A stretch of 64,000 nt of DNA, from NCBI GenBank assembly GCA_949840805.1, contig CATKXR010000020.1, forward strand, positions 1 to 64,000, given 5' to 3'. Made by a program: the position numbers and the translations under genes. Source of the stretch: an uncultured Lachnospiraceae bacterium (GTDB taxonomy: Bacteria; Bacillota; Clostridia; Lachnospirales; Lachnospiraceae). Shown here piece by piece: positions 1-64,000 of this stretch. Position 1 is the first letter of the stretch; each line of letters begins with the position of its first letter. The notes beneath the pieces were generated by a model. It was not told the DNA's origin. It did no database searches and saw only the letters and a program-made list of their open reading frames with translations.

Positions 1-19
1 AGAACGTTTGAAGACCCTC

Positions 20-76
20 TTTTCACGTCGGCACTTAGGCTGCGTTTTTTGCAGCCTTAGTACCGCTACGTGAAAA
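20..76. repeat. Large interrupted inverted repeat at the left edge
   Basis: Two nested stems are visible. The outer arms are TTTTCACGT (20-28) and ACGTGAAAA (68-76). The inner arms are ACTTAGGCTGC and GCAGCCTTAGT with one mismatch, around a T-rich loop (about 44-50). It could be the transcript end of a gene left of the window or a palindromic repeat unit. No clean T-tract follows the outer stem, so a simple terminator is not certain. Confidence 0.5.
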
Positions 77-137
77 ACGGAGTGAGAACGTGTCTGAAAA
101 CGTTCTGTCCCTCTTCTCCTGCGGACCTTTTGGAAGA

Positions 138-188
138 ATCTTTCACTTAACAATATTGACCTATGGATGGTGCTGCACGATAAGGTAT
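138..188 (+). repeat. Dispersed 51-bp promoter-bearing repeat, copy A
   Basis: This stretch matches 12581-12631 at 46 of 51 positions. It contains TTGACC (156-161), a 17-base spacer and GATAAG (179-184), a plausible sigma-A promoter pointing toward the DUF362 gene at 347. The last 14 bases (GCACGATAAGGTAT, 175-188) recur exactly at 247-260, giving a short direct repeat 72 bp downstream. Apart from these repeats, the gene-free stretch 1-346 holds nothing I could recognise as coding. Confidence 0.6.
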
Positions 189-346
189 ACTCTTTCGAGC
201 ACCCCCCAATGCATGCCCTTCGGGCGGGCGTGCTACGTCAGGCTCCGCACGATAAGGTATGTTATTTCATGTACGTCCGGAATTTTTTGTGCCTGAAAAA
301 AGAGCGTTTACGGGAGTACACCCAATCAGAAAAGGAGGAAATTATC

Positions 347-1348
347 ATGTCAGAGAAAAGAAAAGTTCCCGGAACGGGAGGAGACCACTATGTTCCTTAT
401 GAGGAGCGCACCGGCGGGGAATCGGTGGTGTTTTTTACCCGCGATCTGTCTGCCAGGGGTCTGGTGAAAATCTATGAGCGCATCCAGGAAGCCTTGGGAG
501 GCAAGGTGGCCGTAAAGCTTCATACCGGCGAGAAAAACGGCCCTAACATCATTCCGCGGGATTGGGTAAGGACATTGTTGGAGGAAAAGCTGCCGAATGG
601 AGTTATCATTGAGACCAACTCCTACTATGAAGGAGACCGGGATTCCACCGAAAAGCACCGGGAGACCCTGAAGGTCAACGGCTGGACCTTCGCACCAGTG
701 GATATCATGGATGAGAGCGGGGCGGTGGCTCTGCCGGTGAAGGGCGGAAAATGGTTTACTGAGATGTCCATGGGTAAGACTCTGACGGAGTATGATTCCC
801 TGCTGGCCCTCACTCATTTTAAGGGCCACACCAAGGGCGGCTTCGGAGGATCCAATAAGAATATCGGCATCGGCTGTGCGGACGGAAAAGTCGGCAAGGC
901 CATGATCCATACCACTCCCGGCCAGAGTGACCAGTGGGATATCAGCGATGAGGAGTTTATGGAGCGCATGACCGAATCTGCCAAGGCGGTGGCGGACTAT
1001 TTCGGAAAAAGGATTGCCTACATCAATGTGATGCGCAATATGTCGGTTTCCTGCGACTGTGAGGGGATCTATGCGGAGCCGGTGGTGACGCCCAATGTGG
1101 GAATCTGTGCTTCCTTGGATATTTTGGCTCTGGACCAGGCATGTGTGGATATCATCTATGCCATGAGGGAAGAAGAACGCCACGCCCTGGTGGAGCGGAT
1201 GGAGACCCGTCACGGGCTGCGCCAGCTTTCCTATATGAAGGAGCTGGGCATGGGCAATGACCGGTACGTGCTGGTGGACATCGATCAGGATGACCGGAGG
1301 ATGGATTTGGTGGATGCGGTCAGGGATTTGGCGCCGTTTGAAGGGTGA
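347..1348 (+). CDS. DUF362 domain-containing protein
   Basis: A 333-residue protein of the DUF362 family, whose biochemical role is not established. The family core is visible: a lysine/histidine-rich early segment (KLHTGEKNGPN), the glycine-rich GHTKGGFGGSNKNIGIG stretch in the middle, and the SCDCEG cysteine pair followed by a DQACVDIIY helix. There is no CxxCxxC ferredoxin module, unlike some longer relatives, and no signal peptide or membrane segment, so it should be cytoplasmic. The start at 347 is chosen because AAAGGAGG lies eight bases upstream; the open frame runs back to 167 without a ribosome site. Its last 64 bases overlap the antisense end of the sirtuin gene. Confidence 0.85.
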   Translation: MSEKRKVPGTGGDHYVPYEERTGGESVVFFTRDLSARGLVKIYERIQEALGGKVAVKLHTGEKNGPNIIPRDWVRTLLEEKLPNGVIIETNSYYEGDRDSTEKHRETLKVNGWTFAPVDIMDESGAVALPVKGGKWFTEMSMGKTLTEYDSLLALTHFKGHTKGGFGGSNKNIGIGCADGKVGKAMIHTTPGQSDQWDISDEEFMERMTESAKAVADYFGKRIAYINVMRNMSVSCDCEGIYAEPVVTPNVGICASLDILALDQACVDIIYAMREEERHALVERMETRHGLRQLSYMKELGMGNDRYVLVDIDQDDRRMDLVDAVRDLAPFEG

Positions 1349-2220
1349 GGATCCGATAGGCCCTGAAGGATCTCTCCAATGTCGCCATCCATATAGATTG
1401 CCTGACGTTCAATTTCCTTGGGGCCGATGGCTTCCCCGGAATTGATACAGGCGTATATTGCCTGGGGATTTTGCATGGTCATCTGCCAGAAGGGATATTT
1501 GATAATTCCCGGGGTGTTGTAGCCGACTCCCAGTTCTAAGAACAGCACCCGCGTATTTTTGTGTCTGCGGATAAAGCGTTCATAGCGTTTTGCTGCTTCG
1601 TGCCATCCCTCATCTTCGACAAACCTGCCGTCAGAACGCAGGTTCATGGTAAGCGGCTTTTTGCAGTGCGGGCAAACCGGCAGCAGATTGGCAGGAATCC
1701 GCATATCTTTTTGCTGTTCCACCATTTTGCGGATTATGGTTTCATTCTCAAATGTTTCTTTGCAGCACGGTTCGCTGCACTGGAAAAGCCCATAGTCGCC
1801 TTGTGTATAAAACAGCCGCTTTTTATCAAAGCCGGCTTTTTGAAAACAGTGGTCCACGTTGGTTGTCAGTACAAAATAGTCTTTGTCTTTTATAAGCTGA
1901 AACAACGTCTCATAAACAGGTTTGGGCGCGTCCATATAACGGTTGATATAAATATACCGGCTCCAATAAGCCCAATGTTCTTCAAGGGCCGGGTAAGGAT
2001 AAAAACCGCCGGAATACATATCGTGAAAACCGTATTTTGCTTCAAAATCCGAAAAATATTGCCGGAAACGCTTACCGGTATATTCAAAGCCTGCGGAAGC
2101 CGAAAGACCGGCGCCGGCGCCTGTCACAACGGCATCCGCTTGCTTAAGCGCATCCCGCAGTTTTTCCGTTTGCCTTAAAAATGTTTCCTCGGATTTTATA
2201 GCTGGTATTTTTGAAAACAT
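1285..2220 (-). CDS. SIR2-family protein, class-M-like (SirTM) sirtuin
   Basis: A 311-residue NAD-dependent sirtuin-type protein. The Rossmann loop VVTGAGAGLSASAGF is at residues 31-45, the NAD-site TTNVDHCF at 119-126, and paired cysteines near 148-153 and 183-186 could bind zinc. The usual catalytic HG is replaced by TQG (139-141). Known class M sirtuins also lack that histidine and act as protein ADP-ribosyltransferases on lipoylated GcvH-like carriers. Those usually sit with a macrodomain hydrolase, GcvH-L and LplA2, none of which is here. The start has GAGGTG upstream. It is probably cotranscribed with the nitroreductase gene 72 bp upstream. The C-terminus runs antisense into the DUF362 gene and may be extended by loss of an original stop. 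Confidence 0.8.
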   Translation of the reverse strand: MFSKIPAIKSEETFLRQTEKLRDALKQADAVVTGAGAGLSASAGFEYTGKRFRQYFSDFEAKYGFHDMYSGGFYPYPALEEHWAYWSRYIYINRYMDAPKPVYETLFQLIKDKDYFVLTTNVDHCFQKAGFDKKRLFYTQGDYGLFQCSEPCCKETFENETIIRKMVEQQKDMRIPANLLPVCPHCKKPLTMNLRSDGRFVEDEGWHEAAKRYERFIRRHKNTRVLFLELGVGYNTPGIIKYPFWQMTMQNPQAIYACINSGEAIGPKEIERQAIYMDGDIGEILQGLSDPHPSNGAKSLTASTKSILRSS

Positions 2221-2292
2221 GAAATGTCACCTCGATTTTTTTGTTTGTTTTGTGTCTGCGCTCATCATTTATGTGCGGCACAAATACGCGGG

Positions 2293-2871
2293 TTATTCAA
2301 TAATCTTATATCTCCCGGGCCTTCTTTGCTTTTCTCCGGGATAAGCCCCCTGACAATACCCGAGAAGGACAAAACACCGGGCAGTGTAGTTTGAGGGGAC
2401 TCCCCACTCCTTTAAAAAGCAGGAACCGGTCTCGTTGTCAAATGTTTCCTCACCTCTTGCAACGATGCAGGAAGATATTCCAAGCTCTGCCGCTTCCAAT
2501 ACCATATTTTCCGCACAGCAGAAAGCGTCCGGGATGCTGTAGAGGAAATTATTTGGTGAAAAAATCGCGCAGGCCGTGGGCGCTCCGTAAAATCCGTTCT
2601 TGATTGCCGGGTCATCGATAATGCTGGGCTGTTCTGCGGAGACATAAGATCCGGCAAGCCGTGAGCGGTCGAACCCTGAAAGGTTCAATTTCCCGATTTT
2701 TTCACACAGCTCCTGATTATGGATGGCACAGATGAACGTGCGCTGTCCGCCGCCGGCATTTGGGGCATACAGTCCCGCTTCTATGATCTTCTGCAGGCTG
2801 TCCCTGGTGATCTGTTTTTCGTGGTACTTGCGGATTGACCGTCTGTATTTCATAAGTTCAAGCAATTCCAT
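2293..2871 (-). CDS. Nitroreductase family protein
   Basis: A 192-residue FMN-dependent oxidoreductase of the nitroreductase fold. It begins MELLELMKYRRSIRKY, the typical family N-terminus with the RRSxRxY flavin-phosphate motif. GLYAPNAGGGQ lies in the FMN pocket, and a C-terminal glycine-rich strand (FVLLGYCQG) follows. The substrate is unknown; relatives reduce nitroaromatics, quinones or flavins. The ATG at 2871 is preferred because GGGAGGAGG precedes it; an upstream in-frame ATG at 2901 lacks one. It lies upstream of the sirtuin in the same direction. A promoter and a GTTAC-N6-GTAAC dyad stand upstream, suggesting control by an HxlR-like regulator not present here. Confidence 0.85.
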   Translation of the reverse strand: MELLELMKYRRSIRKYHEKQITRDSLQKIIEAGLYAPNAGGGQRTFICAIHNQELCEKIGKLNLSGFDRSRLAGSYVSAEQPSIIDDPAIKNGFYGAPTACAIFSPNNFLYSIPDAFCCAENMVLEAAELGISSCIVARGEETFDNETGSCFLKEWGVPSNYTARCFVLLGYCQGAYPGEKQRRPGRYKIIE

Positions 2872-2963
2872 GTTCAAACCTCCTCCCAATGAGATTTCCA
2901 AGCGTCATTGTATTGTCCTCTGTTTTTTGCATTCAGTGAACGGTTTTGCTCTCTGTGATTATT

Positions 2964-2991
2964 ATTATACGGCTTTTGCGGCGTCAGACAA
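2964..2991 (-). promoter_or_regulatory. Promoter of the nitroreductase-sirtuin unit
   Basis: On the minus strand TTGTCT (2991-2986), a 16-base spacer and TATAAT (2969-2964) form a good sigma-A promoter about 95 bp before the nitroreductase start. The gap 2872-3250 holds this promoter, the dyad at 3014-3029 and the kinase promoter at 3096-3124. Confidence 0.65.
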
Positions 2992-3013
2992 GTACGCACC
3001 TTTTTATTAGATA

Positions 3014-3029
3014 GTTACCTTTTTGTAAC
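3014..3029. promoter_or_regulatory. GTTAC-N6-GTAAC dyad, HxlR-like operator candidate
   Basis: Perfect 5-bp inverted arms (GTTAC 3014-3018, GTAAC 3025-3029) separated by six bases, just upstream of the nitroreductase -35. HxlR/MarR-like redox regulators often use such sites beside nitroreductase genes. The assignment to that family is inference. Confidence 0.4.
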
Positions 3030-3095
3030 CATTGGACTTTTGGGATTTTTTATGTCGGAAAGACAACTTTAATGAAAATAGAATTTTCAGACAAC

Positions 3096-3124
3096 TTGAA
3101 TATTCTCCTGTAAAATGGTATAAT
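3096..3124 (+). promoter_or_regulatory. Promoter of the GAF hybrid kinase gene
   Basis: TTGAAT (3096-3101), a 17-base spacer and TATAAT (3119-3124). Transcription would start near 3131 and leave a leader of about 120 bases. The leader has a codon-like stretch ending at a TGA near 3218 but no start codon. Confidence 0.7.
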
Positions 3125-3250
3125 AGCAGCAACCAGTAAATCGGACAGGGTTGCCGAAAGCCTGGATGAGCTGACGGATGAGACACAAAAGCTGCTGCTT
3201 TTGCAGCAAAGCTGTTGAGACGGGAAGCGGTTTAAATGGAGGGTAGGTTT

Positions 3251-5875
3251 ATGGAGTATTCAAAAGAGCTTTTTAAACAAATCGGCGAAGGCGCGCCGGC
3301 TATCGGGGACCGTGAGCAGCATAGCGGTATGCAGAGTGTTCAGAATCTGGAGGCTGTGATCAATGAGGGGCTTCGTGTAGCTCTGCTGGAGGAGACGCCG
3401 GACCAGTCGCTGGAGGTGCTGCTGATGCATCTGGGAAAGGCGCTTAGGGGGGAACGGACTTATATATTTGAGCGGAACGAGGCGGGCGGTGATGACAATA
3501 CCTATGAGTGGACGGCAGCCGGGGTGGAGCCTGAAAAGGAGAATCTTCAAAATGTTCCTGCACAGGTGTGCGCCAGTTGGTATCGGAATTTCAGCATCGG
3601 CAGGCATATTGTCATCGAGAGCCTGGAGGATATCAGGGAGTCGGATCCGCTTCAGTTTGAGGTTCTGAAACGGCAGGGTATCCGTTCCCTCGTGGTGGTC
3701 CCTCTCTATGACGCCAAAAAGCTCATCGGTTTTTACGGGGTGGACAATCCTCCTGTAAAATCTTTGGAATACGCATCCAATATGCTCCAGACCGCGGCAT
3801 ATTTTATCGTTTCCTCCCTGAAACGGCGCAATCTGTTCCGTGAACTTCAAAAGAGGAGCTTTAACGTGCTCCATGCTCTCAGCGTGGACTACCTGGGTAT
3901 CTATCAGGTAGACTTTGATACAGGTGAATGTGAGATATACCGGGACAGTGAACAGGTGGGAATGGATTGGGCAGTCAGTTTTGAGGAAGGTTATCAGGCG
4001 ACTATGGATCGGTATATTGCCCGGTGTGCGGATCCCCGGGACCAGGAACGCCTCCGCACGGTGACGAAGAAGGCTTATGTGCTTCATCAGCTAGAGACCA
4101 AGAAGAAGTTCTATGTCCGGTATCAGGTAAGGGATAATTCCTATGGCATGAAACACATGGAGATCCATTTTTCCTCCACGGAAAGGACAGCAAGGGAGAA
4201 CAGGGTGATTTTTGCCCTGCGGGACGTGAACGCGGTAGTGGAGCAGGAGGAGAAGTACAAGCTGGAGGCAAGACAAAGCCTGGAAGGCATTCTGGAGGGA
4301 GCCCGGACCGGGATCTGGACCATTGAGCTGGAAGAGGGAAGTGAGCCAAGGATGTACGCGGACCGGACCATGCGTATTCTCCTGGGCGTGCCGGACGAGA
4401 TCGGGCCGGAGGAGTGCTACAGGCATTGGTTTGAAAATATTGAGCCGGATTATGTGGAGATGGTGCAGGAAGCCGTGCAGGAGATACTGGAAACCGGGCG
4501 TTCCGAGGTGATCTATCCATGGAAGCATCCGACGCTTGGGAAAATTTATGTCCGCTGCGGCGGCGTGCCGGACAAAACTTTCAAAAAACCGGGGGCCTGC
4601 CTCAACGGATACCATCAGGATATCACGGAAATCATGGTTACACGGAAAAAACAGGAACAGGCTATCATGGAGCTGCTGGAGCGAGTCAGGCAGGCTAATT
4701 CGGCAAAAAGCGAGTTCCTTTCCCGTATGTCCCATGATCTGCGCACGCCGATTAACGGAATCTTGGGAATGCTGGCCATTCTGGAAAAAAGCTTTGACGA
4801 TTCCAAGCAGCAGAGAGAGTGTCAAGGAAAAATCCGTGTATCGACAGAGCATCTTCTGTCCCTGGTCAACGATGTTCTTCTGGTCAGCAAGCTGGACAGC
4901 GGAAGGCCGATGGCGGTGGAGGAACCCTTTGACCTTCATGAAACACTGGAAAACTGCATCACAATTCTGTCTCCCGAGGCAGAGAAGGAGGGAATCCGGC
5001 TGGTGCTGGAAAAGGTGGATCTTAAGCACAGCAGGCTTATGGGAAATCCGCTGCATTTAAAGCAGATTCTGATGAATGTCATGGAAAACGCCATCATATA
5101 CAATCAGCCCCATGGTTTTGTATATGTACGGGCAGAGGAAATTGCCTGTAAGGGCGGGACGGCAAGCTATCGGTTTGTGATCGAGGATACCGGAATCGGC
5201 ATCGGGGAGGATTTTAAAAAGCATATTTTTGAGCCGTTTACCCAGGAGCATCAAGGGGCAAGAACCCACTATACCGGCGTCGGGCTCGGCATGTCCATTG
5301 TGAAGAAGCTGGTAGAGCAGATGAAGGGAACCATTGTGATGGAGAGCCAGACCGGAAAGGGGAGCGTGTTTGAGATCACTCTGCCGATACAAATCGATCA
5401 GGCGTGGAGCGGGCAGCCTGTGGAGGAGAATCGGGATGTGCGGGACAATATCGCCGGGATGTGTGTCCTTTTGGTGGAGGATAACGAGATTAACTGTGAA
5501 ATCGTGGAGTTTATGCTGAACGAGGCGGGGGCAAAGGTGGTGACAGCAGAAAACGGAAAAGCCGCCGTGGAAGCCTTTGCGGCGTCAGCCCCAGGGACCT
5601 TTGACTGTGTGCTGATGGATTTGATGATGCCGGTCATGAGCGGATATGAGGCTACCCGGGTGATCCGCGGCCTTGACCGGCCGGATGCAAAAACTGTACC
5701 TGTCATAGCATTGTCGGCCAACGCATTTGAAGAAGATGTGGCGCTGGCAAAGGATGCGGGAATGAACGAACACCTGGCCAAGCCGGTGGATATCCGGAAA
5801 ATGTTCCAGGCCATGAACCGGCTGAAGCGCTGCCAGGAGGAAAACAGCTTGGAAAACTGCCGGGATGGCGTTTGA
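3251..5875 (+). CDS. Soluble GAF-domain hybrid sensor histidine kinase
   Basis: An 874-residue kinase with no membrane segment, so it senses something inside the cell. In order: a GAF-like domain (about 25-195), two degenerate PAS-like regions, a HisKA helix with the phospho-acceptor in SRMSHDLRTPINGIL (His near 494), a HATPase domain with DTGIGIG and GVGLGMSIVKKL, and a C-terminal receiver with LLVEDNEIN, the phospho-acceptor Asp in LMDLMMPVMSG (near 790) and the Lys in LAKPVD. The start at 3251 is preferred to 3236 because GGAGGG lies between them at proper spacing. No output regulator or partner gene is adjacent. It shares its kinase-receiver arrangement with the gene at 38893. The signal is unknown. 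Confidence 0.9.
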   Translation: MEYSKELFKQIGEGAPAIGDREQHSGMQSVQNLEAVINEGLRVALLEETPDQSLEVLLMHLGKALRGERTYIFERNEAGGDDNTYEWTAAGVEPEKENLQNVPAQVCASWYRNFSIGRHIVIESLEDIRESDPLQFEVLKRQGIRSLVVVPLYDAKKLIGFYGVDNPPVKSLEYASNMLQTAAYFIVSSLKRRNLFRELQKRSFNVLHALSVDYLGIYQVDFDTGECEIYRDSEQVGMDWAVSFEEGYQATMDRYIARCADPRDQERLRTVTKKAYVLHQLETKKKFYVRYQVRDNSYGMKHMEIHFSSTERTARENRVIFALRDVNAVVEQEEKYKLEARQSLEGILEGARTGIWTIELEEGSEPRMYADRTMRILLGVPDEIGPEECYRHWFENIEPDYVEMVQEAVQEILETGRSEVIYPWKHPTLGKIYVRCGGVPDKTFKKPGACLNGYHQDITEIMVTRKKQEQAIMELLERVRQANSAKSEFLSRMSHDLRTPINGILGMLAILEKSFDDSKQQRECQGKIRVSTEHLLSLVNDVLLVSKLDSGRPMAVEEPFDLHETLENCITILSPEAEKEGIRLVLEKVDLKHSRLMGNPLHLKQILMNVMENAIIYNQPHGFVYVRAEEIACKGGTASYRFVIEDTGIGIGEDFKKHIFEPFTQEHQGARTHYTGVGLGMSIVKKLVEQMKGTIVMESQTGKGSVFEITLPIQIDQAWSGQPVEENRDVRDNIAGMCVLLVEDNEINCEIVEFMLNEAGAKVVTAENGKAAVEAFAASAPGTFDCVLMDLMMPVMSGYEATRVIRGLDRPDAKTVPVIALSANAFEEDVALAKDAGMNEHLAKPVDIRKMFQAMNRLKRCQEENSLENCRDGV

Positions 5876-5899
5876 TGTGGCATCAGGATCGATATTACA

Positions 5900-5934
5900 G
5901 GAGCAGCTATGATTGTCATGCTGCTCCGTGTTTT
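5900..5934 (+). terminator. Terminator after the GAF hybrid kinase
   Basis: GGAGCAGC pairs with GCTGCTCC, with the stem extended by imperfect pairs, followed by GTGTTTT. It separates the kinase from the RpiR genes. Confidence 0.55.
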
Positions 5935-6117
5935 ACAGGTTTTATCATTTGCCAGTGGTTTTTGCAGAAAAAATTGCTCTGTGATAGGATGGATATCATT
6001 AAGAACAAGTGAATTGCCGTTGAAATGAAACCAGGCAGAGCCAGAAGAACAGATTGGGCCGAGATCGGGAAAGAGGAGACAGGCAGAAATGAGAAAATAT
6101 CATTGGAGTGATGGATT

Positions 6118-6843
6118 ATGTTTACAAAAGAAATAATGGAACAGTTTACCGAACTTGATTTTGCAGTTTATGACTGTATTGTAAAAAACAGAAAACACAT
6201 CAATAAAACGACCATCAAGGAATTAGCTGCCATGGCCCATGTTTCGACGGCAACCATTCTGCGCTTCTGCAGGAAATGCGGAGCCGAAGGATACAGTGAA
6301 TTTAAACTCAGGTATAAAGAATATCTTGAGGGAAAGCAGGAGGTGCTGAGAGACGAGAAGGAAACCGAACTTCAGAGCTTTATCACCAGAATCCGCTCCC
6401 AGGACTTCCAGGAAAGCCTGGACAAGGCACATGAATATCTTGTCAAATCAAAGTGCATTTTGTTTATCGGTATAGGCACTTCCGGAATACTGGGAAAATA
6501 TGGCGCGAGATATTTTTCTAATGTGGGGTATTTCAGCCTGTTTATTGATGATCCATGGCTGCCGATTCTTCAGAATCCGTCCGAAGGCACGGTTATGATC
6601 GTTCTGTCCGAGTCCGGGATGACCAGGCAGACCCTCTATATCGCATCTCATCTCCAGCAAAGAGGATGTCCCCTGATATCCGTTACCAACAATGCTAATT
6701 CCGTTCTTGCAAAGATGGCAGACTGTAATATTTCCTACTATGTCACGGAAAGGATCGTCAACGAAAGAAATGTGACGACACAAATCCCTGTGCTGTATAT
6801 TATTGAAACTCTGGCAAAAAAACTATATAATCATGAAAACTGA
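6118..6843 (+). CDS. MurR/RpiR family transcriptional regulator (first copy)
   Basis: A 241-residue regulator with an N-terminal HTH_6 domain (residues 1-75, including the recognition region AHVSTATILRFCRKCG) and a C-terminal SIS sugar-phosphate-binding domain (about 105-235; FIGIGTSGILGKYGARYF and VLSESGMTRQT are the loops expected to contact the phosphosugar). It probably senses a phosphosugar made by the PTS uptake system downstream. It stands 55 bp before a second RpiR gene with the same layout. Whether it activates or represses cannot be told from sequence. Confidence 0.88.
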   Translation: MFTKEIMEQFTELDFAVYDCIVKNRKHINKTTIKELAAMAHVSTATILRFCRKCGAEGYSEFKLRYKEYLEGKQEVLRDEKETELQSFITRIRSQDFQESLDKAHEYLVKSKCILFIGIGTSGILGKYGARYFSNVGYFSLFIDDPWLPILQNPSEGTVMIVLSESGMTRQTLYIASHLQQRGCPLISVTNNANSVLAKMADCNISYYVTERIVNERNVTTQIPVLYIIETLAKKLYNHEN

Positions 6844-6898
6844 CCTTTCGCCAAAATAAAAAACAGAAGGTCATCAGCCGGAAAATGGAGGGTATTCC

Positions 6899-7645
6899 AT
6901 GTCTGTTTTCTCTTATGAACAGCTTAGGAAAATGAATCCTGGTGAATTCAGGGTTTACAACTTTATGGTATCTCATTTAGATGACGTGCCGGGAATGAAT
7001 ATCCGGCGGATCGCAGAAAGTGTAGGGGTATCGACTACAACCGTCCTTCGTTTTTGTGAGAAAGCCGGATGTTCCGGTTATACCGAACTGAAATACCGGA
7101 TCCGGCAGGAACTGGACGCGCCGAACCGAACCGGAAGATTTGATGTTGATCCGGCGATACAGTATATGAAAACTTCAGCAAAGGATGACGTGTTTGCAGA
7201 AAGAATGGCACGGGCCGCAAAAATCTGTGCAGACGCGGGGCTGATCATCCTTTCAGGAAACAGGGAAAGCAAACCCCTGACCCGCTATGGCGCATATTTA
7301 TTTTCTGCCGTTGGAAAAGCTGCTTTCATCGCAGAGGACGGATGGGGAACTGTCTGCCCGGAAGGGGAAATGAAGCAAGCAGTCCTTATTCTTTCCTCCT
7401 GGGGAAGCGGCGCGGATATCATTTCCCTGATTCATAATTACAAACAGGCAGGCGTTCCCCTGATCAGTGTGACAAATACGGAGCACTGTCCGGCCGCGCA
7501 GATGGCGGATGTGAATTTCTCCTGTTATGTTCCGGAAATCTCCGGAAGCTGCAGATACGGATGTACGGAACTGGTTTCACAAATTCCCGTGGTATACCTT
7601 CTGGAAACGCTGACGGGTGAGATACAAAAACTTCAGAAGCAGTAA
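6899..7645 (+). CDS. MurR/RpiR family transcriptional regulator (second copy)
   Basis: A 248-residue paralogue of the preceding gene. The HTH (IRRIAESVGVSTTTVLRFCE) lies near residues 38-57 and the SIS domain near 110-240. Its SIS loop is altered: the usual GxGxS reads ILSGNRESKPLTRYGAYL and the second loop is LSSWGSGADI, so ligand preference may differ from its neighbour. It is followed by a terminator and then the glucosidase promoter, so it is a separate transcription unit from the catabolic genes. Two tandem RpiR proteins could act as partners or bind different phosphosugars. Confidence 0.87.
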   Translation: MSVFSYEQLRKMNPGEFRVYNFMVSHLDDVPGMNIRRIAESVGVSTTTVLRFCEKAGCSGYTELKYRIRQELDAPNRTGRFDVDPAIQYMKTSAKDDVFAERMARAAKICADAGLIILSGNRESKPLTRYGAYLFSAVGKAAFIAEDGWGTVCPEGEMKQAVLILSSWGSGADIISLIHNYKQAGVPLISVTNTEHCPAAQMADVNFSCYVPEISGSCRYGCTELVSQIPVVYLLETLTGEIQKLQKQ

Positions 7646-7685
7646 GTGTCGCTGTTCATGTGGCGGGTTTACGATAGCGAATAAT

Positions 7686-7715
7686 AAACAGATAGGATTC
7701 CTGTCTGTTTTTTTT
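7686..7715 (+). terminator. Terminator after the RpiR pair
   Basis: A 12-bp stem (AAACAGATAGGA with TCCTGTCTGTTT, one G-U pair) with a one-base apparent gap, running into a tract of eight T. Confidence 0.75.
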
Positions 7716-7765
7716 ATGTAACAAATGATATTTTCTTTACTATGTGTCAAAAACAGGAAAAGCAA

Positions 7766-7793
7766 TTGAAATACAAAAGGGATATGATATGAT
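7766..7793 (+). promoter_or_regulatory. Promoter of the beta-glucoside PTS operon
   Basis: TTGAAA (7766-7771), a 16-base spacer and TATGAT (7788-7793). The predicted start near 7800 falls just before the palindrome at 7805-7816. Confidence 0.65.
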
Positions 7794-7804
7794 GGATATA
7801 ACAT

Positions 7805-7816
7805 ATGAGCGCTCAT
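7805..7816. promoter_or_regulatory. Palindromic operator candidate ATGAGCGCTCAT
   Basis: A perfect 12-bp palindrome at about +5 to +16 of the PTS operon promoter, a typical repressor position. One of the two RpiR proteins immediately upstream is the natural candidate to bind it; this is inferred from position only. Confidence 0.5.
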
Positions 7817-7830
7817 GTGGAATCGAATAG

Positions 7831-9291
<1,461 letters not shown>

Positions 9292-9354
9292 ACCAAAAAC
9301 AAAATGTGCCATATAAAAAACTTCAGGCACAGTCCGGGAAGGAGGATGTAAAAC

Positions 9355-9666
9355 ATGTTAAAGATCAGATTGTTTTGCGCAAACGGAATGTCAACCAGCC
9401 TGCTTGTAAAAAAGATGGAAGAGGCAGCGGCAGAAAAAGGAAAGGATGTGGATATCAAAGCCTATCCAATCCTTGACATGGAAAGGCTGATTGAGGAAGC
9501 CGATGTGGCCCTTTTGGGGCCGCAGGTGGGGTATCAGCTTGCTAAAGCCAAGGAAATATGCGGTACAAGAGGCGTTCCTGTGGATGTGATTCCTATGGCC
9601 GATTATGGGATGTGCAATGGGATGAATGTCCTTCGGTTTGCTTTTAAGCTGGCAGCAGGAAAATAG
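9355..9666 (+). CDS. PTS lactose/cellobiose-type IIB component
   Basis: A 103-residue soluble phosphocarrier. The phospho-accepting Cys is residue 8 in LFCANGMSTSLL, the standard IIB-Lac P-loop. It takes phosphate from IIA (11026) and passes it to sugar bound by IIC (9700). Full family length. It lies 63 bp after the glucosidase with GGAAGGAGG upstream. Confidence 0.93.
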   Translation: MLKIRLFCANGMSTSLLVKKMEEAAAEKGKDVDIKAYPILDMERLIEEADVALLGPQVGYQLAKAKEICGTRGVPVDVIPMADYGMCNGMNVLRFAFKLAAGK

Positions 9667-9699
9667 GGAAATACACCCGTGTCAGAAAGGAAATGAGAG

Positions 9700-11013
9700 A
9701 TGAAACAATTAATGAATGACAAAGTAATCCCCAGGATTATGGCGTTTGTTAATACGAAGGGGATACAGGCAATTAAGGATGGTATGGTCTATTCCATGCC
9801 GCTTCTGATTGTAGGCTCCGTATTTCTGATCATTACCAACTTCCCTGTTCCGGCAGTTGTAAACATGCTGGAACAGACGGGCATAAAGGCCGTGTTGGAA
9901 CAGGCAAACGGAGCAACATTTAATATCAGTGCAATAATAGCCGTTCTTGGCATCGCCTATAACTATATCAAGCTAGATGGACAGGAACCGTTAAGCGGAG
10001 CAATCGTTGCACTTGGCGTCTTTATTATGATGACGCCGGCATCGATTGTAACAGAAGGCGGAGACGTAGTGGGAGGGATTATTGATAAAAGCTGGACAGC
10101 CGGAAAAGGCATGGTCGGCGCAATTATTGTAGGGCTGATTGTGGCTTATGTCTACTGCTGGTTTCTGAAAAGAAACATAAAAATCAAGATGCCGGCAGGC
10201 GTTCCTGACGGTGTATCCAATGCATTCTCGGCGCTGGTTCCCGGTGCTGTCATTGTAACCGGAGCAACCATCGTCCACGGAATCTTTTCCATGGGATTCC
10301 ACATGACGGCTATGGAAGGGATTTACAACGTGATTCAGACGCCTCTCCAGAGCATGACGGATTCTATTGGCGGAGCAGTCCTGATGTGTTTCCTGACCCC
10401 GTTTTTATGGTTCTTCGGCGTGCATGGTTCAACGATTGTCGGAGGAATTATGACTGGTATTCTTCAGGCAAACGGCCTGGAAAACCAGGCTTTGATTGAT
10501 AAGGGGATTGAGCTGACGGTCAAAAACGGAGGCCATATTGTTACCATGCAGTTTTTGGATCAGTTTATCAATACAACCGGTGCGGGAATTACCATTGGAC
10601 TTGTTATCTACATGTTCTTCCTCGCAAAATCAAAGCAGTTAAAAACACTGGGAAGGCTGGAGATGGTGCCTGCATTGTTTAATATTAACGAACCGATTTT
10701 GTTTGGCATTCCGATTGTAATGAATCCTATGCTGGCTTTTCCGTTTATCGCTATGCCGGTGATTGCCTGTGTGCTTCAGTATGCAGCCCTCTATACAGGA
10801 CTTTGCCCGCTTTATGGCGCTATCCAGGTTCCCTGGACATGTCCGCCGGTTATTTCGGGATTTTTAATCGGAGGATGGCGGACGGCGCTTTTACAGTTGA
10901 TTATCCTCAGCTTGTCGTTTCTTGTCTATCTTCCTTTTGTGAGAAGAGTCGATAAACTGAATCTGATTGAAGAAGCGAAAACAGAAAAAGAAGCACAGGA
11001 CGATGAATGGTAA
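9700..11013 (+). CDS. PTS cellobiose/lactose-type IIC permease
   Basis: A 437-residue integral membrane sugar channel of the EIIC-Lac family with about ten hydrophobic segments. The family motifs FWFFGVHGSTIVGG (LWFFGVHGS form) and LFNINEPILFGIPIVMNP (substrate site) are clear. It imports and phosphorylates the sugar with IIB and IIA encoded on either side. The exact sugar cannot be fixed; beta-glucosides such as cellobiose are most likely given the GH1 enzyme. The tail is short and acidic, with no fused IIA or IIB. Confidence 0.93.
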   Translation: MKQLMNDKVIPRIMAFVNTKGIQAIKDGMVYSMPLLIVGSVFLIITNFPVPAVVNMLEQTGIKAVLEQANGATFNISAIIAVLGIAYNYIKLDGQEPLSGAIVALGVFIMMTPASIVTEGGDVVGGIIDKSWTAGKGMVGAIIVGLIVAYVYCWFLKRNIKIKMPAGVPDGVSNAFSALVPGAVIVTGATIVHGIFSMGFHMTAMEGIYNVIQTPLQSMTDSIGGAVLMCFLTPFLWFFGVHGSTIVGGIMTGILQANGLENQALIDKGIELTVKNGGHIVTMQFLDQFINTTGAGITIGLVIYMFFLAKSKQLKTLGRLEMVPALFNINEPILFGIPIVMNPMLAFPFIAMPVIACVLQYAALYTGLCPLYGAIQVPWTCPPVISGFLIGGWRTALLQLIILSLSFLVYLPFVRRVDKLNLIEEAKTEKEAQDDEW

Positions 11014-11025
11014 AAGGAGGACAAA

Positions 11026-11340
11026 ATGACCACAGAATTTGAAACGGCATGTTTTGGAATTATTACTTATGTGGGAACGGCAAGATCGTGTTTTATCAAT
11101 GCCGTACAGTGTGCGAAAAAGGGCGATTTTCAAGGAGCGGAAGAACAGATCAGGCAGGGCGATGAAGCCTATACCCAGGGACACCATATTCATGCGGATC
11201 TTTTGACGCTGGATGCAAACGGAAAACTGGAGGAATCCGGCCTCATCCTGATGCATGCGGAAGACCAGTTGATGAGCGCAGAGACCTTCCGGGTTTTGGC
11301 AGTGGAATTTATTGAAGTCTATAAAAAAATGATGCTTTAA
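11026..11340 (+). CDS. PTS lactose/cellobiose-type IIA component
   Basis: A 104-residue helical IIA protein. The active-site His is about residue 77 in LMHAEDQLM, with the structural Asp three positions later, as in the LacA/ChbA family. It lies 12 bp after the IIC gene with AAAGGAGG upstream and completes the transporter. A strong terminator follows. Confidence 0.92.
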   Translation: MTTEFETACFGIITYVGTARSCFINAVQCAKKGDFQGAEEQIRQGDEAYTQGHHIHADLLTLDANGKLEESGLILMHAEDQLMSAETFRVLAVEFIEVYKKMML

Positions 11341-11387
11341 CCCTGATATATTTCTCCCGAAGATTTGACGCAATAAAAACGAGATAT

Positions 11388-11427
11388 AATCCCAGAAACA
11401 TGAAAAATATTGTTTCTGGGATTTTTT
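11388..11427 (+). terminator. Terminator of the PTS operon
   Basis: A perfect 12-bp stem (AATCCCAGAAAC with GTTTCTGGGATT) running into a T-tract. Confidence 0.85.
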
Positions 11428-11568
11428 GCCGGGTAATTTTAACACTTTCGTTGACATATGAGACGGAATTAATTATTATTATCGTAAATCCGGGGATATT
11501 TGCCCTGTCGGTTCTTAAGTATCCTTCGGATGAAAGGACATTCTTTTATAAGGCAAAGGAACAAAACT

Positions 11569-12453
11569 ATGAAAATACAGGATAAGTTCAAAGGTATGCT
11601 GCTTACCCTTGCGGGAGGGACTTTATGGGGATTTTCCGGAACCTGCGGTCAGTATCTCATGCAGCAAAAAGGAGTCACATCAGACTGGCTGGTTCCCTTT
11701 CGGCTGACCATAGCCGGTTTTTTATTGCTCCTGCTTTGTTTTTTTAAGCAGCGGGAGAAAGTATTCGCCGTGTGGAAAAACAGGAGGGACGCAGGAGCAA
11801 TTCTTTGTTTCGGGATTCTGGGCATGTCCATGTGCCAGTATACTTATTTTACTGCCATCGGGGCTTCCAACGCAGGGACAGCCACGGTGCTCCAGTACAT
11901 AGGCCCGGTGATTATTGTGGTCTATGTGTCCTTAAGAACTTTAAAAATGCCGGGGATTAAGGAGATCTGCGCCATTGTCCTTGCGGTTCTGGGGACTTTT
12001 TTCCTCGCCACCCACGGAAACCCGGACAGTATGGTGCTGTCAGAAGAAGCTTTGATGTGGGGGCTGGCTTCCGCCGTGGCACTGGCTGTATACACGGTCC
12101 AGCCGGGACGGCTTCTGGCCTCCTACGGTTCTCTTCCGGTGACGGGCTGGGGAATGCTGATCGGCGGCGTGATGCTGATGGCTCTGTTCTGTCCATGGAG
12201 GATTCCGGTGGAAATGGACGCCCAGGTAATAGGGGGGATGGCGGCAGTGATCATTCTGGGAACCATCGTTGCTTTTTCCTGTTATCTGGAGGGAATCCGC
12301 CTGGTGGGACCAAAGAAGGGAAGCCTTTATGCCTCTGTGGAGCCGGTATCGGCCACGGTGTTCTCTGTCCTGTGGATGCATGCGGCTTTCGGGACCTGGG
12401 ATCTTATGGGATTTGCCTGCATTTTTGCGACCATTCTCCTGCTGTCTCTGTGA
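11569..12453 (+). CDS. EamA/DMT superfamily transporter
   Basis: A 294-residue membrane protein of two repeated EamA halves, about ten membrane helices. Visible marks are the N-terminal GTLWGFSGTCGQYL motif and the second-half GTIVAFSCYLEGIRLVGP and EPVSATVF motifs. Members export amino acids, metabolites or drugs; the substrate here is unknown. The start at 11569 has AAAGGA upstream; the open frame extends back to 11500 without support. It is monocistronic, between the PTS terminator and its own terminator. Confidence 0.88.
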   Translation: MKIQDKFKGMLLTLAGGTLWGFSGTCGQYLMQQKGVTSDWLVPFRLTIAGFLLLLLCFFKQREKVFAVWKNRRDAGAILCFGILGMSMCQYTYFTAIGASNAGTATVLQYIGPVIIVVYVSLRTLKMPGIKEICAIVLAVLGTFFLATHGNPDSMVLSEEALMWGLASAVALAVYTVQPGRLLASYGSLPVTGWGMLIGGVMLMALFCPWRIPVEMDAQVIGGMAAVIILGTIVAFSCYLEGIRLVGPKKGSLYASVEPVSATVFSVLWMHAAFGTWDLMGFACIFATILLLSL

Positions 12454-12458
12454 TTATG

Positions 12459-12484
12459 CAGATATACAACATATCTGGTTTTTT
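12459..12484 (+). terminator. Terminator after the EamA transporter
   Basis: A 7-bp stem (CAGATAT with ATATCTG) followed by GTTTTTT. Confidence 0.65.
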
Positions 12485-12580
12485 GCAACTGATCTTATAG
12501 GATGGAATGCTCTTTTCATCTTGTCGATTTTTTGATATAGTGCTAAAATCGTAGATACAGCAGGCTGCGTTATTGAAAAA

Positions 12581-12631
12581 ATCTTTAACTTAACAATATT
12601 GACCTATGGATAGTACTGCACGATAATGCAT
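12581..12631 (+). repeat. Dispersed 51-bp promoter-bearing repeat, copy B
   Basis: 46 of 51 bases match copy A at 138-188. It carries TTGACC (12599-12604), a 17-base spacer and GATAAT (12622-12627), a better -10 than copy A. It points at the FRG-AIPR pair and is the most likely promoter for it, about 100 bp before the FRG start. Confidence 0.65.
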
Positions 12632-12732
12632 AAAAAGCATACTTCCAGGAAGAGAAGATGGCAGAAGGAGATTATAAAAGATTATAAAGTAGAGATTAAA
12701 AGGAGAGGAGCAGACAGGAAAGAGAGATCAAC

Positions 12733-13893
12733 ATGACAAAGATAAAAAGCAATATTCTTCCCAAGGAGAATCATATAGAGAAAAATATAAAGAATAATAT
12801 TCAGAATGTTTCTCAATATATAGAACGGGTAAATGAATATATCAAGGTTCAGCGGCACAGGGACAGCACCGTAGTCTATCGGGGAGAACCGGATATTTAT
12901 TCCAGCCCATGCCGTCCCAACATTTTCCGGAAAGGCGTGATGAATGGAAACGAATTCTTCGAGAAGAGCTTGTTCGATGCCATGAGGCAGAATCGGCTGA
13001 CAGGTGAACTTCGATATCTGGATAATGCCATTGATGCCCAGCATGGGGAATTTCCAAGCCGTCTTCTTGACGTATCTTATAATTGTCTGACCGCGCTGTA
13101 TTTCGCAGTGACTCCCTACTATCATAACGATGAAAAATCTATGGATGACCGGGACGGAATGGTATACCTGTTTTTTATGGATGAGATCTTCAGTCCCAGC
13201 GCCAAGAATACCAATGACAATTATGACGCCATCATTAACCGGGATCAGAAATGGCTGCAAAGTAACATTCTGTTTGAGAAGAACCATAAATTTATTGACC
13301 ACACGAAACTGAATAACAGGATCATTGCCCAGCAGGGAGCTTTTATTTTATTTCAGGGGGATGAACCGGAGAACCTGCCGGAATACATCAGCTATGGAAT
13401 CCGGATTCCGGGAAAGGCAAAGGCGGGAATACGAAAAGAATTGAGGCAGCTTTTTGGCATTCATACGGGGAGCATTTATCCGGAGATCATCAATCTGGTG
13501 GATGAGTTAAGCAGCAAGAGCAGAAAGCTCAATACGGAGGACTTTAGCTGCAGAAATGAACTGGAATATGCTTTGCGGCAGTTTGACAAGGAGATGGATT
13601 ATTATTTTGACTATATTATCGGGAGAAGGGCGGATGGGGAAGAGAATGTGACCCGGATTCTCATGCATATTGAGCATGTCATCGACAGCTACCGGAAGGG
13701 CCTTCTGGAATTTGCGGGAAATTATTATCAGTGGAAAAGAGAGGACCAGACAGAGGAGCCATATGGCTTAAAAGAGACGGAATTGGATGAGATAATCGGT
13801 AAATATAACAAGGCGGTCCGGGAATTTGCGGAGAATATAGGACGGTACGGTATGACGGAATTCTCAAGTGATAAGCTGCAGATTACGAAGTGA
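12733..13893 (+). CDS. FRG domain-containing protein
   Basis: A 386-residue soluble protein with an N-terminal FRG domain, named for its conserved Phe-Arg-Gly-like motif. The motif VVYRGEPDIYSSPCRP is near residue 45 and the family hallmark HGEFPSRLLDVSYNCLTALYFA near 103-124. The biochemical activity of FRG is not firmly established; the domain is frequent in accessory and defence-linked genes. The rest (about 210-386) is charged and helical with no recognised domain. It is followed closely, possibly with a 4-base overlap, by an AIPR-family gene, so the two form one unit. AGGAAAGAGAG precedes the start. Confidence 0.82.
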   Translation: MTKIKSNILPKENHIEKNIKNNIQNVSQYIERVNEYIKVQRHRDSTVVYRGEPDIYSSPCRPNIFRKGVMNGNEFFEKSLFDAMRQNRLTGELRYLDNAIDAQHGEFPSRLLDVSYNCLTALYFAVTPYYHNDEKSMDDRDGMVYLFFMDEIFSPSAKNTNDNYDAIINRDQKWLQSNILFEKNHKFIDHTKLNNRIIAQQGAFILFQGDEPENLPEYISYGIRIPGKAKAGIRKELRQLFGIHTGSIYPEIINLVDELSSKSRKLNTEDFSCRNELEYALRQFDKEMDYYFDYIIGRRADGEENVTRILMHIEHVIDSYRKGLLEFAGNYYQWKREDQTEEPYGLKETELDEIIGKYNKAVREFAENIGRYGMTEFSSDKLQITK

Positions 13894-13934
13894 CAGGTAA
13901 AAAATGTTCCAAAGAAAAGGAGGAGCCGCGGGTT

Positions 13935-16313
13935 ATGGGGGCAATATCTCAAAAGATGAAGAGAAGCGTGGATTTTGAAAAGTATATCAATAAAATTTTA
14001 AGGAATCAGGAGATGGACTGTGATGAGGACTGGCGGAACAACAAGGATTCTTTGAATGAACTGCAGGAATTAGCCTGCAGGGAGGAAAATTATGTAACAG
14101 ATTCCACAATATTAAAGATCGAGAGCGCAAAAAAGCTGATTGTCGCGGTGTTTTGGCAGGACCCGGATGAGTTCCTCAAAACTGTCACGAAGAGGATAGA
14201 AAAATTACTTGAGAAAGAGAAGACAGCAGGAATTGAGCTGGTATTTTTTGTCAGGGATATGAAGAGCAGAATCAGCCTGGAGAGGACATTTGATACAAAG
14301 ACTTTGGCAAGCCTGAGAAAGATGGCCAGGAAAAGCTCAGGAAATAAATTACTTGGGATTCACTGCACCTATATTCTTCAGAAAGAATATGACATTCAGG
14401 AGGTAAAACTGACGGGGCTGAGACGGTATGAGATGATACAGATGCCGCCCATTGAAGGGAAGATTAATCAGGAAAGACTTGAAACATGTGAGGATTCCGA
14501 GGGAAAGATCAATGCTTTGGTCTTTACGGTGGATCTTTACCAGCTTGTGAAGCTGTATAATCTGATTGGGGACACGCTTTTTAAAAATAATGTACGGTTT
14601 GGAATCAATGAGACTCTGGGAGTGGATTATTCGATTCAGAGAACCCTGGAGATGGAACCGAATCTTTTCTGGTTTAAGAATAATGGGGTTACAATTCTGG
14701 TGGAAGACCCTGATTTTATGCCAAGAAATGTGGAAGAATTAAAGCTTGGTGATATCGGGCCGGATAAGGATCCGAATTTTTCCGTGGTAAATGGAGCGCA
14801 GACGATTACCACAGCGGCTAAGTATTTTTTCAACATGGAATATAACTGGCAGAACAGCCAGGAAGGATCAAAAGAAAAGTCTGATTATCTTAACAAGCTG
14901 AACAGTTCGAAACAGGCCCAGGTGATCCTGCGTATTATTCAGATTTCCGGAACAGGAAAGGCGGCGGCATCCGCCAATACGGCCAAGGACATCAGCGTGG
15001 CATTGAACCGGCAAAAGCCTATTAAGATGGAGGATATTGCATTTACGCTGTGGTTTGTAGAAAAACTGACAAGGTATCTGGCACACATCCATGAAGATAA
15101 TCCGGAAGCATTCCTGCTGGTACGTCGGGGAGAGGAAAGCAGTACAGGTGAGGAGATGGATCTGACAGAGTTTGCCAGGGCCAGGCTGGCCTGTATCGGC
15201 CGGCCGGGAGAGGCCAGAAGCCAGGGCGCCAAGGTTCTGCTGAAAATCAGGACGGAAGATGACGCAGAAGACACTTTTCAGCGAAAAGATATTTTTGTAC
15301 CAGAATGGACGGAAGCGGATGAGAATGAGGAAGCCAGTGTTTTTCAGCGCCATTACGGCGCCGTCTGGTTTGCCCATAAGGTTGCCGGAGAATATGAAAT
15401 ACAGAAAAAGAATGTGATAAAAGACACGGAGCATGATTTTTCTACGGTTATTAATAACGGCAAATGGTATTTTACGGCGATTTTGGTGCAGCTTCTCAAC
15501 GGATTAGCGGTTGATTGTGGGGTTAATGTTGAGGAATTCTATGATTTTTCTGATTTTACGACTTCATTTTTGTCTGTACAACAGAAGATTCCGGAGGCCA
15601 TGAAATATTTTGCCGGAATCGTACTGGCTTATAAAAAAGAGAAAGAAAAGTATGGGGAACTCAATTCTAATCTGTTTAAGAAGGAGGAACTCTACATAGA
15701 TCTGATAAAGGAGATCAAACATGTTTTTGCATCGGATCCGGTCGGAAGGAAAGAGAACGGGATAGAGAGAGAGGCGTGGGGACTGGCGGATTTGTTTTCT
15801 GTGACGGACAGGATGATGGCAGGGGTTGAGGCCGCCGCGGCAACGGAAGAAACACAGACAGCGTGGAAAGAAACTGCTGTGGGGAGATCAGAAGCTGTTG
15901 ATGCTGAGCCGGAGCTGATTTATACAGATTCGGCGGGCAAAAAGAAAAAATCGGAGGCGGCTAAGATGAGTCATCTGGTCTTAAGGGGAGTGGTATATAC
16001 CTGTAAGACACTTGCCCAGGCTCAGGAGAAAACGGTGGGCTATATATTGGAGAATTATCATATTACAGAAGAGCAGTTACAAGGCTGTTCTGATTGGATT
16101 ACCAGTAAGAGAGAAAAGGGTGAGTCAAAGGAAAAGTATTTCCGCATCGCGAAACAGATCAAAGTGAATGGAAAAGACTATTGGGTCGGGACCTCAAGCA
16201 ACCAGGGGACGAAGTACAGCCAGGTAAGGGCGCTCTGCGAAGCAGCCCATGTTGGAAAAAATGAGATTTTCTGGTATATGGAAGCTCAGGAGAATCCTGT
16301 ATTTTCCTGGTAA
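13935..16313 (+). CDS. AIPR family protein (abortive-infection phage-resistance type)
   Basis: A 792-residue soluble protein. The AIPR core is clear: NALVFTVDLYQLVKLYNLIG near 200, LFKNNVRFGINETLGV, EPNLFWFKNNGVTIL near 240-255, and SVVNGAQTITTAAKYF near 283-298. A lysine-rich C-terminal part (about 675-792, ending in a Trp/Tyr-rich segment) is joined by an acidic, low-complexity linker. AIPR proteins were named for links to abortive phage resistance, but their mechanism is not settled. The ATG at 13935 is preferred because AAAAGGAGG precedes it. A GTG at 13890 would overlap the FRG stop by four bases and add 15 residues. With the FRG gene it forms a probable two-gene defence cassette. Confidence 0.82.
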   Translation: MGAISQKMKRSVDFEKYINKILRNQEMDCDEDWRNNKDSLNELQELACREENYVTDSTILKIESAKKLIVAVFWQDPDEFLKTVTKRIEKLLEKEKTAGIELVFFVRDMKSRISLERTFDTKTLASLRKMARKSSGNKLLGIHCTYILQKEYDIQEVKLTGLRRYEMIQMPPIEGKINQERLETCEDSEGKINALVFTVDLYQLVKLYNLIGDTLFKNNVRFGINETLGVDYSIQRTLEMEPNLFWFKNNGVTILVEDPDFMPRNVEELKLGDIGPDKDPNFSVVNGAQTITTAAKYFFNMEYNWQNSQEGSKEKSDYLNKLNSSKQAQVILRIIQISGTGKAAASANTAKDISVALNRQKPIKMEDIAFTLWFVEKLTRYLAHIHEDNPEAFLLVRRGEESSTGEEMDLTEFARARLACIGRPGEARSQGAKVLLKIRTEDDAEDTFQRKDIFVPEWTEADENEEASVFQRHYGAVWFAHKVAGEYEIQKKNVIKDTEHDFSTVINNGKWYFTAILVQLLNGLAVDCGVNVEEFYDFSDFTTSFLSVQQKIPEAMKYFAGIVLAYKKEKEKYGELNSNLFKKEELYIDLIKEIKHVFASDPVGRKENGIEREAWGLADLFSVTDRMMAGVEAAAATEETQTAWKETAVGRSEAVDAEPELIYTDSAGKKKKSEAAKMSHLVLRGVVYTCKTLAQAQEKTVGYILENYHITEEQLQGCSDWITSKREKGESKEKYFRIAKQIKVNGKDYWVGTSSNQGTKYSQVRALCEAAHVGKNEIFWYMEAQENPVFSW

Positions 16314-16347
16314 GAATGTATTCCAGCCAGTTTTTAATCAAATTTCA

Positions 16348-16391
16348 AAAATCCTCCCGGGAAGCCAGACGGATATTCCCGGGAGGATTTT
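16348..16391. terminator. Bidirectional terminator between AIPR and DUF386 genes
   Basis: A perfect 16-bp stem (16348-16363 with 16376-16391), A-rich on the left and T-rich on the right, between two convergent genes. It can stop transcription from both sides. Confidence 0.85.
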
Positions 16392-16412
16392 ATGAGCAGG
16401 TACAGGGATTAT

Positions 16413-16925
16413 TTAAGCAATGTCAGGCCCGCAGGCGTCTATCGGCACCTTGACCACGATTTTCCGGATCGGCGCTGCCACATCTCCTGCCTGAATGGCC
16501 GGGATATGGACATCCCATGGGAAATAGATGGCATAGGTTCCCACCGTCATCTCGATGGTTCCCTCCGGGGCGGAAGGGTTGTTGTGGTAAAACAGGATAT
16601 CCCGGGGAGTATCTAAAAGATCCTCGTCCACCTGATTGCTGCCGTCATCGCTGTAATATCCGGCCCGCTCCGGCCCTCCGGCGGCTAAAAACTGCACGTC
16701 AATATTCTTTCGATGGATCTCCGGCCGCAGGGAGTCTCTCGGAGCGGTGGTAAGGTCCAGGACCTGAAGGATCATGGGAACCCCGTCTAATTCTATATCA
16801 AATTTTCCGGGTTCATGGGAGGCAAGATCCGTGTCTTTTAAAAAACGGATAGCGCTTTTTAAAGCTTTAGGAAGCATGGCGATCTGTTGGTCAAACATGG
16901 CGTTGTGTATGTTCCCGTAATACAT
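16413..16925 (-). CDS. YhcH/YjgK/YiaL (DUF386) family protein, first copy
   Basis: A 170-residue cupin-like sugar-metabolism accessory protein. Family metal-site motifs are present: EIHRKNIDVQF and FPWDVHIPAI. Members sit in sialic-acid or other sugar catabolic loci and are suspected to open or isomerise sugars; no sugar operon adjoins it here. AAAGGAGG precedes the ATG. A second, quite different DUF386 protein is encoded divergently at 17350. Confidence 0.88.
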   Translation of the reverse strand: MYYGNIHNAMFDQQIAMLPKALKSAIRFLKDTDLASHEPGKFDIELDGVPMILQVLDLTTAPRDSLRPEIHRKNIDVQFLAAGGPERAGYYSDDGSNQVDEDLLDTPRDILFYHNNPSAPEGTIEMTVGTYAIYFPWDVHIPAIQAGDVAAPIRKIVVKVPIDACGPDIA

Positions 16926-16999
16926 GAGTGTCCTCCTTTGGGGCGTTTTCTTTTATCTTAACATGGTTTGTGCAAAAAGCAAAGAGAAAAGGAAGAAGA

Positions 17000-17121
17000 T
17001 TATTCCGATTTCGGAATAATGTCGATCTCTTATTTTTCCACCGTGAATTGCGATGCCTGGTTGCCATTGACCTGAAGATTGATGATTATAAACCGGAATA
17101 TCTGGGTAAAATGGAATTCCA
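17000..17121 (+). pseudogene. Relic of a YhcG/DUF1016-type PDDEXK nuclease gene
   Basis: In the plus frame containing 17041, the translation VDLLFFHRELRCLVAIDLKI then DDYKPEYLGKMEF matches the catalytic PDDEXK-like core of the YhcG family (D-LFYHR-L-C-V-ELK pattern). The homology stops abruptly after about 40 residues, with no start, no N-terminal domain and no C-terminus. It occupies the 424-bp gap between the divergent DUF386 genes. The rest of that gap (17122-17349) shows no gene. Confidence 0.65.
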
Positions 17122-17349
17122 TCATGATTTCCGAGTGCCGTACCAAGCTAATCAGTTTCATACCGGGTTTCCTGGGCGCTGTAGGACAGACTGATCAGAT
17201 TCACCAGCCGTTTGATTCCTTCATAAAACACAATAAAAAAACTATTGCAAACCGGGTTTTAATATGTTAATTTGTATATATAAAAAGAAACCAGGCAAAG
17301 CGAAGATGACAGACGGAATCGGATGCGCCGGGAAAAGGAGGAGATCGAG

Positions 17350-17802
17350 ATGTTTTTCTCAAATATCAAAATTGCAAAGAAGTACAATTATCTGGAGGAC
17401 AAGTTTTTAGCAGCCTATAAGTGGCTGGAGGAGACGGATATTGCGGCTCTTGCAGTGGGGAGCTATCCGATCATGGGGGACACGGTAGTGGCGAATATCC
17501 AGGAATATACGACCATCAAGCCGGAAGAAGGGTATTTTGAGACCCATGAGAAGTTTTTTGATATCCAGTATGTGGTGTCCGGAAAAGAGCAGTTTGGCTA
17601 TTGTAAGCGGGACGGGCTTGTAGTCCGGGAGAGAATAGAGGAGAATGACCTGATCTTTTATGAGGAGCCGGCTCTCAGCGGAACCGTGCTTTTGGAGGCT
17701 GGTGATTTGATCGTGGTGGCCCCGGAGGATGCCCATAAGCCAAGATGCCAGGCAGACGGACCGGAAGCCGTGAAGAAGGTTGTAATAAAGGTGGCCGTGT
17801 GA
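17350..17802 (+). CDS. YhcH/YjgK/YiaL (DUF386) family protein, second copy
   Basis: A 150-residue DUF386 protein with family motifs ETHEKFFDIQYVV and VVAPEDAHKP, the latter histidine and carboxylates forming the presumed metal site. The start at 17350 is set by AAAAGGAGGAG seven bases upstream; the open frame from 17323 is not supported. It is only distantly similar to the copy at 16413 and is transcribed away from it. The substrate is unknown, probably a sugar acid or amino-sugar intermediate. Confidence 0.88.
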   Translation: MFFSNIKIAKKYNYLEDKFLAAYKWLEETDIAALAVGSYPIMGDTVVANIQEYTTIKPEEGYFETHEKFFDIQYVVSGKEQFGYCKRDGLVVRERIEENDLIFYEEPALSGTVLLEAGDLIVVAPEDAHKPRCQADGPEAVKKVVIKVAV

Positions 17803-17848
17803 CATACTGCGGTACAAGATAAACAGTAAAAATATGATCTAAGATAGC

Positions 17849-17886
17849 AAAATGGCGGATTTTCATGAGGACAAATCCGCCATTTT
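17849..17886. terminator. Bidirectional terminator, DUF386 and ketopantoate-reductase-like genes
   Basis: A perfect 14-bp stem (AAAATGGCGGATTT with its complement at 17873-17886) flanked by A and T runs, between convergent genes. Confidence 0.85.
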
Positions 17887-17919
17887 ATGCTTATGGGCTT
17901 GTATACGATGTGGGTGAGG

Positions 17920-18834
17920 CTATTTACCGCGTTCTTCCATAGCGTGAACCAGTTCTACGATCATCTCGTGGGTAGGGGCAGGAACACCGCATTTTTTCGA
18001 AGCACGGACTACGGAGCCGCTGATGGTGTTGACTTCCGTCTTGCGTCCGTCACGAAGATCTGCGCAGATGGAAGTGATGCCCTCCGGGGAATTCAGGGAG
18101 GTCTGGCGTACTTTTTCCGTAATGTCTTCCTCATCTGCTTCAAGTCCCAGTCCGTGGGCCACGGCCACAGCCTCATGGATTAACTGCTTTGTAATGGCCC
18201 AGGCATGTTCATTGCCTGCGATAAAGCCCATGGGAACCTGGAGAACGCCGGTAACTGCGCTTAAGGACACATTGGTAAAGAGCTTATTCCAGATAAGCTG
18301 GCGGATATTTTCATGGATATTGCCCTGGAAACCGCAGGAATCCAGGCATTCTTTCAGCTTTGGAAGAAAGGCTTCTGTATCTTTTGTCAGCATTCCGATA
18401 TTGGTCTTGCCGCTGCCGCCGCGGCGCACATGGCCAAGCCCAAGGACGGCTCCGTTGTCCTCCGTTGTGCCGATGATGATACGGTTCTCAGGGGCAAATT
18501 CTCCTAAGATGTCTTCGTGGCCGGATCCGTTCTGCAGAGTCATAAGATAGGTGTCCGGGCCGATAATGCCTTTATTGTTCGTGAGAGCTGCTTTGGAAAA
18601 CAGGGACTTCACAAACAAGATCACCAGATCCACTGGCTCTATGCCTTCCGTGGAAGTGACTGCAGTGGGATGGTACGTTACATCCCTGCCGTCTTCCTGC
18701 AGGATCAGCCCGTTCTGGTTGATGTGGTCAACCACAGTCTGATTCGTGTCGATCAGATAGACATCGTTGTGCAGGGACAGATGTCCGCCGTAAATGGAAC
18801 CCATGGCTCCGGCGCCAATAACCGCGATTCTCAT
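17920..18834 (-). CDS. 2-dehydropantoate 2-reductase family protein
   Basis: A 304-residue NADPH-dependent ketopantoate-reductase-type enzyme. The N-terminus MRIAVIGAGAMGSIYGGHL is the Rossmann motif; the C-terminal helical domain has the catalytic-Lys region NKLFTNVSLSAVTGVLQ and the EGITSICADLRDGRKTEV substrate segment. A true panE role in pantothenate synthesis is possible, but no panB or panC is adjacent, and many family members act on other 2-keto acids. The start at 18834 is favoured because AAAGGA is nine bases upstream; the ATG at 18843 is too close to it. A terminator separates it from the cyclase upstream. Confidence 0.85.
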   Translation of the reverse strand: MRIAVIGAGAMGSIYGGHLSLHNDVYLIDTNQTVVDHINQNGLILQEDGRDVTYHPTAVTSTEGIEPVDLVILFVKSLFSKAALTNNKGIIGPDTYLMTLQNGSGHEDILGEFAPENRIIIGTTEDNGAVLGLGHVRRGGSGKTNIGMLTKDTEAFLPKLKECLDSCGFQGNIHENIRQLIWNKLFTNVSLSAVTGVLQVPMGFIAGNEHAWAITKQLIHEAVAVAHGLGLEADEEDITEKVRQTSLNSPEGITSICADLRDGRKTEVNTISGSVVRASKKCGVPAPTHEMIVELVHAMEERGK

Positions 18835-18909
18835 AATATTCATTCCTTTCCGGTCAGGGCTGGCACAAAATATCATTTTGTGACATGCCTTTAGTCATAT
18901 TCACGAGCA

Positions 18910-18943
18910 TAAAACCTGCCATGGATGGCAATCCTGGCAGGTT
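18910..18943 (-). terminator. Terminator after the cyclase-family gene
   Basis: On the minus strand AACCTGCCA pairs with TGGCAGGTT, followed by TTATG. The T-tract is weak. Confidence 0.5.
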
Positions 18944-19027
18944 CATGAAAATCAAGTCAAAAGAACGGCATCTCAGAAACTTTCCTGCAATTCCGGAAAA
19001 CGAGACGCCAAAATGAACCGCAATTCA

Positions 19028-19714
19028 TTAAGAGAATTCAGCCAGTCCCTCGATTGCATAAGCACGGATCGGGCAGGAATCCAGTCCCTTGATGGGAAGC
19101 GGGCTGTAGGACATGAAGAATACGTCTGTATTCAGCTTGTCCAGGTTCTGCAGAACCTCCAAAAATACGATGTTTTCCGCCATCAGAATGTCATGGAACG
19201 GTTTAACATCTTCGTTGCAGTTCTCGATGGATACGCCATCGCCGAAGCCGACGCATTTTACTTTGTGGTCACGGAACCAGGTGGCGCTCTCGGCGTTGAT
19301 CAGGAGCCTCTTGTCTTCGTCTGTGTTGGTTTTCTCCGTAAAGGGCGGAATCCGGTAGGAGGAATCAATGATTACAATATCGCCTTCTTTGATCTTGCCG
19401 GCAGTGGCACGGTCAAGGTCTGCTGCCGAGATATGGGCGCGCGGAGCTACCGTATCCTTAAAGTCTACATAGATAGCTCTTCCAAGGAAGGTGGTCAATG
19501 GCAGGTCTGCCACGCTTGGCCAGTTATCGTCATGGTGGTAGGGGCATTCACAGTGGGTTCCCAGATGGCTGGTCAGATCCATGATGGTGTGAAAATCCGG
19601 AATCGGGCCGCCGGTATTGAAACGGGTCAGATGGCAACGGCGGGATTCAGTCTTCGGATCCAGGATCTTGGTCAGATCGACGATTCTCAGATTTCCTAAT
19701 TGGTATACGCTCAT
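19028..19714 (-). CDS. Cyclase family protein (kynurenine-formamidase-like hydrolase)
   Basis: A 228-residue metal-dependent hydrolase of the cyclase/KynB superfamily. The metal-binding signature appears as SHLGTHCECPYHHDDNWP, near residues 48-65, where the family usually has HxGTHxDxPxH; the first Asp is Glu here. GDIVIIDSSYR and the C-terminal GLDSCPIRAYAIEGL loop also fit. The substrate is unknown; no tryptophan-degradation genes adjoin. GGAGGT precedes the start. Confidence 0.83.
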   Translation of the reverse strand: MSVYQLGNLRIVDLTKILDPKTESRRCHLTRFNTGGPIPDFHTIMDLTSHLGTHCECPYHHDDNWPSVADLPLTTFLGRAIYVDFKDTVAPRAHISAADLDRATAGKIKEGDIVIIDSSYRIPPFTEKTNTDEDKRLLINAESATWFRDHKVKCVGFGDGVSIENCNEDVKPFHDILMAENIVFLEVLQNLDKLNTDVFFMSYSPLPIKGLDSCPIRAYAIEGLAEFS

Positions 19715-19845
19715 GATAAAATACCTCCTGAATGAAATTGTTGATAGTTATTTTGGTATTATTATACAGTATACGGAAGGGATGGGTCAAGTGTTTTTGA
19801 TGTATATATGTGGTTTTTTATAGGGCCGGCAACGGTTTGCGGAGA

Positions 19846-19884
19846 GAAAAAATGCCCGTCTTGTCTGACCCACAAGACGGGCAT
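19846..19884 (-). terminator. Terminator of galE
   Basis: On the minus strand a perfect 13-bp stem (ATGCCCGTCTTGT with ACAAGACGGGCAT, seven-base loop) is followed by TTTTTT. Confidence 0.85.
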
Positions 19885-19926
19885 GGCTCACAAGAGCTGG
19901 TGTTTTATTTTTTGATTTCCGTTTTT

Positions 19927-20949
19927 CTATTCTTCATAACCGTTGGGATTATTTTTCTGCCATCTCCAGGAATCCTCACACATTTCACGGATTCCGTATT
20001 TGGCTTTCCATCCCAGTTCTCTCTCTGCCTTAGCAGGATCCGCATAGCAGGACGGAATATCGCCTGCCCGGCGGTCCTTAAACACATAGTTGATCTTTAA
20101 GTCATTGGCTTCCTCAAAGGCATTGATCACGTCAAGGACACTGTATCCGGTACCTGTACCTAAATTATAGATCCAGACGCCGCCTTTCTCGCCGGCCATC
20201 TTGTCAAGGGCTTTTACATGGCCGTCAGCCAGGTCCACCACATGGATGTAATCCCGGACACAAGTGCCGTCCGGCGTATCGTAATCGTTTCCAAACACGC
20301 CGAGACACACAAGCTTGCCTACCGCAACCTGGGTGATATAAGGAAGCAGGTTGTTGGGGATGCCTCTGGGGTTCTCGCCGATTCTGCCGGTCTTGTGGGC
20401 GCCGATGGGATTGAAATACCGAAGAAGCATGACTTTCCACTCGGGATCTGCGGTGTGCAGGTCTGTAAGTATCTGCTCCAGCATCCCTTTGGTCTGCCCG
20501 TAAGGATTGGTGATGGCTCCCTTGGGGCATTCCTCGGTAATCGGAATAAACGCCGGATCACCGTATACCGTGGCAGAGGAACTAAACACGATGCTCTTCA
20601 CGCCGTGATTTCTCATAGAATCGCAGAGAATCAGCGTTCCGGTAATATTATTGTGATAATACTCCAATGGCTTATATACGGACTCTCCTACTGCCTTGAG
20701 CCCTGCAAAATGGATGACGCCGTCAATCTTTTCGTTATCAAATACCCGGTCTAACGCCGGCTTGTCCAGGAGATCTACCTCATAAAAAGTCACATGTTTT
20801 CCTGTGATCTCCTCCACCCGTTTTAAAGACTCTTTACAGGAATTACAAAGATTGTCCACAACAACCACCTCATAACCTGCATTCAAAAGTTCTACACAGG
20901 TATGGCTGCCGATATAGCCTGCTCCTCCCGTAACCAAAATAGTTGCCAT
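19927..20949 (-). CDS. galE: UDP-glucose 4-epimerase
   Basis: A 340-residue short-chain dehydrogenase-type epimerase that interconverts UDP-glucose and UDP-galactose. It begins MATILVTGGAGYIGSHT (NAD-binding). The catalytic Tyr-Lys pair is in NPYGQTKGMLEQ, and the substrate segment LRYFNPIGAH is present. Length and motifs are typical throughout. It is monocistronic, supplying UDP-galactose for envelope sugars or taking part in galactose use. GAAGGAGG-like sequence precedes the start. Confidence 0.96.
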   Translation of the reverse strand: MATILVTGGAGYIGSHTCVELLNAGYEVVVVDNLCNSCKESLKRVEEITGKHVTFYEVDLLDKPALDRVFDNEKIDGVIHFAGLKAVGESVYKPLEYYHNNITGTLILCDSMRNHGVKSIVFSSSATVYGDPAFIPITEECPKGAITNPYGQTKGMLEQILTDLHTADPEWKVMLLRYFNPIGAHKTGRIGENPRGIPNNLLPYITQVAVGKLVCLGVFGNDYDTPDGTCVRDYIHVVDLADGHVKALDKMAGEKGGVWIYNLGTGTGYSVLDVINAFEEANDLKINYVFKDRRAGDIPSCYADPAKAERELGWKAKYGIREMCEDSWRWQKNNPNGYEE

Positions 20950-21122
20950 GTTTTACTCCTCCTTCTCATATGGCCTTTTTCCCGCCGTGCAAAGCCGCAG
21001 CACTCTGTCATGGCGATAAAAAGGTCTTTCTGTTTATTATAAACGGAACAAGTTGATAAAACAATAACAAAATCACTTTATTTTATGTGAATAGTAATGA
21101 TATAAAAATTTTATAAAAATAC

Positions 21123-21151
21123 TTGCATAAATTTCGATTATGAATTATATT
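21123..21151 (+). promoter_or_regulatory. Promoter of the riboflavin operon
   Basis: TTGCAT (21123-21128), a 17-base spacer and TATATT (21146-21151), ending about 17 bases before the FMN aptamer. Confidence 0.65.
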
Positions 21152-21167
21152 ATAAAAATCAGAAATA

Positions 21168-21273
21168 ATCTTCAGGGCAGGGTGCAAGTCCCTACCGGCG
21201 GTACAGCCCGCGAGCCGAAAGGCCGATCCGGTGAGATTCCGGAGCCGACAGTATAGTCTGGATGAAAGAAGAT
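21168..21273 (+). promoter_or_regulatory. FMN riboswitch (RFN element)
   Basis: The aptamer is recognisable from conserved blocks: ATCTTC and GAAGAT forming P1, AGGGCAGGGTGCAAGTCCC, CCGGCGGTA, AGCCCGCGAGCC and CCGGTGAGATTCCGGAGCCGACAGT-type junction elements (21171-21250). It precedes ribD and should switch the downstream terminator (21354-21388) in response to FMN. Together with its promoter and expression platform it fills most of the 20950-21426 gap. Confidence 0.95.
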
Positions 21274-21353
21274 GACGGATGCAGGCAGGAGGGGATCCCT
21301 CCCGCGGATACAGCAAACCGGTGTATGCTTGTTTGATTTGCCAGGTCATAATG

Positions 21354-21388
21354 CTCTGAGATGGAATGTTCCATTTCAGAGTTTTTTT
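21354..21388 (+). terminator. Riboswitch-controlled terminator before ribD
   Basis: A 13-bp stem (21354-21366 with 21369-21381, one G-T mismatch) followed by seven T. It lies between the FMN aptamer and ribD, so FMN binding should favour its formation. Confidence 0.85.
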
Positions 21389-21426
21389 ATTTTTCACATT
21401 CCTGTTGGAAAGGAAGGATTCATCTC

Positions 21427-22536
21427 ATGACAGACCAGGATTATATGGCACGGGCCATCAGCCTTGCAAAACGGGGAGAGGGATGGACGAACCCCAACCC
21501 AATGGTGGGAGCCGTGATCGTGAAAAACGGAAAAATAATCGGAGAAGGATATCACGCCCGGTATGGGGGACTCCATGCAGAGCGCAATGCGATCCGTTCC
21601 CTGTCAGAACCGGCAAAGGGCGCGACTTTGTATGTGACTCTGGAACCCTGCTGTCATTATGGCAAAACACCGCCATGTACCGATGCTGTCATAGAGCAGG
21701 GTATCAGCCGGGTAGTCATTGGTTCAAAAGACCCCAACCCAAAGGTTGCCGGAAAAGGAGCGGCGATTCTTCGGGCAGTGGGAATACAGGTGGAAGAAGG
21801 GTTTATGCGGGAAGAATGCGACCGGCTGAACCCCGTGTTTTTCCATTATATAACGACAAAAAGGCCTTATGTAGTGATGAAATACGCCATGACCCTGGAC
21901 GGGAAAATCGCCACTCACACAGGGACTTCCAAATGGATCACGGGGGAAGCCGCGCGGAAGACGGTGCAGGATATGCGCCACAGATATATGGGAATCATGG
22001 CGGGAATCGGCACCGTGCTGGCAGACGACCCTATGCTGAATGTCAGGATGGAAGGGAAAAAAAGCCCGGTCCGCATTATCTGCGACAGCCACCTGCGGAT
22101 TCCCCTAGACAGCCGGATCTGCCGGACGGCCAGGGACTATCCGACCATTGTGGCCTGCGGGGCGGCAGACCCGGAAGCGGCCGCCAGGCTTAAAGACATA
22201 GGAATTCAGGTTATATCCGTGCCGGACAGCCAGGGGCGGGCAGATCTGAAAAAACTGATGGAGGAGCTGGGAAACCGCAAAATTGACAGTATACTTCTTG
22301 AGGGGGGAGGCCGGCTGAACGAAAGCGCCTTAAGGGCCGGAATCGTACAGGAAATCAAGGTGTTTGTAGCCCCGAAACTTTTTGGAGGAAGCGCAGCCGG
22401 CTCTCCGGTGACAGGGCCGGGAGTGGCTTTGCCGGATGACGCCTGGAAGGTGAGTCTGAAAGCCGTGTCCCGGACAGGGGAGGATCTTCTTTTGGAATAT
22501 AAGGTTCAAACATCCGTCATACAAGGAACGGTTTAA
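21427..22536 (+). CDS. ribD: Bifunctional riboflavin biosynthesis deaminase/reductase RibD
   Basis: A 369-residue enzyme for the second and third steps of riboflavin synthesis. The N-terminal deaminase zinc site is HAERNAI (His-Ala-Glu) and TLEPCCHYGKTPPC. The C-terminal reductase carries VVMKYAMTLDGKIAT and LLEGGGRLNESAL. The start at 21427 has GGAAGGA upstream; the longer frame from 21361 would begin inside the terminator. It is the first gene of the FMN-regulated operon. Confidence 0.95.
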   Translation: MTDQDYMARAISLAKRGEGWTNPNPMVGAVIVKNGKIIGEGYHARYGGLHAERNAIRSLSEPAKGATLYVTLEPCCHYGKTPPCTDAVIEQGISRVVIGSKDPNPKVAGKGAAILRAVGIQVEEGFMREECDRLNPVFFHYITTKRPYVVMKYAMTLDGKIATHTGTSKWITGEAARKTVQDMRHRYMGIMAGIGTVLADDPMLNVRMEGKKSPVRIICDSHLRIPLDSRICRTARDYPTIVACGAADPEAAARLKDIGIQVISVPDSQGRADLKKLMEELGNRKIDSILLEGGGRLNESALRAGIVQEIKVFVAPKLFGGSAAGSPVTGPGVALPDDAWKVSLKAVSRTGEDLLLEYKVQTSVIQGTV

Positions 22537-22574
22537 AAGTTATTTCTGGCCGGTTCTTTAGAGAGGAGGCAGAC

Positions 22575-23291
22575 ATGTTCACAGGAATCATAGAAGAGCT
22601 GGGACGGATCCGGCGGATATCCCTGCAGGGCAGTTCCGGGCAGATTGCCATAGGGGCAAAAAAGGTTTTGGAGGGAACGAGGATCGGGGACAGTATCGCG
22701 GTAAACGGCATTTGCCTGACAGTGGTATCCCTGCAGACGGACGGATTTACTGCTGACATAATGGCGGAAACCGTCAGAAGAAGCAGCCTGAAAACAGGAA
22801 GGCCGGGGGATCTGGTAAACCTGGAACGGGCCATGGCGGCGGACGGACGTTTTGGAGGCCATCTGGTTTCCGGGCATATTGACGGAACCGGCGTGATCCG
22901 TTCTCTTGAAAAAGAGGAAAACGCCGTGTGGGTAACGGTTGAGGCCGGCGGGAATATCACACGGTTTATTGTGGAAAAGGGTTCTGTCTGCATAGATGGA
23001 ATCAGCCTGACAGTGGCGGTGGCAGGAGACACCTGGTTTAAGGTCTCCGTTATTCCCCATACAGGCAAAGAGACTGCCCTCTTGCAGAGAAAACCCGGAG
23101 ATCTTGTCAATCTGGAAAATGATATCATCGGAAAATACGTGGAGAGGCTGATGGGGCTGCCGCAAAAAGAAGCAGGATTTTCCCCGGAGACTGATGTGCC
23201 AAAGTACATGGCGAGGGCGGCGCGGGACAGGGGGGACAGCGTTTTGCCGACAGGAATCACGATGGATTTTTTAAGAGAATATGAAATCTGA
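22575..23291 (+). CDS. ribE: Riboflavin synthase, alpha subunit
   Basis: A 238-residue lumazine-dismutating enzyme, the last step of riboflavin synthesis. It has two similar barrel halves, [12 protein letters not shown]...VNGICLTV and [11 protein letters not shown]...IDGISLTV, each repeating the same lumazine-binding pattern. It is about 20 residues longer than many homologues because of a C-terminal tail. GAGAGGAGG precedes the start. It is in the FMN-riboswitch operon between ribD and ribBA. Confidence 0.95.
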
Positions 23292-23334
23292 TTATACCGA
23301 AACGGCTTTTACGGTTAAGAAAAGGAGCATAAAG

Positions 23335-24543
23335 ATGGAATATCAATATCACAGCATCGAAGAAGCTTTAGCCGACCTGCGTGCCGGAAAAATCATCCTG
23401 GTCACTGACGACCCTGACCGGGAAAACGAAGGAGACATGATCTGCGCGGCCGAATTTGCCACCCGGGAAAATATTAATTTTATGGCCTGCCATGCCAAGG
23501 GGCTGATCTGCACGCCTATGAGCGGGGCATTTGCCGCAAGGCTGGGGTTGCCGCCGATGGTAGCGGAAAATACAGACAACCACCAGACCGCATTTACCGT
23601 ATCCATCGACCACATAGATACCTCTACGGGAATTTCGGCAGCGGAACGTTCTTATACCATAATGAAATGCGTGGAGGAAGGTACAAAGCCGGAAGATTTC
23701 CGCCGTCCGGGCCATGTGTTTCCTTTGATTGCCAGGCCGGGAGGGGTGCTGGTGAGGAACGGGCATACGGAAGCAACTGTGGATCTGTGCCGTCTGGCCG
23801 GATTGAAAGAATGCGGGATCTGCTGTGAGATCATGGAAGAAGACGGCACCATGATGAGGACAAAAAACCTGTGGAAACTGGCAAAAGAATACGGTCTGAA
23901 ATTCATCACCATAAAGGAACTGCAGGATTACTGCCGGATTCATGAAAAGCATGTGGTGCGGGAGGCATGTGCCGACATGCCCACACAATACGGCCGTTTC
24001 CGGATCTATGGTTATATCAATGATATTTCCGGGGAACATCATGTTGCCCTGGTAAAGGGAGAGATCGGGGACGGAGAGAACGTGCTCTGCCGCGTCCACT
24101 CGGAATGCCTGACAGGGGACACGTTCGGTTCCATGCGGTGCGACTGCGGAAAACAGCTTCAGACAGCCATGAAGCAGATTGAGGAAGAAGGCCGGGGAAT
24201 CGTATTGTATATGCGTCAGGAAGGCCGGGGAATCGGGCTGATCAACAAACTGAAAGCATATGAGCTTCAGGAGCAGGGCTATGACACGGTGGAGGCAAAT
24301 GTAAAGCTGGGATTTGCGCCGGATTTGCGGGAATATTGGATTGGGGCGCAGATTCTCTCGGATCTTGGCGTTAAGTCGCTGAGGCTTCTGACCAACAACC
24401 CGGACAAGGTTTATGGAATCGGTGATTTTGGCCTCGAAATTCGGGAACGGGTTCCGATTGAGATCGAGCTGCAGCCCTTCGACGAGTTCTATATGCGCAC
24501 AAAGCAGACAAAGATGGGACATATTTTCCACCATATTTTGTAG
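23335..24543 (+). CDS. ribBA: Bifunctional DHBP synthase / GTP cyclohydrolase II
   Basis: A 402-residue fusion that makes both riboflavin precursors. The N-terminal RibB half has the acidic [17 protein letters not shown] site and THEAT-like GHTEATVDL. The C-terminal RibA half has the GTP cyclohydrolase zinc cysteines in [18 protein letters not shown] and RQEGRGIGL. The start at 23335 has AAAAGGAG upstream and avoids overlap with ribE that the frame start at 23281 would give. Confidence 0.95.
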
Positions 24544-24582
24544 TATTATTCAAAAAACTAAAAAATCCAGGAGGAAACGGAT

Positions 24583-25056
24583 ATGAGAGAGATTCACGTA
24601 TTAGAAGGAAAAGTAGTAGCGCCGGAAGGGATGAAGGTGGCGATCGTGGCTTCTCGTTTTAACGAGATTATCGTCAATAAACTGTTAGGCGGGGCAGTGG
24701 ACGGCCTGGTGCGCCACGGCGTGGAGGAAGACAATATTACGGCCGCCTGGGTTCCGGGCGCTTTCGAGATCCCGGTGACGGCATCTAAGCTGGCCAGATC
24801 GGGAAAATATGATGCCGTGATCTGTGTCGGCGCGGTTATCCGGGGCGATACCACCCATTATGATTATGTGTGCAGCGAGGTGTCCAAAGGCATCGCCCAG
24901 GTAAGCCTTTCTACGGGGATTCCGGTTCTCTTCGGCGTGATCACCACAGAGAATATCGAGCAGGCTATTGCCCGCGCCGGAAGCAAAGCAGGAAACAAAG
25001 GATATGACTGCGCCCTTTCTGCCATTGAGATGGTGAACCTGATGGCGCAGATCTGA
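24583..25056 (+). CDS. ribH: 6,7-dimethyl-8-ribityllumazine synthase
   Basis: A 157-residue subunit of the lumazine synthase capsid that supplies the substrate of riboflavin synthase. Motifs [28 protein letters not shown] and the catalytic-His segment [14 protein letters not shown] are all present. It is the last gene of the operon, 39 bp after ribBA, with CAGGAGG upstream. Confidence 0.96.
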
Positions 25057-25089
25057 TATCCGCCCAAGGAACGGATGAGTGCGGGTCTG

Positions 25090-25887
25090 CTATTTTTCAA
25101 TAAGGCCTAGTTCTTCCAAGGCGTAAGCAATCCCGTCCTCTTCCACCGTCTTTGTGATAAATTCCGCATATGCCTCGAGCTTTTCGTCATGCTTTCCCAT
25201 GAGAACGGAATGCCTGGCATATTCAAACATAGACAGGTCATTCATGCTGTCCCCAAACACAAAGGCATCTTCCAGGGACATCCCATAAGCTTTCAGGACA
25301 ACCTGGATCGCTGTGGCTTTGGAATGTCCCTTTGGGACACATTCATAGAAATTGTCTCCTCTGTCGATGGCTTCAATGTCCGGTTCCAGGGTTTTAAAAA
25401 ATCTTTCCTTGTCGCTGTGTCCGTCTGCTATCACACAGAACTTATCAAACACATAATCGTCGTTTTCCCAGCCATGGTCTGTCAGGATACCGCTTCCGGC
25501 AACAGAACGTTTCAGCCGTGCCACGGCCGGGATTTCAGGTTCGCCCTTCTGCATACAGCAGCTTTCCGGCCCTTCCAGCACACCGTCAAGGCCGCATGAC
25601 AGAATGTCTTTTTTAATGCGGCTGCATCGCCATACAGGGATTTGATGATGATACAGAGTCTTTCCTTCCACTTCTATGTAAGTGCCGCATCCGCAGAGGC
25701 AGCCGTCTGCCTCCATATTCTTCATAAAATCCCTGGTCAGGCAATATGTCCTGCCTGAATTGATAAATACAAGGTGGCCTCTTTTTCTGGCGGCTTTTAA
25801 TGCCTGCATTGCACTTTCCGGCACGGTATGGGTGATCTCGCTTAACAGTGTTCCGTCAATATCAAAAAATAATGCTTTTCTGTCCAT
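25090..25887 (-). CDS. HAD-superfamily phosphatase, Cof type
   Basis: A 265-residue cytoplasmic phosphatase. Motif I is FFDIDGTLLSE, motif II NSGR, motif III Lys in KGHSKATAIQ, and motif IV GDSMNDLSMFEYA. The Cof-type cap domain lies in the middle. Substrates of such proteins are small phosphorylated sugars or cofactors such as FMN or PLP; none can be assigned. It is convergent with ribH and lies 68 bp after a GGDEF gene on the same strand, possibly as one unit. Confidence 0.9.
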   Translation of the reverse strand: MDRKALFFDIDGTLLSEITHTVPESAMQALKAARKRGHLVFINSGRTYCLTRDFMKNMEADGCLCGCGTYIEVEGKTLYHHQIPVWRCSRIKKDILSCGLDGVLEGPESCCMQKGEPEIPAVARLKRSVAGSGILTDHGWENDDYVFDKFCVIADGHSDKERFFKTLEPDIEAIDRGDNFYECVPKGHSKATAIQVVLKAYGMSLEDAFVFGDSMNDLSMFEYARHSVLMGKHDEKLEAYAEFITKTVEEDGIAYALEELGLIEK

Positions 25888-25955
25888 TTTTTTCCCTTCT
25901 TTAAAAAGTCATTTCGTAGCCATCTGGTCTCCTCCTGTCAATCTTGGGCAGCATC

Positions 25956-27929
25956 TTACCTCATTTGGCGGCGGTCATTGGCGCCTATGTAATAGAGACG
26001 TTTGTCCTCGTACATTCTCTGTTCTGCCGTCTTTACAATAGAAGAAGGAGACATGGTGGAGTCACCGGATGCCGTTCCTATGGAAACATGGTACCCGCTT
26101 TCTTGTGCTTTCTTTTTTGCCTCGGCTGCCAGTTCGGCGGCAGAAGCTTCGTCCAGGTCCGTAAAGGCCAAAAATTCATCTCCCCCGATCCGATAAACGT
26201 AACCGTCCCGGAACGCATCTGCCAGAACATGGGCAACAAACTGCAGCATCCTGTCGCCCGCGGTGTGTCCCTGGCTGTTATTCAGTTCATGAAGGCCATT
26301 GGCGTCTGCATAAATGCAGGTAAGGCGGGCAGGGGGATTCGCTTCATACTGGCTTATTTTTTGCTCATAGGAATTCCGGTTGCGGAGATTGGTAAGGGAA
26401 TCGGTAGTTCCCATTTTTTCTATGGTCTCGTAAGCCTGGATATTGTAAAGGGCCATGGAAAAGCTGAAAGCAACACAGGTCAGTAAATCCGTGGTATCAC
26501 AAGGATGCGCCATATCTATGGCGGCCAGTACCCCGATCAGATGGTGTTCCTGGCCTTCAATGGGAATTGCCATCAGTGTGCTGACTCCGAAGGTATCCAG
26601 GAGCTCTGTTATTTTATCAGCAGGTTTATTGCCTGCGCGGGCAGATGCGCCTTTTGCTGATACGGTATAGCCGTAATGGCGAAGCATCATATCTTCTGCC
26701 AGAACCTGGGCAATCTGTTTCATCCGTTTTTGGCTGTTTTCTTCATCAGGCTTTTCCTGCCAGGTAAAGACGCGGCAGACTTCATTGTCGGCAATGGCAG
26801 CCAGGAGGGTGAAGCGGGCGGTGGTAGCGCGGGCTACCATTTCCAGGGAAATCAGGATGTTTTCCGGCTGCCGGTAAGCGTCAAATAAGGTCTGCTGAAT
26901 ATTATACATGTAGTATATGTGGCGGATCTCCGCTTCCTTTGATTTCATCTCCCTCTGGCTGTAAAACAGAATCAGAAAAAAATATATCAAGGAGATAATG
27001 CCCTCGAAGATGCAAAGCCATAATAAAACGGTTTTGATGTACTGGGTTCCTTCAAGAACCGTGCTCTCAGGCACAGACAGAAGAAGAAACCACTGGTTAA
27101 TGCCAACCGGTTCATACGCGGTGTATAAATATTCCTGAAGGTCAGGGGAAAAGTAAGCGGTCATTCCTTTTTGGCCTTCTGAAAAATCCCGGATGAGCTG
27201 TTGTTCGCTGTATCCGTTTTTGATCTGGCGGCCTTTCTGGACGTTGGTATTTTCGGTACGGCCATGAAGGGTGTTCAGGATCAGATCCATATTTTTCGAG
27301 TCCACAATGGAGAGGCTGGAATTGCCGTCAAATAGATAAACCTCAAAATAGCGGGAGATGTGATCCAGTTCTATGATGCCCAAAAGGATTCCCTCCGTAT
27401 GGCTGGCGTCCTGAATCGGGATGCTGTAGTACACGATCCAGTTTCCCGGCTCCAGAGGATCCTGGACGGCGTCCGAGAAAAACGGGCCTTTTTCTGCCAG
27501 CTCGTCAAAGGAAACGGTGTTTATGGAGACCGTGCAGGTTCCGTCCGGCATCATCACCCGATTGTCAGGAAGCAGGATTCCCAGTTTTGAGATAATATCC
27601 TTTTTTTCGTAGGCTTCCAGAATTTTATGTACCTCTATGGAGGACAGGTTATCTTCCTGGCCGATCAGGCAGGCAAGGACATCCATATCATTTTTGAAGG
27701 TCGAAATATGACGGTTGATATTGTTTTTGGTATTTTGGGCTTCCTGTCTCAGAGTGCTAAGGCAGAAATCTACGGAATAAGATCCCAGAAGTCCCATGAC
27801 AGTAAAAAAACCAAGGGACAAAACCAGGATAAAACCTGCCGTGGAAAACATGGTTTTGAACCGCTGCCGGGATATGGTTTTGATCCGGGCCTGTTCTGAG
27901 GAGCTGTTGTTTTCAGATATGGGGATCAT
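25956..27929 (-). CDS. Membrane diguanylate cyclase-type GGDEF protein
   Basis: A 657-residue signal protein expected to make cyclic di-GMP. A membrane helix (about 27-50) is followed by an extracellular Cache-like sensor region (about 55-305), a second membrane helix (about 308-332), a GAF-like cytoplasmic segment, and a GGDEF domain with [10 protein letters not shown] at 580-589. The sequence before GGDEF lacks the RxxD inhibitory site, so product feedback may be absent. AAGGAAGGA precedes the start. No EAL/HD-GYP partner or c-di-GMP riboswitch was found in the window. Confidence 0.9.
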
Positions 27930-28178
27930 AGAGGGTCCTTCCTTATAATTTTGTATTTTTTGAAACCGGCCGGGAAAACATTCACGGGCATATTCGGACG
28001 GTTTCGGATATGGCTGACGGGATCATTCTATCATGGTCAGGGCGGGATTGTCAATAAAGCAACCTGCTTGATAAAAAGAGAAGCCTGTGGTAAGATAGAG
28101 ACGCCGAAAAAGAGGAACGGCAACAGTTTGCCCATAGGGGTTGTTGCGGTAAGCAGAATATTGTACAAGGAGAGAAGA

Positions 28179-29435
28179 ATGAAATCAATAGAGAAACTGA
28201 CAATAGCAGTGGCGGGAACAGGCTATGTGGGATTGTCGATCGCGACTCTGCTGGCCCAGCGCCACAAGGTTTACGCGGTGGACATCATTCCGGAAAAGGT
28301 GGAGATGATCAACCAGAAAAAGTCCCCGATCCAGGACGATTATATCGAAAAGTATCTGACGGAGAAAGAGCTTGACTTAACGGCGACACTAGACGGGGAA
28401 GAGGCTTATAAAAAGGCGGATTTTGTAGTGATCGCCGCTCCTACCAATTACGATTCGGCTTCCCATCATTTTGACACGTCTGCCGTGGAGACGGTGATCC
28501 GCCTGGTAAAAAAGGTGAATCCGGAAGCCGTTATGATCATTAAGTCTACTATCCCGGTCGGATACACCAGGTCCGTGAGGGAACGGTTTGATACGGAGAA
28601 TATCCTTTTCAGCCCGGAATTTCTTCGGGAATCCAAGGCCCTATATGATAATCTGTATCCGTCCCGGATCATCGTAGGCACGGATATGGAAAACAAGCGG
28701 CTGGTGGAGGCGGCCCATATATTTGCCGGACTTTTGCAGGAAGGGGCGCTCAAGAAGGATATTGACACGCTTTTTATGGGATTTACCGAGGCTGAGGCAG
28801 TGAAGCTGTTTGCCAATACATATCTGGCCCTGCGGGTATCTTATTTTAATGAGCTGGATACATATGCGGAGATGAAGGGGTTAAACACCCAGCAGATCAT
28901 TGACGGTGTGTGCCTGGATCCCCGGATCGGGACGTTTTACAATAATCCTTCTTTTGGATACGGCGGCTACTGCCTGCCAAAGGATACGAAACAGCTTCTG
29001 GCCAATTACGAGAATGTCCCGCAGAATATGATGTCAGCCATCGTGGAGAGCAACAGGACACGCAAGGATTTCATTGCAGACCGCGTACTGAAGATGGCAG
29101 GGTATTACGATTATTATAACAGGGGGGATTTTAAGGCGTCCGACGAGAAAGAATGTGTGATCGGGGTATATCGCCTGACCATGAAGAGCAATTCCGACAA
29201 TTTCCGTCAAAGTTCCATCCAGGGGGTAATGAAAAGGGTGAAGGCCAAGGGCGCTACGGTGATCATCTATGAGCCTTCCCTGGAGGCGGGAAGCACGTTT
29301 TTCGGAAGCCGGGTGATCGGGAATCTGGAGGAGTTCAAAAAGCGGAGCAACGCGATCATTGCCAACCGGTTTGACAGCAATCTGGAGGATGTGGCGGATA
29401 AGGTTTACACCCGCGATATCTTCAGAAGAGATTAA
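28179..29435 (+). CDS. UDP-glucose 6-dehydrogenase
   Basis: A 418-residue nucleotide-sugar dehydrogenase that oxidises UDP-glucose to UDP-glucuronate for surface polysaccharides. The NAD motif is [39 protein letters not shown] is the family signature, and the catalytic Cys is in [14 protein letters not shown]. The short form resembles Gram-positive capsule enzymes. The start at 28179 has AAGGAGAGA upstream; the frame start at 27951 is not supported. No glycan gene cluster is adjacent. UDP-glucose/GDP-mannose family specificity for UDP-glucose is inferred. Confidence 0.9.
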
Positions 29436-29439
29436 AAAC

Positions 29440-29489
29440 AAAACGCTTTTGCCGGAAGCCTCTGGGAAGCTTCCGGCAAAAGCGTTTTT
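29440..29489. terminator. Bidirectional terminator, ugd and carB
   Basis: A perfect 20-bp stem (29440-29459 with 29469-29488) with A and T runs at its base, between two convergent genes. Confidence 0.9.
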
Positions 29490-29506
29490 ATACCCATGGG
29501 TATAAA

Positions 29507-32500
29507 TTAAGCCTTGTCGTGTATCTCGCTGTGGAGAGTCTGTAAGGATTTGATCTCTCCCGTTCCATGGGTCTTTACATAATGGATCCCGCTGGCCGTG
29601 GCCCTGGCGGCGGCGATGGTAGTCATGTATGGTACTTTTGCCTTAATGGCGGCTTTGCGCAGATAACTGTCATCGTGGACGCTTTCCTTGCCCGAGGGAG
29701 AGTTGATGATCAGTTGGATATCGCCGTTTGTGATCATGTCCAGAATATTGGGCCTGCCCTCGTAAAGTTTTTTCACTTTCTTTGCCGGTATGCCTGCCTT
29801 ATGGATCAGGTCGTAGGTGGTGCCGGTGGCCAGGATGGTAAAGCCGTCCTTAGCAAAGCTTTCCGCCACTTCTGTCACCTCCGGCTTATCCTTGCGGTTG
29901 ACAGAGATCAGCACCGTGCCTTCTAAGGGGAGACGGGACTGGGTGGCCTCCTGGGCTTTATAAAATGCCTCGCCGAAAGAGGGGGACAATCCCAGCACCT
30001 CGCCGGTGGAGCGCATCTCCGGTCCCAGCACAGGATCCACCTCCTGGAACATATTGAAGGGGAAGACGGCTTCTTTAACCCCGTAGTTGGGGATCTCCTG
30101 TTCCTTCAGCCCGGGGATTGGCGACGGGCGCCCGGTGAGTTCGGAGGTGATGATGTCCGTGGCAAGAGGCACCATCCGGATATTGCAGACCTTGGATACC
30201 AGCGGCACGGTACGGGATGCCCGGGGATTGGCTTCCAGGACATAGACTTTGCCGTTCTCGATGGCGTACTGCATGTTCATAAGCCCTCTCACGTGCATTT
30301 CCTCTGCTATACGGCGGGTATACTCTTTGATCACTTCTACATTTTCCGGAGAAATGTGGACCGAAGGCAGGATACAGGCCGAATCGCCGGAATGGACGCC
30401 GGCCAGTTCGATGTGTTCCATGACAGCCGGGACAAAGGCGTGCGTGCCGTCGCTGATGGCATCTGCCTCACACTCCATGGCATGGTTTAAGAAGCGGTCT
30501 ATAAGGATAGGCCTGTCAGGGGTCACGCCTGTCGCGGCTTCCATGTAGCCGGCCATGCTTTCGTCGTCATATACCACTTCCATGCCCCGGCCGCCCAGAA
30601 CATAGGAGGGGCGCACCATTACGGGATAGCCGATCTTCCCGGCGATTGCCAGGGCCTCTTCCACTGTGGTGGCCATACCGGATTCCGGCATGGGAATCTC
30701 CAGTTTTTCCATCATGGCACGGAACAGATCCCGGTCTTCTGCCAGGTCAATGACAGACGGGGAAGTACCCAGAATGCGGACGCCGTTTTTCTCCAGGTCG
30801 GCAGCCAGGTTTAAAGGCGTCTGTCCGCCGAACTGGGCGATAACGCCCAGGGGCTTTTCCTTTTTATAAATGCTCAGTACGTCTTCCAGGGTAAGAGGCT
30901 CAAAATACAGCTTATCCGATGTATCATAGTCCGTGGACACGGTTTCCGGATTGCAGTTGACGATGATCGTCTCAAAGCCCAGCTTTTTTAAGGCGAGGGA
31001 TGCGTGGACGCAGCAGTAATCAAATTCAATGCCTTGTCCGATCCGGTTGGGGCCGCCGCCTAAGATCATGACCTTGGGCTTAGTGGCGCTGACCGGGTTT
31101 TTGTCCGGGGCGTTGTAGGTGGAGTAGTAGTAGGCGCTGTCTTTCGTGCCGCTGACATGGACGCCTTCCCAGGCTTCTTCTACGCCGAGCTGAATCCGGC
31201 GGCTGCGTATGGCGTCTTCCGGAACCTCCAAAAGCCGGCTTAAATATTTGTCGGAGAAGCCGTCCTTTTTGGCTTTTATCAGGTCTTCGTCAGAAGGAAG
31301 GGAACCCTTTTGTGCCAGGAGGGATTCTTCTTCTTCCACCAGTTCTTTCATCTGTTCGATAAACCAGTGCTTGACCTTGGTGATTTCATGGATTTCCTCC
31401 ACGGTGGCTCCCTTGCGGAGGGCCTCGTACATGATAAAATGGCGTTCGCTGGAAGGAGTAATCAGCATTTGCAGAAGCTGTTCCCTGGTCTTTGTGTCAA
31501 AGTCCCTGGCATGTCCTAACCCGTAGCGTCCTGTCTCCAGGCTGCGGATGGCTTTTTGGAAGGCTTCTTTATAAGTCTTTCCGATGCTCATAACTTCGCC
31601 TACGGCCCGCATCTGCGTCCCCAGTTTGTCCTCTACGCCTTTGAATTTTTCAAAAGCCCAGCGGGCGAATTTGATGACCACATAATCACCGTCCGGGACA
31701 TATTTGTCCAGCGTGCCGTATTTGCCGCAGGGGATGTCCTTCAAGGTCAGCCCGGTGGCCAGCATGGCGGATACCAGGGCGATGGGGAAGCCGGTCGCCT
31801 TGGAGGCAAGGGCGGAGGAGCGGGAGGTCCGGGGATTGATCTCGATGACCACAATCCGGTCGGACACAGGGTCATGGGCAAACTGGACATTGGTGCCGCC
31901 GATGACCTGTACGGATTCCACGATCCGGTATGCCTGTTCCTGGAGGCGTTTCTGGCATTCCTCTGAAATGGTCAGCATAGGGGCGGAGCAGAAGGAATCG
32001 CCGGTATGGACGCCCAGCGGATCAATATTTTCAATAAAACAGACGGTAATCATGTTGCCGTCCTTGTCACGGACCACCTCCAGCTCCAGCTCTTCCCAGC
32101 CCAGGATGGACTCTTCCACCAGCACCTGGCCCACTAAGCTGGCCTGAAGCCCACGGGCGCAGACCGTCTTTAATTCTTCTTTGTTGTATACGAGCCCTCC
32201 TCCGGCGCCGCCCATGGTATAGGCAGGGCGAAGGACTACGGGATAGCCCAGTTTGTCGGCGATGGAAAGGGCTTCCTCCACGCTGTAGGCTACTTCGCTT
32301 CGCGCCATTTCGATTCCCAGCGCGTTCATGGCTTTCTTAAATTCAATTCTGTCCTCGCCCCGTTCGATGGCGTCTACCTGGACGCCGATGACCTTGACGT
32401 CGTATTTGTCCAGAATTCCTTCTTTATAAAGCTCGGAGCATAAATTCAGGCCGGACTGGCCGCCCAGATTGGGCAGCAGCGCATCCGGGCGCTCCTTGGC

Positions 32501-32734
32501 AATGATCTGTTCTAACCGCTGTACATTCAGGGGTTCAATATAAGTAACATCAGCCGTTTCCGGATCCGTCATGATGGTGGCGGGGTTGGAGTTGACCAAC
32601 ACGATTTCGTAGCCCAGCTTTTTCAAGGCTTTGCAGGCCTGGGTGCCAGAGTAGTCGAACTCACAGGCCTGGCCGATGATAATGGGGCCGGAACCGATTA
32701 TGAGAACTTTGTGGATGTCTGTTCGCTGCGGCAT
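29507..32734 (-). CDS. carB: Carbamoyl-phosphate synthase large subunit
   Basis: A 1075-residue ATP-grasp enzyme making carbamoyl phosphate for pyrimidines and arginine. Two homologous halves are visible: the carboxyphosphate half beginning KVLIIGSGPIIIGQACEFDYS, and the carbamoyl half beginning KVMILGGGPNRIGQGIEFDY near 560. A C-terminal MGS-like allosteric domain (about 940-1075) follows. Length is standard. The small subunit carA, needed for glutamine-derived ammonia, is not adjacent. The gene has its own promoter and a structured leader. CAAGGAGG precedes the start. Confidence 0.97.
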   Translation of the reverse strand: MPQRTDIHKVLIIGSGPIIIGQACEFDYSGTQACKALKKLGYEIVLVNSNPATIMTDPETADVTYIEPLNVQRLEQIIAKERPDALLPNLGGQSGLNLCSELYKEGILDKYDVKVIGVQVDAIERGEDRIEFKKAMNALGIEMARSEVAYSVEEALSIADKLGYPVVLRPAYTMGGAGGGLVYNKEELKTVCARGLQASLVGQVLVEESILGWEELELEVVRDKDGNMITVCFIENIDPLGVHTGDSFCSAPMLTISEECQKRLQEQAYRIVESVQVIGGTNVQFAHDPVSDRIVVIEINPRTSRSSALASKATGFPIALVSAMLATGLTLKDIPCGKYGTLDKYVPDGDYVVIKFARWAFEKFKGVEDKLGTQMRAVGEVMSIGKTYKEAFQKAIRSLETGRYGLGHARDFDTKTREQLLQMLITPSSERHFIMYEALRKGATVEEIHEITKVKHWFIEQMKELVEEEESLLAQKGSLPSDEDLIKAKKDGFSDKYLSRLLEVPEDAIRSRRIQLGVEEAWEGVHVSGTKDSAYYYSTYNAPDKNPVSATKPKVMILGGGPNRIGQGIEFDYCCVHASLALKKLGFETIIVNCNPETVSTDYDTSDKLYFEPLTLEDVLSIYKKEKPLGVIAQFGGQTPLNLAADLEKNGVRILGTSPSVIDLAEDRDLFRAMMEKLEIPMPESGMATTVEEALAIAGKIGYPVMVRPSYVLGGRGMEVVYDDESMAGYMEAATGVTPDRPILIDRFLNHAMECEADAISDGTHAFVPAVMEHIELAGVHSGDSACILPSVHISPENVEVIKEYTRRIAEEMHVRGLMNMQYAIENGKVYVLEANPRASRTVPLVSKVCNIRMVPLATDIITSELTGRPSPIPGLKEQEIPNYGVKEAVFPFNMFQEVDPVLGPEMRSTGEVLGLSPSFGEAFYKAQEATQSRLPLEGTVLISVNRKDKPEVTEVAESFAKDGFTILATGTTYDLIHKAGIPAKKVKKLYEGRPNILDMITNGDIQLIINSPSGKESVHDDSYLRKAAIKAKVPYMTTIAAARATASGIHYVKTHGTGEIKSLQTLHSEIHDKA

Positions 32735-32761
32735 GGTAAAATCCTCCTTGTTTTGTATTGT

Positions 32762-32813
32762 AGGATATCCAATGCCATTCGAGCCCTTGACAAAATGGCA
32801 TTGGCAGGATATC
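32762..32813 (-). promoter_or_regulatory. Stem-loop in the carB leader
   Basis: In the transcript, GGATAT-(bulge)-CCAATGCCATT pairs with AATGGCATTGG-ATATCC around a 14-base loop. It has no T-tract and no PyrR consensus that I recognise, so it may be a stability element or an unknown control structure. Confidence 0.5.
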
Positions 32814-32857
32814 CATCTTCAGACTGCCTGATGGAAATGTTTCATTTCTCTTTTAAC

Positions 32858-32885
32858 ATTATATAGGAAAATGGAAATATGGCAA
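32858..32885 (-). promoter_or_regulatory. Promoter of carB
   Basis: On the minus strand TTGCCA (32885-32880), a 16-base spacer and TATAAT (32863-32858), giving a leader of about 120 bases. Confidence 0.65.
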
Positions 32886-32955
32886 GTTTTTTTCGAGAGA
32901 GAAGAAAAATTTCAATGTTTGATTTTCCGGACGGCTCTTTAATGGACCGGAACCA

Positions 32956-33783
32956 CTATGGGCCGGTTTTTACCAAATCGTCCAGGGAGGCAAAATGATA
33001 TCCCATTTCCTCCCATTTCGTCAGCAGCTCATCCAGGATTTCCCCGTTGGTCCTGGAAGTGCTGTGAAGAAGCACGATAGCGCCCGGGTGGATACGGCCC
33101 AGCAGTTTTTTGAAAGCTTCTTTGTGGGAGGGCTGTTTGTCTTCATACCAGTCCACATAGGCAAGGCTCCAGAAAAAGGTGTGATAACCTAAATCCTTTG
33201 CCATCTGCAGATTGGCCTCGCTGTATTTGCCCTGGGGCGGGCGGTAAAAGCGCTGCATGGGCTGGCCTGTCACCTGCTGATAGAGTTCTTCCAGGGAGGT
33301 GAGTTCTTTGGAGAAGGTCTCCTGGGTGGAGATTTTTGACATGTCCGGGTGATGGAAGGTGTGGTTGCCTACGGTATGGCCTTCCGTCACCATCCGGCGG
33401 ACCAGGTCCGGGCTGGTAGTCAGGTAATTTCCTACCAGAAAGAAGGTGGCCGGGGCGTTGTGCTTTTTCAGGGCGTCCAGAATAGCCGGGGTATTGCCGT
33501 TTTCATAGCCTGCGTCAAAGGTCAGGTATATGACTTTGTCTTCCGTGTTCCCGGTATAGTGGGCGTTGAATTGTTTCAGATAATCAGAGGTGGCGTTGCC
33601 GGCGGGGGGACTGCCTTCCTGCTGGAAGCTTAAGCCCCAGTTGCCGTCAGCGGAGGCAGGGACGGCATCCGGCGCGGGATGGGTAAGGTAGCCCAGCCAG
33701 TGGCCGAGGAAAAAGGACAACAGGAACAGAAACGTGATTTTGGCTAACGGTTTGCAGTAGAGACGTTGAGCGCGATGGATCAT
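32956..33783 (-). CDS. Polysaccharide deacetylase family protein (PdaA-like)
   Basis: A 275-residue exported or membrane-anchored deacetylase. An N-terminal hydrophobic helix (about 15-35) is followed by the NodB domain: LTFDAGYENGNT (catalytic Asp region), HTFHHPDMS (metal His), FYRPPQGKYS and VLLHS. PdaA-type enzymes deacetylate muramic acid in spore cortex peptidoglycan; this fits a spore-forming lineage, but the exact substrate is inferred. It is divergent from the D,D-carboxypeptidase gene at 33934, which also acts on the cell wall. Confidence 0.87.
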   Translation of the reverse strand: MIHRAQRLYCKPLAKITFLFLLSFFLGHWLGYLTHPAPDAVPASADGNWGLSFQQEGSPPAGNATSDYLKQFNAHYTGNTEDKVIYLTFDAGYENGNTPAILDALKKHNAPATFFLVGNYLTTSPDLVRRMVTEGHTVGNHTFHHPDMSKISTQETFSKELTSLEELYQQVTGQPMQRFYRPPQGKYSEANLQMAKDLGYHTFFWSLAYVDWYEDKQPSHKEAFKKLLGRIHPGAIVLLHSTSRTNGEILDELLTKWEEMGYHFASLDDLVKTGP

Positions 33784-33933
33784 AGGAAACCTGCCAATGA
33801 ATTTGTTGTTATTATTTGTATGGGAAAAGAAGGGAAGATATGCGTAGGAGAAGTTTAAGAAAATTTTTAGGATTATTTTGGGATATTATGGTATACTTTC
33901 TGAATCAGAATCGGATGAGCAGGAGAAGACGGC

Positions 33934-35019
33934 ATGAGACAGTGGAAGAGATTACTTGGCATTGGGCTGGCATTTTGTATGATGTTTGGCGGGAATGCCT
34001 ATGGAGAGATGACAATTGCCCCTAATCCCTTTGGGAATACAGGGAGCGCGGCAGGCGCGTCTGCGCCTGGCCTGGGAGCGGGAATGCAGGCAGGAAGCGG
34101 GAACAGCCTGACTGGCCCGGGAGCCGGGAGCCGTCCTGCAGGCCCGGGGGCGCCGGGGGCGGGAAAACAGGAGCCGGGCGTGTCTGCGCCGGGAATGCAG
34201 GGACAAGGCGTTTCGGAAAATCCGGGCAGCACGGCCGCCCTGGCTGAACCGGAGATCGCGGCGGAAGGCGCGGTGCTGATGGACGCTGCCACGGGGAAGG
34301 TCCTGTATGGCAAAAATCAGGATCAGCAGTTTTATCCGGCAAGCATTACCAAGGTGATGACGGCCCTTCTGGTCCTGGAGCGATGCAGCCTCACGGACGT
34401 GGTGGAATTTACCGCCTCCGCCACCACCAACCTGGAGTCAGGGGCAGTATCCCTCAACATCACGGCCGGCGACAGGCTTACGGTGGAGCAGTGCCTGTAC
34501 GGCCTGATGTTAAAATCCGCCAATGAGATCGGGAACGGCCTGGCCGAGCATGTGGCGGGAAGCGTGGCTGGTTTTGCGGATCTGATGAACGCAAAGGCCA
34601 GGGAGCTTGGGTGTGTGAATACGCATTTTGCCAATCCTCACGGGCTTAATGACCCTGACCATAAGACGACCCCTCGTGATATGGCTCTTATTATGAGGGC
34701 GGCCCTGATGAATGACACCTTCCGAAAGATTGCCACTACCTGCAGCTACGATTTTCCGGCCACCCAAAAGGAGGCGGCCAGGACCATTACCATGGGACAT
34801 AAAATGATGTATCCCACGGATTCCCGCTATTATGAAGGAATCATCGGCGGGAAGACCGGATATACTTCCCTGGCAGGGAATACGCTGGTGACAGGGGCGG
34901 AGAGGAACGGAGCGCGTCTGATCGTGGTGGTGATGAAGGCGAAGCAGACCCACTACACGGACACAAAGGCTCTCTTGGATTATGGCTTTGCCCATTATAA
35001 GGAACTGACGGGAAGGTAA
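33934..35019 (+). CDS. D-alanyl-D-alanine carboxypeptidase (DacF/PBP5-like)
   Basis: A 361-residue exported penicillin-binding protein. A signal peptide (about 1-24, ending near AYGE) and a Gly/Pro/Ala-rich linker (about 28-90) come before the peptidase domain. The three active-site motifs are SITK (SxxK), SANE (SxN) and GKTGYTSL (KTG). It trims the terminal D-Ala of peptidoglycan stem peptides. The low-complexity linker is unusually long and probably spans the wall. A TetR regulator follows 11 bp downstream. Confidence 0.93.
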   Translation: MRQWKRLLGIGLAFCMMFGGNAYGEMTIAPNPFGNTGSAAGASAPGLGAGMQAGSGNSLTGPGAGSRPAGPGAPGAGKQEPGVSAPGMQGQGVSENPGSTAALAEPEIAAEGAVLMDAATGKVLYGKNQDQQFYPASITKVMTALLVLERCSLTDVVEFTASATTNLESGAVSLNITAGDRLTVEQCLYGLMLKSANEIGNGLAEHVAGSVAGFADLMNAKARELGCVNTHFANPHGLNDPDHKTTPRDMALIMRAALMNDTFRKIATTCSYDFPATQKEAARTITMGHKMMYPTDSRYYEGIIGGKTGYTSLAGNTLVTGAERNGARLIVVVMKAKQTHYTDTKALLDYGFAHYKELTGR

Positions 35020-35030
35020 GGAGAGGCGGT

Positions 35031-35627
35031 ATGGCGAAGAAAAATGCCCGCAACACCCGGAGCAGGATCGTAAACGCGGCGTGGAAGCTGTTTTATGAGC
35101 AGGGATACGAGGATACCACGGTGGAAGAGATCATTGAGGTATCCCATACCTCTAAAGGGTCCTTTTACCATTACTTTGACGGAAAGGATGCCCTGCTTGG
35201 CACCTTAAGCTCCCTGTTTGACGAAAAATACCAGGAATTGTCCCTTTGCCTGGAGCCGGGGACAAGCGCCATGGAGAAGCTGTTATTTCTCAACCGGGAG
35301 CTTTTCGGGATGATCGAGAACAGTGTTTCCGTAGAGCTTTTGGCAAGGCTTTTGTCAACCCAGCTTGTAACGAACGGGGAAAAACATCTGCTGGACCGGA
35401 ACCGTATCTATTATAAGCTGCTGCGGAAGATTATCGGGGACGGGGTGGAGGCCGGGGAGCTGAATCCTGATTTAAGTGTCAGCGAGATGGTAAAACTTTA
35501 TGCCGTAAGCGAGAGGGCTTTGATGTATGACTGGTGCCTTTGCGGCGGGGAGTATTCCCTGCGCCAGTACGGCATGTCGGTACTGCCATCGTTTCTAAGC
35601 GGTTTTTTGAAGAACAGCACGGAGTAA
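35031..35627 (+). CDS. TetR/AcrR family transcriptional regulator
   Basis: A 198-residue regulator. The N-terminal HTH is clear: RIVNAAWKLFYEQGYEDTTV then SHTSKGSFYHYFDGKDALL at about 31-50. The C-terminal ligand domain is not assignable. Its target is unknown; it is cotranscribed with the carboxypeptidase and sits upstream of a Na+/solute symporter that has its own promoter region. AAGGAGAGGCGGT precedes the start. Confidence 0.9.
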   Translation: MAKKNARNTRSRIVNAAWKLFYEQGYEDTTVEEIIEVSHTSKGSFYHYFDGKDALLGTLSSLFDEKYQELSLCLEPGTSAMEKLLFLNRELFGMIENSVSVELLARLLSTQLVTNGEKHLLDRNRIYYKLLRKIIGDGVEAGELNPDLSVSEMVKLYAVSERALMYDWCLCGGEYSLRQYGMSVLPSFLSGFLKNSTE

Positions 35628-35662
35628 CCGGTTTTGTACTGAATTATATACAAAATAAACCC

Positions 35663-35706
35663 AATAACCGTATGAGAATATTTTAATTTTTGTACGGTTA
35701 TTTTTT
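35663..35706 (+). terminator. Terminator after the TetR gene
   Basis: A perfect 10-bp stem (AATAACCGTA with TACGGTTATT, 20-base loop) running into T. Confidence 0.75.
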
Positions 35707-35834
35707 ATATATAAAATGCGGAATGGACAGGAATTAAAATAAAATAGTATGGAATAAAGTCTATAACTTGTTCTGTATTGCGTTCTAATTTTTGTTGTGG
35801 TATGATGTACCCACTATTTTTTGAGGAGGCAGTT

Positions 35835-37409
35835 ATGAATACAGGGCAGGTCGGAATATTAGCGGCAATCGGGGTGTATCTGGTCTCGATGGTGTACATT
35901 GGTTATTATTTCAGTAAAAAGGGAGATAACTCTGCAGAGGGGTTTTACCTGGGAGGACGGAAGCTGGGGCCGTTGGTGGCGGCCATGAGCGCCGAGGCTT
36001 CGGATATGAGCAGCTGGCTTTTGATGGGACTGCCCGGAGTGGCCTATCTGTCGGGGATTGCAGATGCCGGGTGGACGGCGATCGGGCTCGCCGCGGGTAC
36101 TTATCTGAATTGGCTTATAGTGGCCAAACGGCTCAGGCGTTATTCCGTCAAATGCGGCGCCATTACGATTCCCGATTTTTTTTCCAGGCGGTACAAGGAT
36201 GATAAGAATGTATTGATGTGTATTGCAGCCGTTATTATCCTGGTGTTTTTTATCCCCTACACGGCTTCCGGGTTTAAGGCGGTAGGCACTTTGTTTTCCA
36301 GCCTTTTTAACGTGGATTACCATGTGGCCATGGTTGTGGGGGCGCTGGTTATTGTAGGATATACGGTGTTGGGCGGGTTTATGGCGGTCTCCACCACGGA
36401 TCTGATCCAGAGTATTGTAATGAGTATTGCCCTTGTGGTTATCGTGTTTTTTGGCATTAATATGGCAGGCGGGTGGCAGGCGGTAGTGGAGAACGCCGGC
36501 TCCTTGGAGGGATATTTGAGTATGTCGAATCTCCACGACAGGGTCAGCGGGAGTGCGGTTCCCTATGGGACTCTGAATATGGTTTCCATGTGCGCGTGGG
36601 GTCTGGGATATTTCGGGATGCCACATATACTTCTTCGGTTTATGGCGATCCGGGATGAGAAGGAACTTGGGATCTCCAGAAGGATTGCGTCCGTGTGGGT
36701 AGTGATCTCCATGTTTGTGGCGATTCTGATCGGTATTATCGGTTATAGTGTTTCGGTTGCCGGGAAGATCCCGTCCTTTTCCACCAGCTCGGATTCGGAG
36801 ACCGTGGTGATCCGGCTGTCAGGCCTTTTGGGAGAATACGGGCTCGGCGCGTCCATTATCGCCGGGGTGGTGCTAGCAGGCATTCTGGCATGTACCATGT
36901 CCACGGCAGATTCCCAGCTTTTGACGGCGGCATCCGGTGTTTCCCAGAACCTGCTTCAGGACTTTATGAAAATCAAGCTCAGCGAGAAGGCTTCCATGAT
37001 GGCGGCACGGCTGACAGTGGCAGGCATTGCCCTGGTCAGTCTGGTATTGGCCTGGAACCCGGACAGTTCCGTATTTTACATTGTTTCCTTTGCATGGGCA
37101 GGCTTCGGGGCTTCCTTTGGCCCGGTGATGCTGGCCGCCCTGTTCTGGAAGAGAAGCAATTTCCAGGGGGCTTTGGCCGGAATGGTTTCCGGAGGCGTGA
37201 TGGTATTTGTGTGGAAGTATCTGGTGCGTCCCATGGGCGGAGCCTGGGATATCTATGAACTTTTGCCGGCGTTTTTAGTGGCCTGCGGCGCCATTGTGAC
37301 GGTTTCTCTTCTGACGGCGGAGCCTGCGGCTGATATTGTGAAGGAGTTTGAGGCTGTGGGAGACGAGAAAACAGAGAGAAAAGAAAGGCACAGGGTTTTG
37401 GTTGGGTAA
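35835..37409 (+). CDS. Sodium/solute symporter, proline-permease (PutP) type
   Basis: A 524-residue SSS-family transporter with about 13 membrane helices. The N-terminal GFYLGGRKLGPLVAAMSAEASDMSSWLLMGLPG is the PutP-type sodium and substrate region, and the core STADSQLLTAASGVSQNL motif confirms the subfamily. Proline is the most likely substrate by similarity of these segments, not proven. The start at 35835 has GAGGAGG upstream. It is monocistronic. Confidence 0.9.
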   Translation: MNTGQVGILAAIGVYLVSMVYIGYYFSKKGDNSAEGFYLGGRKLGPLVAAMSAEASDMSSWLLMGLPGVAYLSGIADAGWTAIGLAAGTYLNWLIVAKRLRRYSVKCGAITIPDFFSRRYKDDKNVLMCIAAVIILVFFIPYTASGFKAVGTLFSSLFNVDYHVAMVVGALVIVGYTVLGGFMAVSTTDLIQSIVMSIALVVIVFFGINMAGGWQAVVENAGSLEGYLSMSNLHDRVSGSAVPYGTLNMVSMCAWGLGYFGMPHILLRFMAIRDEKELGISRRIASVWVVISMFVAILIGIIGYSVSVAGKIPSFSTSSDSETVVIRLSGLLGEYGLGASIIAGVVLAGILACTMSTADSQLLTAASGVSQNLLQDFMKIKLSEKASMMAARLTVAGIALVSLVLAWNPDSSVFYIVSFAWAGFGASFGPVMLAALFWKRSNFQGALAGMVSGGVMVFVWKYLVRPMGGAWDIYELLPAFLVACGAIVTVSLLTAEPAADIVKEFEAVGDEKTERKERHRVLVG

Positions 37410-37443
37410 GATATAAAATACCTTGTGAGTTTGAGATTTTGGG

Positions 37444-37482
37444 AAAGGCTGAGGCATGAAAGGAAATGCTTCAGCTTTTTTT
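37444..37482 (+). terminator. Terminator after the symporter
   Basis: AAGGCTGAGGCAT pairs with ATGCTTCAGCTTT (with G-U pairs), followed by a run of T to 37482. Confidence 0.75.
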
Positions 37483-37516
37483 GTAAAATCTTATCAAGGA
37501 AAGGAGAGGGGGAAGG

Positions 37517-38239
37517 ATGAAGGGAGAAAACGGCAAGGTCCGCGGACAGGGCATCATAATGGCCGGGCTTAGGGATTCCGAAAGATTTGTGGATATTACG
37601 GACGGAAACAGGCGCTATTACGGAGGAAATCAGGCGTGGTTTGAATGGGAAGGAGACCGGAAAAAGGAAATTGTGGCGAGAAAGGCGGGGTGCGGAGTCG
37701 TGGCTGCCGCGAATATCGCGGCCTATCTGGCAGGCAGCAATCCGGATTACAGAGGATTGTATCCTTACCCGGGATACACAAAAGAAGATTATATTTTGCA
37801 TATGAAAGAGATGTATGAGTATATTCCTCCTTTTCATTTGGGAGAGATCCCGTTAGGCGTCTGGCCGGTGGAGCGTCTGGCAAGAGGAATGAAGCGTTTT
37901 TCCGCCAGCAGGGGCGTAAGGATCCGCCCGGTCTGGTGCCGCAGGATCTTTAACAGAAGGAACATGATACGATATATTGCGGACGGCCTTAACGGAGACT
38001 GCCCGGTAGCCATGCTGGTCGGGATGGGCAGGCTTAAAAAGTCTGCGGTTACATATTACGACGGGAGGGTAGTAATGGAGAATATGAAACTTCACTGGGT
38101 TACGGTTACGGGGCTGAAGGTAAATGAGGCGGAAAAGACGGCAACGGTAAAGGTTTCCACCTGGGGAGGGTGGGCGGAGCTGGATTTGGATGCCTATCTG
38201 GACGAATGGATTTATGAAGGGCTTTTGTATTTCAGATAA
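37517..38239 (+). CDS. Unknown protein, papain/C39-like fold suspected
   Basis: A 240-residue soluble protein with no signal peptide. ARKAGCGVVAAANIAAYLAG resembles the N-terminal Cys helix of C39-like papain-fold proteins, and LHWVTVTGLK near 195 resembles the His strand; STWGGWAELDLDAYL follows. These suggest a cysteine-peptidase-like fold (Cys near 59, His near 193), but I cannot confirm catalysis. The neighbours (symporter, then the small coiled-coil gene) give no clue to the job. Confidence 0.65.
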   Translation: MKGENGKVRGQGIIMAGLRDSERFVDITDGNRRYYGGNQAWFEWEGDRKKEIVARKAGCGVVAAANIAAYLAGSNPDYRGLYPYPGYTKEDYILHMKEMYEYIPPFHLGEIPLGVWPVERLARGMKRFSASRGVRIRPVWCRRIFNRRNMIRYIADGLNGDCPVAMLVGMGRLKKSAVTYYDGRVVMENMKLHWVTVTGLKVNEAEKTATVKVSTWGGWAELDLDAYLDEWIYEGLLYFR

Positions 38240-38277
38240 TGCGGTCTGCGGCCGGATTGCTTGGGAGTATAACCGGA

Positions 38278-38348
38278 AAACAGAAAGGAAACATACCTGT
38301 ATGCCATCACCGGATCATGAAATCCATGGGTATGTTTCCTTTCTGTTT
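38278..38348. repeat. Perfect 20-bp inverted repeat with 31-base loop
   Basis: Arms 38278-38297 and 38329-38348 are fully complementary. No T-tract follows on the plus strand, so it is not a simple terminator; it lies between two convergent genes and may stop transcription by other means, or be a repeat unit or small-RNA structure. Confidence 0.55.
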
Positions 38349-38386
38349 GGTAAGCAACTGATTCTATATTGAGTGATTATGTCGTG

Positions 38387-38659
38387 TTATGCCAGTTTCT
38401 GGATCTTTTCGCTGTGGTCAGAGACGACTTTTTTTATGATGTCAACATCAGCTTCCACGGATTCTAACCGGGAGATGGTGTTTTCGTACTTCTGGGCAGC
38501 AGGTACATAATTTTCTGCAAGAAGGCTGATCTGGGGACGGAGCGTATTTTCTATCGTTAATTTAATATCCCGGATGTCATTTTGTATAGGCTCCAGCCTT
38601 GACTGAAGCTTCTTATCCAACATATCTGAGATGGCTAACAATAATTCGTTCTCTGTCAT
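38387..38659 (-). CDS. Small coiled-coil protein
   Basis: A 90-residue, mostly helical, charged protein with heptad-like hydrophobics throughout (for example MLDKKLQSRLEPIQNDIRDI and SRLESVEADVDIIKKVVSDH). It has no signal peptide, Cys or known catalytic motif. It resembles short spacer or oligomerisation proteins common in Lachnospiraceae; the function is unknown. The AAGAAGGGAG site upstream is a little distant from the ATG. Confidence 0.7.
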   Translation of the reverse strand: MTENELLLAISDMLDKKLQSRLEPIQNDIRDIKLTIENTLRPQISLLAENYVPAAQKYENTISRLESVEADVDIIKKVVSDHSEKIQKLA

Positions 38660-38806
38660 ATCTGAAGAACCGCTCCCTTCTTCTTGATGTTGTTATTTTA
38701 CAATATTTGGTGATTAAAGTCACTAGTCGAATAAAAAGTTTATAATATCCATATTTGGATAATAAATACCAAAAAAAATAATCCGTACACAAATCTACCA
38801 TTTTAA

Positions 38807-38836
38807 TTGACAACAGGCATATCATCTTGATAAAAT
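38807..38836 (+). promoter_or_regulatory. Promoter of the second hybrid kinase
   Basis: TTGACA (38807-38812), an 18-base spacer and TAAAAT (38831-38836). A small hairpin (TAGCGG with CCGCTA, about 38843-38860) lies in the leader. Confidence 0.65.
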
Positions 38837-38892
38837 AGCAATTAGCGGCTTTTGCCGCTATTATATTAACATGTGAAATTACAGGGGGAATT

Positions 38893-41800
38893 ATGTACCA
38901 TTGTCATCTTCAGATCTATTTAACAGGTCATCCGGGCAATGCATTTGAGATTATCAAGGAGATGCCGCCGTTAGAATCATTCACACATGAATTTTTGGAA
39001 AGTGACAGGCCAAAGCTGGAACTGGTTTCAAAGGCGGATGTGATCCTGGCAGATTTACAGAATATAGATTCCATGGAGTTTCAGGATACACTGTCTGTGC
39101 TGGTTTCAGGGAAAAGGAAGGAAAGTGAGCTGATCCTTCTTGCGGGCAGGGAGCAGATTGTTCTTCTTGCAGACAGCATGCAGGAAGTGAAGGATATCTG
39201 GATTATGCCTATGGACGGGGAGGAGACCCGATTTCGCTTTTTCAGGTGGCAGCAGGCATGTAAGATGGCCAGGGATTTCTGGCAGACGAGCCAATATCTG
39301 GAGGCGACTATTAACCATGTCCCGAATCTGGTTTGGTACAAGGATAAGAACGGCATTCACAGGAAAGTAAACGACAGTTTCTGCCGCACGGTCAATAAGA
39401 CGAAGGAGCAGGTGGAAGGCCGGGGCCATGCCTATATCTGGGACGTGGAGGAGGACGACCCCGCCTGTACCTTGTCGGAGCAGGAGGTCATGAGGACGCG
39501 AAAGACCTGTATGTCGGAAGAGATCATCAAAGCAGGAGAGGGCCGGAGAATTCTCACCACTTATAAATCTCCCCTGTATGACATTGACGGAAGCGTCATG
39601 GGAACGGTCGGAGTGGCCATTGATGTGACCCAGGAAAAGGATTATCAAAAGGAAATCATAAAAAAGAATCAGACGCTGGAGACGATTTTTACCACCATAG
39701 ATTGCGGAGTGATGCGCCATTCCATAGACGGAACCCGGATTTTCAGCATTAACCGGGCGGCTCTTAAGATTTTAGGATATGAATCTTCGGAAGAACTGAT
39801 GTCAGAAGGGTTCGACCTGATTGCGGCGTCTGTGATGGAAGAAGACCAGAAAGGGCTTAAGGAAAGCATCCGGTCATTGAAAAAGGAAGACGAAAGCGTC
39901 AGCGTGGAATACCGCGTGAAGCATAAGAACGGGGATATTCTTCATGTAATGGGGAATGTGAAGCTTTTAAGAGTGAACGGGGAATTGATCTGCCAGCGTT
40001 TTCTTTTAGACTGCACGGCCCAGAAGCTTCAGGAGAAAAAGAATGAGCAGAGGCAGATGGAATTGGTCCAGGCATTGAGTATTGACTATGACCTGGTTTG
40101 CTTTTTTGACCTGAATACAGGACAGGGGCGGCTGGTCCGCAATGACAGCAGGGATTTATACAGTTCTGTTTTTGGAAGAGGCCGTTTGTCTTTAAAAGGC
40201 GCTTTGGAGTTTTACATAGAGAAGTTTGTATATGAGGAAGACAGGGAGATGCTGCGGGAGGCATTTGCCCCGGACAGATTAAAAACAGAATTGTCAGAAA
40301 AAAACATGTATTATTTGAATTACCGTGTTTTAGAGGAGGACGAGATCCGGTATTTTCAAATTAAAATGGTGCGTGCCGGCGAGGGGGACAGCGGCTGGGG
40401 CGTCGTATTGGGAATCCGCAGTGTGGATGAGGAGATCCGCAGTGAGATGGAGAAGAAAGATTTGTTGGAGAACGCGCTTATGCAGGCAAACAGGGCAAGC
40501 AAGGCAAAGAGCATTTTCCTTTCCAACATGTCCCATGATATCCGCACGCCCATGAACGCTATCGTAGGTTTCACGGCCCTTGCCATCACCCATATAAACA
40601 AAAAGGAGCAGGTGAGGGAATATCTGGAGAAGATCATGGTATCGGGCAACCATCTTTTAAGCCTGATCAACGACGTGCTGGATATGAGCAGAATTGAAAG
40701 CGGGAAGATCCATCTGGAGGAGAAAGCCTGCAGCCTGCCGGATATCCTTCATGGCCTGCGCAATATTTTACAGGCGGATATTCACGCAAAACAGCTCGAG
40801 CTGTATATTGACACGGTGGATGTGGTGGACGAGGAGATCTATTGTGACAAGCTTCGCTTAAACCAGGTATTGTTAAACCTTCTCAGCAACGCGGTCAAGT
40901 ATACGGGGCCGGGAGGGATCGTCAGCATGCGGATCACGGAAAAGGCCGGGGCGCCAAGGGGTTACGGCAATTATGAGTTTTATATCCGGGATACGGGAAT
41001 CGGCATGAGCAAGGAATTTGTGGAGCATATTTTTGAACCTTTTGAGCGCGAGAGAACAAGTACTATCAGCGGGATTCCGGGAACAGGCCTGGGGATGGCC
41101 ATCACCAAGAATATCGTGGATCTGATGAACGGCTCCATCCAGGTAAAGAGTGAACAGGGATCCGGCACCGAGGTTACGGTTTCCTTCACCTTTAAGATAA
41201 ATTTCGGGACGAGGGAACCTCTTGATATACCGGAGCTGAAAAATTGCAGGGCATTGGTGGTGGATGACGATTTTAATACCTGTGACAGCGTGTCTTATAT
41301 GCTGGGACAGATGGGGATGCGGGCGGAGTGGACTCTGTCCGGAAAGGAAGCGGTCCTTCGCACCCGCCAGGCGGTTATGCGCGGGGACAGTTACGGGGTG
41401 TATATTGTCGACTGGCTTCTGCCGGATATGAACGGGGTGGAAGTTACCAGGCGGATCCGAAAGGAATTAAAGGAGGATGTGCCGGTCATTGTCCTGACAG
41501 CATACGACTGGGCGGATATTGAAGACGAGGCAAGGGAAGCCGGGGTGACGGCTTTCTGTAGCAAGCCTTTGTTTTTATCAGAACTCCGGAGATGCCTGTA
41601 TTCCATCATTAATGAGGAACAGGGTTTGGACGACGAAAAAGAACAGATAGAGCTTAATACGGGCAGGATTTTGCTGGCAGAGGATAATGAGCTGAACCAG
41701 GAGATTGCCGTGACCATACTGGAAGAAGCCGGCTTTATCATGGAAGTTGCAGAGAACGGCCAGATTGCCGTGGATATGGTGAAGAAATCGGAGCCGGGGT

Positions 41801-42036
41801 ATTATCAAATGGTTCTGATGGATGTCCAGATGCCGGTGATGAACGGTTATGAGGCTACCAGGCAGATCCGCAGCCTGGAGAATGAGGAGCTTTCTTCCAT
41901 CCCTATTTTGGCAATGACAGCCAATGCTTTTGAAGAAGACAAGCAGGAGGCTTTAAGGGCCGGGATGAACGGTTATATTGCCAAGCCTATTAATATAGAG
42001 GAGCTGTTTGCCGCGCTGAAACTTATTTTAGGATAG
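38893..42036 (+). CDS. Hybrid sensor histidine kinase with two PAS and two receiver domains
   Basis: A 1047-residue soluble multi-sensor kinase. Residues 1-110 look like a degenerate receiver or sensor fold (ADVILADLQNIDS, then a strand-helix pattern). Two PAS domains follow (about 135-255 and 260-385), then a PAS-like segment, the HisKA helix with His in SNMSHDIRTPMNAIVGF (near 547), the HATPase boxes DTGIGMS and GTGLGMAITKN, a first receiver (ALVVDDDFNTCDSV, phospho-Asp in YIVDWLLPDMNG) and a second receiver (LLAEDNELNQE, phospho-Asp in LMDVQMPVMNG). Two receivers suggest a multistep relay, but no HPt gene is nearby. The adjacent cysteine-rich protein is cotranscribed and may be linked. Confidence 0.9.
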   Translation: MYHCHLQIYLTGHPGNAFEIIKEMPPLESFTHEFLESDRPKLELVSKADVILADLQNIDSMEFQDTLSVLVSGKRKESELILLAGREQIVLLADSMQEVKDIWIMPMDGEETRFRFFRWQQACKMARDFWQTSQYLEATINHVPNLVWYKDKNGIHRKVNDSFCRTVNKTKEQVEGRGHAYIWDVEEDDPACTLSEQEVMRTRKTCMSEEIIKAGEGRRILTTYKSPLYDIDGSVMGTVGVAIDVTQEKDYQKEIIKKNQTLETIFTTIDCGVMRHSIDGTRIFSINRAALKILGYESSEELMSEGFDLIAASVMEEDQKGLKESIRSLKKEDESVSVEYRVKHKNGDILHVMGNVKLLRVNGELICQRFLLDCTAQKLQEKKNEQRQMELVQALSIDYDLVCFFDLNTGQGRLVRNDSRDLYSSVFGRGRLSLKGALEFYIEKFVYEEDREMLREAFAPDRLKTELSEKNMYYLNYRVLEEDEIRYFQIKMVRAGEGDSGWGVVLGIRSVDEEIRSEMEKKDLLENALMQANRASKAKSIFLSNMSHDIRTPMNAIVGFTALAITHINKKEQVREYLEKIMVSGNHLLSLINDVLDMSRIESGKIHLEEKACSLPDILHGLRNILQADIHAKQLELYIDTVDVVDEEIYCDKLRLNQVLLNLLSNAVKYTGPGGIVSMRITEKAGAPRGYGNYEFYIRDTGIGMSKEFVEHIFEPFERERTSTISGIPGTGLGMAITKNIVDLMNGSIQVKSEQGSGTEVTVSFTFKINFGTREPLDIPELKNCRALVVDDDFNTCDSVSYMLGQMGMRAEWTLSGKEAVLRTRQAVMRGDSYGVYIVDWLLPDMNGVEVTRRIRKELKEDVPVIVLTAYDWADIEDEAREAGVTAFCSKPLFLSELRRCLYSIINEEQGLDDEKEQIELNTGRILLAEDNELNQEIAVTILEEAGFIMEVAENGQIAVDMVKKSEPGYYQMVLMDVQMPVMNGYEATRQIRSLENEELSSIPILAMTANAFEEDKQEALRAGMNGYIAKPINIEELFAALKLILG

Positions 42037-42065
42037 CTTGTTTCCGGGAGACAGTAAGGAGCGCT

Positions 42066-42851
42066 ATGAAGGAGAAATTATATACCATCGAGCTGACGGA
42101 CGCGGTAAAATCAGGAGATGAATGCCTGTTTTGCTGGCTGGAGAGAAAGCTGGAGCAGGAGAATCTGGAATTTGTGCTGGGGTCGTCTTATATGGAAGGG
42201 GATATCAGGGAAGAGACCAGCAAAAGCGGTTTCTGCAGGCATCATACGAAGATGATGTTCGATTATGGAAACAGCCTGGGAAATGCCTGGATTTTTAAAT
42301 CCCGGCTGGAACTGGTCAACCAGGAGCTTAAAAGGCAGATGGGCCGTTACACGCCGGCAAGGGGAAAGGGACTGTCGGGAATATTAAAGACAGCAGGTTT
42401 TAAGAAGCCATGCGGGGAGAAAGCGGAGGCTTGTTCAGAAGCGGAGAGGTGGATCCGCGGTGAAGAAGAACATTGTTACATATGTATGCGGATGGGAAAG
42501 ATCTATGAACGGATGCTGGACACGTTTGTGTATATGCTGCGGGAGGACCCGGGCTTTGGCAGCGCTTTAGCGGAGTCCAAGGGGTTTTGCGTCCATCATT
42601 TTGCGGATGTGCTGATGGCCTGTGAGGAAAAGTTAAAGCCTCAGGAAAAAGAAGTGTGGATTCCCAGGCTCGGGGAGCTGATGGCCAGAAATTTGGACCG
42701 GGTCCAGGAGGATATTGACTGGCTGATTGAAAAGTATGATTACCGGAACCAGGATGCGGACTGGAAGCAGTCTAAGGACGCGCTGCAGAGAACCATGCAG
42801 AAGCTGGCAGGCATCTACCCGGCCGATCCCATCTTTAAGTGCCGTAAATAA
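42066..42851 (+). CDS. Cysteine/histidine-rich protein, DUF6062-like
   Basis: A 261-residue soluble protein with two similar putative metal-binding modules. The first is CLFC (about 21-24) with CRHH (about 58-61); the second is CYIC (about 139-142) with CVHH (about 178-181). The repeated CxxC...CxHH spacing suggests duplicated zinc or iron ligands. I recognise it as a DUF6062-type protein with moderate confidence; no function is established. It starts 30 bp after the hybrid kinase, and no terminator is visible between them. Confidence 0.7.
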   Translation: MKEKLYTIELTDAVKSGDECLFCWLERKLEQENLEFVLGSSYMEGDIREETSKSGFCRHHTKMMFDYGNSLGNAWIFKSRLELVNQELKRQMGRYTPARGKGLSGILKTAGFKKPCGEKAEACSEAERWIRGEEEHCYICMRMGKIYERMLDTFVYMLREDPGFGSALAESKGFCVHHFADVLMACEEKLKPQEKEVWIPRLGELMARNLDRVQEDIDWLIEKYDYRNQDADWKQSKDALQRTMQKLAGIYPADPIFKCRK

Positions 42852-42936
42852 CAGGTATATTATAGAAAAATTGAGAGATAATAGTGGGGAATCAAAGTTT
42901 TATACCTTTTTATAATTTCGGAAAAGGAGATTTCCC

Positions 42937-43530
42937 ATGGTAGATTTTAAGAACAGCGAGACAGCAAAGAATCTGATGAGGGCGTTCGCAGGAGAGAGCC
43001 AGGCGAGAAACCGCTATACTCTTGCTGCCGGGAAGGCAAAGAAACAGGGTCTTCCGGTGATTCAGTCCGTGTTTTTGTTTACGGCGGAACAGGAAAGAGC
43101 CCATGCCCAGGTGTTTTATGATTATTTAAAAGAGCTTCAGGGCCAGAATATCCGGATTGACGGCGCTTATCCGGTGGATCAGTATGAAAGCAGCCTGGAT
43201 CTTTTAAAGGCGGCACGTCATAATGAATATGAGGAATTTCAGGACGTGTACCAGAGCTTTGGAAATATTGCCAGGGAGGAAGGGTTTGCCAAAATTGCGG
43301 GGGCTTTCCTTAAGATCGCGGAGATTGAGAAGATCCACGGAGACCGTTTTCAGCTATTTGCCGATTTTATGGAGAAAAACCAGCTTTTTGTCTCAGAAGT
43401 GGAGACAGGCTGGATGTGCTTAAATTGCGGATTTGTATTTCGCGGGACAAAGGTTCCTGCATCCTGCCCGGTGTGCGACCATGAACAGGGGTATTTTATC
43501 CGGCTGGAACTTGCGCCGTATATTCAATAA
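42937..43530 (+). CDS. Rubrerythrin
   Basis: A 197-residue peroxide-detoxifying protein of anaerobes. The ferritin-like diiron domain has ExxH-type ligands (FAGESQARNRY, FTAEQERAHAQ, EIEKIHGDRF). The C-terminal rubredoxin knuckles are CLNC and CPVC. It reduces hydrogen peroxide using electrons from rubredoxin or similar donors. Full length. GGAAAAGGAGA precedes the start. No PerR-type operator was convincing. Confidence 0.95.
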   Translation: MVDFKNSETAKNLMRAFAGESQARNRYTLAAGKAKKQGLPVIQSVFLFTAEQERAHAQVFYDYLKELQGQNIRIDGAYPVDQYESSLDLLKAARHNEYEEFQDVYQSFGNIAREEGFAKIAGAFLKIAEIEKIHGDRFQLFADFMEKNQLFVSEVETGWMCLNCGFVFRGTKVPASCPVCDHEQGYFIRLELAPYIQ

Positions 43531-43667
43531 GGAACGGAATCAATATGGGAAGCAGCGCGGGGGCCGCAGGCCCCCGGGATATTGGGCTGGCGGGAAGCCG
43601 GAACAAGAGGGATCCGGCAGGATATCGGAGCCGATATAACCGGATTCAATAAGAAAGGATGATACAT

Positions 43668-44339
43668 ATGGAAAAGAGGACGATCAACGGTGTTATTTTT
43701 GACCAGGACGGATTGTTGTTTGATACAGAGAGGATTTCCGTGTCAGCGTGGAATAAGGCAGGGGATGAGCTGGGTTTTTATCTGGAGGAGTCTTTTTTGA
43801 AGACCATCCGCGGGGCCAATGCCAAGGACGCGGTCAGAAGGTTTGAAGAGGAGTTCGGAGGAGCCTTCGATTTCTGGAAGCTGCGGGAGAGGAAGCAGGA
43901 GCATTTCTTAAAAATGCTCCGGGAGAGAGAGATGCCGGTAAAGCCGGGAGCTTATGAGCTTTTGCGCTACCTTCGGGATAAGGGGTACAAGGTGGCCCTG
44001 GCTACGGCCAGTGCCAGAGAGTATTCCATGGACAATCTGCGGCTGGCGGGAATCGAGGATTTTTTCCAGGCCGTCATTACGGGGGATATGGTTACGGAGG
44101 CAAAGCCTAACCCGGAGATATTTTTGAAGGCAGCAAAGGTCCTGGGGGAAGAGCCGGGTCACTGCCTGGTATTGGAAGACAGCCTGAACGGGGTGGAAGC
44201 AGGGCTTAGAGGAGGTTTTGTCACGATCATGGTGCCGGATCTGACAGAGCCGGATGAGAGCCTGAAAGAAAGGGTCTGCCGGGTCTGCAGTTCTCTTCTG
44301 GAGGTCAGGGACTGGCTGGCAAAGGAGCAGGAATTGTGA
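43668..44339 (+). CDS. HAD hydrolase, beta-phosphoglucomutase-like
   Basis: A 223-residue HAD phosphatase or phosphomutase. Motif I is IFDQDGLLFDTE, with Asp followed by Gln rather than Met/Leu; motif II ATASAR; motif III Lys in EAKPNPEIF; motif IV VLEDSLNGVEAG. The helical cap lies between motifs I and II. The substrate is unknown. The start at 43668 is favoured because AAGAAAGG is spaced better than for 43659. Its stop overlaps the next gene's GTG start by four bases, so translation is coupled. Confidence 0.88.
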   Translation: MEKRTINGVIFDQDGLLFDTERISVSAWNKAGDELGFYLEESFLKTIRGANAKDAVRRFEEEFGGAFDFWKLRERKQEHFLKMLREREMPVKPGAYELLRYLRDKGYKVALATASAREYSMDNLRLAGIEDFFQAVITGDMVTEAKPNPEIFLKAAKVLGEEPGHCLVLEDSLNGVEAGLRGGFVTIMVPDLTEPDESLKERVCRVCSSLLEVRDWLAKEQEL

Positions 44340-45211
44340 GTGTAAAAGGGAAGCTTTCTGCCTTGATGGCTCTCGGCGCGCTGGGGGCCATTGGCGGGCT
44401 TTGGCGTTCCCGGTATGAGCGGGGACATTTTGTGGTGGAGGAAATTGCGGTTTCTTCTCTTAAAATCAGAAAACCCAGAACCCTTGTGTTTCTTACGGAT
44501 CTTCATGATAAGGAGTTTGGGGAGAGGAATGAAAGGCTGCTTTCGGCGATCCGGGCCGTGGGGCCGGACCAGATACTGATCGGCGGAGATACCATGGTGG
44601 TAAAGCCGGAGCTGGCGGATCTTAGGGTGACAGGGCGGCTGCTGGAAGGGCTTGTAAAGATCTGTCCGGTTTATTACGGGAACGGGAACCACGAGCAGAG
44701 GATGGAAAAGGAGAGGGAGCTGTACGGCGGCCTTTACGGGCAGTTCCTTTTGCTTTTGGAGCAGTATGGGGTCACGTATCTGAAAGATTCTTCCGTGAAT
44801 GTGGGGGAAGATATCAGGATCGGCGGGCTGGATATCGGTAAAAGGTATTATAAGGATTTCACTCCCGACAAGATGGAGCCGGACTATATAAAGCAACGTC
44901 TGGGCGAGGCGGATTCCGGGCGTTTTCAGATTCTTCTGGCGCATTCGCCCTTGTTTTTTGACGCCTATGCCGCCTGGGGGGCGGATCTTGTTTTGTCCGG
45001 GCATTTTCATGGCGGGACCATCCGGATACCGGGACTGGGAGGGGTGATGACGCCTCAGTATCAGTTTTTCCTGCCATGCTGCGCGGGAACTCTGAAAAAA
45101 GCAGGGCATACCATGATCGTGGGACGCGGACTGGGGACGCATTCCATTAATATCAGGCTTTTTAATAAGCCCCAGGTGGTGGTGGTAAAACTTTTGCCGC
45201 AACAGGAATAA
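44336..45211 (+). CDS. Metallophosphoesterase, YkuE-like
   Basis: A 291-residue calcineurin-type phosphatase. A single hydrophobic N-terminal segment (about 8-24) suggests membrane anchoring. Metal-site motifs in order are FLTDLHDKEFG, LIGGDTMV, YYGNGNHEQR, LLAHSP and SGHFHGG, complete for a two-metal enzyme. YkuE-type members act at the membrane; the substrate is unknown. Translation starts at GTG 44336, with AAAGGAG upstream and a 4-base overlap with the HAD gene. Confidence 0.9.
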   Translation: MSVKGKLSALMALGALGAIGGLWRSRYERGHFVVEEIAVSSLKIRKPRTLVFLTDLHDKEFGERNERLLSAIRAVGPDQILIGGDTMVVKPELADLRVTGRLLEGLVKICPVYYGNGNHEQRMEKERELYGGLYGQFLLLLEQYGVTYLKDSSVNVGEDIRIGGLDIGKRYYKDFTPDKMEPDYIKQRLGEADSGRFQILLAHSPLFFDAYAAWGADLVLSGHFHGGTIRIPGLGGVMTPQYQFFLPCCAGTLKKAGHTMIVGRGLGTHSINIRLFNKPQVVVVKLLPQQE

Positions 45212-45286
45212 GGGAATAAGCAGGGGACAAAGATACCAGGGCGGCCTGGCATTGCACAAAAAGATATTAGAACGGGACGGATAAAA

Positions 45287-46000
45287 ATGAATCTGAAATA
45301 CGATGTTTTGGAGCTGACCAGAGAGTGCGGCAGATATGGAAAAAAGGATATCAGGGGATGGATAGAAGAACATAAGTACTGCTATGGCCTGGGATACATG
45401 ATCTTTTATCTGGCAGCGTTTTTTGCCACGGAGCGGCTGGTGACGCCTAAATATATCATTTCCTGTCCCTTAGACGGCTGGATCCCTTTTCACGAGTGTT
45501 TTGTCGTGCCGTACCTGCTCTGGTTTTTGTTTCTTCCGGCATCGTGGGCATATACCTTGTTTACCAGCAAAGAGGATTTCCAGAATCTTTGCATGGTGAT
45601 GTTCGGAGGAATGACCGTGGGGATTCTGGTCTACTGGCTGCTGCCCAACGGGCTGGAGCTGCGTCCGGGGAGCCCGGGACAGGGAGTCTGCGGGGAACTG
45701 GTCCGGCTGATCCAGACAGTGGATACGCCGGGAAATGTGTGTCCGTCCATTCATGTGTCTTCGTCCTCTGCCGTGGCCGTCGTGGCATGGCGTTCTGAGA
45801 ACCTGAAAAAGAGCAGGGCGTTCCGGTGGGGGATTTATCTGACGGCGGCCGCCATCTGCCTTTCCACCATGTTCCTGAAACAGCATTCGGCGGTGGATGT
45901 GGCATGCGGGCTGCTGGTGACGGCGGCTCTGTCTGCGGGAGTATACAAGCTTCCCTGGAGGAAATGGATGAGAGGGACCTGGATGGAGTTTTTTCTGTAG
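45287..46000 (+). CDS. PAP2-family membrane phosphatase
   Basis: A 237-residue integral membrane protein of about six helices. The PAP2 active-site motifs are present: NVCPSIHVSSSSA (the SxxH part, near residue 153) and KQHSAVDVACG (the second His and Asp, near 200). It is expected to dephosphorylate lipid phosphates such as undecaprenyl pyrophosphate or phosphatidate in the membrane. It stands between the metallophosphoesterase and scpA in one direction. Confidence 0.88.
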   Translation: MNLKYDVLELTRECGRYGKKDIRGWIEEHKYCYGLGYMIFYLAAFFATERLVTPKYIISCPLDGWIPFHECFVVPYLLWFLFLPASWAYTLFTSKEDFQNLCMVMFGGMTVGILVYWLLPNGLELRPGSPGQGVCGELVRLIQTVDTPGNVCPSIHVSSSSAVAVVAWRSENLKKSRAFRWGIYLTAAAICLSTMFLKQHSAVDVACGLLVTAALSAGVYKLPWRKWMRGTWMEFFL

Positions 46001-46012
46001 GAAAGGGAAGAT

Positions 46013-46801
46013 ATGGCGATTTCTTATAAACTGGAGAAGTTTGAGGGGCCTCTGGATCTGCTGCTTCATCTGATTGACAAAAATAAAGTGGATATCTATG
46101 ATATTCCCATTGTGGAGATTACCAGGCAGTATCTGGAATATGTGAATCAGATGGAGCGGGAAGATCTGAATGTCGTCAGCGATTTTCTGGTCATGGCTGC
46201 CACCCTTTTAGATATAAAGTCGCGGATGCTGCTGCCCAAAACCACGGATGAGGAGGGGGAGGAGGACCCCAGGGCCGAACTGGTGGCGCGGCTTTTGGAG
46301 TACAAGCGCTATAAGATGATGGCCCAGCAGCTCCTTGATATGGAGGAGGATGCCGAAGGAGCCTTTTTTAAAATGCCGACCGTGCCAAAGGAGGTGGCAA
46401 AGTATGAGTCTCCGGTGGACTTAAACGAGCTTTTGGACGGGCTGACTTTAGCGAAGCTTCAGAGAATCTTCGAATCCGTGATCAGGCGGCAGCAGGATAA
46501 AGTGGATCCTATCCGCAGCAATTTCGGCATTATAAAGAAGGAGCCGGTCAGCCTGGAGCATAAGATACTGGACGTGCTGCAGTTCGCAAGGAGGCAGCGC
46601 AGGTTCAGTTTCCGCCAGATGCTTGTCCGGCAGGGGGATAAGCTGGAGATTGTGGTGACTTTTCTGGCAGTCCTGGAGCTGATGAAGATCGGAAAGATTG
46701 CCCTTACCCAGGAGCACACCTTTGATGATATGGACATTGAGATCCTGGAAGAAGAAGGAGAGGAGACGGAACCGGATCTTGAGGGCGTGGAGGACGTATG
46801 A
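46013..46801 (+). CDS. scpA: Segregation and condensation protein A
   Basis: A 262-residue kleisin subunit that bridges SMC and ScpB in the bacterial condensin. The N-terminus YKLEKFEGPLDLLLHLIDKN is the family signature, with MAATLLDIKSRMLLP and the C-terminal winged helix. It overlaps scpB by four bases (ATGA at 46798), so the two are translated together. Confidence 0.96.
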   Translation: MAISYKLEKFEGPLDLLLHLIDKNKVDIYDIPIVEITRQYLEYVNQMEREDLNVVSDFLVMAATLLDIKSRMLLPKTTDEEGEEDPRAELVARLLEYKRYKMMAQQLLDMEEDAEGAFFKMPTVPKEVAKYESPVDLNELLDGLTLAKLQRIFESVIRRQQDKVDPIRSNFGIIKKEPVSLEHKILDVLQFARRQRRFSFRQMLVRQGDKLEIVVTFLAVLELMKIGKIALTQEHTFDDMDIEILEEEGEETEPDLEGVEDV

Positions 46802-47556
46802 CCAGTCAGGAACCGTACAGTTTTTTGGGGCTGGGGCATGGATTTTCGGGACGGACAGGCAGAATGCCGCAAAAAGGGAAGCAGGATGAAAGGCAGAGGG
46901 CAGGATACATGGATGATCGGTTAGAAGAAGAGGGGTTTGAGCGAGAACCGGGAAGAGAGGGTTTAGAGAGCGACTGGGAGGCGATTTTGGAGGCGGTACT
47001 TTTTACCATGGGAGATTCCGTGGAACTGCGTCAGCTTGCCGTGGCTATCGGGCAGAGCGAGAAGGTGGCCAGGCGTGTGGTGGAGGATCTGCAGAGACGG
47101 TATGAACAGGAAAACAGAGGGATGCAGATCCTTGAGCTGGACCATGCGTTTCAGATGTGTACCAGAGCTAGGTTTTATGAGAACCTGATCCGGGTGGCAA
47201 AGGCGCCGAAGAAGCATGTGCTGACAGAGGTTATGTTGGAAACTTTGTCCATTATCGCCTATAAGCAGCCGGTGACGAAGCTGGAGATATCGAAGATCCG
47301 GGGAGTGTCCTCGGACCATGCGGTGAACCGCCTGGTAGAGTACGGGCTGGTCGGAGAGGTGGGAAGGCTGGACGCGCCGGGCCGCCCGGTATTATTTGCC
47401 ACTACGGAAGAGTTCCTCAGAAGGTTTGGCATTGGTTCCGTGACGGATCTGCCCAGCATGAATCCGGAGCAGGAGGAGGAGATTCTCCAGGAGGTGGAGG
47501 AGGAACTTCAGGTCAGGCTGAAGGAGGAAGGGGAGGCAGGTTTGACCTTGACTTGA
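46798..47556 (+). CDS. scpB: Segregation and condensation protein B
   Basis: A 252-residue partner of ScpA. The two winged-helix domains start near [18 protein letters not shown] and [19 protein letters not shown], then the [23 protein letters not shown] segment. The first 60 residues are unusually long, Arg/Gln-rich and atypical for ScpB. The true start may therefore lie later, for example at the ATG near 46909 (MDDRLEEE), but the 4-base coupling with scpA supports 46798. Confidence 0.93.
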
Positions 47557-47650
47557 TACCCATAACATGGTACTATTTGTTCATAGAAACGGGTGCGGCA
47601 GAACGGTTTTCGGAGGTTTTTATGCTGCAGGAAAAGAGAGGCCAGAAAAG

Positions 47651-48085
47651 ATGCCAAGGATAAGAATCCGGTACTTAAACGAGCGGGTGGAAAAACTGTC
47701 CTATTCGGACGGGAAGTCAGATTGGATTGACCTGCGTGCAGCCGAGAATGTGGAGATGAAAGCAGGGGATTTCCGGCTGATTCCCCTGGGGGTTGTCATG
47801 GAGCTTCCCAAGGGATATGAAGCCCATGTGGTTCCCAGAAGCAGCACCTATAAAAATTTCGGGATCATCCAGACGAACCATATGGGAGTCATTGACGAGA
47901 GCTACTGCGGAGATAATGACCAGTGGTATTTTCCTGCCTACGCCCTGAGAGATACACAGATACAGGAGGGTGACAGGATCTGTCAGTTCAGGATCATGGA
48001 GCATCAGCCAGCTCTTGAATTTGAAGAGGTGGAAAGCATGGGGAATAAAGACCGGGGCGGGATAGGAAGCACCGGCAGAAAGTGA
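47651..48085 (+). CDS. dut: dUTP diphosphatase
   Basis: A 144-residue trimeric dUTPase that keeps uracil out of DNA and supplies dUMP. Motifs in order: [11 protein letters not shown] (I), [13 protein letters not shown] (II), [20 protein letters not shown] (III), GDRICQFRI (IV) and the C-terminal DRGGIGSTG (V). The start at 47651 is chosen because the homologous N-terminus begins at MPRIRIRYL and GGCCAGAAAAG precedes it; the frame start at 47567 adds an unsupported tail. Confidence 0.93.
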
Positions 48086-48095
48086 CGGGATAAGC

Positions 48096-49172
48096 GTGAG
48101 CGATTACAAAGGACAGGGAAACAAAAATATCAGGCAGGGTTCCGGCCGCCCTGACAGGACTGCAGGCAGCAGGACCAGAAGCAGCGGCGGGAAAAGCGGG
48201 AGCGGAGGAACAGCCAGGGCCGGCGGGACAAAAGGACGCCCGGGTACATCCTCCGGGAGAAACACCAGGACAGCTTCTTATGGGGGCGTCTCGTCTCGTC
48301 CCGGAGGATGGAGTATGGAGGACGAGAGGGCCAGGGTGCGGGCCAGGGCGCGGAAAAAGAAACGCCGCAGGCAGAGACGGATGCTGTTGGGCATTGGCCT
48401 TTTGCTGATCCTGATTTTAATTGGCGCGGCCATCTATGGCGTCATGCGTTTTACAAGAGAGAAAAAGAAGCAGGAATTGCTGACAGAGGGGATCGCCCTT
48501 CTGGACCAGGGGAACTATGAGGATGCCATCAGGAATCTGGACGATGCCCTGAAGTGGTCAAAAGGGAAGGTCGGGGAGTTTGAGCGGGACGCTCTTTTAT
48601 ACCGCGGAGAGGCGGAGTTCCGCCTGAAGGATTATGATGCCGCCCTTAATACTTATGAACTTCTTTTAAAGGAAGACGGCGAAAACGCCGAGTATAAGAA
48701 GGGCGCCGCCCATTGCCTGGTGGAAAAGAAGGATTATGACGGGGCGTTGGCCTACGGAGTAATAAACGGATATGTGTACAATCTTAAGGCAGTGGAGCAG
48801 ATCAATGACGGAGAATACGATGCCGCCCTGGAGTTGATCCGGCAGGGCATGGAAGCAGGGGATTCCAGGCAGGATCTGGCCTATAACCAGGCGGTGGCCT
48901 GGGAAAACAAGGGTGATTTTGCCAAGGCGCTGGAATTGTTCGAGGCTTATGCGTCCCAATACGGGACAGATGAGAACGTAGAGCGGGAGATTGCGTTTTT
49001 AAGAAGCCGCCAGGGAGGCGGGGAAGACGGGCAGGACGACGCCGCGGGAGACGGTAGTTCCGGTGAGCCGGGCGAAGAAGGAGAGCCAGGCGGTTCCGGG
49101 GAAGACGGCAGCGCTGCCGTCAGCAGCGATGGAGAGACGGAAAGCAGCCAGGAAAACGGGAGCGTCGGCTGA
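48096..49172 (+). CDS. Membrane-anchored TPR protein
   Basis: A 358-residue protein. An N-terminal Gly/Ser/Arg-rich region (1-85) ends in a very basic stretch (RARARKKKRRRQRR). A single membrane helix (about 90-112) and several tetratricopeptide repeats (about 118-300; GNYEDAIRNLDDAL and KDYDAALNTYELLL are clear units) follow, then an acidic Gly-rich tail. It is probably a scaffold facing the outside. It starts at a GTG with weak GGGAT upstream. Confidence 0.75.
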   Translation: MSDYKGQGNKNIRQGSGRPDRTAGSRTRSSGGKSGSGGTARAGGTKGRPGTSSGRNTRTASYGGVSSRPGGWSMEDERARVRARARKKKRRRQRRMLLGIGLLLILILIGAAIYGVMRFTREKKKQELLTEGIALLDQGNYEDAIRNLDDALKWSKGKVGEFERDALLYRGEAEFRLKDYDAALNTYELLLKEDGENAEYKKGAAHCLVEKKDYDGALAYGVINGYVYNLKAVEQINDGEYDAALELIRQGMEAGDSRQDLAYNQAVAWENKGDFAKALELFEAYASQYGTDENVEREIAFLRSRQGGGEDGQDDAAGDGSSGEPGEEGEPGGSGEDGSAAVSSDGETESSQENGSVG

Positions 49173-49207
49173 CCATACCGTAACGGCAGCGGTTTTTAGG
49201 AGCAGGA

Positions 49208-50482
49208 ATGGCAGAAATGATTGAAATAGGAGAAGTGGAAGAACGGGTGATCCTGCTTGGCGTGGAGACAGGGGAAGAGAATTCCATGGCATCTTTGGAT
49301 GAATTAGAAGAACTGGTGGACACGGCAGGGGCCATTACCGTAGATAAGATTATTCAGAATCGGGAGAATATCCATCCCGGAACCTATCTGGGGAAGGGAA
49401 AGATTGATGAGGTCAAAGAGCGGATATGGGAATTGAACGCCACAGGCGTGGTGTGTGATGACGAACTGTCTCCTGTCCAGCTCCGCAACCTGGAGGATGC
49501 ACTGGATACAAAGGTGATGGACCGGACCATGGTAATCCTGGATATCTTTGCGGCCCGTGCCAACACGAATGAAGGGAAAATCCAGGTAGAACTGGCCCAG
49601 TTAAAATACCGGGCGGCACGGCTGGTCGGCCTGCGCAACTCCCTGTCCCGGCTGGGCGGTGGGATCGGGACCCGGGGACCGGGGGAGAAAAAGCTGGAGA
49701 TGGACCGGCGGCTGATCCATGAGCGGATCGCGCAGTTGAAATCAGAGCTTTCCGAGGTGAAACGCCACAGGGAGGTCTTAAGAAGGCAGAGGCAGAAAAA
49801 CCACACGCCGGTCGCAGCCATTGTAGGCTATACCAACGCGGGCAAGTCTACGTTGCTAAACAGGCTTACCGATGCGGGAATTCTGGCGGAAGACAAGCTT
49901 TTTGCCACCCTGGATCCTACTACGCGGAGCCTGGAGCTGGAGGGAGGAAGGAAGATTCTTCTGACTGATACCGTAGGATTTATAAGGAAACTTCCCCACC
50001 ATCTGGTGGAAGCTTTTAAAAGCACTTTGGAAGAGGCGAAATACAGTGATATCATTCTCCATGTGACAGATGCCTCCAATCCTCAGATGGATATGCAGAT
50101 GCATGTGGTTTACGAAACACTGCGGGAGCTTCAGGTAGGCAATAAGATTATGGTGACTGTATTTAACAAGATGGACCAGGCTGAGGGAGAGCAGCTTCCC
50201 AGAGATCTGCACGCAGATTACCAGGTCAGGATCTCCGCAAAAACCGGAGAGAATATAAGCGCTCTGCAAAAGCTGTTAGAAGAGATACTCAGAAATCAAA
50301 GCGTCTATTTAGAGCGGCTCTTTTCTTATCAGGAGGCGGGGAAAATCCAACAGATCCGAAAACATGGGGAGCTGCTTCTGGAAGAATACCGGCCTGACGG
50401 GATTGCCATCAAGGCCTATGTACCGGCAGAACTTTTTGCAGGGATGATGGAGGGGAGGTTGGAAAGACAGGATGAGCCGTGA
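49208..50482 (+). CDS. hflX: Ribosome-associated GTPase HflX
   Basis: A 424-residue GTPase that splits stalled or hibernating ribosomes. An N-terminal HflX domain (NTNEGKIQVELAQLKYR and RLGGGIGTRGPGE) precedes the G domain with the P-loop VGYTNAGKSTLLNRL, DTVGFIRKLPHHLVEAF and NKMD. Full length. AGGAGCAGGA precedes the start. It overlaps the next gene by 11 bases. Confidence 0.95.
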   Translation: MAEMIEIGEVEERVILLGVETGEENSMASLDELEELVDTAGAITVDKIIQNRENIHPGTYLGKGKIDEVKERIWELNATGVVCDDELSPVQLRNLEDALDTKVMDRTMVILDIFAARANTNEGKIQVELAQLKYRAARLVGLRNSLSRLGGGIGTRGPGEKKLEMDRRLIHERIAQLKSELSEVKRHREVLRRQRQKNHTPVAAIVGYTNAGKSTLLNRLTDAGILAEDKLFATLDPTTRSLELEGGRKILLTDTVGFIRKLPHHLVEAFKSTLEEAKYSDIILHVTDASNPQMDMQMHVVYETLRELQVGNKIMVTVFNKMDQAEGEQLPRDLHADYQVRISAKTGENISALQKLLEEILRNQSVYLERLFSYQEAGKIQQIRKHGELLLEEYRPDGIAIKAYVPAELFAGMMEGRLERQDEP

Positions 50483-50960
50483 AGACAATGACTGGGAAGA
50501 AAACAGATGGGAAGATGAAAGGTGGAAGGCGTCGCAGCGGGAACATAACAGGACCGTAAAAGGAATCAAATATATATTCTGCGGGATCGGACTTGTGGCG
50601 ATTGTCTTTCTGGCCGTTATAATATGGAACGCCATAGACCTGGAACGCTATAATTACGAAAGGTATACGGTGGAGGTACTGGTTGTAAAGCGGGAGGCCC
50701 GCAATACGGACGAGAGGGATCTGTATCTGCTCCATTGTGAGAAAAAGGACGGAAAGCAGGAAATCTATGAGATCAACAAAGCGGCCATAGGAGAACGCTT
50801 CGAGGAATATGACGTTTTCAGGGAGATCAAGGTCGGAAGGTATTACAGGCTCGAGCTGGCGGAGACAAGGGAATTTGACAGTGTTTATCCCTGCATATGC
50901 GGTGCGGCCCAGATGATTGACGGATTTACGGAAGAAGAATCCCAGGAAGAGGAAAAGTGA
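50472..50960 (+). CDS. Single-pass membrane protein of unknown function
   Basis: A 162-residue protein. A Trp/Glu/Arg-rich cytoplasmic N-terminus (1-32) leads to one membrane helix (about 33-55) and an exposed domain of about 100 residues. That domain has beta-strand-like pattern (YTVEVLVVKREAR, DLYLLHCEKKDGKQEIYEI) and two cysteines in YPCICGAAQ. It has no recognised family. It overlaps hflX by 11 bases, so it is likely cotranscribed and coupled. Confidence 0.75.
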   Translation: MSREDNDWEENRWEDERWKASQREHNRTVKGIKYIFCGIGLVAIVFLAVIIWNAIDLERYNYERYTVEVLVVKREARNTDERDLYLLHCEKKDGKQEIYEINKAAIGERFEEYDVFREIKVGRYYRLELAETREFDSVYPCICGAAQMIDGFTEEESQEEEK

Positions 50961-50982
50961 GAATCAGTCCCGGAAAGATTTG

Positions 50983-51036
50983 CCTGAGCAGGGCTTCGGA
51001 GGAAATGGATTTTGTTTCCCCGAAGCCCTGCTCAGG
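50983..51036. terminator. Terminator between the membrane-protein gene and GntR gene
   Basis: A perfect 17-bp stem (50983-50999 with 51020-51036) followed by CGGTTTTG, between convergent genes. The T-run is short, so it may be stronger on one strand. Confidence 0.7.
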
Positions 51037-51053
51037 CGGTTTTGATTGTATGA

Positions 51054-51764
51054 TTATTGGGAGATCCCGGCAATATGGTTCAGCATATCGGTCATGGCCT
51101 CCCCCGGGCATCGGTTGCGGATGGACGTAAGGATCTCCTGGTGCATGGAAAGCATCTGATCGACTGTGCCGGAGAGGGCGGAGATATTGGAGAAGGATTC
51201 CCTTGTCTCGGTCTCGCAGGCTTCTGCAATGGCTGCCATGGATGTGATCATGAGAGGGTTGTGGCTTAAGGCTGCGATGGTTTCATGAAAATTACGGTCC
51301 AGGGCCGCAATCCGGTCATAGTCGCCGTGTTGGTAGGCATGGTACATATCATTTTGAAGCTGCTGAAGCTGCGCTACCTCCTCCGGTTTGGCCCGCTCGG
51401 CGGCCAGGGCGGCGGCCTGGCCTTCCAGCATCAGGCGGTATTCCAGAAGATCCTGCCGGCTTGCTCCATGGATGACTGCTTTTAGGGGGGTGGCTTCCAA
51501 AATGGCAGAATAGCTGTTGACGGTGGTTCCCCGTTTGGTACGTGTGACAAAGCCGGAAAGCTCCAGGGCTTTGTAGGCTTCCCGGATGGTGCTTCTTCCT
51601 ACAGAGAGCATTTCGCACAAGGCAGATTCGTTGGGAAAGACATAGCCTTCAGGAAATTCCCCGCTTTGAATCAGTTGACTGATCTTCTCATATATCATGT
51701 CAGACATGTTCTTTTGAGGGCGTGTATCCAGCAAATGCTGTAATTGATGGATAGGGGTGGCCAT
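51054..51764 (-). CDS. GntR-family (FadR/FCD) transcriptional regulator
   Basis: A 236-residue regulator. The N-terminal winged HTH includes FPNESALCEMLSVGRSTIREAYKAL near residues 43-67. The C-terminal FCD helical domain carries metal-type residues (DRNFHETIAALSHNPLM). FCD members usually sense organic acids. Its target is unknown; no catabolic operon adjoins. AAAGGAGG precedes the start, and a TATGA-TG-TCATA dyad lies in its promoter region. Confidence 0.9.
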   Translation of the reverse strand: MATPIHQLQHLLDTRPQKNMSDMIYEKISQLIQSGEFPEGYVFPNESALCEMLSVGRSTIREAYKALELSGFVTRTKRGTTVNSYSAILEATPLKAVIHGASRQDLLEYRLMLEGQAAALAAERAKPEEVAQLQQLQNDMYHAYQHGDYDRIAALDRNFHETIAALSHNPLMITSMAAIAEACETETRESFSNISALSGTVDQMLSMHQEILTSIRNRCPGEAMTDMLNHIAGISQ

Positions 51765-51806
51765 GGAAACAGGCCTCCTTTCATGTGTTAATATCTTGTC
51801 TTATTA

Positions 51807-51818
51807 TATGATGTCATA
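51807..51818. promoter_or_regulatory. TATGA-N2-TCATA dyad upstream of the GntR gene
   Basis: Perfect 5-bp inverted arms around TG, overlapping a minus-strand TATAAT-like box. Compact dyads of this kind suit GntR proteins, so autoregulation is possible; inference only. Confidence 0.35.
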
Positions 51819-51954
51819 CAACAGACGAAAAGTCAAGTAGAAAAATTGCCTTGTTAAGATTTGATTCGTGTGGTAAAATGTGAAAAATAATGCAGTGTTT
51901 AAGGCATTTACGAATTGCCGTCAGATAGAAATATAAAGATAGGTGGAATCAGAA

Positions 51955-52350
51955 ATGAAGATCAGGGTTGTGGCTGTGGACAATGCGCCGGAGCTGTTGG
52001 AAAAGATGAGGGGGATATTCCGGAATATGGAGCAGGTGGAACTGCTGGGATGTTTTGAGGAGGCGGTCGCGGTGGTGGATTTTGTGAAGGAAAACCCGGC
52101 GGACATGGTATTTACGGACATTGTGATGCCGGATATCAGCGGAATCAGTTTAGGTTCGTCGCTGCAGCGTCTTCATAATCCTCCGGCTGTTGTGCTCATG
52201 TCCAGTATTCCCGGATTTTCTTTAGAGGCGTGGAAAATCCAGGCATTTGGTTTTATTGAAAAGCCTTATACCCGGATGGATGTGGTGCGGATGGTGGAAA
52301 AATATAGGAAAGAACAGAGGAGCGGGGCAGGAATTTGTCAGGATTGCTAA
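51955..52350 (+). CDS. Stand-alone response-regulator receiver protein
   Basis: A 131-residue CheY-like receiver with no output domain. The phospho-Asp is in DMVFTDIVMPDISG (near residue 56), and the conserved Lys in FIEKPYTRMD. The N-terminal acid pair is reduced (VVAVDNAPELL has one Asp followed by Asn), so phosphorylation chemistry may be altered. The start at 51955 is chosen by AGGTGG upstream rather than the GTG at 51943. It lies just before the flavodiiron gene; no cognate kinase adjoins. Confidence 0.87.
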   Translation: MKIRVVAVDNAPELLEKMRGIFRNMEQVELLGCFEEAVAVVDFVKENPADMVFTDIVMPDISGISLGSSLQRLHNPPAVVLMSSIPGFSLEAWKIQAFGFIEKPYTRMDVVRMVEKYRKEQRSGAGICQDC

Positions 52351-52443
52351 TGGAAAATTGTGACATCCTGTGTTAAAATGGGCAGAAAATGGAGAGATTA
52401 ATAATTGGAATACTATTTTGTGCTGACAGGAGGAACCGAAGAG

Positions 52444-53607
52444 ATGAGTGATGTTTTTATTACCGAGTCCATTTTATATGCAGGTGTGTTTGACGGGACG
52501 CTGGATTTATTCGAGAGCCAGTATCCGGTGCCAAAGGGAGTTACTTACAATTCATATTTGATAGAGGATGAGAAAGTGGCAGTGATGGACACCGTGGATG
52601 CCCGTGGTACAGATGCGTGGTTTGAAAATCTTGACAGGCTGCTGGCAGGAAGAAGCGCGGATTATCTGGTGATCTCCCACATGGAGCCGGATCACGCGGC
52701 CAATATCGGACGGTTTGCCTTGAAGTATCCGGAGGCAAAGCTGGTGGGGAACGCCAAGACTTTTGGCATGATTAACCAGTTTTTTGATCTGGATCTGGAG
52801 GGAAGGAAGGTTGTAGTGGGGGAGGGCGATACCCTGAGCCTGGGACATCATGTGCTGCAGTTTTTTATGGCCCCCATGGTACATTGGCCGGAGGTGATGG
52901 TTGCTTACGAGCAGACGGAAAAGGTGCTGTTTTCCGCTGACGGGTTTGGAACTTTTGGCCCGGCAAAGGAGGCTGGAGAATGGGAAGAGGAGGCAGCCCG
53001 CTATTATCTGAACATTGTAGGCAAATATGGGGTCCAGGTCCAGGGGCTGCTTAAAAAGGCGTCGGCCCTGGATATTCAGACGATTTGTCCCCTGCACGGG
53101 CCGGTCCTGAAGGAAAATTGCGGATATTACCTGGACAAATATAAGACATGGAGCGCCTATCAGCCGGAGCAGAAGGGAGTGCTGGTGGCATATGCCTCCA
53201 TTCACGGCAACACGGCCAGGGCGGCCAAAAAGCTGGCGGAGGTTTTAAAAGAGCAGGGCGAGCAGCATGTGGAACTGTTTGATTTAGCCCGTGGGGATAT
53301 GTCGCAGGCAGTCCGAAAGGCGTTTTATTATGACCGGATGGTGGTGGCTGCTGCCACTTACGATGGAGGGGTATTCCCCTGCATGGAAGAGTTTCTGCAT
53401 CACATTCAATCCAAGAATTACCAGAAGCGGACAGTGGGGATCTTAGAAAACGGAAGCTGGGCCCCCATGGCCGGAAAAGCGATGAAAAATATCCTGGGAC
53501 AGATGAAGGATGTCAAAGTATTGGATCCGGTGGTGACGATAAAGTCTGTCTGGAAGGAGGAGAACCTGGCCGCCATGAAGGAGCTGGCAAGGGCTCTGGC
53601 CGGATAA
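52444..53607 (+). CDS. Flavodiiron protein (FprA-type A flavoprotein)
   Basis: A 387-residue oxygen- or NO-reducing enzyme of anaerobes. The N-terminal metallo-beta-lactamase-like diiron domain has the HxExDH ligands in SHMEPDHAANIG, with further ligands in MAPMVHWPEVM, FSADGFGTFG and CPLHGPVL. The C-terminal flavodoxin domain begins VLVAYASIHGNTARAA, the FMN phosphate loop. It detoxifies oxygen to water. GGAGGAACCGAAGAG precedes the ATG; the frame start at 52405 is a TTG without support. Confidence 0.93.
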   Translation: MSDVFITESILYAGVFDGTLDLFESQYPVPKGVTYNSYLIEDEKVAVMDTVDARGTDAWFENLDRLLAGRSADYLVISHMEPDHAANIGRFALKYPEAKLVGNAKTFGMINQFFDLDLEGRKVVVGEGDTLSLGHHVLQFFMAPMVHWPEVMVAYEQTEKVLFSADGFGTFGPAKEAGEWEEEAARYYLNIVGKYGVQVQGLLKKASALDIQTICPLHGPVLKENCGYYLDKYKTWSAYQPEQKGVLVAYASIHGNTARAAKKLAEVLKEQGEQHVELFDLARGDMSQAVRKAFYYDRMVVAAATYDGGVFPCMEEFLHHIQSKNYQKRTVGILENGSWAPMAGKAMKNILGQMKDVKVLDPVVTIKSVWKEENLAAMKELARALAG

Positions 53608-53617
53608 GGAGAGGGGC

Positions 53618-54181
53618 ATGACCTATTATTTGATTGATTACGAAAACACAGGAGAAAATGGCCTGGAAGGGATTTCAGAACTCGGAAACAATGACCAGGT
53701 GGTGATTTTCTACAGTGATAATGCTGACAAGATGAGTTTCGGGCTCCACCAGAAGCTACAGGCGTGCTATGCTTCCATCGAGTTCCGTAAGATTACCATA
53801 GGCAAGAAGAATGCCCTGGATTTCCAGTTGGCGGCTTATCTGGGATACCTGATGGCGAAGGAAGAAAACGGAGTATTCTGCATTGTCAGCAAAGATCTTG
53901 GCTACGAGGTGCTTCTTGATTTCTGGAAGGGGAAGAATATCAGGCTTATTGATTCCATAGCCGCGGTACTGGAAGAAAGCGCCAAGGAGCGGAGACAGAT
54001 GGAGGAGGAGCTTCGTCAGCTTGTGGACGAGGAAGACCTGCAGCTTGTGATGCGCTGTATGAGTTATGGAAGGAACAAGCAGGTTGTAAACAATATGCTG
54101 GTGAAGCAGTTCGGAAGCGAGAGGGCAGGGGAGCTGTATAAAAAGATCAAGCCGCTTCTGAAGGAGAAAAAGGGAAAGTAG
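53618..54181 (+). CDS. PIN-like domain protein
   Basis: A 187-residue soluble protein with a PIN/NYN-like N-terminal domain (acidic residues in YYLIDYENTGENGL, NALDFQLAAYLG and SKDLGYEVLLDFW) that could act as a metal-dependent ribonuclease. The C-terminal helical part (about 120-187) is charged. It is a single copy without an antitoxin-like partner, so a toxin-antitoxin role is not supported. It starts 10 bp after the flavodiiron gene and 8 bp before the NUDIX gene. Confidence 0.8.
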   Translation: MTYYLIDYENTGENGLEGISELGNNDQVVIFYSDNADKMSFGLHQKLQACYASIEFRKITIGKKNALDFQLAAYLGYLMAKEENGVFCIVSKDLGYEVLLDFWKGKNIRLIDSIAAVLEESAKERRQMEEELRQLVDEEDLQLVMRCMSYGRNKQVVNNMLVKQFGSERAGELYKKIKPLLKEKKGK

Positions 54182-54189
54182 GGGGGCAA

Positions 54190-54666
54190 ATGGCATCCTT
54201 AAGTACATTGTGTTATTTGGAGCAGGACGGAAAATACCTGATGCTTCATCGGACCGTAAAGAAAAACGACGTAAATAAGGACAAGTGGATCGGTGTGGGC
54301 GGCCATTTTGAGAAGGATGAAAGCCCGGAGGAGTGCCTTTTGCGGGAAGTGAGGGAGGAGACCGGATATACGCTGACCTCCTACCGCTACCGGGGGATCG
54401 TGACTTTTGTGTCGGGTGACGGGGTGACGGAATATATGTCCCTGTTTACGGCAGACGGGTTCACCGGGGAAGAGACTGCCTGTGATGAGGGGGAGCTTTT
54501 ATGGGTGGACAAGAAAGACGTGCCGAAGCTTAATCTGTGGGAGGGCGACAGGATCTTTTTCCGTCTTCTTGAGGAGCGGGAAGATTTCTTTTCCCTGAAG
54601 CTGGTTTATGACGGCGCCGGAACCCTGGTATCGGCGGCCCTGGATGGGGCGCCGATGGAGTATTGA
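54190..54666 (+). CDS. NUDIX hydrolase (MutT/8-oxo-dGTPase-like)
   Basis: A 158-residue NUDIX protein. The box GGHFEKDESPEECLLREVREETG (residues about 39-61) matches G-x5-E-x7-REUxEExGU. It is of the kind that cleaves oxidised nucleoside triphosphates, but the substrate is not proven. Its position after a flavodiiron oxygen scavenger is suggestive of oxidative-damage control. Length is typical. Confidence 0.9.
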   Translation: MASLSTLCYLEQDGKYLMLHRTVKKNDVNKDKWIGVGGHFEKDESPEECLLREVREETGYTLTSYRYRGIVTFVSGDGVTEYMSLFTADGFTGEETACDEGELLWVDKKDVPKLNLWEGDRIFFRLLEEREDFFSLKLVYDGAGTLVSAALDGAPMEY

Positions 54667-54683
54667 AGAAGGAGGCCGCCCAG

Positions 54684-55508
54684 TCAGCGGGATGTGCTTA
54701 AGATGCTTAAAAAAGCATTGATCTCCGCCCCGATAAACAAAATACAGATACAAAAGTACAGCCACAGCATCAGAAGGACCACGGCGGCAAGGCTCCCGTA
54801 CATGTAGGAGTAATTGCTGAAATTAGTAAAGTACAAAGAAAATCCGAAGGAGAACAGCAGCCAGCATATCGCTGCGAATAATGCCCCCGGCAGTTGTTGC
54901 CAGGGGTCTTGTTTTATAGAGGGGACAATGGTGTAAAGCAGAACAAAGGAAAACAAAAAGAGCGCCATTGCCAGCAATCCCCGAAAACTGATCACATGGC
55001 GTGTGATCGTCTCCAAAAAGGGGAAAATGCGTATAAAGAGGGTCTGGATGGAGCTTCCGAACACTAGCAGCACCAGGGATACCACACAGACTACCATAAA
55101 AAGGAACGTGTACCCGGTACAGATCAGGCGCCTTAAAAGATAGCCCCGTTTTCTGTCGCTGCCGTAGATGCGGTTCAGCCCCCGTTCAATGCCCATCATG
55201 CCCCTGGCGGCAGACCAGAGGGCTAACAGGGCAGTCAAAGAGAGCATGGTTCCGGGAGATTTTAAGTACAAATCTTCTACGATGCCCAAAACCAGGGAAT
55301 CCAGCATGTCTGGCATGATCTGGACCAGGATCATCTGCAGGTCAGATTTGTTGACGGACGGGATGAACTGGATCAAGGTCAAAAGAAGCATGATGAAAGG
55401 AAAAAAAGCAAGCACCAGGAAAAAGGAGGCCTGGGCAGCGTAGACGGTAATTTCGTCTTTTACATATTTTTGCCAGATTCGTATACAATTCAGGGTAAAG
55501 GGGATCAT
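54684..55508 (-). CDS. YihY/BrkB-family membrane protein
   Basis: A 274-residue integral membrane protein of about six helices, belonging to the YihY/virulence-factor-BrkB family. Recognisable parts are the N-terminal AAQASFFLVLAFFPFIMLL and the ALWSAARGMMGIERGLNRIYG segment. The family's role is unclear; it was once wrongly called ribonuclease BN. The start at 55508 is chosen by GCGAGGAA upstream; the longer frame to 55643 would run through the divergent promoter region. Confidence 0.88.
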   Translation of the reverse strand: MIPFTLNCIRIWQKYVKDEITVYAAQASFFLVLAFFPFIMLLLTLIQFIPSVNKSDLQMILVQIMPDMLDSLVLGIVEDLYLKSPGTMLSLTALLALWSAARGMMGIERGLNRIYGSDRKRGYLLRRLICTGYTFLFMVVCVVSLVLLVFGSSIQTLFIRIFPFLETITRHVISFRGLLAMALFLFSFVLLYTIVPSIKQDPWQQLPGALFAAICWLLFSFGFSLYFTNFSNYSYMYGSLAAVVLLMLWLYFCICILFIGAEINAFLSILSTSR

Positions 55509-55554
55509 AGGGGTTCCTCGCTTTTTATGGATTTTCGGTTTTATACCCGTGAGT

Positions 55555-55583
55555 ATAGTAACATGGGAAAGCGGAATTGACAA
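55555..55583 (-). promoter_or_regulatory. Promoter of the BrkB-like gene
   Basis: On the minus strand TTGTCA (55583-55578), a 17-base spacer and TACTAT (55560-55555). Its -35 is one arm of the TGACAAGG/CCTTGTCA inverted repeat. Confidence 0.6.
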
Positions 55584-55609
55584 GGCAGGAGTTGGAAAAT
55601 ACCTTGTCA
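55578..55609. promoter_or_regulatory. Inverted repeat shared by divergent promoters
   Basis: Arms TGACAAGG (55578-55585) and CCTTGTCA (55602-55609) face each other across 16 bases. Each arm contains the -35 hexamer of the promoter reading outward on its own side, so one regulator bound here could block both. Confidence 0.5.
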
Positions 55610-55633
55610 CGGGGATTATAGTTATGGTACAAT
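55604..55633 (+). promoter_or_regulatory. Promoter of the ABC exporter genes
   Basis: TTGTCA (55604-55609), an 18-base spacer and TACAAT (55628-55633). A small leader hairpin (about 55640-55662) precedes the first ABC gene. Confidence 0.6.
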
Positions 55634-55693
55634 CTTTTTGCATCGGGCATGTTAATGCCGATGGAAAAGTGCATCGGAAGCTTGGAGGGAGCC

Positions 55694-57466
55694 ATGAAAA
55701 AATTACTGAGATACTTAAAGGGATATGAGCTGGAAAGCCTGCTTGGCCCGCTGTTTAAGATGCTGGAGGCCAGCTTTGAGCTGTTTGTGCCTTTGGTGAT
55801 GGCGCAGATCATTGACGTGGGAATCAAGGCACAGGATACGGTCTATGTAATGAAAATGGGCGGGCTGCTGGTTCTTTTGGGTATTGTGGGCCTGGCCTGT
55901 TCTCTGACGGCCCAGTATTTTGCGGCGAAGGCGTCAGTGGGGTTCAGCACGGCGCTGCGCAATGATTTGTTTTCCCATATCGGGCGCTTATCTTACAATG
56001 AGCAGGATAAGATAGGGACAGCCACGTTGATTACCCGGATGACCAGTGACGTAAACCAGGTGCAGTCCGGCCTGAACCTGACTTTGCGTCTGTTTTTGCG
56101 GTCGCCGTTTATTGTGTTTGGCGCCATGGTGATGGCATTTACGGTAAATGTAAAAGCCGCTATGGTGTTTGTGGTGGCGATTCCTGCCCTCAGCGTGGTG
56201 GTGTTTGGGATTATGGGAATCAGCATGCCTTTATATAAGAAAGTTCAAAGGCAGCTCGACCAGGTCACTCTTGCCACCCGGGAGAACCTGACAGGAGCCC
56301 GGGTGATCCGCGCGTTTAACCGGCAGGAGGATGAAATCCACAGATTTGAAGAATCCAATGACCTTCTGGTGCGGTTCCAGATATTTGTGGGAAAAATCTC
56401 CGCGTTGATGAATCCTGTTACTTATGTGATCATTAATCTGGCTATTGTGGCAGTGATCTGGATTTCCGGCAAGGAAGTGGATACAGGGATTATCACCCAG
56501 GGGGAGACGGTGGCCCTGGTCAATTATATGTCGCAGATTTTAGTGGAGCTCATTAAGCTTGCGAATCTGATTGTGTCCATCTCCAAGGCCTTAGCCTGCG
56601 CCAACCGGATCGGCATGGTGTTTGAAGTGGAAAGCAGCATTACGGATCCGGACGGGAACAGGACGGCAGGCGGCTTTTTAGGCAGCGGGGCGGAAAGAAA
56701 CGGAGACGGGCATTCAGGGCAAAACGGCAAGGTTTGTTTCCGGCAGGTGGATTTTTCCTACGAGGGGGCCAAGGCGGATTCTCTCTCCCAGATAGATTTT
56801 ACGGCGTCGCGGGGGCAGACCATCGGCATTATCGGCGGCACCGGTTCCGGGAAGTCTTCCCTGGTAAACCTGATTCCCAGGTTTTACGATGTACGTCAGG
56901 GGGCTGTTCTCATTGACGGGCGGGATGTACGGGAGTATCCTCTGAAGGAACTGCGGCATAAGGTTGGCGTGGTGCCTCAAAAAGCTGTGCTTTTTAAAGG
57001 AACGTTGCGGGAAAATATGCGGTGGGGCAAGAAGGACGCCACAGATGAGGAAATATACCAGGCGCTTGATATGGCCCAGGCCAGGGAGTTTGTGGACGGC
57101 AAGGAGAAAGGATTGGATCTCTTTATTGAGCAGGGCGGGAAAAACCTGTCCGGAGGACAGCGTCAAAGGCTGACCATTGCCAGGGCTCTGGTAAAACAGC
57201 CGGAGATCCTGATCATGGACGACAGCGCGTCCGCCCTGGATTTTGCCACGGATGCCAATCTCCGGAAGGCGATCCGGGAGGGAACGAAAGGAATGACGGT
57301 GTTTATTGTTTCCCAGCGGGCCACCACGGTCCGGAATGCAGATCAGATCCTGGTGCTGGATGACGGCCATATGGTGGGATGCGGAACTCACCAGGAGCTT
57401 TTTGAGCATTGCGAGGTTTACCGGGAAATCTGCCTTTCCCAGTTGTCCAAAGAGGAGGTGCAGTGA
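55694..57466 (+). CDS. ABC exporter subunit with degenerate ATP site
   Basis: A 590-residue half-transporter: six membrane helices (about 1-320) then an ATPase domain. Walker A is IIGGTGSGKSSLVNLI and the signature NLSGGQRQRL. Walker B reads LIMDDSASALDF: the residue after the Walker-B Asp is Asp rather than the catalytic Glu, a mark of the degenerate half of heterodimeric exporters such as BmrCD or TM287/288. Its partner follows directly. The start at 55694 has TTGGAGGGAG upstream. Substrate unknown, possibly drugs or peptides. Confidence 0.92.
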   Translation: MKKLLRYLKGYELESLLGPLFKMLEASFELFVPLVMAQIIDVGIKAQDTVYVMKMGGLLVLLGIVGLACSLTAQYFAAKASVGFSTALRNDLFSHIGRLSYNEQDKIGTATLITRMTSDVNQVQSGLNLTLRLFLRSPFIVFGAMVMAFTVNVKAAMVFVVAIPALSVVVFGIMGISMPLYKKVQRQLDQVTLATRENLTGARVIRAFNRQEDEIHRFEESNDLLVRFQIFVGKISALMNPVTYVIINLAIVAVIWISGKEVDTGIITQGETVALVNYMSQILVELIKLANLIVSISKALACANRIGMVFEVESSITDPDGNRTAGGFLGSGAERNGDGHSGQNGKVCFRQVDFSYEGAKADSLSQIDFTASRGQTIGIIGGTGSGKSSLVNLIPRFYDVRQGAVLIDGRDVREYPLKELRHKVGVVPQKAVLFKGTLRENMRWGKKDATDEEIYQALDMAQAREFVDGKEKGLDLFIEQGGKNLSGGQRQRLTIARALVKQPEILIMDDSASALDFATDANLRKAIREGTKGMTVFIVSQRATTVRNADQILVLDDGHMVGCGTHQELFEHCEVYREICLSQLSKEEVQ

Positions 57467-57467
57467 T

Positions 57468-59216
57468 ATGAAAAATCCGTTCGAACAGCATAAATCTACT
57501 CTGACGCGGATCCTGGACTATATAGGCGCCTATAAGTGGCTGGTGTTTTTCTCCCTTGCCTTGGCGGCAGTGACAGTGGCTGCCACGCTTTACGCGCCGA
57601 TTTTGGTGGGAAAGGGCGTGGATTTGATCCTGGGTCCGGGAAACGTGGATTTTGCAGGCCTGGTGGTTATCTTAAAGCAGATTGCGGCAGTGGTGTTGAT
57701 CACGGCCTTTGCCCAGTGGCTGATGAACCACATCAATAACCGGATCACTTATTATGTGGTAAAGGATATCAGGACAAGGGCGTTTAACCATCTGGAGGTC
57801 CTGCCTCTGAAATATGTAGACTCTCATCAGTACGGAGATATTATCAGCCGGATCATTGCAGATATCGACCAGTTTTCCGAAGGGCTTTTAATGGGTTTTA
57901 CCCAGCTTTTTACAGGGCTTTTGACCATCCTTGGAACGCTGGGGTTCATGTTGATGGTGAATCCCCTGATTACGGTGGTAGTGGTGCTTGTCACTCCTCT
58001 TTCCCTGTTCGTGGCGGGCTATATTGCAAAAAAGACGTTTGCCATGTTTCAGCTCCAGTCCAAGACCAGGGGAGAGCTGACTTCCCTGGTGGACGAGATG
58101 ATCGGCAGCCAGAAGGTGGTCCAGGCTTTTGGATATGAGGACGAGGCGCAGAAGCGGTTTGAGGAAATAAACGAGAGGCTGCGTTCCTGCAGCCTGCGGG
58201 CAATTTTCTTTTCCTCGATCACCAATCCGTCCACCCGGTTTGTGAACAGCATGGTCTATGCCAGCGTGGGAGTGGTGGGGGCCTTCGCGGCTATCCGGGG
58301 GCTTTTGAGCGTGGGGCAGCTTTCTGTTTTCCTCAGCTATGCAAACCAGTATACCAAACCTTTTAATGAGATTTCAGGGGTTGTGACGGAGCTGCAGAAT
58401 GCCCTGGCCTGCGCGTCCCGGGTGTTTGAGCTGATGGATGAACCTCCGATCTCATCAGAGGAAGGGGCGGCAAAGCTTAAGGGTGTGGACGGCAGTGTCA
58501 GGCTTCAAAATGTGTCTTTTGCCTATGACCCCCAGGCGCCTCTTATTGAAAACCTGGATTTGGACGTAAAGCCAGGACAAAGGATCGCCATTGTCGGGCC
58601 TACAGGCTGCGGAAAGACGACCTTGATCAACCTGCTTATGAGGTTTTATGATGTGGATAAAGGAGAAATCAAGGTTTCCGGCAGGGATATCCGTGGTGTG
58701 ACCAGAAAAAGCCTGCGGGCCCATTATGGAATGGTCCTGCAGGAAACCTGGCTGAAGTCAGGGACAATCCGGGAAAACATAGCTTACGGCAAGCCGGACG
58801 CCTCTCTGGAACAGATTATCCAGGCGGCGAAAGACGCCCATGCCCACAGCTTTATTAAGAGGATGCCCCAGGGATACGATACGCCGATCTCGGAAGACGG
58901 CGGCAATCTGTCCCAGGGACAGAAACAGCTTCTTTGCATCGCCCGGGTTATGCTGTGCCTGCCTCCTATGCTGATTCTGGATGAGGCCACTTCTTCTATC
59001 GATACAAGGACGGAGATCCGGATTCAAAAGGCATTTGCGGCAATGATGGAGGGGAGAACCAGTTTTATAGTGGCTCATCGGCTGTCTACGATCCGGGAGG
59101 CGGATGTGATCCTGGTGATGAAGGACGGACACATCATCGAGCAGGGGAACCATGAGGGATTGTTAGAGAAGAACGGATTTTACGCAAAGCTTTACAGGAG
59201 TCAGTTTTCCCGATAG
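57468..59216 (+). CDS. ABC exporter subunit with canonical ATP site
   Basis: A 582-residue half-transporter, the likely catalytic partner of the preceding gene. Walker A is AIVGPTGCGKTTLINLL, the signature is LSQGQKQLL, and Walker B has Glu in MLILDEATSSID. The one-base gap from the previous stop and AAGAGGAGGT upstream fix the start at 57468; the track frame from 57306 lies inside the previous gene. Together the two genes encode one heterodimeric exporter. Confidence 0.92.
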   Translation: MKNPFEQHKSTLTRILDYIGAYKWLVFFSLALAAVTVAATLYAPILVGKGVDLILGPGNVDFAGLVVILKQIAAVVLITAFAQWLMNHINNRITYYVVKDIRTRAFNHLEVLPLKYVDSHQYGDIISRIIADIDQFSEGLLMGFTQLFTGLLTILGTLGFMLMVNPLITVVVVLVTPLSLFVAGYIAKKTFAMFQLQSKTRGELTSLVDEMIGSQKVVQAFGYEDEAQKRFEEINERLRSCSLRAIFFSSITNPSTRFVNSMVYASVGVVGAFAAIRGLLSVGQLSVFLSYANQYTKPFNEISGVVTELQNALACASRVFELMDEPPISSEEGAAKLKGVDGSVRLQNVSFAYDPQAPLIENLDLDVKPGQRIAIVGPTGCGKTTLINLLMRFYDVDKGEIKVSGRDIRGVTRKSLRAHYGMVLQETWLKSGTIRENIAYGKPDASLEQIIQAAKDAHAHSFIKRMPQGYDTPISEDGGNLSQGQKQLLCIARVMLCLPPMLILDEATSSIDTRTEIRIQKAFAAMMEGRTSFIVAHRLSTIREADVILVMKDGHIIEQGNHEGLLEKNGFYAKLYRSQFSR

Positions 59217-59348
59217 TAATACAGGTACGGATACAAGGCTGAATTATGTCGATTTATACCGGATTATGAAAAAGCCGTTGTTATTATGAAAAAAATATTA
59301 TAAGATAACAGCTATAATTACAACAAGAAAAAGTCAGTTGGATAATTG

Positions 59349-59510
59349 TACAGGACTGTCTCGGATAACTTACCGTCAGCCAAGGGATATGGTAAGTTGT
59401 TTTGAGACAGTTTCTATACTCGTGAGCCAAATGATTTGCCAGCACAGTCCCCGCCTTTCCATAAATACACCGAATCATTTGGCAAATAAGTATGCTCGCG
59501 GGTATAACAG
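59349..59510. repeat. Two-hairpin structured element before the TIR gene
   Basis: The 315-bp gap 59217-59531 is mostly this element. The first stem pairs ACTGTCTC-GGAT-AACTTACC (59355-59374) with 59391-59411. The second pairs TATACTCGTGAG and CCAAATGATT (59415-59436) with AATCATTTGG (59473) and CTCGCGGGTATA (to 59506), with an 11-base insertion. It could be a structured leader, a regulatory RNA or a small repeat element. Confidence 0.55.
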
Positions 59511-59531
59511 ATCCAATTGGAAGGGACGGGT

Positions 59532-60008
59532 ATGATGAAGCATCAATTCGACATCGCGTTGTCTTTTGCCACGGAAAACCAGCCGTTGGCGGAAGCGGTA
59601 TATCAATACCTGAAGGCAGAGGGGTACAATGTGTTTTTTGCTCCGTCACCGGAAGGACAGGCGTTTCTTAGCGGGAAGAACAGGCGGCAGATTTTTTACC
59701 GGATTTTTGGATGGGAAGCAGAGTATGTGGCGTTGATTGTGACAAGGGATTACATCAATAAGAAGATTCTCTTGGAGGAGGCGTATATCGCTCTGGCAAA
59801 GCGGGCAGGAAAAGCCACGGTGATTCCTGTCTATGTAGACGGCGCTGAGCTTCCGGCCGAATTGTTTGATCCGAAGCAATATAATTCTTATGCTTCTGAC
59901 AACGCGGTGAATATTGCCGTGCATTTGGCAAAACGATGCAGGCCTCCGTTATCCGTATTCTTTTATTTATCATTTCTGTCTGGACAAACCCTCATACAAC
60001 GATTATAA
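59532..60008 (+). CDS. Orphan TIR-domain protein
   Basis: A 158-residue soluble protein that is almost entirely a TIR domain. The first strand and A-box read FDIALSFATENQPLAEAV, the BB-loop area is GYNVFFAPSPEGQAFLSGK, and TRDYINKKILLEEAYIAL carries the expected catalytic Glu (Glu83 by comparison with other TIR domains). Many bacterial TIR proteins hydrolyse NAD in phage defence. No ThsA, Argonaute, SAVED or STING partner adjoins, so the system cannot be named. The last 20 residues are hydrophobic and unlike TIR tails, hinting at truncation or a membrane tail. The start at 59532 has AAGGGACGGG upstream; the ATG at 59535 is also possible. Confidence 0.82.
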   Translation: MMKHQFDIALSFATENQPLAEAVYQYLKAEGYNVFFAPSPEGQAFLSGKNRRQIFYRIFGWEAEYVALIVTRDYINKKILLEEAYIALAKRAGKATVIPVYVDGAELPAELFDPKQYNSYASDNAVNIAVHLAKRCRPPLSVFFYLSFLSGQTLIQRL

Positions 60009-60009
60009 T
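59981..60009 (+). promoter_or_regulatory. Promoter of nrdD inside the TIR 3' end
   Basis: TGGACA (59981-59986), a 17-base spacer and TATAAT (60004-60009). It overlaps the last codons of the TIR gene. Transcription would start near 60016, before the two NrdR-like boxes. Confidence 0.55.
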
Positions 60010-60034
60010 ATGTAACACAACAGTTTCGCAGGGA

Positions 60035-60081
60035 ATACAAGATCTTGTATTCCCGTATGTATATTATACAAAATATATGGA
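60035..60081 (+). promoter_or_regulatory. Tandem NrdR-box candidates before nrdD
   Basis: The first box ATACAAGATCTTGTAT (60035-60050) is the centre of a perfect 24-bp palindrome and matches every conserved position of the NrdR consensus core (C-W-A-N-A-T-N-T-W-G). A second, weaker box (60066-60081) matches all but one, exactly 31 bp downstream. NrdR boxes are known to occur in pairs about three helical turns apart near nrd genes. Confidence 0.7.
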
Positions 60082-60093
60082 AAGGAACGGTGT

Positions 60094-62208
60094 ATGAAGG
60101 TTCAAAAACGAGACGGCCGCATGGTTCCCTACGATGCAGATAAGATACGTGCGGCCATCGAGAAGGCTAATAATACGGTTGAGAGCTTCGAGAGGGCGGA
60201 CGGCTTGCTGATTGAGGACGTGATCCGATATGTGGAGGAAACCATCAAAGATGTGATAGCAGTAGAATCTATCCAGGACAGGATTGAGGAATACCTGGTC
60301 AGATGCAACAAATACGCCCTGGCAAAGAAGTATATGCTTTATCGTTACCAGAGAGCCTTGCTGCGCAGGTCCAACACAACGGACGAATCGATTCTGAAGC
60401 TTATCCGCAACGAGAACAAGGAGCTGGCAGAGGAGAATTCCAACAAGAATGCCCGTCTGGCTTCCACCCAGCGGGATTACATAGCGGGAGAGGTGTCCCG
60501 GGACGTGACAAAACGGCTTTTGCTTCCGGAAAAGATCACCTTGGCCCATGAGAACGGAGCGATTCATTTTCATGATGCGGATTATTTTATCCAGCCTATT
60601 TTTAACTGCTGCCTGATCGATATTGCCGACATGTTGGATCATGGGATTGTGATGAACGGGAAAATGATCGAGACGCCCAAAAGCTTTCAGGTGGCATGTA
60701 TTGTCATGACCCAGATCATCGCGGCGGTGGCCAGCAACCAGTACGGCGGGTTGTCTGTGGCGGTCAGCCATCTGGCAAAATATCTGAGGAAAAGCCGGGA
60801 AAAGTATGAGAGGGAGCTGCGGCCGGATTTGGAAGGTGAAACGTTACGCCGCGTGGTTGAGATACGGCTGCAGGACGAGCTTCGTTCCGGGGTACAGACG
60901 ATCCAGTACCAGATCAATACCCTTATGACTACCAACGGACAGGCGCCCTTTGTCACCTTGTTCCTGCAGATTGACCCTGAAGATGAATATGTGGAAGAAA
61001 ATGTGATGATCATCCGTGAAATATTAGGCCAGAGGCTCATGGGGATCAAAAATGAACAGGGAGTCTGCGTGACGCCGGCGTTTCCCAAACTGGTATATGT
61101 GCTGGATGAGTGGAACTGTTTAAAGGGCGGGGACTATGACGATGTGACTCGACTGGCGGTGAGATGTTCGGCTAAAAGAATGTACCCGGACTATATTTCA
61201 GGGAAAAAGATGCGGGAAAATTATGAAGGAAATGTGTTCAGTTGTATGGGATGCCGTTCCTTTTTGTCTCCCTGGAAGGATGAGAAGGGGAACTATAAAT
61301 GGGAGGGCCGTTTCAACCAGGGGGTGGTCAGTATCAACCTGCCTCAAATCGGAATACTGGCCAAGGGCGATGAGGAGAAGTTCTGGCCTCTTCTTGAAGA
61401 ACGGCTGGAGCTGTGCAGGGAAGCGCTGATGTGCCGCCACAAGGCTCTTTTGGGAACCCTGTCCGACGTGAGCCCGATTCATTGGCAGTACGGGGCTATC
61501 GCGCGGCTGAAGAAGGGGGAAGTAATCGACCCTTATCTAAAAGGCGGATACTCCACTTTATCCTTGGGATATATCGGTATCTATGAGACGACTTATCTGA
61601 TGAAGGGGGTCAGCCATACAAAGCCGGAAGGCAGGGAGTTCGCGTTGAGGGTCATGAGGGCCATGAAGGCGGCCGCCGACAGGTGGCGCGGGGAGACGGG
61701 GCTCGGATTCAGCCTTTACGGCACTCCGGCGGAATCTTTGTGTTATCGTTTTGCGCATATTGACAGGGAAAAATACGGCGTTATTGAAAATGTGACCGAT
61801 AAAGGATATTATACCAATTCCTATCATGTGGATGTGCGGGAAAAGATCGATGCTTTTAATAAATTCCGGTTTGAGAGTGAGTTTCAGGATATTTCTTCGG
61901 GGGGCGCCATTTCCTATGTGGAAATGCCCGATATGTCCCACAATCCGGAGGCTTTGGAGACCTTGGTCCGTTATATTTATGACAATATTCTGTACGCGGA
62001 ATTTAACACCAAGTCGGATGTGTGCCATGTGTGCGGTTTTGACGGGGAGATCCTGATCAATGATGATATGGAGTGGGAATGTCCTCAGTGCCATAATAAG
62101 GACAGGAACAGGATGAATGTGACCCGGAGGACCTGCGGATATCTGGGCGAGAATTTTTGGAATGACGGAAAGACCCGGGAAATTAAAAACAGGGTGCTGC
62201 ATTTATAG
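60094..62208 (+). CDS. nrdD: Anaerobic ribonucleoside-triphosphate reductase
   Basis: A 704-residue class III reductase that makes dNTPs without oxygen. An N-terminal ATP-cone (about 1-90; MKVQKRDGRMVPYDADKIRAAIEKA) is followed by the catalytic barrel and a C-terminal zinc site CHVCG/CPQC. The glycyl-radical motif RRTCGYLGENFW is near the end. The radical is installed by NrdG encoded next. A complete gene of normal length; GGAAAGGA precedes the start. Confidence 0.97.
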   Translation: MKVQKRDGRMVPYDADKIRAAIEKANNTVESFERADGLLIEDVIRYVEETIKDVIAVESIQDRIEEYLVRCNKYALAKKYMLYRYQRALLRRSNTTDESILKLIRNENKELAEENSNKNARLASTQRDYIAGEVSRDVTKRLLLPEKITLAHENGAIHFHDADYFIQPIFNCCLIDIADMLDHGIVMNGKMIETPKSFQVACIVMTQIIAAVASNQYGGLSVAVSHLAKYLRKSREKYERELRPDLEGETLRRVVEIRLQDELRSGVQTIQYQINTLMTTNGQAPFVTLFLQIDPEDEYVEENVMIIREILGQRLMGIKNEQGVCVTPAFPKLVYVLDEWNCLKGGDYDDVTRLAVRCSAKRMYPDYISGKKMRENYEGNVFSCMGCRSFLSPWKDEKGNYKWEGRFNQGVVSINLPQIGILAKGDEEKFWPLLEERLELCREALMCRHKALLGTLSDVSPIHWQYGAIARLKKGEVIDPYLKGGYSTLSLGYIGIYETTYLMKGVSHTKPEGREFALRVMRAMKAAADRWRGETGLGFSLYGTPAESLCYRFAHIDREKYGVIENVTDKGYYTNSYHVDVREKIDAFNKFRFESEFQDISSGGAISYVEMPDMSHNPEALETLVRYIYDNILYAEFNTKSDVCHVCGFDGEILINDDMEWECPQCHNKDRNRMNVTRRTCGYLGENFWNDGKTREIKNRVLHL

Positions 62209-62237
62209 AAGAAAGAGCAGGAGAGGAGCTGGCCAAT

Positions 62238-62765
62238 ATGAATTATGCGGTTATTAAGCCCACGGATGTGGCCAACGGGCCGGGAGTCCGGGTGTCTTTA
62301 TTTGTCAGCGGATGTACCCACCATTGCAAAAAATGTTTTAATTCAGAAGCATGGGATTTCTCCTATGGAAAGGAATTTACAGAGGAGACGGAAGAGGAAA
62401 TCTTAAGGCTTCTGTCTCCGGAATATATCGACGGGCTGACCCTTCTTGGGGGAGAACCTTTAGAGCCGGCCAATCAGGAGGGGCTGCTTCCTTTGATCAG
62501 GAAGGCGCGGGCAAGATTTCCGGATAAGACGATCTGGTGTTTTACCGGATATGATTTTGAGAAAGATGTGCTGGGGAATATGTTTTCATCCTCAGAAGTT
62601 ACCCGGGAGCTGGTGCCGTTGTTTGATGTGATGGTGGACGGAAAGTTCGTGGAGGAGAAAAAGAACCTGCGCCTGAAATTCAGGGGGTCGGAGAATCAGA
62701 GGATTCTGGATGTGCGAAGGTCTTTGGAGGCAGGGGAAGCGGTGTGGTGTGAGGAGTTTCGATGA
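62238..62765 (+). CDS. nrdG: Anaerobic ribonucleotide reductase activating protein
   Basis: A 175-residue radical-SAM enzyme. The CxxxCxxC cluster motif is CTHHCKKC, and the SAM-binding GGEP motif is in LTLLGGEPLEPANQEG. It generates the glycyl radical of NrdD. It starts 29 bp after nrdD with AGGAGAGGAG upstream. Confidence 0.95.
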   Translation: MNYAVIKPTDVANGPGVRVSLFVSGCTHHCKKCFNSEAWDFSYGKEFTEETEEEILRLLSPEYIDGLTLLGGEPLEPANQEGLLPLIRKARARFPDKTIWCFTGYDFEKDVLGNMFSSSEVTRELVPLFDVMVDGKFVEEKKNLRLKFRGSENQRILDVRRSLEAGEAVWCEEFR

Positions 62766-62933
62766 GCGGGGGAGCATGTGGTTCCCCGCTACATGCGTAA
62801 CCGTTCAAGGGTCAGCTCTCAGCGCGTCCCAAATAAAGAAAAAGGCGGGAAAAAATCTCAAAAACTACTGGACTAATTCGACGTTTTGTGAGAAAATACA
62901 AGAAGGTATGATGTGATTAATTTAACGATGCTT

Positions 62934-62972
62934 TTATCTGCGGCCGTGGAAGCGGATGGAGGACGCAGATAA
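62934..62972 (+). promoter_or_regulatory. Leader hairpin before the NifU-like gene
   Basis: A perfect 9-bp stem (TTATCTGCG with CGCAGATAA) with a 21-base loop in the 62766-63027 gap. A TATGAT-type -10 near 62907 would place it in the leader. It has no T-tract. Confidence 0.4.
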
Positions 62973-63027
62973 CCAGGTCGTTAAGCCGCGTACTTCAGGA
63001 AATTACATAGTTGAAAGGAGTTTTAAC

Positions 63028-63720
63028 ATGATTTATTCACATGAAGTAGAGAAGATGTGCACAGTTGCACAGGGCGTTCATCATGGCGCCGCTCCCATTC
63101 CGGAAGAAGCAAAATGGGTAAAATCCAAACAGGTTTCTGACATTTCCGGTTTGACTCATGGTATTGGCTGGTGTGCTCCGCAGCAGGGCGCATGTAAGCT
63201 TACCCTTAATGTCAAGGAAGGTATCATCCAGGAAGCTTTAGTAGAGACGATTGGCTGTTCTGGCATGACCCACTCCGCAGCTATGGCATCTGAGATTCTC
63301 CCCGGCCTGACCGTGCTGGAGGCCCTGAATACCGATCTGGTATGCGATGCGATCAATACTGCCATGAGAGAGCTGTTTTTACAGATCGCCTACGGCAGAA
63401 CCCAGAGTGCGTTCTCAGAGGATGGCCTGCCCATCGGCGCCGGCTTAGAGGATCTGGGCAAGGGGCTTCGTTCTCAGGTTGGCACCATGTACGGAACCCT
63501 GAAGAAAGGACCTCGTTACCTGGAGATGGCAGAAGGATATGTTACCGGCATTGCACTGGATGCAGATGACCAGATCATTGGCTATCAGTTTGTAAGCCTT
63601 GGCAAGATGACTGACTTTATTAAGAAGGGCGATGATCCCAATACTGCATGGGAGAAGGCGAAGGGTCAGTATGGCCGTGTTGCAGATGCGGTAAAGATTA
63701 TCGATCCCAGACAGGAATAA
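63028..63720 (+). CDS. NifU-like iron-sulfur cluster assembly scaffold
   Basis: A 230-residue protein of the NifU N-terminal/IscU-like family. Cysteines in GWCAPQQGACKL and TIGCSGMTH, with MYGTLKKGPRYLEM later, fit the scaffold fold, although the protein is longer than IscU. The start at 63028 has AAAGGAG upstream; the frame start at 62956 has none. It precedes a GGGtGRT-family gene, an arrangement common in Clostridia. It presumably builds or hands over clusters for an enzyme not seen here. Confidence 0.85.
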   Translation: MIYSHEVEKMCTVAQGVHHGAAPIPEEAKWVKSKQVSDISGLTHGIGWCAPQQGACKLTLNVKEGIIQEALVETIGCSGMTHSAAMASEILPGLTVLEALNTDLVCDAINTAMRELFLQIAYGRTQSAFSEDGLPIGAGLEDLGKGLRSQVGTMYGTLKKGPRYLEMAEGYVTGIALDADDQIIGYQFVSLGKMTDFIKKGDDPNTAWEKAKGQYGRVADAVKIIDPRQE

Positions 63721-63762
63721 AAGGAATACTAATTCAGGTAATTGAAGGAGGAATTAAAAGTC

Positions 63763-64000
63763 ATGGCATTATTTGAATCCTATGAGAGACGTATCAAACA
63801 AATTGATGCAGCGCTGAACAGCTATGGAATCGCTTCCATCGAAGAAGCAGAAAAGATCACCAAGGACGCAGGTCTTGACGTATATAAGATGGTTGAAGGA
63901 ATTCAGCCGATTTGTTTTGAGAATGCCAAATGGGCATACACCGTAGGCGCGGCTATCGCCATCAAGAAGGGCTGCAAGAGAGCCGCAGACGCGGCGGCAG
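63763..64000 (+). CDS. GGGtGRT family protein, N-terminal part
   Basis: 79 codons are visible before the window ends. MALFESYERRIKQIDAALNSYGIASIEEAEKITKDAGLDV is the family N-terminus, and NAKWAYTVGAAIAIKKGCKRAADAA follows. The family is named for a conserved glycine-rich motif that would lie later. Its function is unknown. GAAGGAGG precedes the start. It follows the NifU-like gene by 42 bp. Confidence 0.85.
   Translation, partial: MALFESYERRIKQIDAALNSYGIASIEEAEKITKDAGLDVYKMVEGIQPICFENAKWAYTVGAAIAIKKGCKRAADAAA

Follow-up and report, generated by a model that had tools for sequence, protein, structure and literature searches.

We suggest that two neighbouring genes in the window, the whole 64,000-nucleotide stretch of uncultured Lachnospiraceae DNA analysed here, from a gut-type bacterium form a patchily inherited two-component abortive-infection module, with an AIPR-family protein as predicted sensor or switch and an FRG-domain protein as predicted effector, a reading on which we are evenly balanced. 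The two genes are found in a fixed pairing, they are patchily distributed, they sit in the context of modification systems at some loci, and domain resemblances are present. The two-component defence system proposed in the earlier note is supported, as the pairing recurs in other genomes and its distribution is patchy, and we infer that the pair defends against phage.

The FRG gene (12733..13893, plus strand) encodes 386 residues and the AIPR gene (13935..16313, plus strand) 792 residues. Both open reading frames are present in this order on one strand, as had been claimed, and both products exceed their Pfam cut-offs of 25 bits (FRG, PF08867, 45.6 bits, E 1.4e-11; AIPR, PF10592, 55.1 bits, E 1.3e-14). 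The longest AIPR frame starts at GTG 13890 and gives 807 residues ending at 16313, but the likely start is ATG 13935, because the ribosome-binding-site-like AAAAGGAGGAG (13915..13925, plus strand) precedes it and relatives align from it. The four-base overlap suggested earlier exists only with the GTG start and is thus disfavoured; spacing between the genes runs from -104 to +320 across 27 of the 30 pairs (the table leaves out L081, L084 and L140), and there is therefore no fixed overlap.

Flanking terminators had also been proposed, and the downstream one stands: a strong hairpin at 16348..16391 (no strand assigned; arms 16348-16363 and 16376-16391, complementary at 16/16 positions, -31.5 kcal/mol, z -5.2) separates AIPR from the DUF386 gene that converges on it, but our search found no terminator-like site upstream, between EamA (ending at 12453) and FRG (starting at 12733). 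At 12573..12632 (plus strand) lies an incomplete copy of an intergenic repeat dispersed through the genome, without the left half that most other copies carry; the genome has at least 36 matches to it, from 40 of 61 candidates scored. The repeat contains the region's joint-best promoter-like site (TTGACC-17-GATAAT, 10/12), and a promoter there is only possible, because such sites are no commoner than chance (11 found, 10.7 expected). The idea that this repeat drives the pair was not borne out, and we rejected it as the operon's promoter: its copies are dispersed, and among 30 inspected both orientation and distance to genes vary. Rfam gave no match in 10900-17400 or in four other loci carrying repeat copies, and no tRNA was found in the window. 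The pair has metabolic neighbours here; EamA lies upstream and the converging DUF386 gene downstream. All six genus genomes mapped conserve the DUF386 gene together with its neighbours; these yielded no clean uninterrupted site, since the upstream PTS block of genome G302 is on another contig and the matches to EamA are distant (64-71%).

The pairing itself is constant among close relatives. Scanning 84,980 species genomes with two peptide patterns recovered 26 close FRG relatives (relatives lacking these patterns are missed), and AIPR lies directly downstream in all 26, although two of those pairs are broken; the same arrangement holds for 9/9 strong FRG matches in the family draw. The proposed check for FRG next to AIPR in other genomes therefore came out in favour of the pairing. 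L054-L060 are duplicate loci of the pattern scan and L136 duplicates L061, and each was counted once. No partner was seen within the 2.3-3.8 kb examined around 12 weaker FRG matches and 17 other AIPR loci from the family draw and the window's own genome. FRG and AIPR distances correlate (r = 0.93, 300 pairs among 25 loci), and in 300/300 FRG is better conserved than AIPR, the pattern expected if the effector is conserved and the sensor diversifies.

Two co-directional genes that always occur together in close relatives might also suggest a toxin-antitoxin pair, in which AIPR would hold an FRG toxin inactive and defence or maintenance would follow from the loss of AIPR or its titration by phage DNA. 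The possible NADase activity of FRG (PMC9503650) would suit a toxin, and so would L084, where both genes are damaged and FRG lacks its YRGE segment. However, L081 has a full-length FRG with its motifs beside an AIPR split into three short frames, which is hard to square with an essential AIPR antitoxin, although in this draft MAG the split may be an assembly error. AIPR is also large and multi-domain for an antitoxin, and the 12 more distant FRG matches show none in the 2.3-3.8 kb examined around them. We regard toxin-antitoxin as a serious though unlikely alternative to the abortive-infection module. L081 and L084, whose AIPR frames are broken, were omitted from alignment A4 and the tree, which hold 28 of the 30 rows.

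The pair is patchily distributed at every rank sampled: close copies occur in 2/24 genus genomes (one more carries just a distant FRG, E 4.5e-7), in 8/299 of the family and in 3/398 of the phylum draw, own genome included. This is not the family-wide conservation of a housekeeping locus. Phages, plasmids and viral contigs yielded no close relatives of the pair among the matches listed, at the sensitivity used. Distant FRG matches number three in phages and three in plasmids, with none found in viral contigs; AIPR gave no match in phages, four distant matches in plasmids and at least 13 in viral contigs, and no FRG lay beside the 13 viral AIPR loci among the matches listed.

Defence or modification genes adjoin at least 7/30 pair loci, a lower bound because HMM confirmation of neighbour families was limited to genes chosen by eye. 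Three loci (L079, L082 and L085) place the pair in Dnd/Dpt phosphorothioation clusters, whereas DndD exceeds its cut-off in 15/299 family genomes, and at a fourth (L083) Dnd-like genes below cut-offs lie beside it. L140 has the cassette order C5 MTase-AIPR-FRG-Sau3AI, in L075 an adenine-type MTase precedes FRG at a distance of 49 bases, and elsewhere the pair lies near RloB. In published work, AIPR is associated with restriction-modification and an AIPR domain is found in DndB (PMC3506569), and a Prevotella type II restriction-modification operon includes an AIPR gene (PMC5608340). The window copy differs, with no defence genes among its ten neighbours scanned with PADLOC (one weak histidine-kinase match) and no DndD over cut-off in its genome, which is 90% complete. 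The expectation of patchiness and a defence-island setting thus held for distribution and for these relatives, but not for the surroundings of the window copy.

These observations also bear on a non-defence explanation, a chromosomal regulator pair, for example one member sequestering hemimethylated DNA as SeqA does and the other ADP-ribosylating. The SeqA-like domain described below, the metabolic neighbours in the window and the lack of close relatives in the phages and plasmids searched would fit it. However, 22/24 genus and 291/299 family genomes have no close copy, and relatives of the pair sit inside Dnd and restriction-modification clusters; we consider this explanation very unlikely.

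FRG is a predicted effector of the ADP-ribosyltransferase (ART) superfamily, in which a published classification places Frg, as a possible NADase (PMC9503650). The protein carries the conserved motifs YRGE, AIDAQH, RLLDV and AQQG. R50 is R in all 27 aligned rows, including L084, where the match is an alignment accident because the YRGE segment is missing there. Foldseek with the predicted FRG structure, a model weak in its catalytic half, found no match at E<=0.001, and the FRG profile against PDB sequences gave helical matches only, probably by chance. The matches of a VIA fold search fell mostly on the helical C-terminal region (residues 215-386), and the absence of ART from those listed proves nothing. 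FRG also matches ten PADLOC PDC-S15 models at E<=0.01 (best 5.9e-33). PDC-S15 is a single-gene candidate, whereas in 26/26 close relatives FRG is accompanied by its own dedicated AIPR.

AIPR aligns with 12 ordinary AIPRs over the core only (hhalign probability 99.9, E 7e-37). Its N-terminal alpha/beta domain (residues 1-150, 13935..14384, plus strand) resembles RNA polymerase subunit E (RPB5 type). Part of the core (residues 188-360, 14496..15014, plus strand) is weakly similar to SspE, BrxU and ParB (ParB-N-like) folds; the main match is SspE, a phosphorothioate-sensing effector. For AIPR neither Foldseek against the PDB (E<=0.001) nor the whole-protein profile against PDB sequences (E<=1) gave a match. 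A modification-dependent, type IV-like restriction system, in which AIPR would cut DNA with FRG as accessory, would fit the SspE/BrxU-like core and the nuclease-like motif present in 10/16 ordinary AIPRs. That motif (D-x-GID...QxK) is missing from the N-terminal domain here and from 28/28 paired AIPRs, although it is our own regular expression and not part of the Pfam AIPR definition, and two of the six ordinary AIPRs without it (L020 and L027) seem on visual inspection to carry variants of it. The active site of this nuclease-like domain has apparently been lost. As FRG, not AIPR, is also the more conserved partner throughout, we think restriction by AIPR quite unlikely.

This AIPR also has a putative SeqA-like C-terminal domain (residues 682-790, 15978..16304, plus strand), a candidate DNA-modification reader that matched SeqA by two methods, fold and profile. 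The hhalign E value is 6.5e-6 with probability 85 for a single comparison, and the score is 15.5 bits, where the highest among 2000 shuffles is 9.0. SeqA is the hemimethylated-GATC binder and replication regulator of enterobacteria, and to our knowledge the SeqA-like domain here lies beyond the known range of SeqA; SeqA itself has, as far as we know, no FRG or AIPR parts. Alignment A6 has 19 rows, omitting L085 and L086 (unalignable C-termini), short AIPRs and L076. In these 19 AIPRs the SeqA K156 column is K in 19/19 and the N152 column N in 17/19, but N150 is replaced in 19/19 (N in 0/19), so that the two asparagines, which we take to be the base-contacting ones, are not jointly kept. The 19 SeqA-like AIPRs form one group, requiring one change on the 28-row FRG tree, against a mean of 7.8 with shuffled labels (0/500 as low as one), and the Dnd-linked and Sau3AI-linked AIPRs lack the domain. 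The AIPR frame of L076 stops after 650 residues, and a distinct SeqA-like frame follows some 5 kb later, beyond a resolvase gene and other genes; we did not join the frames and counted L076 as lacking the domain. GATC is not depleted in the window (355 seen, 243 expected from base composition), and D12-class methyltransferase matches lie on three contigs of its genome that carry neither pair; neither observation supports or refutes a methyl mark.

In the abortive-infection module we propose, the ParB/SspE-like core of AIPR and its SeqA-like domain would examine DNA, probably for the modification state of base or backbone. On meeting foreign or wrongly modified DNA, AIPR would activate, or release, FRG, which would consume NAD+ or ADP-ribosylate a target, and the cell would stop. 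In one set of branches the mark would come from a neighbouring system (Dnd phosphorothioation or Sau3AI-type restriction-modification), and in the window's branch the reader would be built into AIPR itself.

Known systems resemble the pair only in part. The Dnd-Dpt systems share genomic context and the SspE-like core, but we know of no FRG-AIPR among their named Dnd, Dpt or Ssp parts. The PADLOC AbiU model matches only residues 201-397 of the 807-residue frame (3.1e-9), and the pair differs from the AIPR/AbiU family in lacking the nuclease-like motif and in having the extra SeqA-like domain and a constant FRG partner. MzaE of the MZA system is an AIPR, and ours matches it weakly over about 180 residues, but it scores 23.8 bits where the equivalog cut-off is 1050, and the PADLOC scan of ten neighbours in the window gave no match to Mza genes. 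We found no description of an FRG-AIPR pair in the literature searched, in line with the earlier suggestion that the pairing may be undescribed.

More tentatively, the pair may be an undescribed abortive-infection system in which AIPR is a modification sensor, partnered in one set of branches with phosphorothioation or restriction-modification and fused in another to its own SeqA-like epigenetic reader, where it would alone guard the modification state of the cell and release a NAD+-consuming FRG. AIPR and FRG are poorly understood candidate defence families, and the pair links both concretely, joining a SeqA-like sensor to an effector of predicted NAD+ chemistry, with natural versions within phosphorothioation and Sau3AI-type clusters. 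If this is true, a single sensor scaffold can exchange one source of self/non-self information for another, and the activity of AIPR would become directly testable.

We revised the layout of the pair, in which an FRG-domain gene (12733-13893; 386 aa) is followed on the same strand by an AIPR-family gene ending at 16313. A four-base overlap between them, suggested earlier, arises from the longest AIPR frame (from GTG 13890) and is probably not real, because the likely start, ATG 13935, is preceded by a strong AAAAGGAGGAG at 13915-13925 and is where the alignment of relatives' AIPRs begins. FRG-to-AIPR spacing, computed from longest-frame starts, runs from -104 to +320 across 27 tabulated pairs.

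We scanned one genome from each of 84,980 species with two FRG peptide patterns derived from a nine-row alignment. AIPR lay directly downstream at all 26 FRG loci, two of the AIPRs being broken; going by record titles, these loci were mostly from Lachnospiraceae and other Clostridia, with one from Exiguobacterium. Among 299 family genomes the pair occurred in eight, including the window's own, giving nine copies because that genome has a second pair. All nine FRG hits at E <1e-70 in this draw adjoined an AIPR, one AIPR being broken. For the 12 FRG hits of lower significance, as for a further 17 AIPR loci, no partner was seen within the 2.3-3.8 kb examined. Within the genus, 2 of 24 genomes had a close FRG and a third had a distant one (E 4.5e-7), and in a phylum draw 3 of 398 genomes, own genome counted, matched FRG at E<=1e-20, both of the others also with AIPR adjoining FRG. 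The pair is patchily distributed and its partners are constant; the expectation of the earlier note that the two genes would be neighbours elsewhere, in a distribution unlike that of a housekeeping locus, was borne out.

Gene neighbourhoods were compared at 30 pair loci (the 26, both copies in the window's genome, L139 and L140). Three of these belong to phosphorothioation clusters. In L082 the pair is preceded by DptF, DptG and DptH and followed by a DndA-like gene, DndE (below cut-off) and DndD; in L079 the same three Dpt genes precede it and a DndA-like gene follows; in L085 it comes immediately after DndC, DndD, DndE and a DndA-like gene. At a fourth locus, L083, genes resembling DndD, PAPS reductase and NifS/DndA lie upstream, all scoring below the curated cut-offs. 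Adjacency to DndD by chance is unlikely, since just 15 of the 299 family genomes have a DndD that scores above its cut-off. At L140 a C5 methyltransferase, AIPR, FRG and a Sau3AI-family endonuclease form a cassette, an Eco57I-type adenine methyltransferase lies 49 bases upstream of FRG at L075, and an RloB gene lies 1.3 kb upstream at L080. No defence neighbour was identified at 23 of the 30 loci by HMM checks of neighbours chosen by eye, so the counts of defence neighbours are lower bounds. As for the defence-island check put forward in the earlier note, defence neighbours occur at some loci elsewhere; in the window, none of the ten neighbours scanned is a defence gene, and the ones that Pfam could name have metabolic or regulatory roles. 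Frequent association of AbiU1/AIPR with R-M systems has been described, as has membership of the N-terminal domain of DndB in AIPR (Makarova et al., 2012, PMC3506569), and a Prevotella type II R-M operon includes an AIPR gene (PMC5608340). A small conserved gene (150-199 aa), possibly an accessory or regulator, lies just upstream of FRG at L068 (326-778), L070 (7388-7987) and L071 (7536-7988); the L070 copy gave nothing convincing against Pfam.

When 28 loci were placed on an FRG tree, a single change (branch support 75) set apart the 19 whose AIPR carries a C-terminal SeqA-like domain, a putative reader of DNA modification, and none of 500 shuffles needed as few. Among the nine loci lacking this domain are the Sau3AI and RloB loci, all four that are Dnd or Dnd-like, and L076, whose AIPR is seemingly interrupted. 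Because the branches are long and the support is modest, this split is no more than suggestive. It is consistent with a sensor that in some branches would rely on a neighbouring modification system to tell self from non-self and in the SeqA-like branch would carry its own reader; these are not strict alternatives, as a SeqA-like domain and a methyltransferase occur together at L075.

FRG proteins have been placed in the ART superfamily, with NADase activity suggested (Iyer et al., 2022, PMC9503650). The predicted FRG model is weak in its catalytic half. Across 27 aligned rows, the window's included, R50, H104, R110, D113, Q200-Q201 and E251 are invariant, except at L084, where the YRGE segment is truly absent. 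In all 300 comparisons (25 loci) FRG was the better conserved of the two proteins, as expected of an enzyme paired with a diversifying sensor.

The window's genome carries its second pair at L053 9465-13134 (87% identity for FRG, 70% for AIPR), downstream of a gene (642-4718) for a 1358-aa protein with no match in Pfam (E<=1e-8) or PADLOC (E<=0.001). AIPR is in short frames at two MAG loci, L081 (1536-3163), where FRG is full-length, and L084 (8777-10206). At L076 (8521-15827) the AIPR frame stops early and the SeqA-like part forms a separate frame about 5 kb on, beyond a resolvase and other genes; this looks like a gene split by insertion. In the related genomes of L066 and L069 the pair lies on opposite sides of the same LysR/chromate-transporter-like genes (named by eye), a sign of local mobility.

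The downstream terminator noted earlier is indeed a strong hairpin at the operon end. The promoter-like repeat fared less well: although it contains a promoter-like site (10 of 12), sites of this kind occur in the region no more often than by chance, and the repeat (12573-12632) is part of a dispersed one that has 36 or more matches across the genome. This dispersed repeat is intergenic, about 100 bases long and without a match in Rfam; most copies start with AACGTGTCTGAAAACGTTCT, which belongs to the left half missing from the copy at 12573, and another copy lies at 130-189. Five contigs start about 120-250 bases ahead of a copy, as if it adjoined longer repeats. A 48-base stretch (17175-17222) recurs in G301 and G318, two genomes of the genus, away from its flanking genes, and is probably another dispersed repeat.

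FRG genes appear in PADLOC as candidate PDC-S15, and such candidates have been called uncharacterised (PMC12482510). We found no published description of the FRG-AIPR pair, which is not proof of novelty, because preprints and most subscription papers fell outside our literature search. Neither the FRG nor the AIPR family is new, nor is the concept of modification-coupled abortive infection; our analysis adds the pairing of AIPR with FRG and the Dnd context of the pair.
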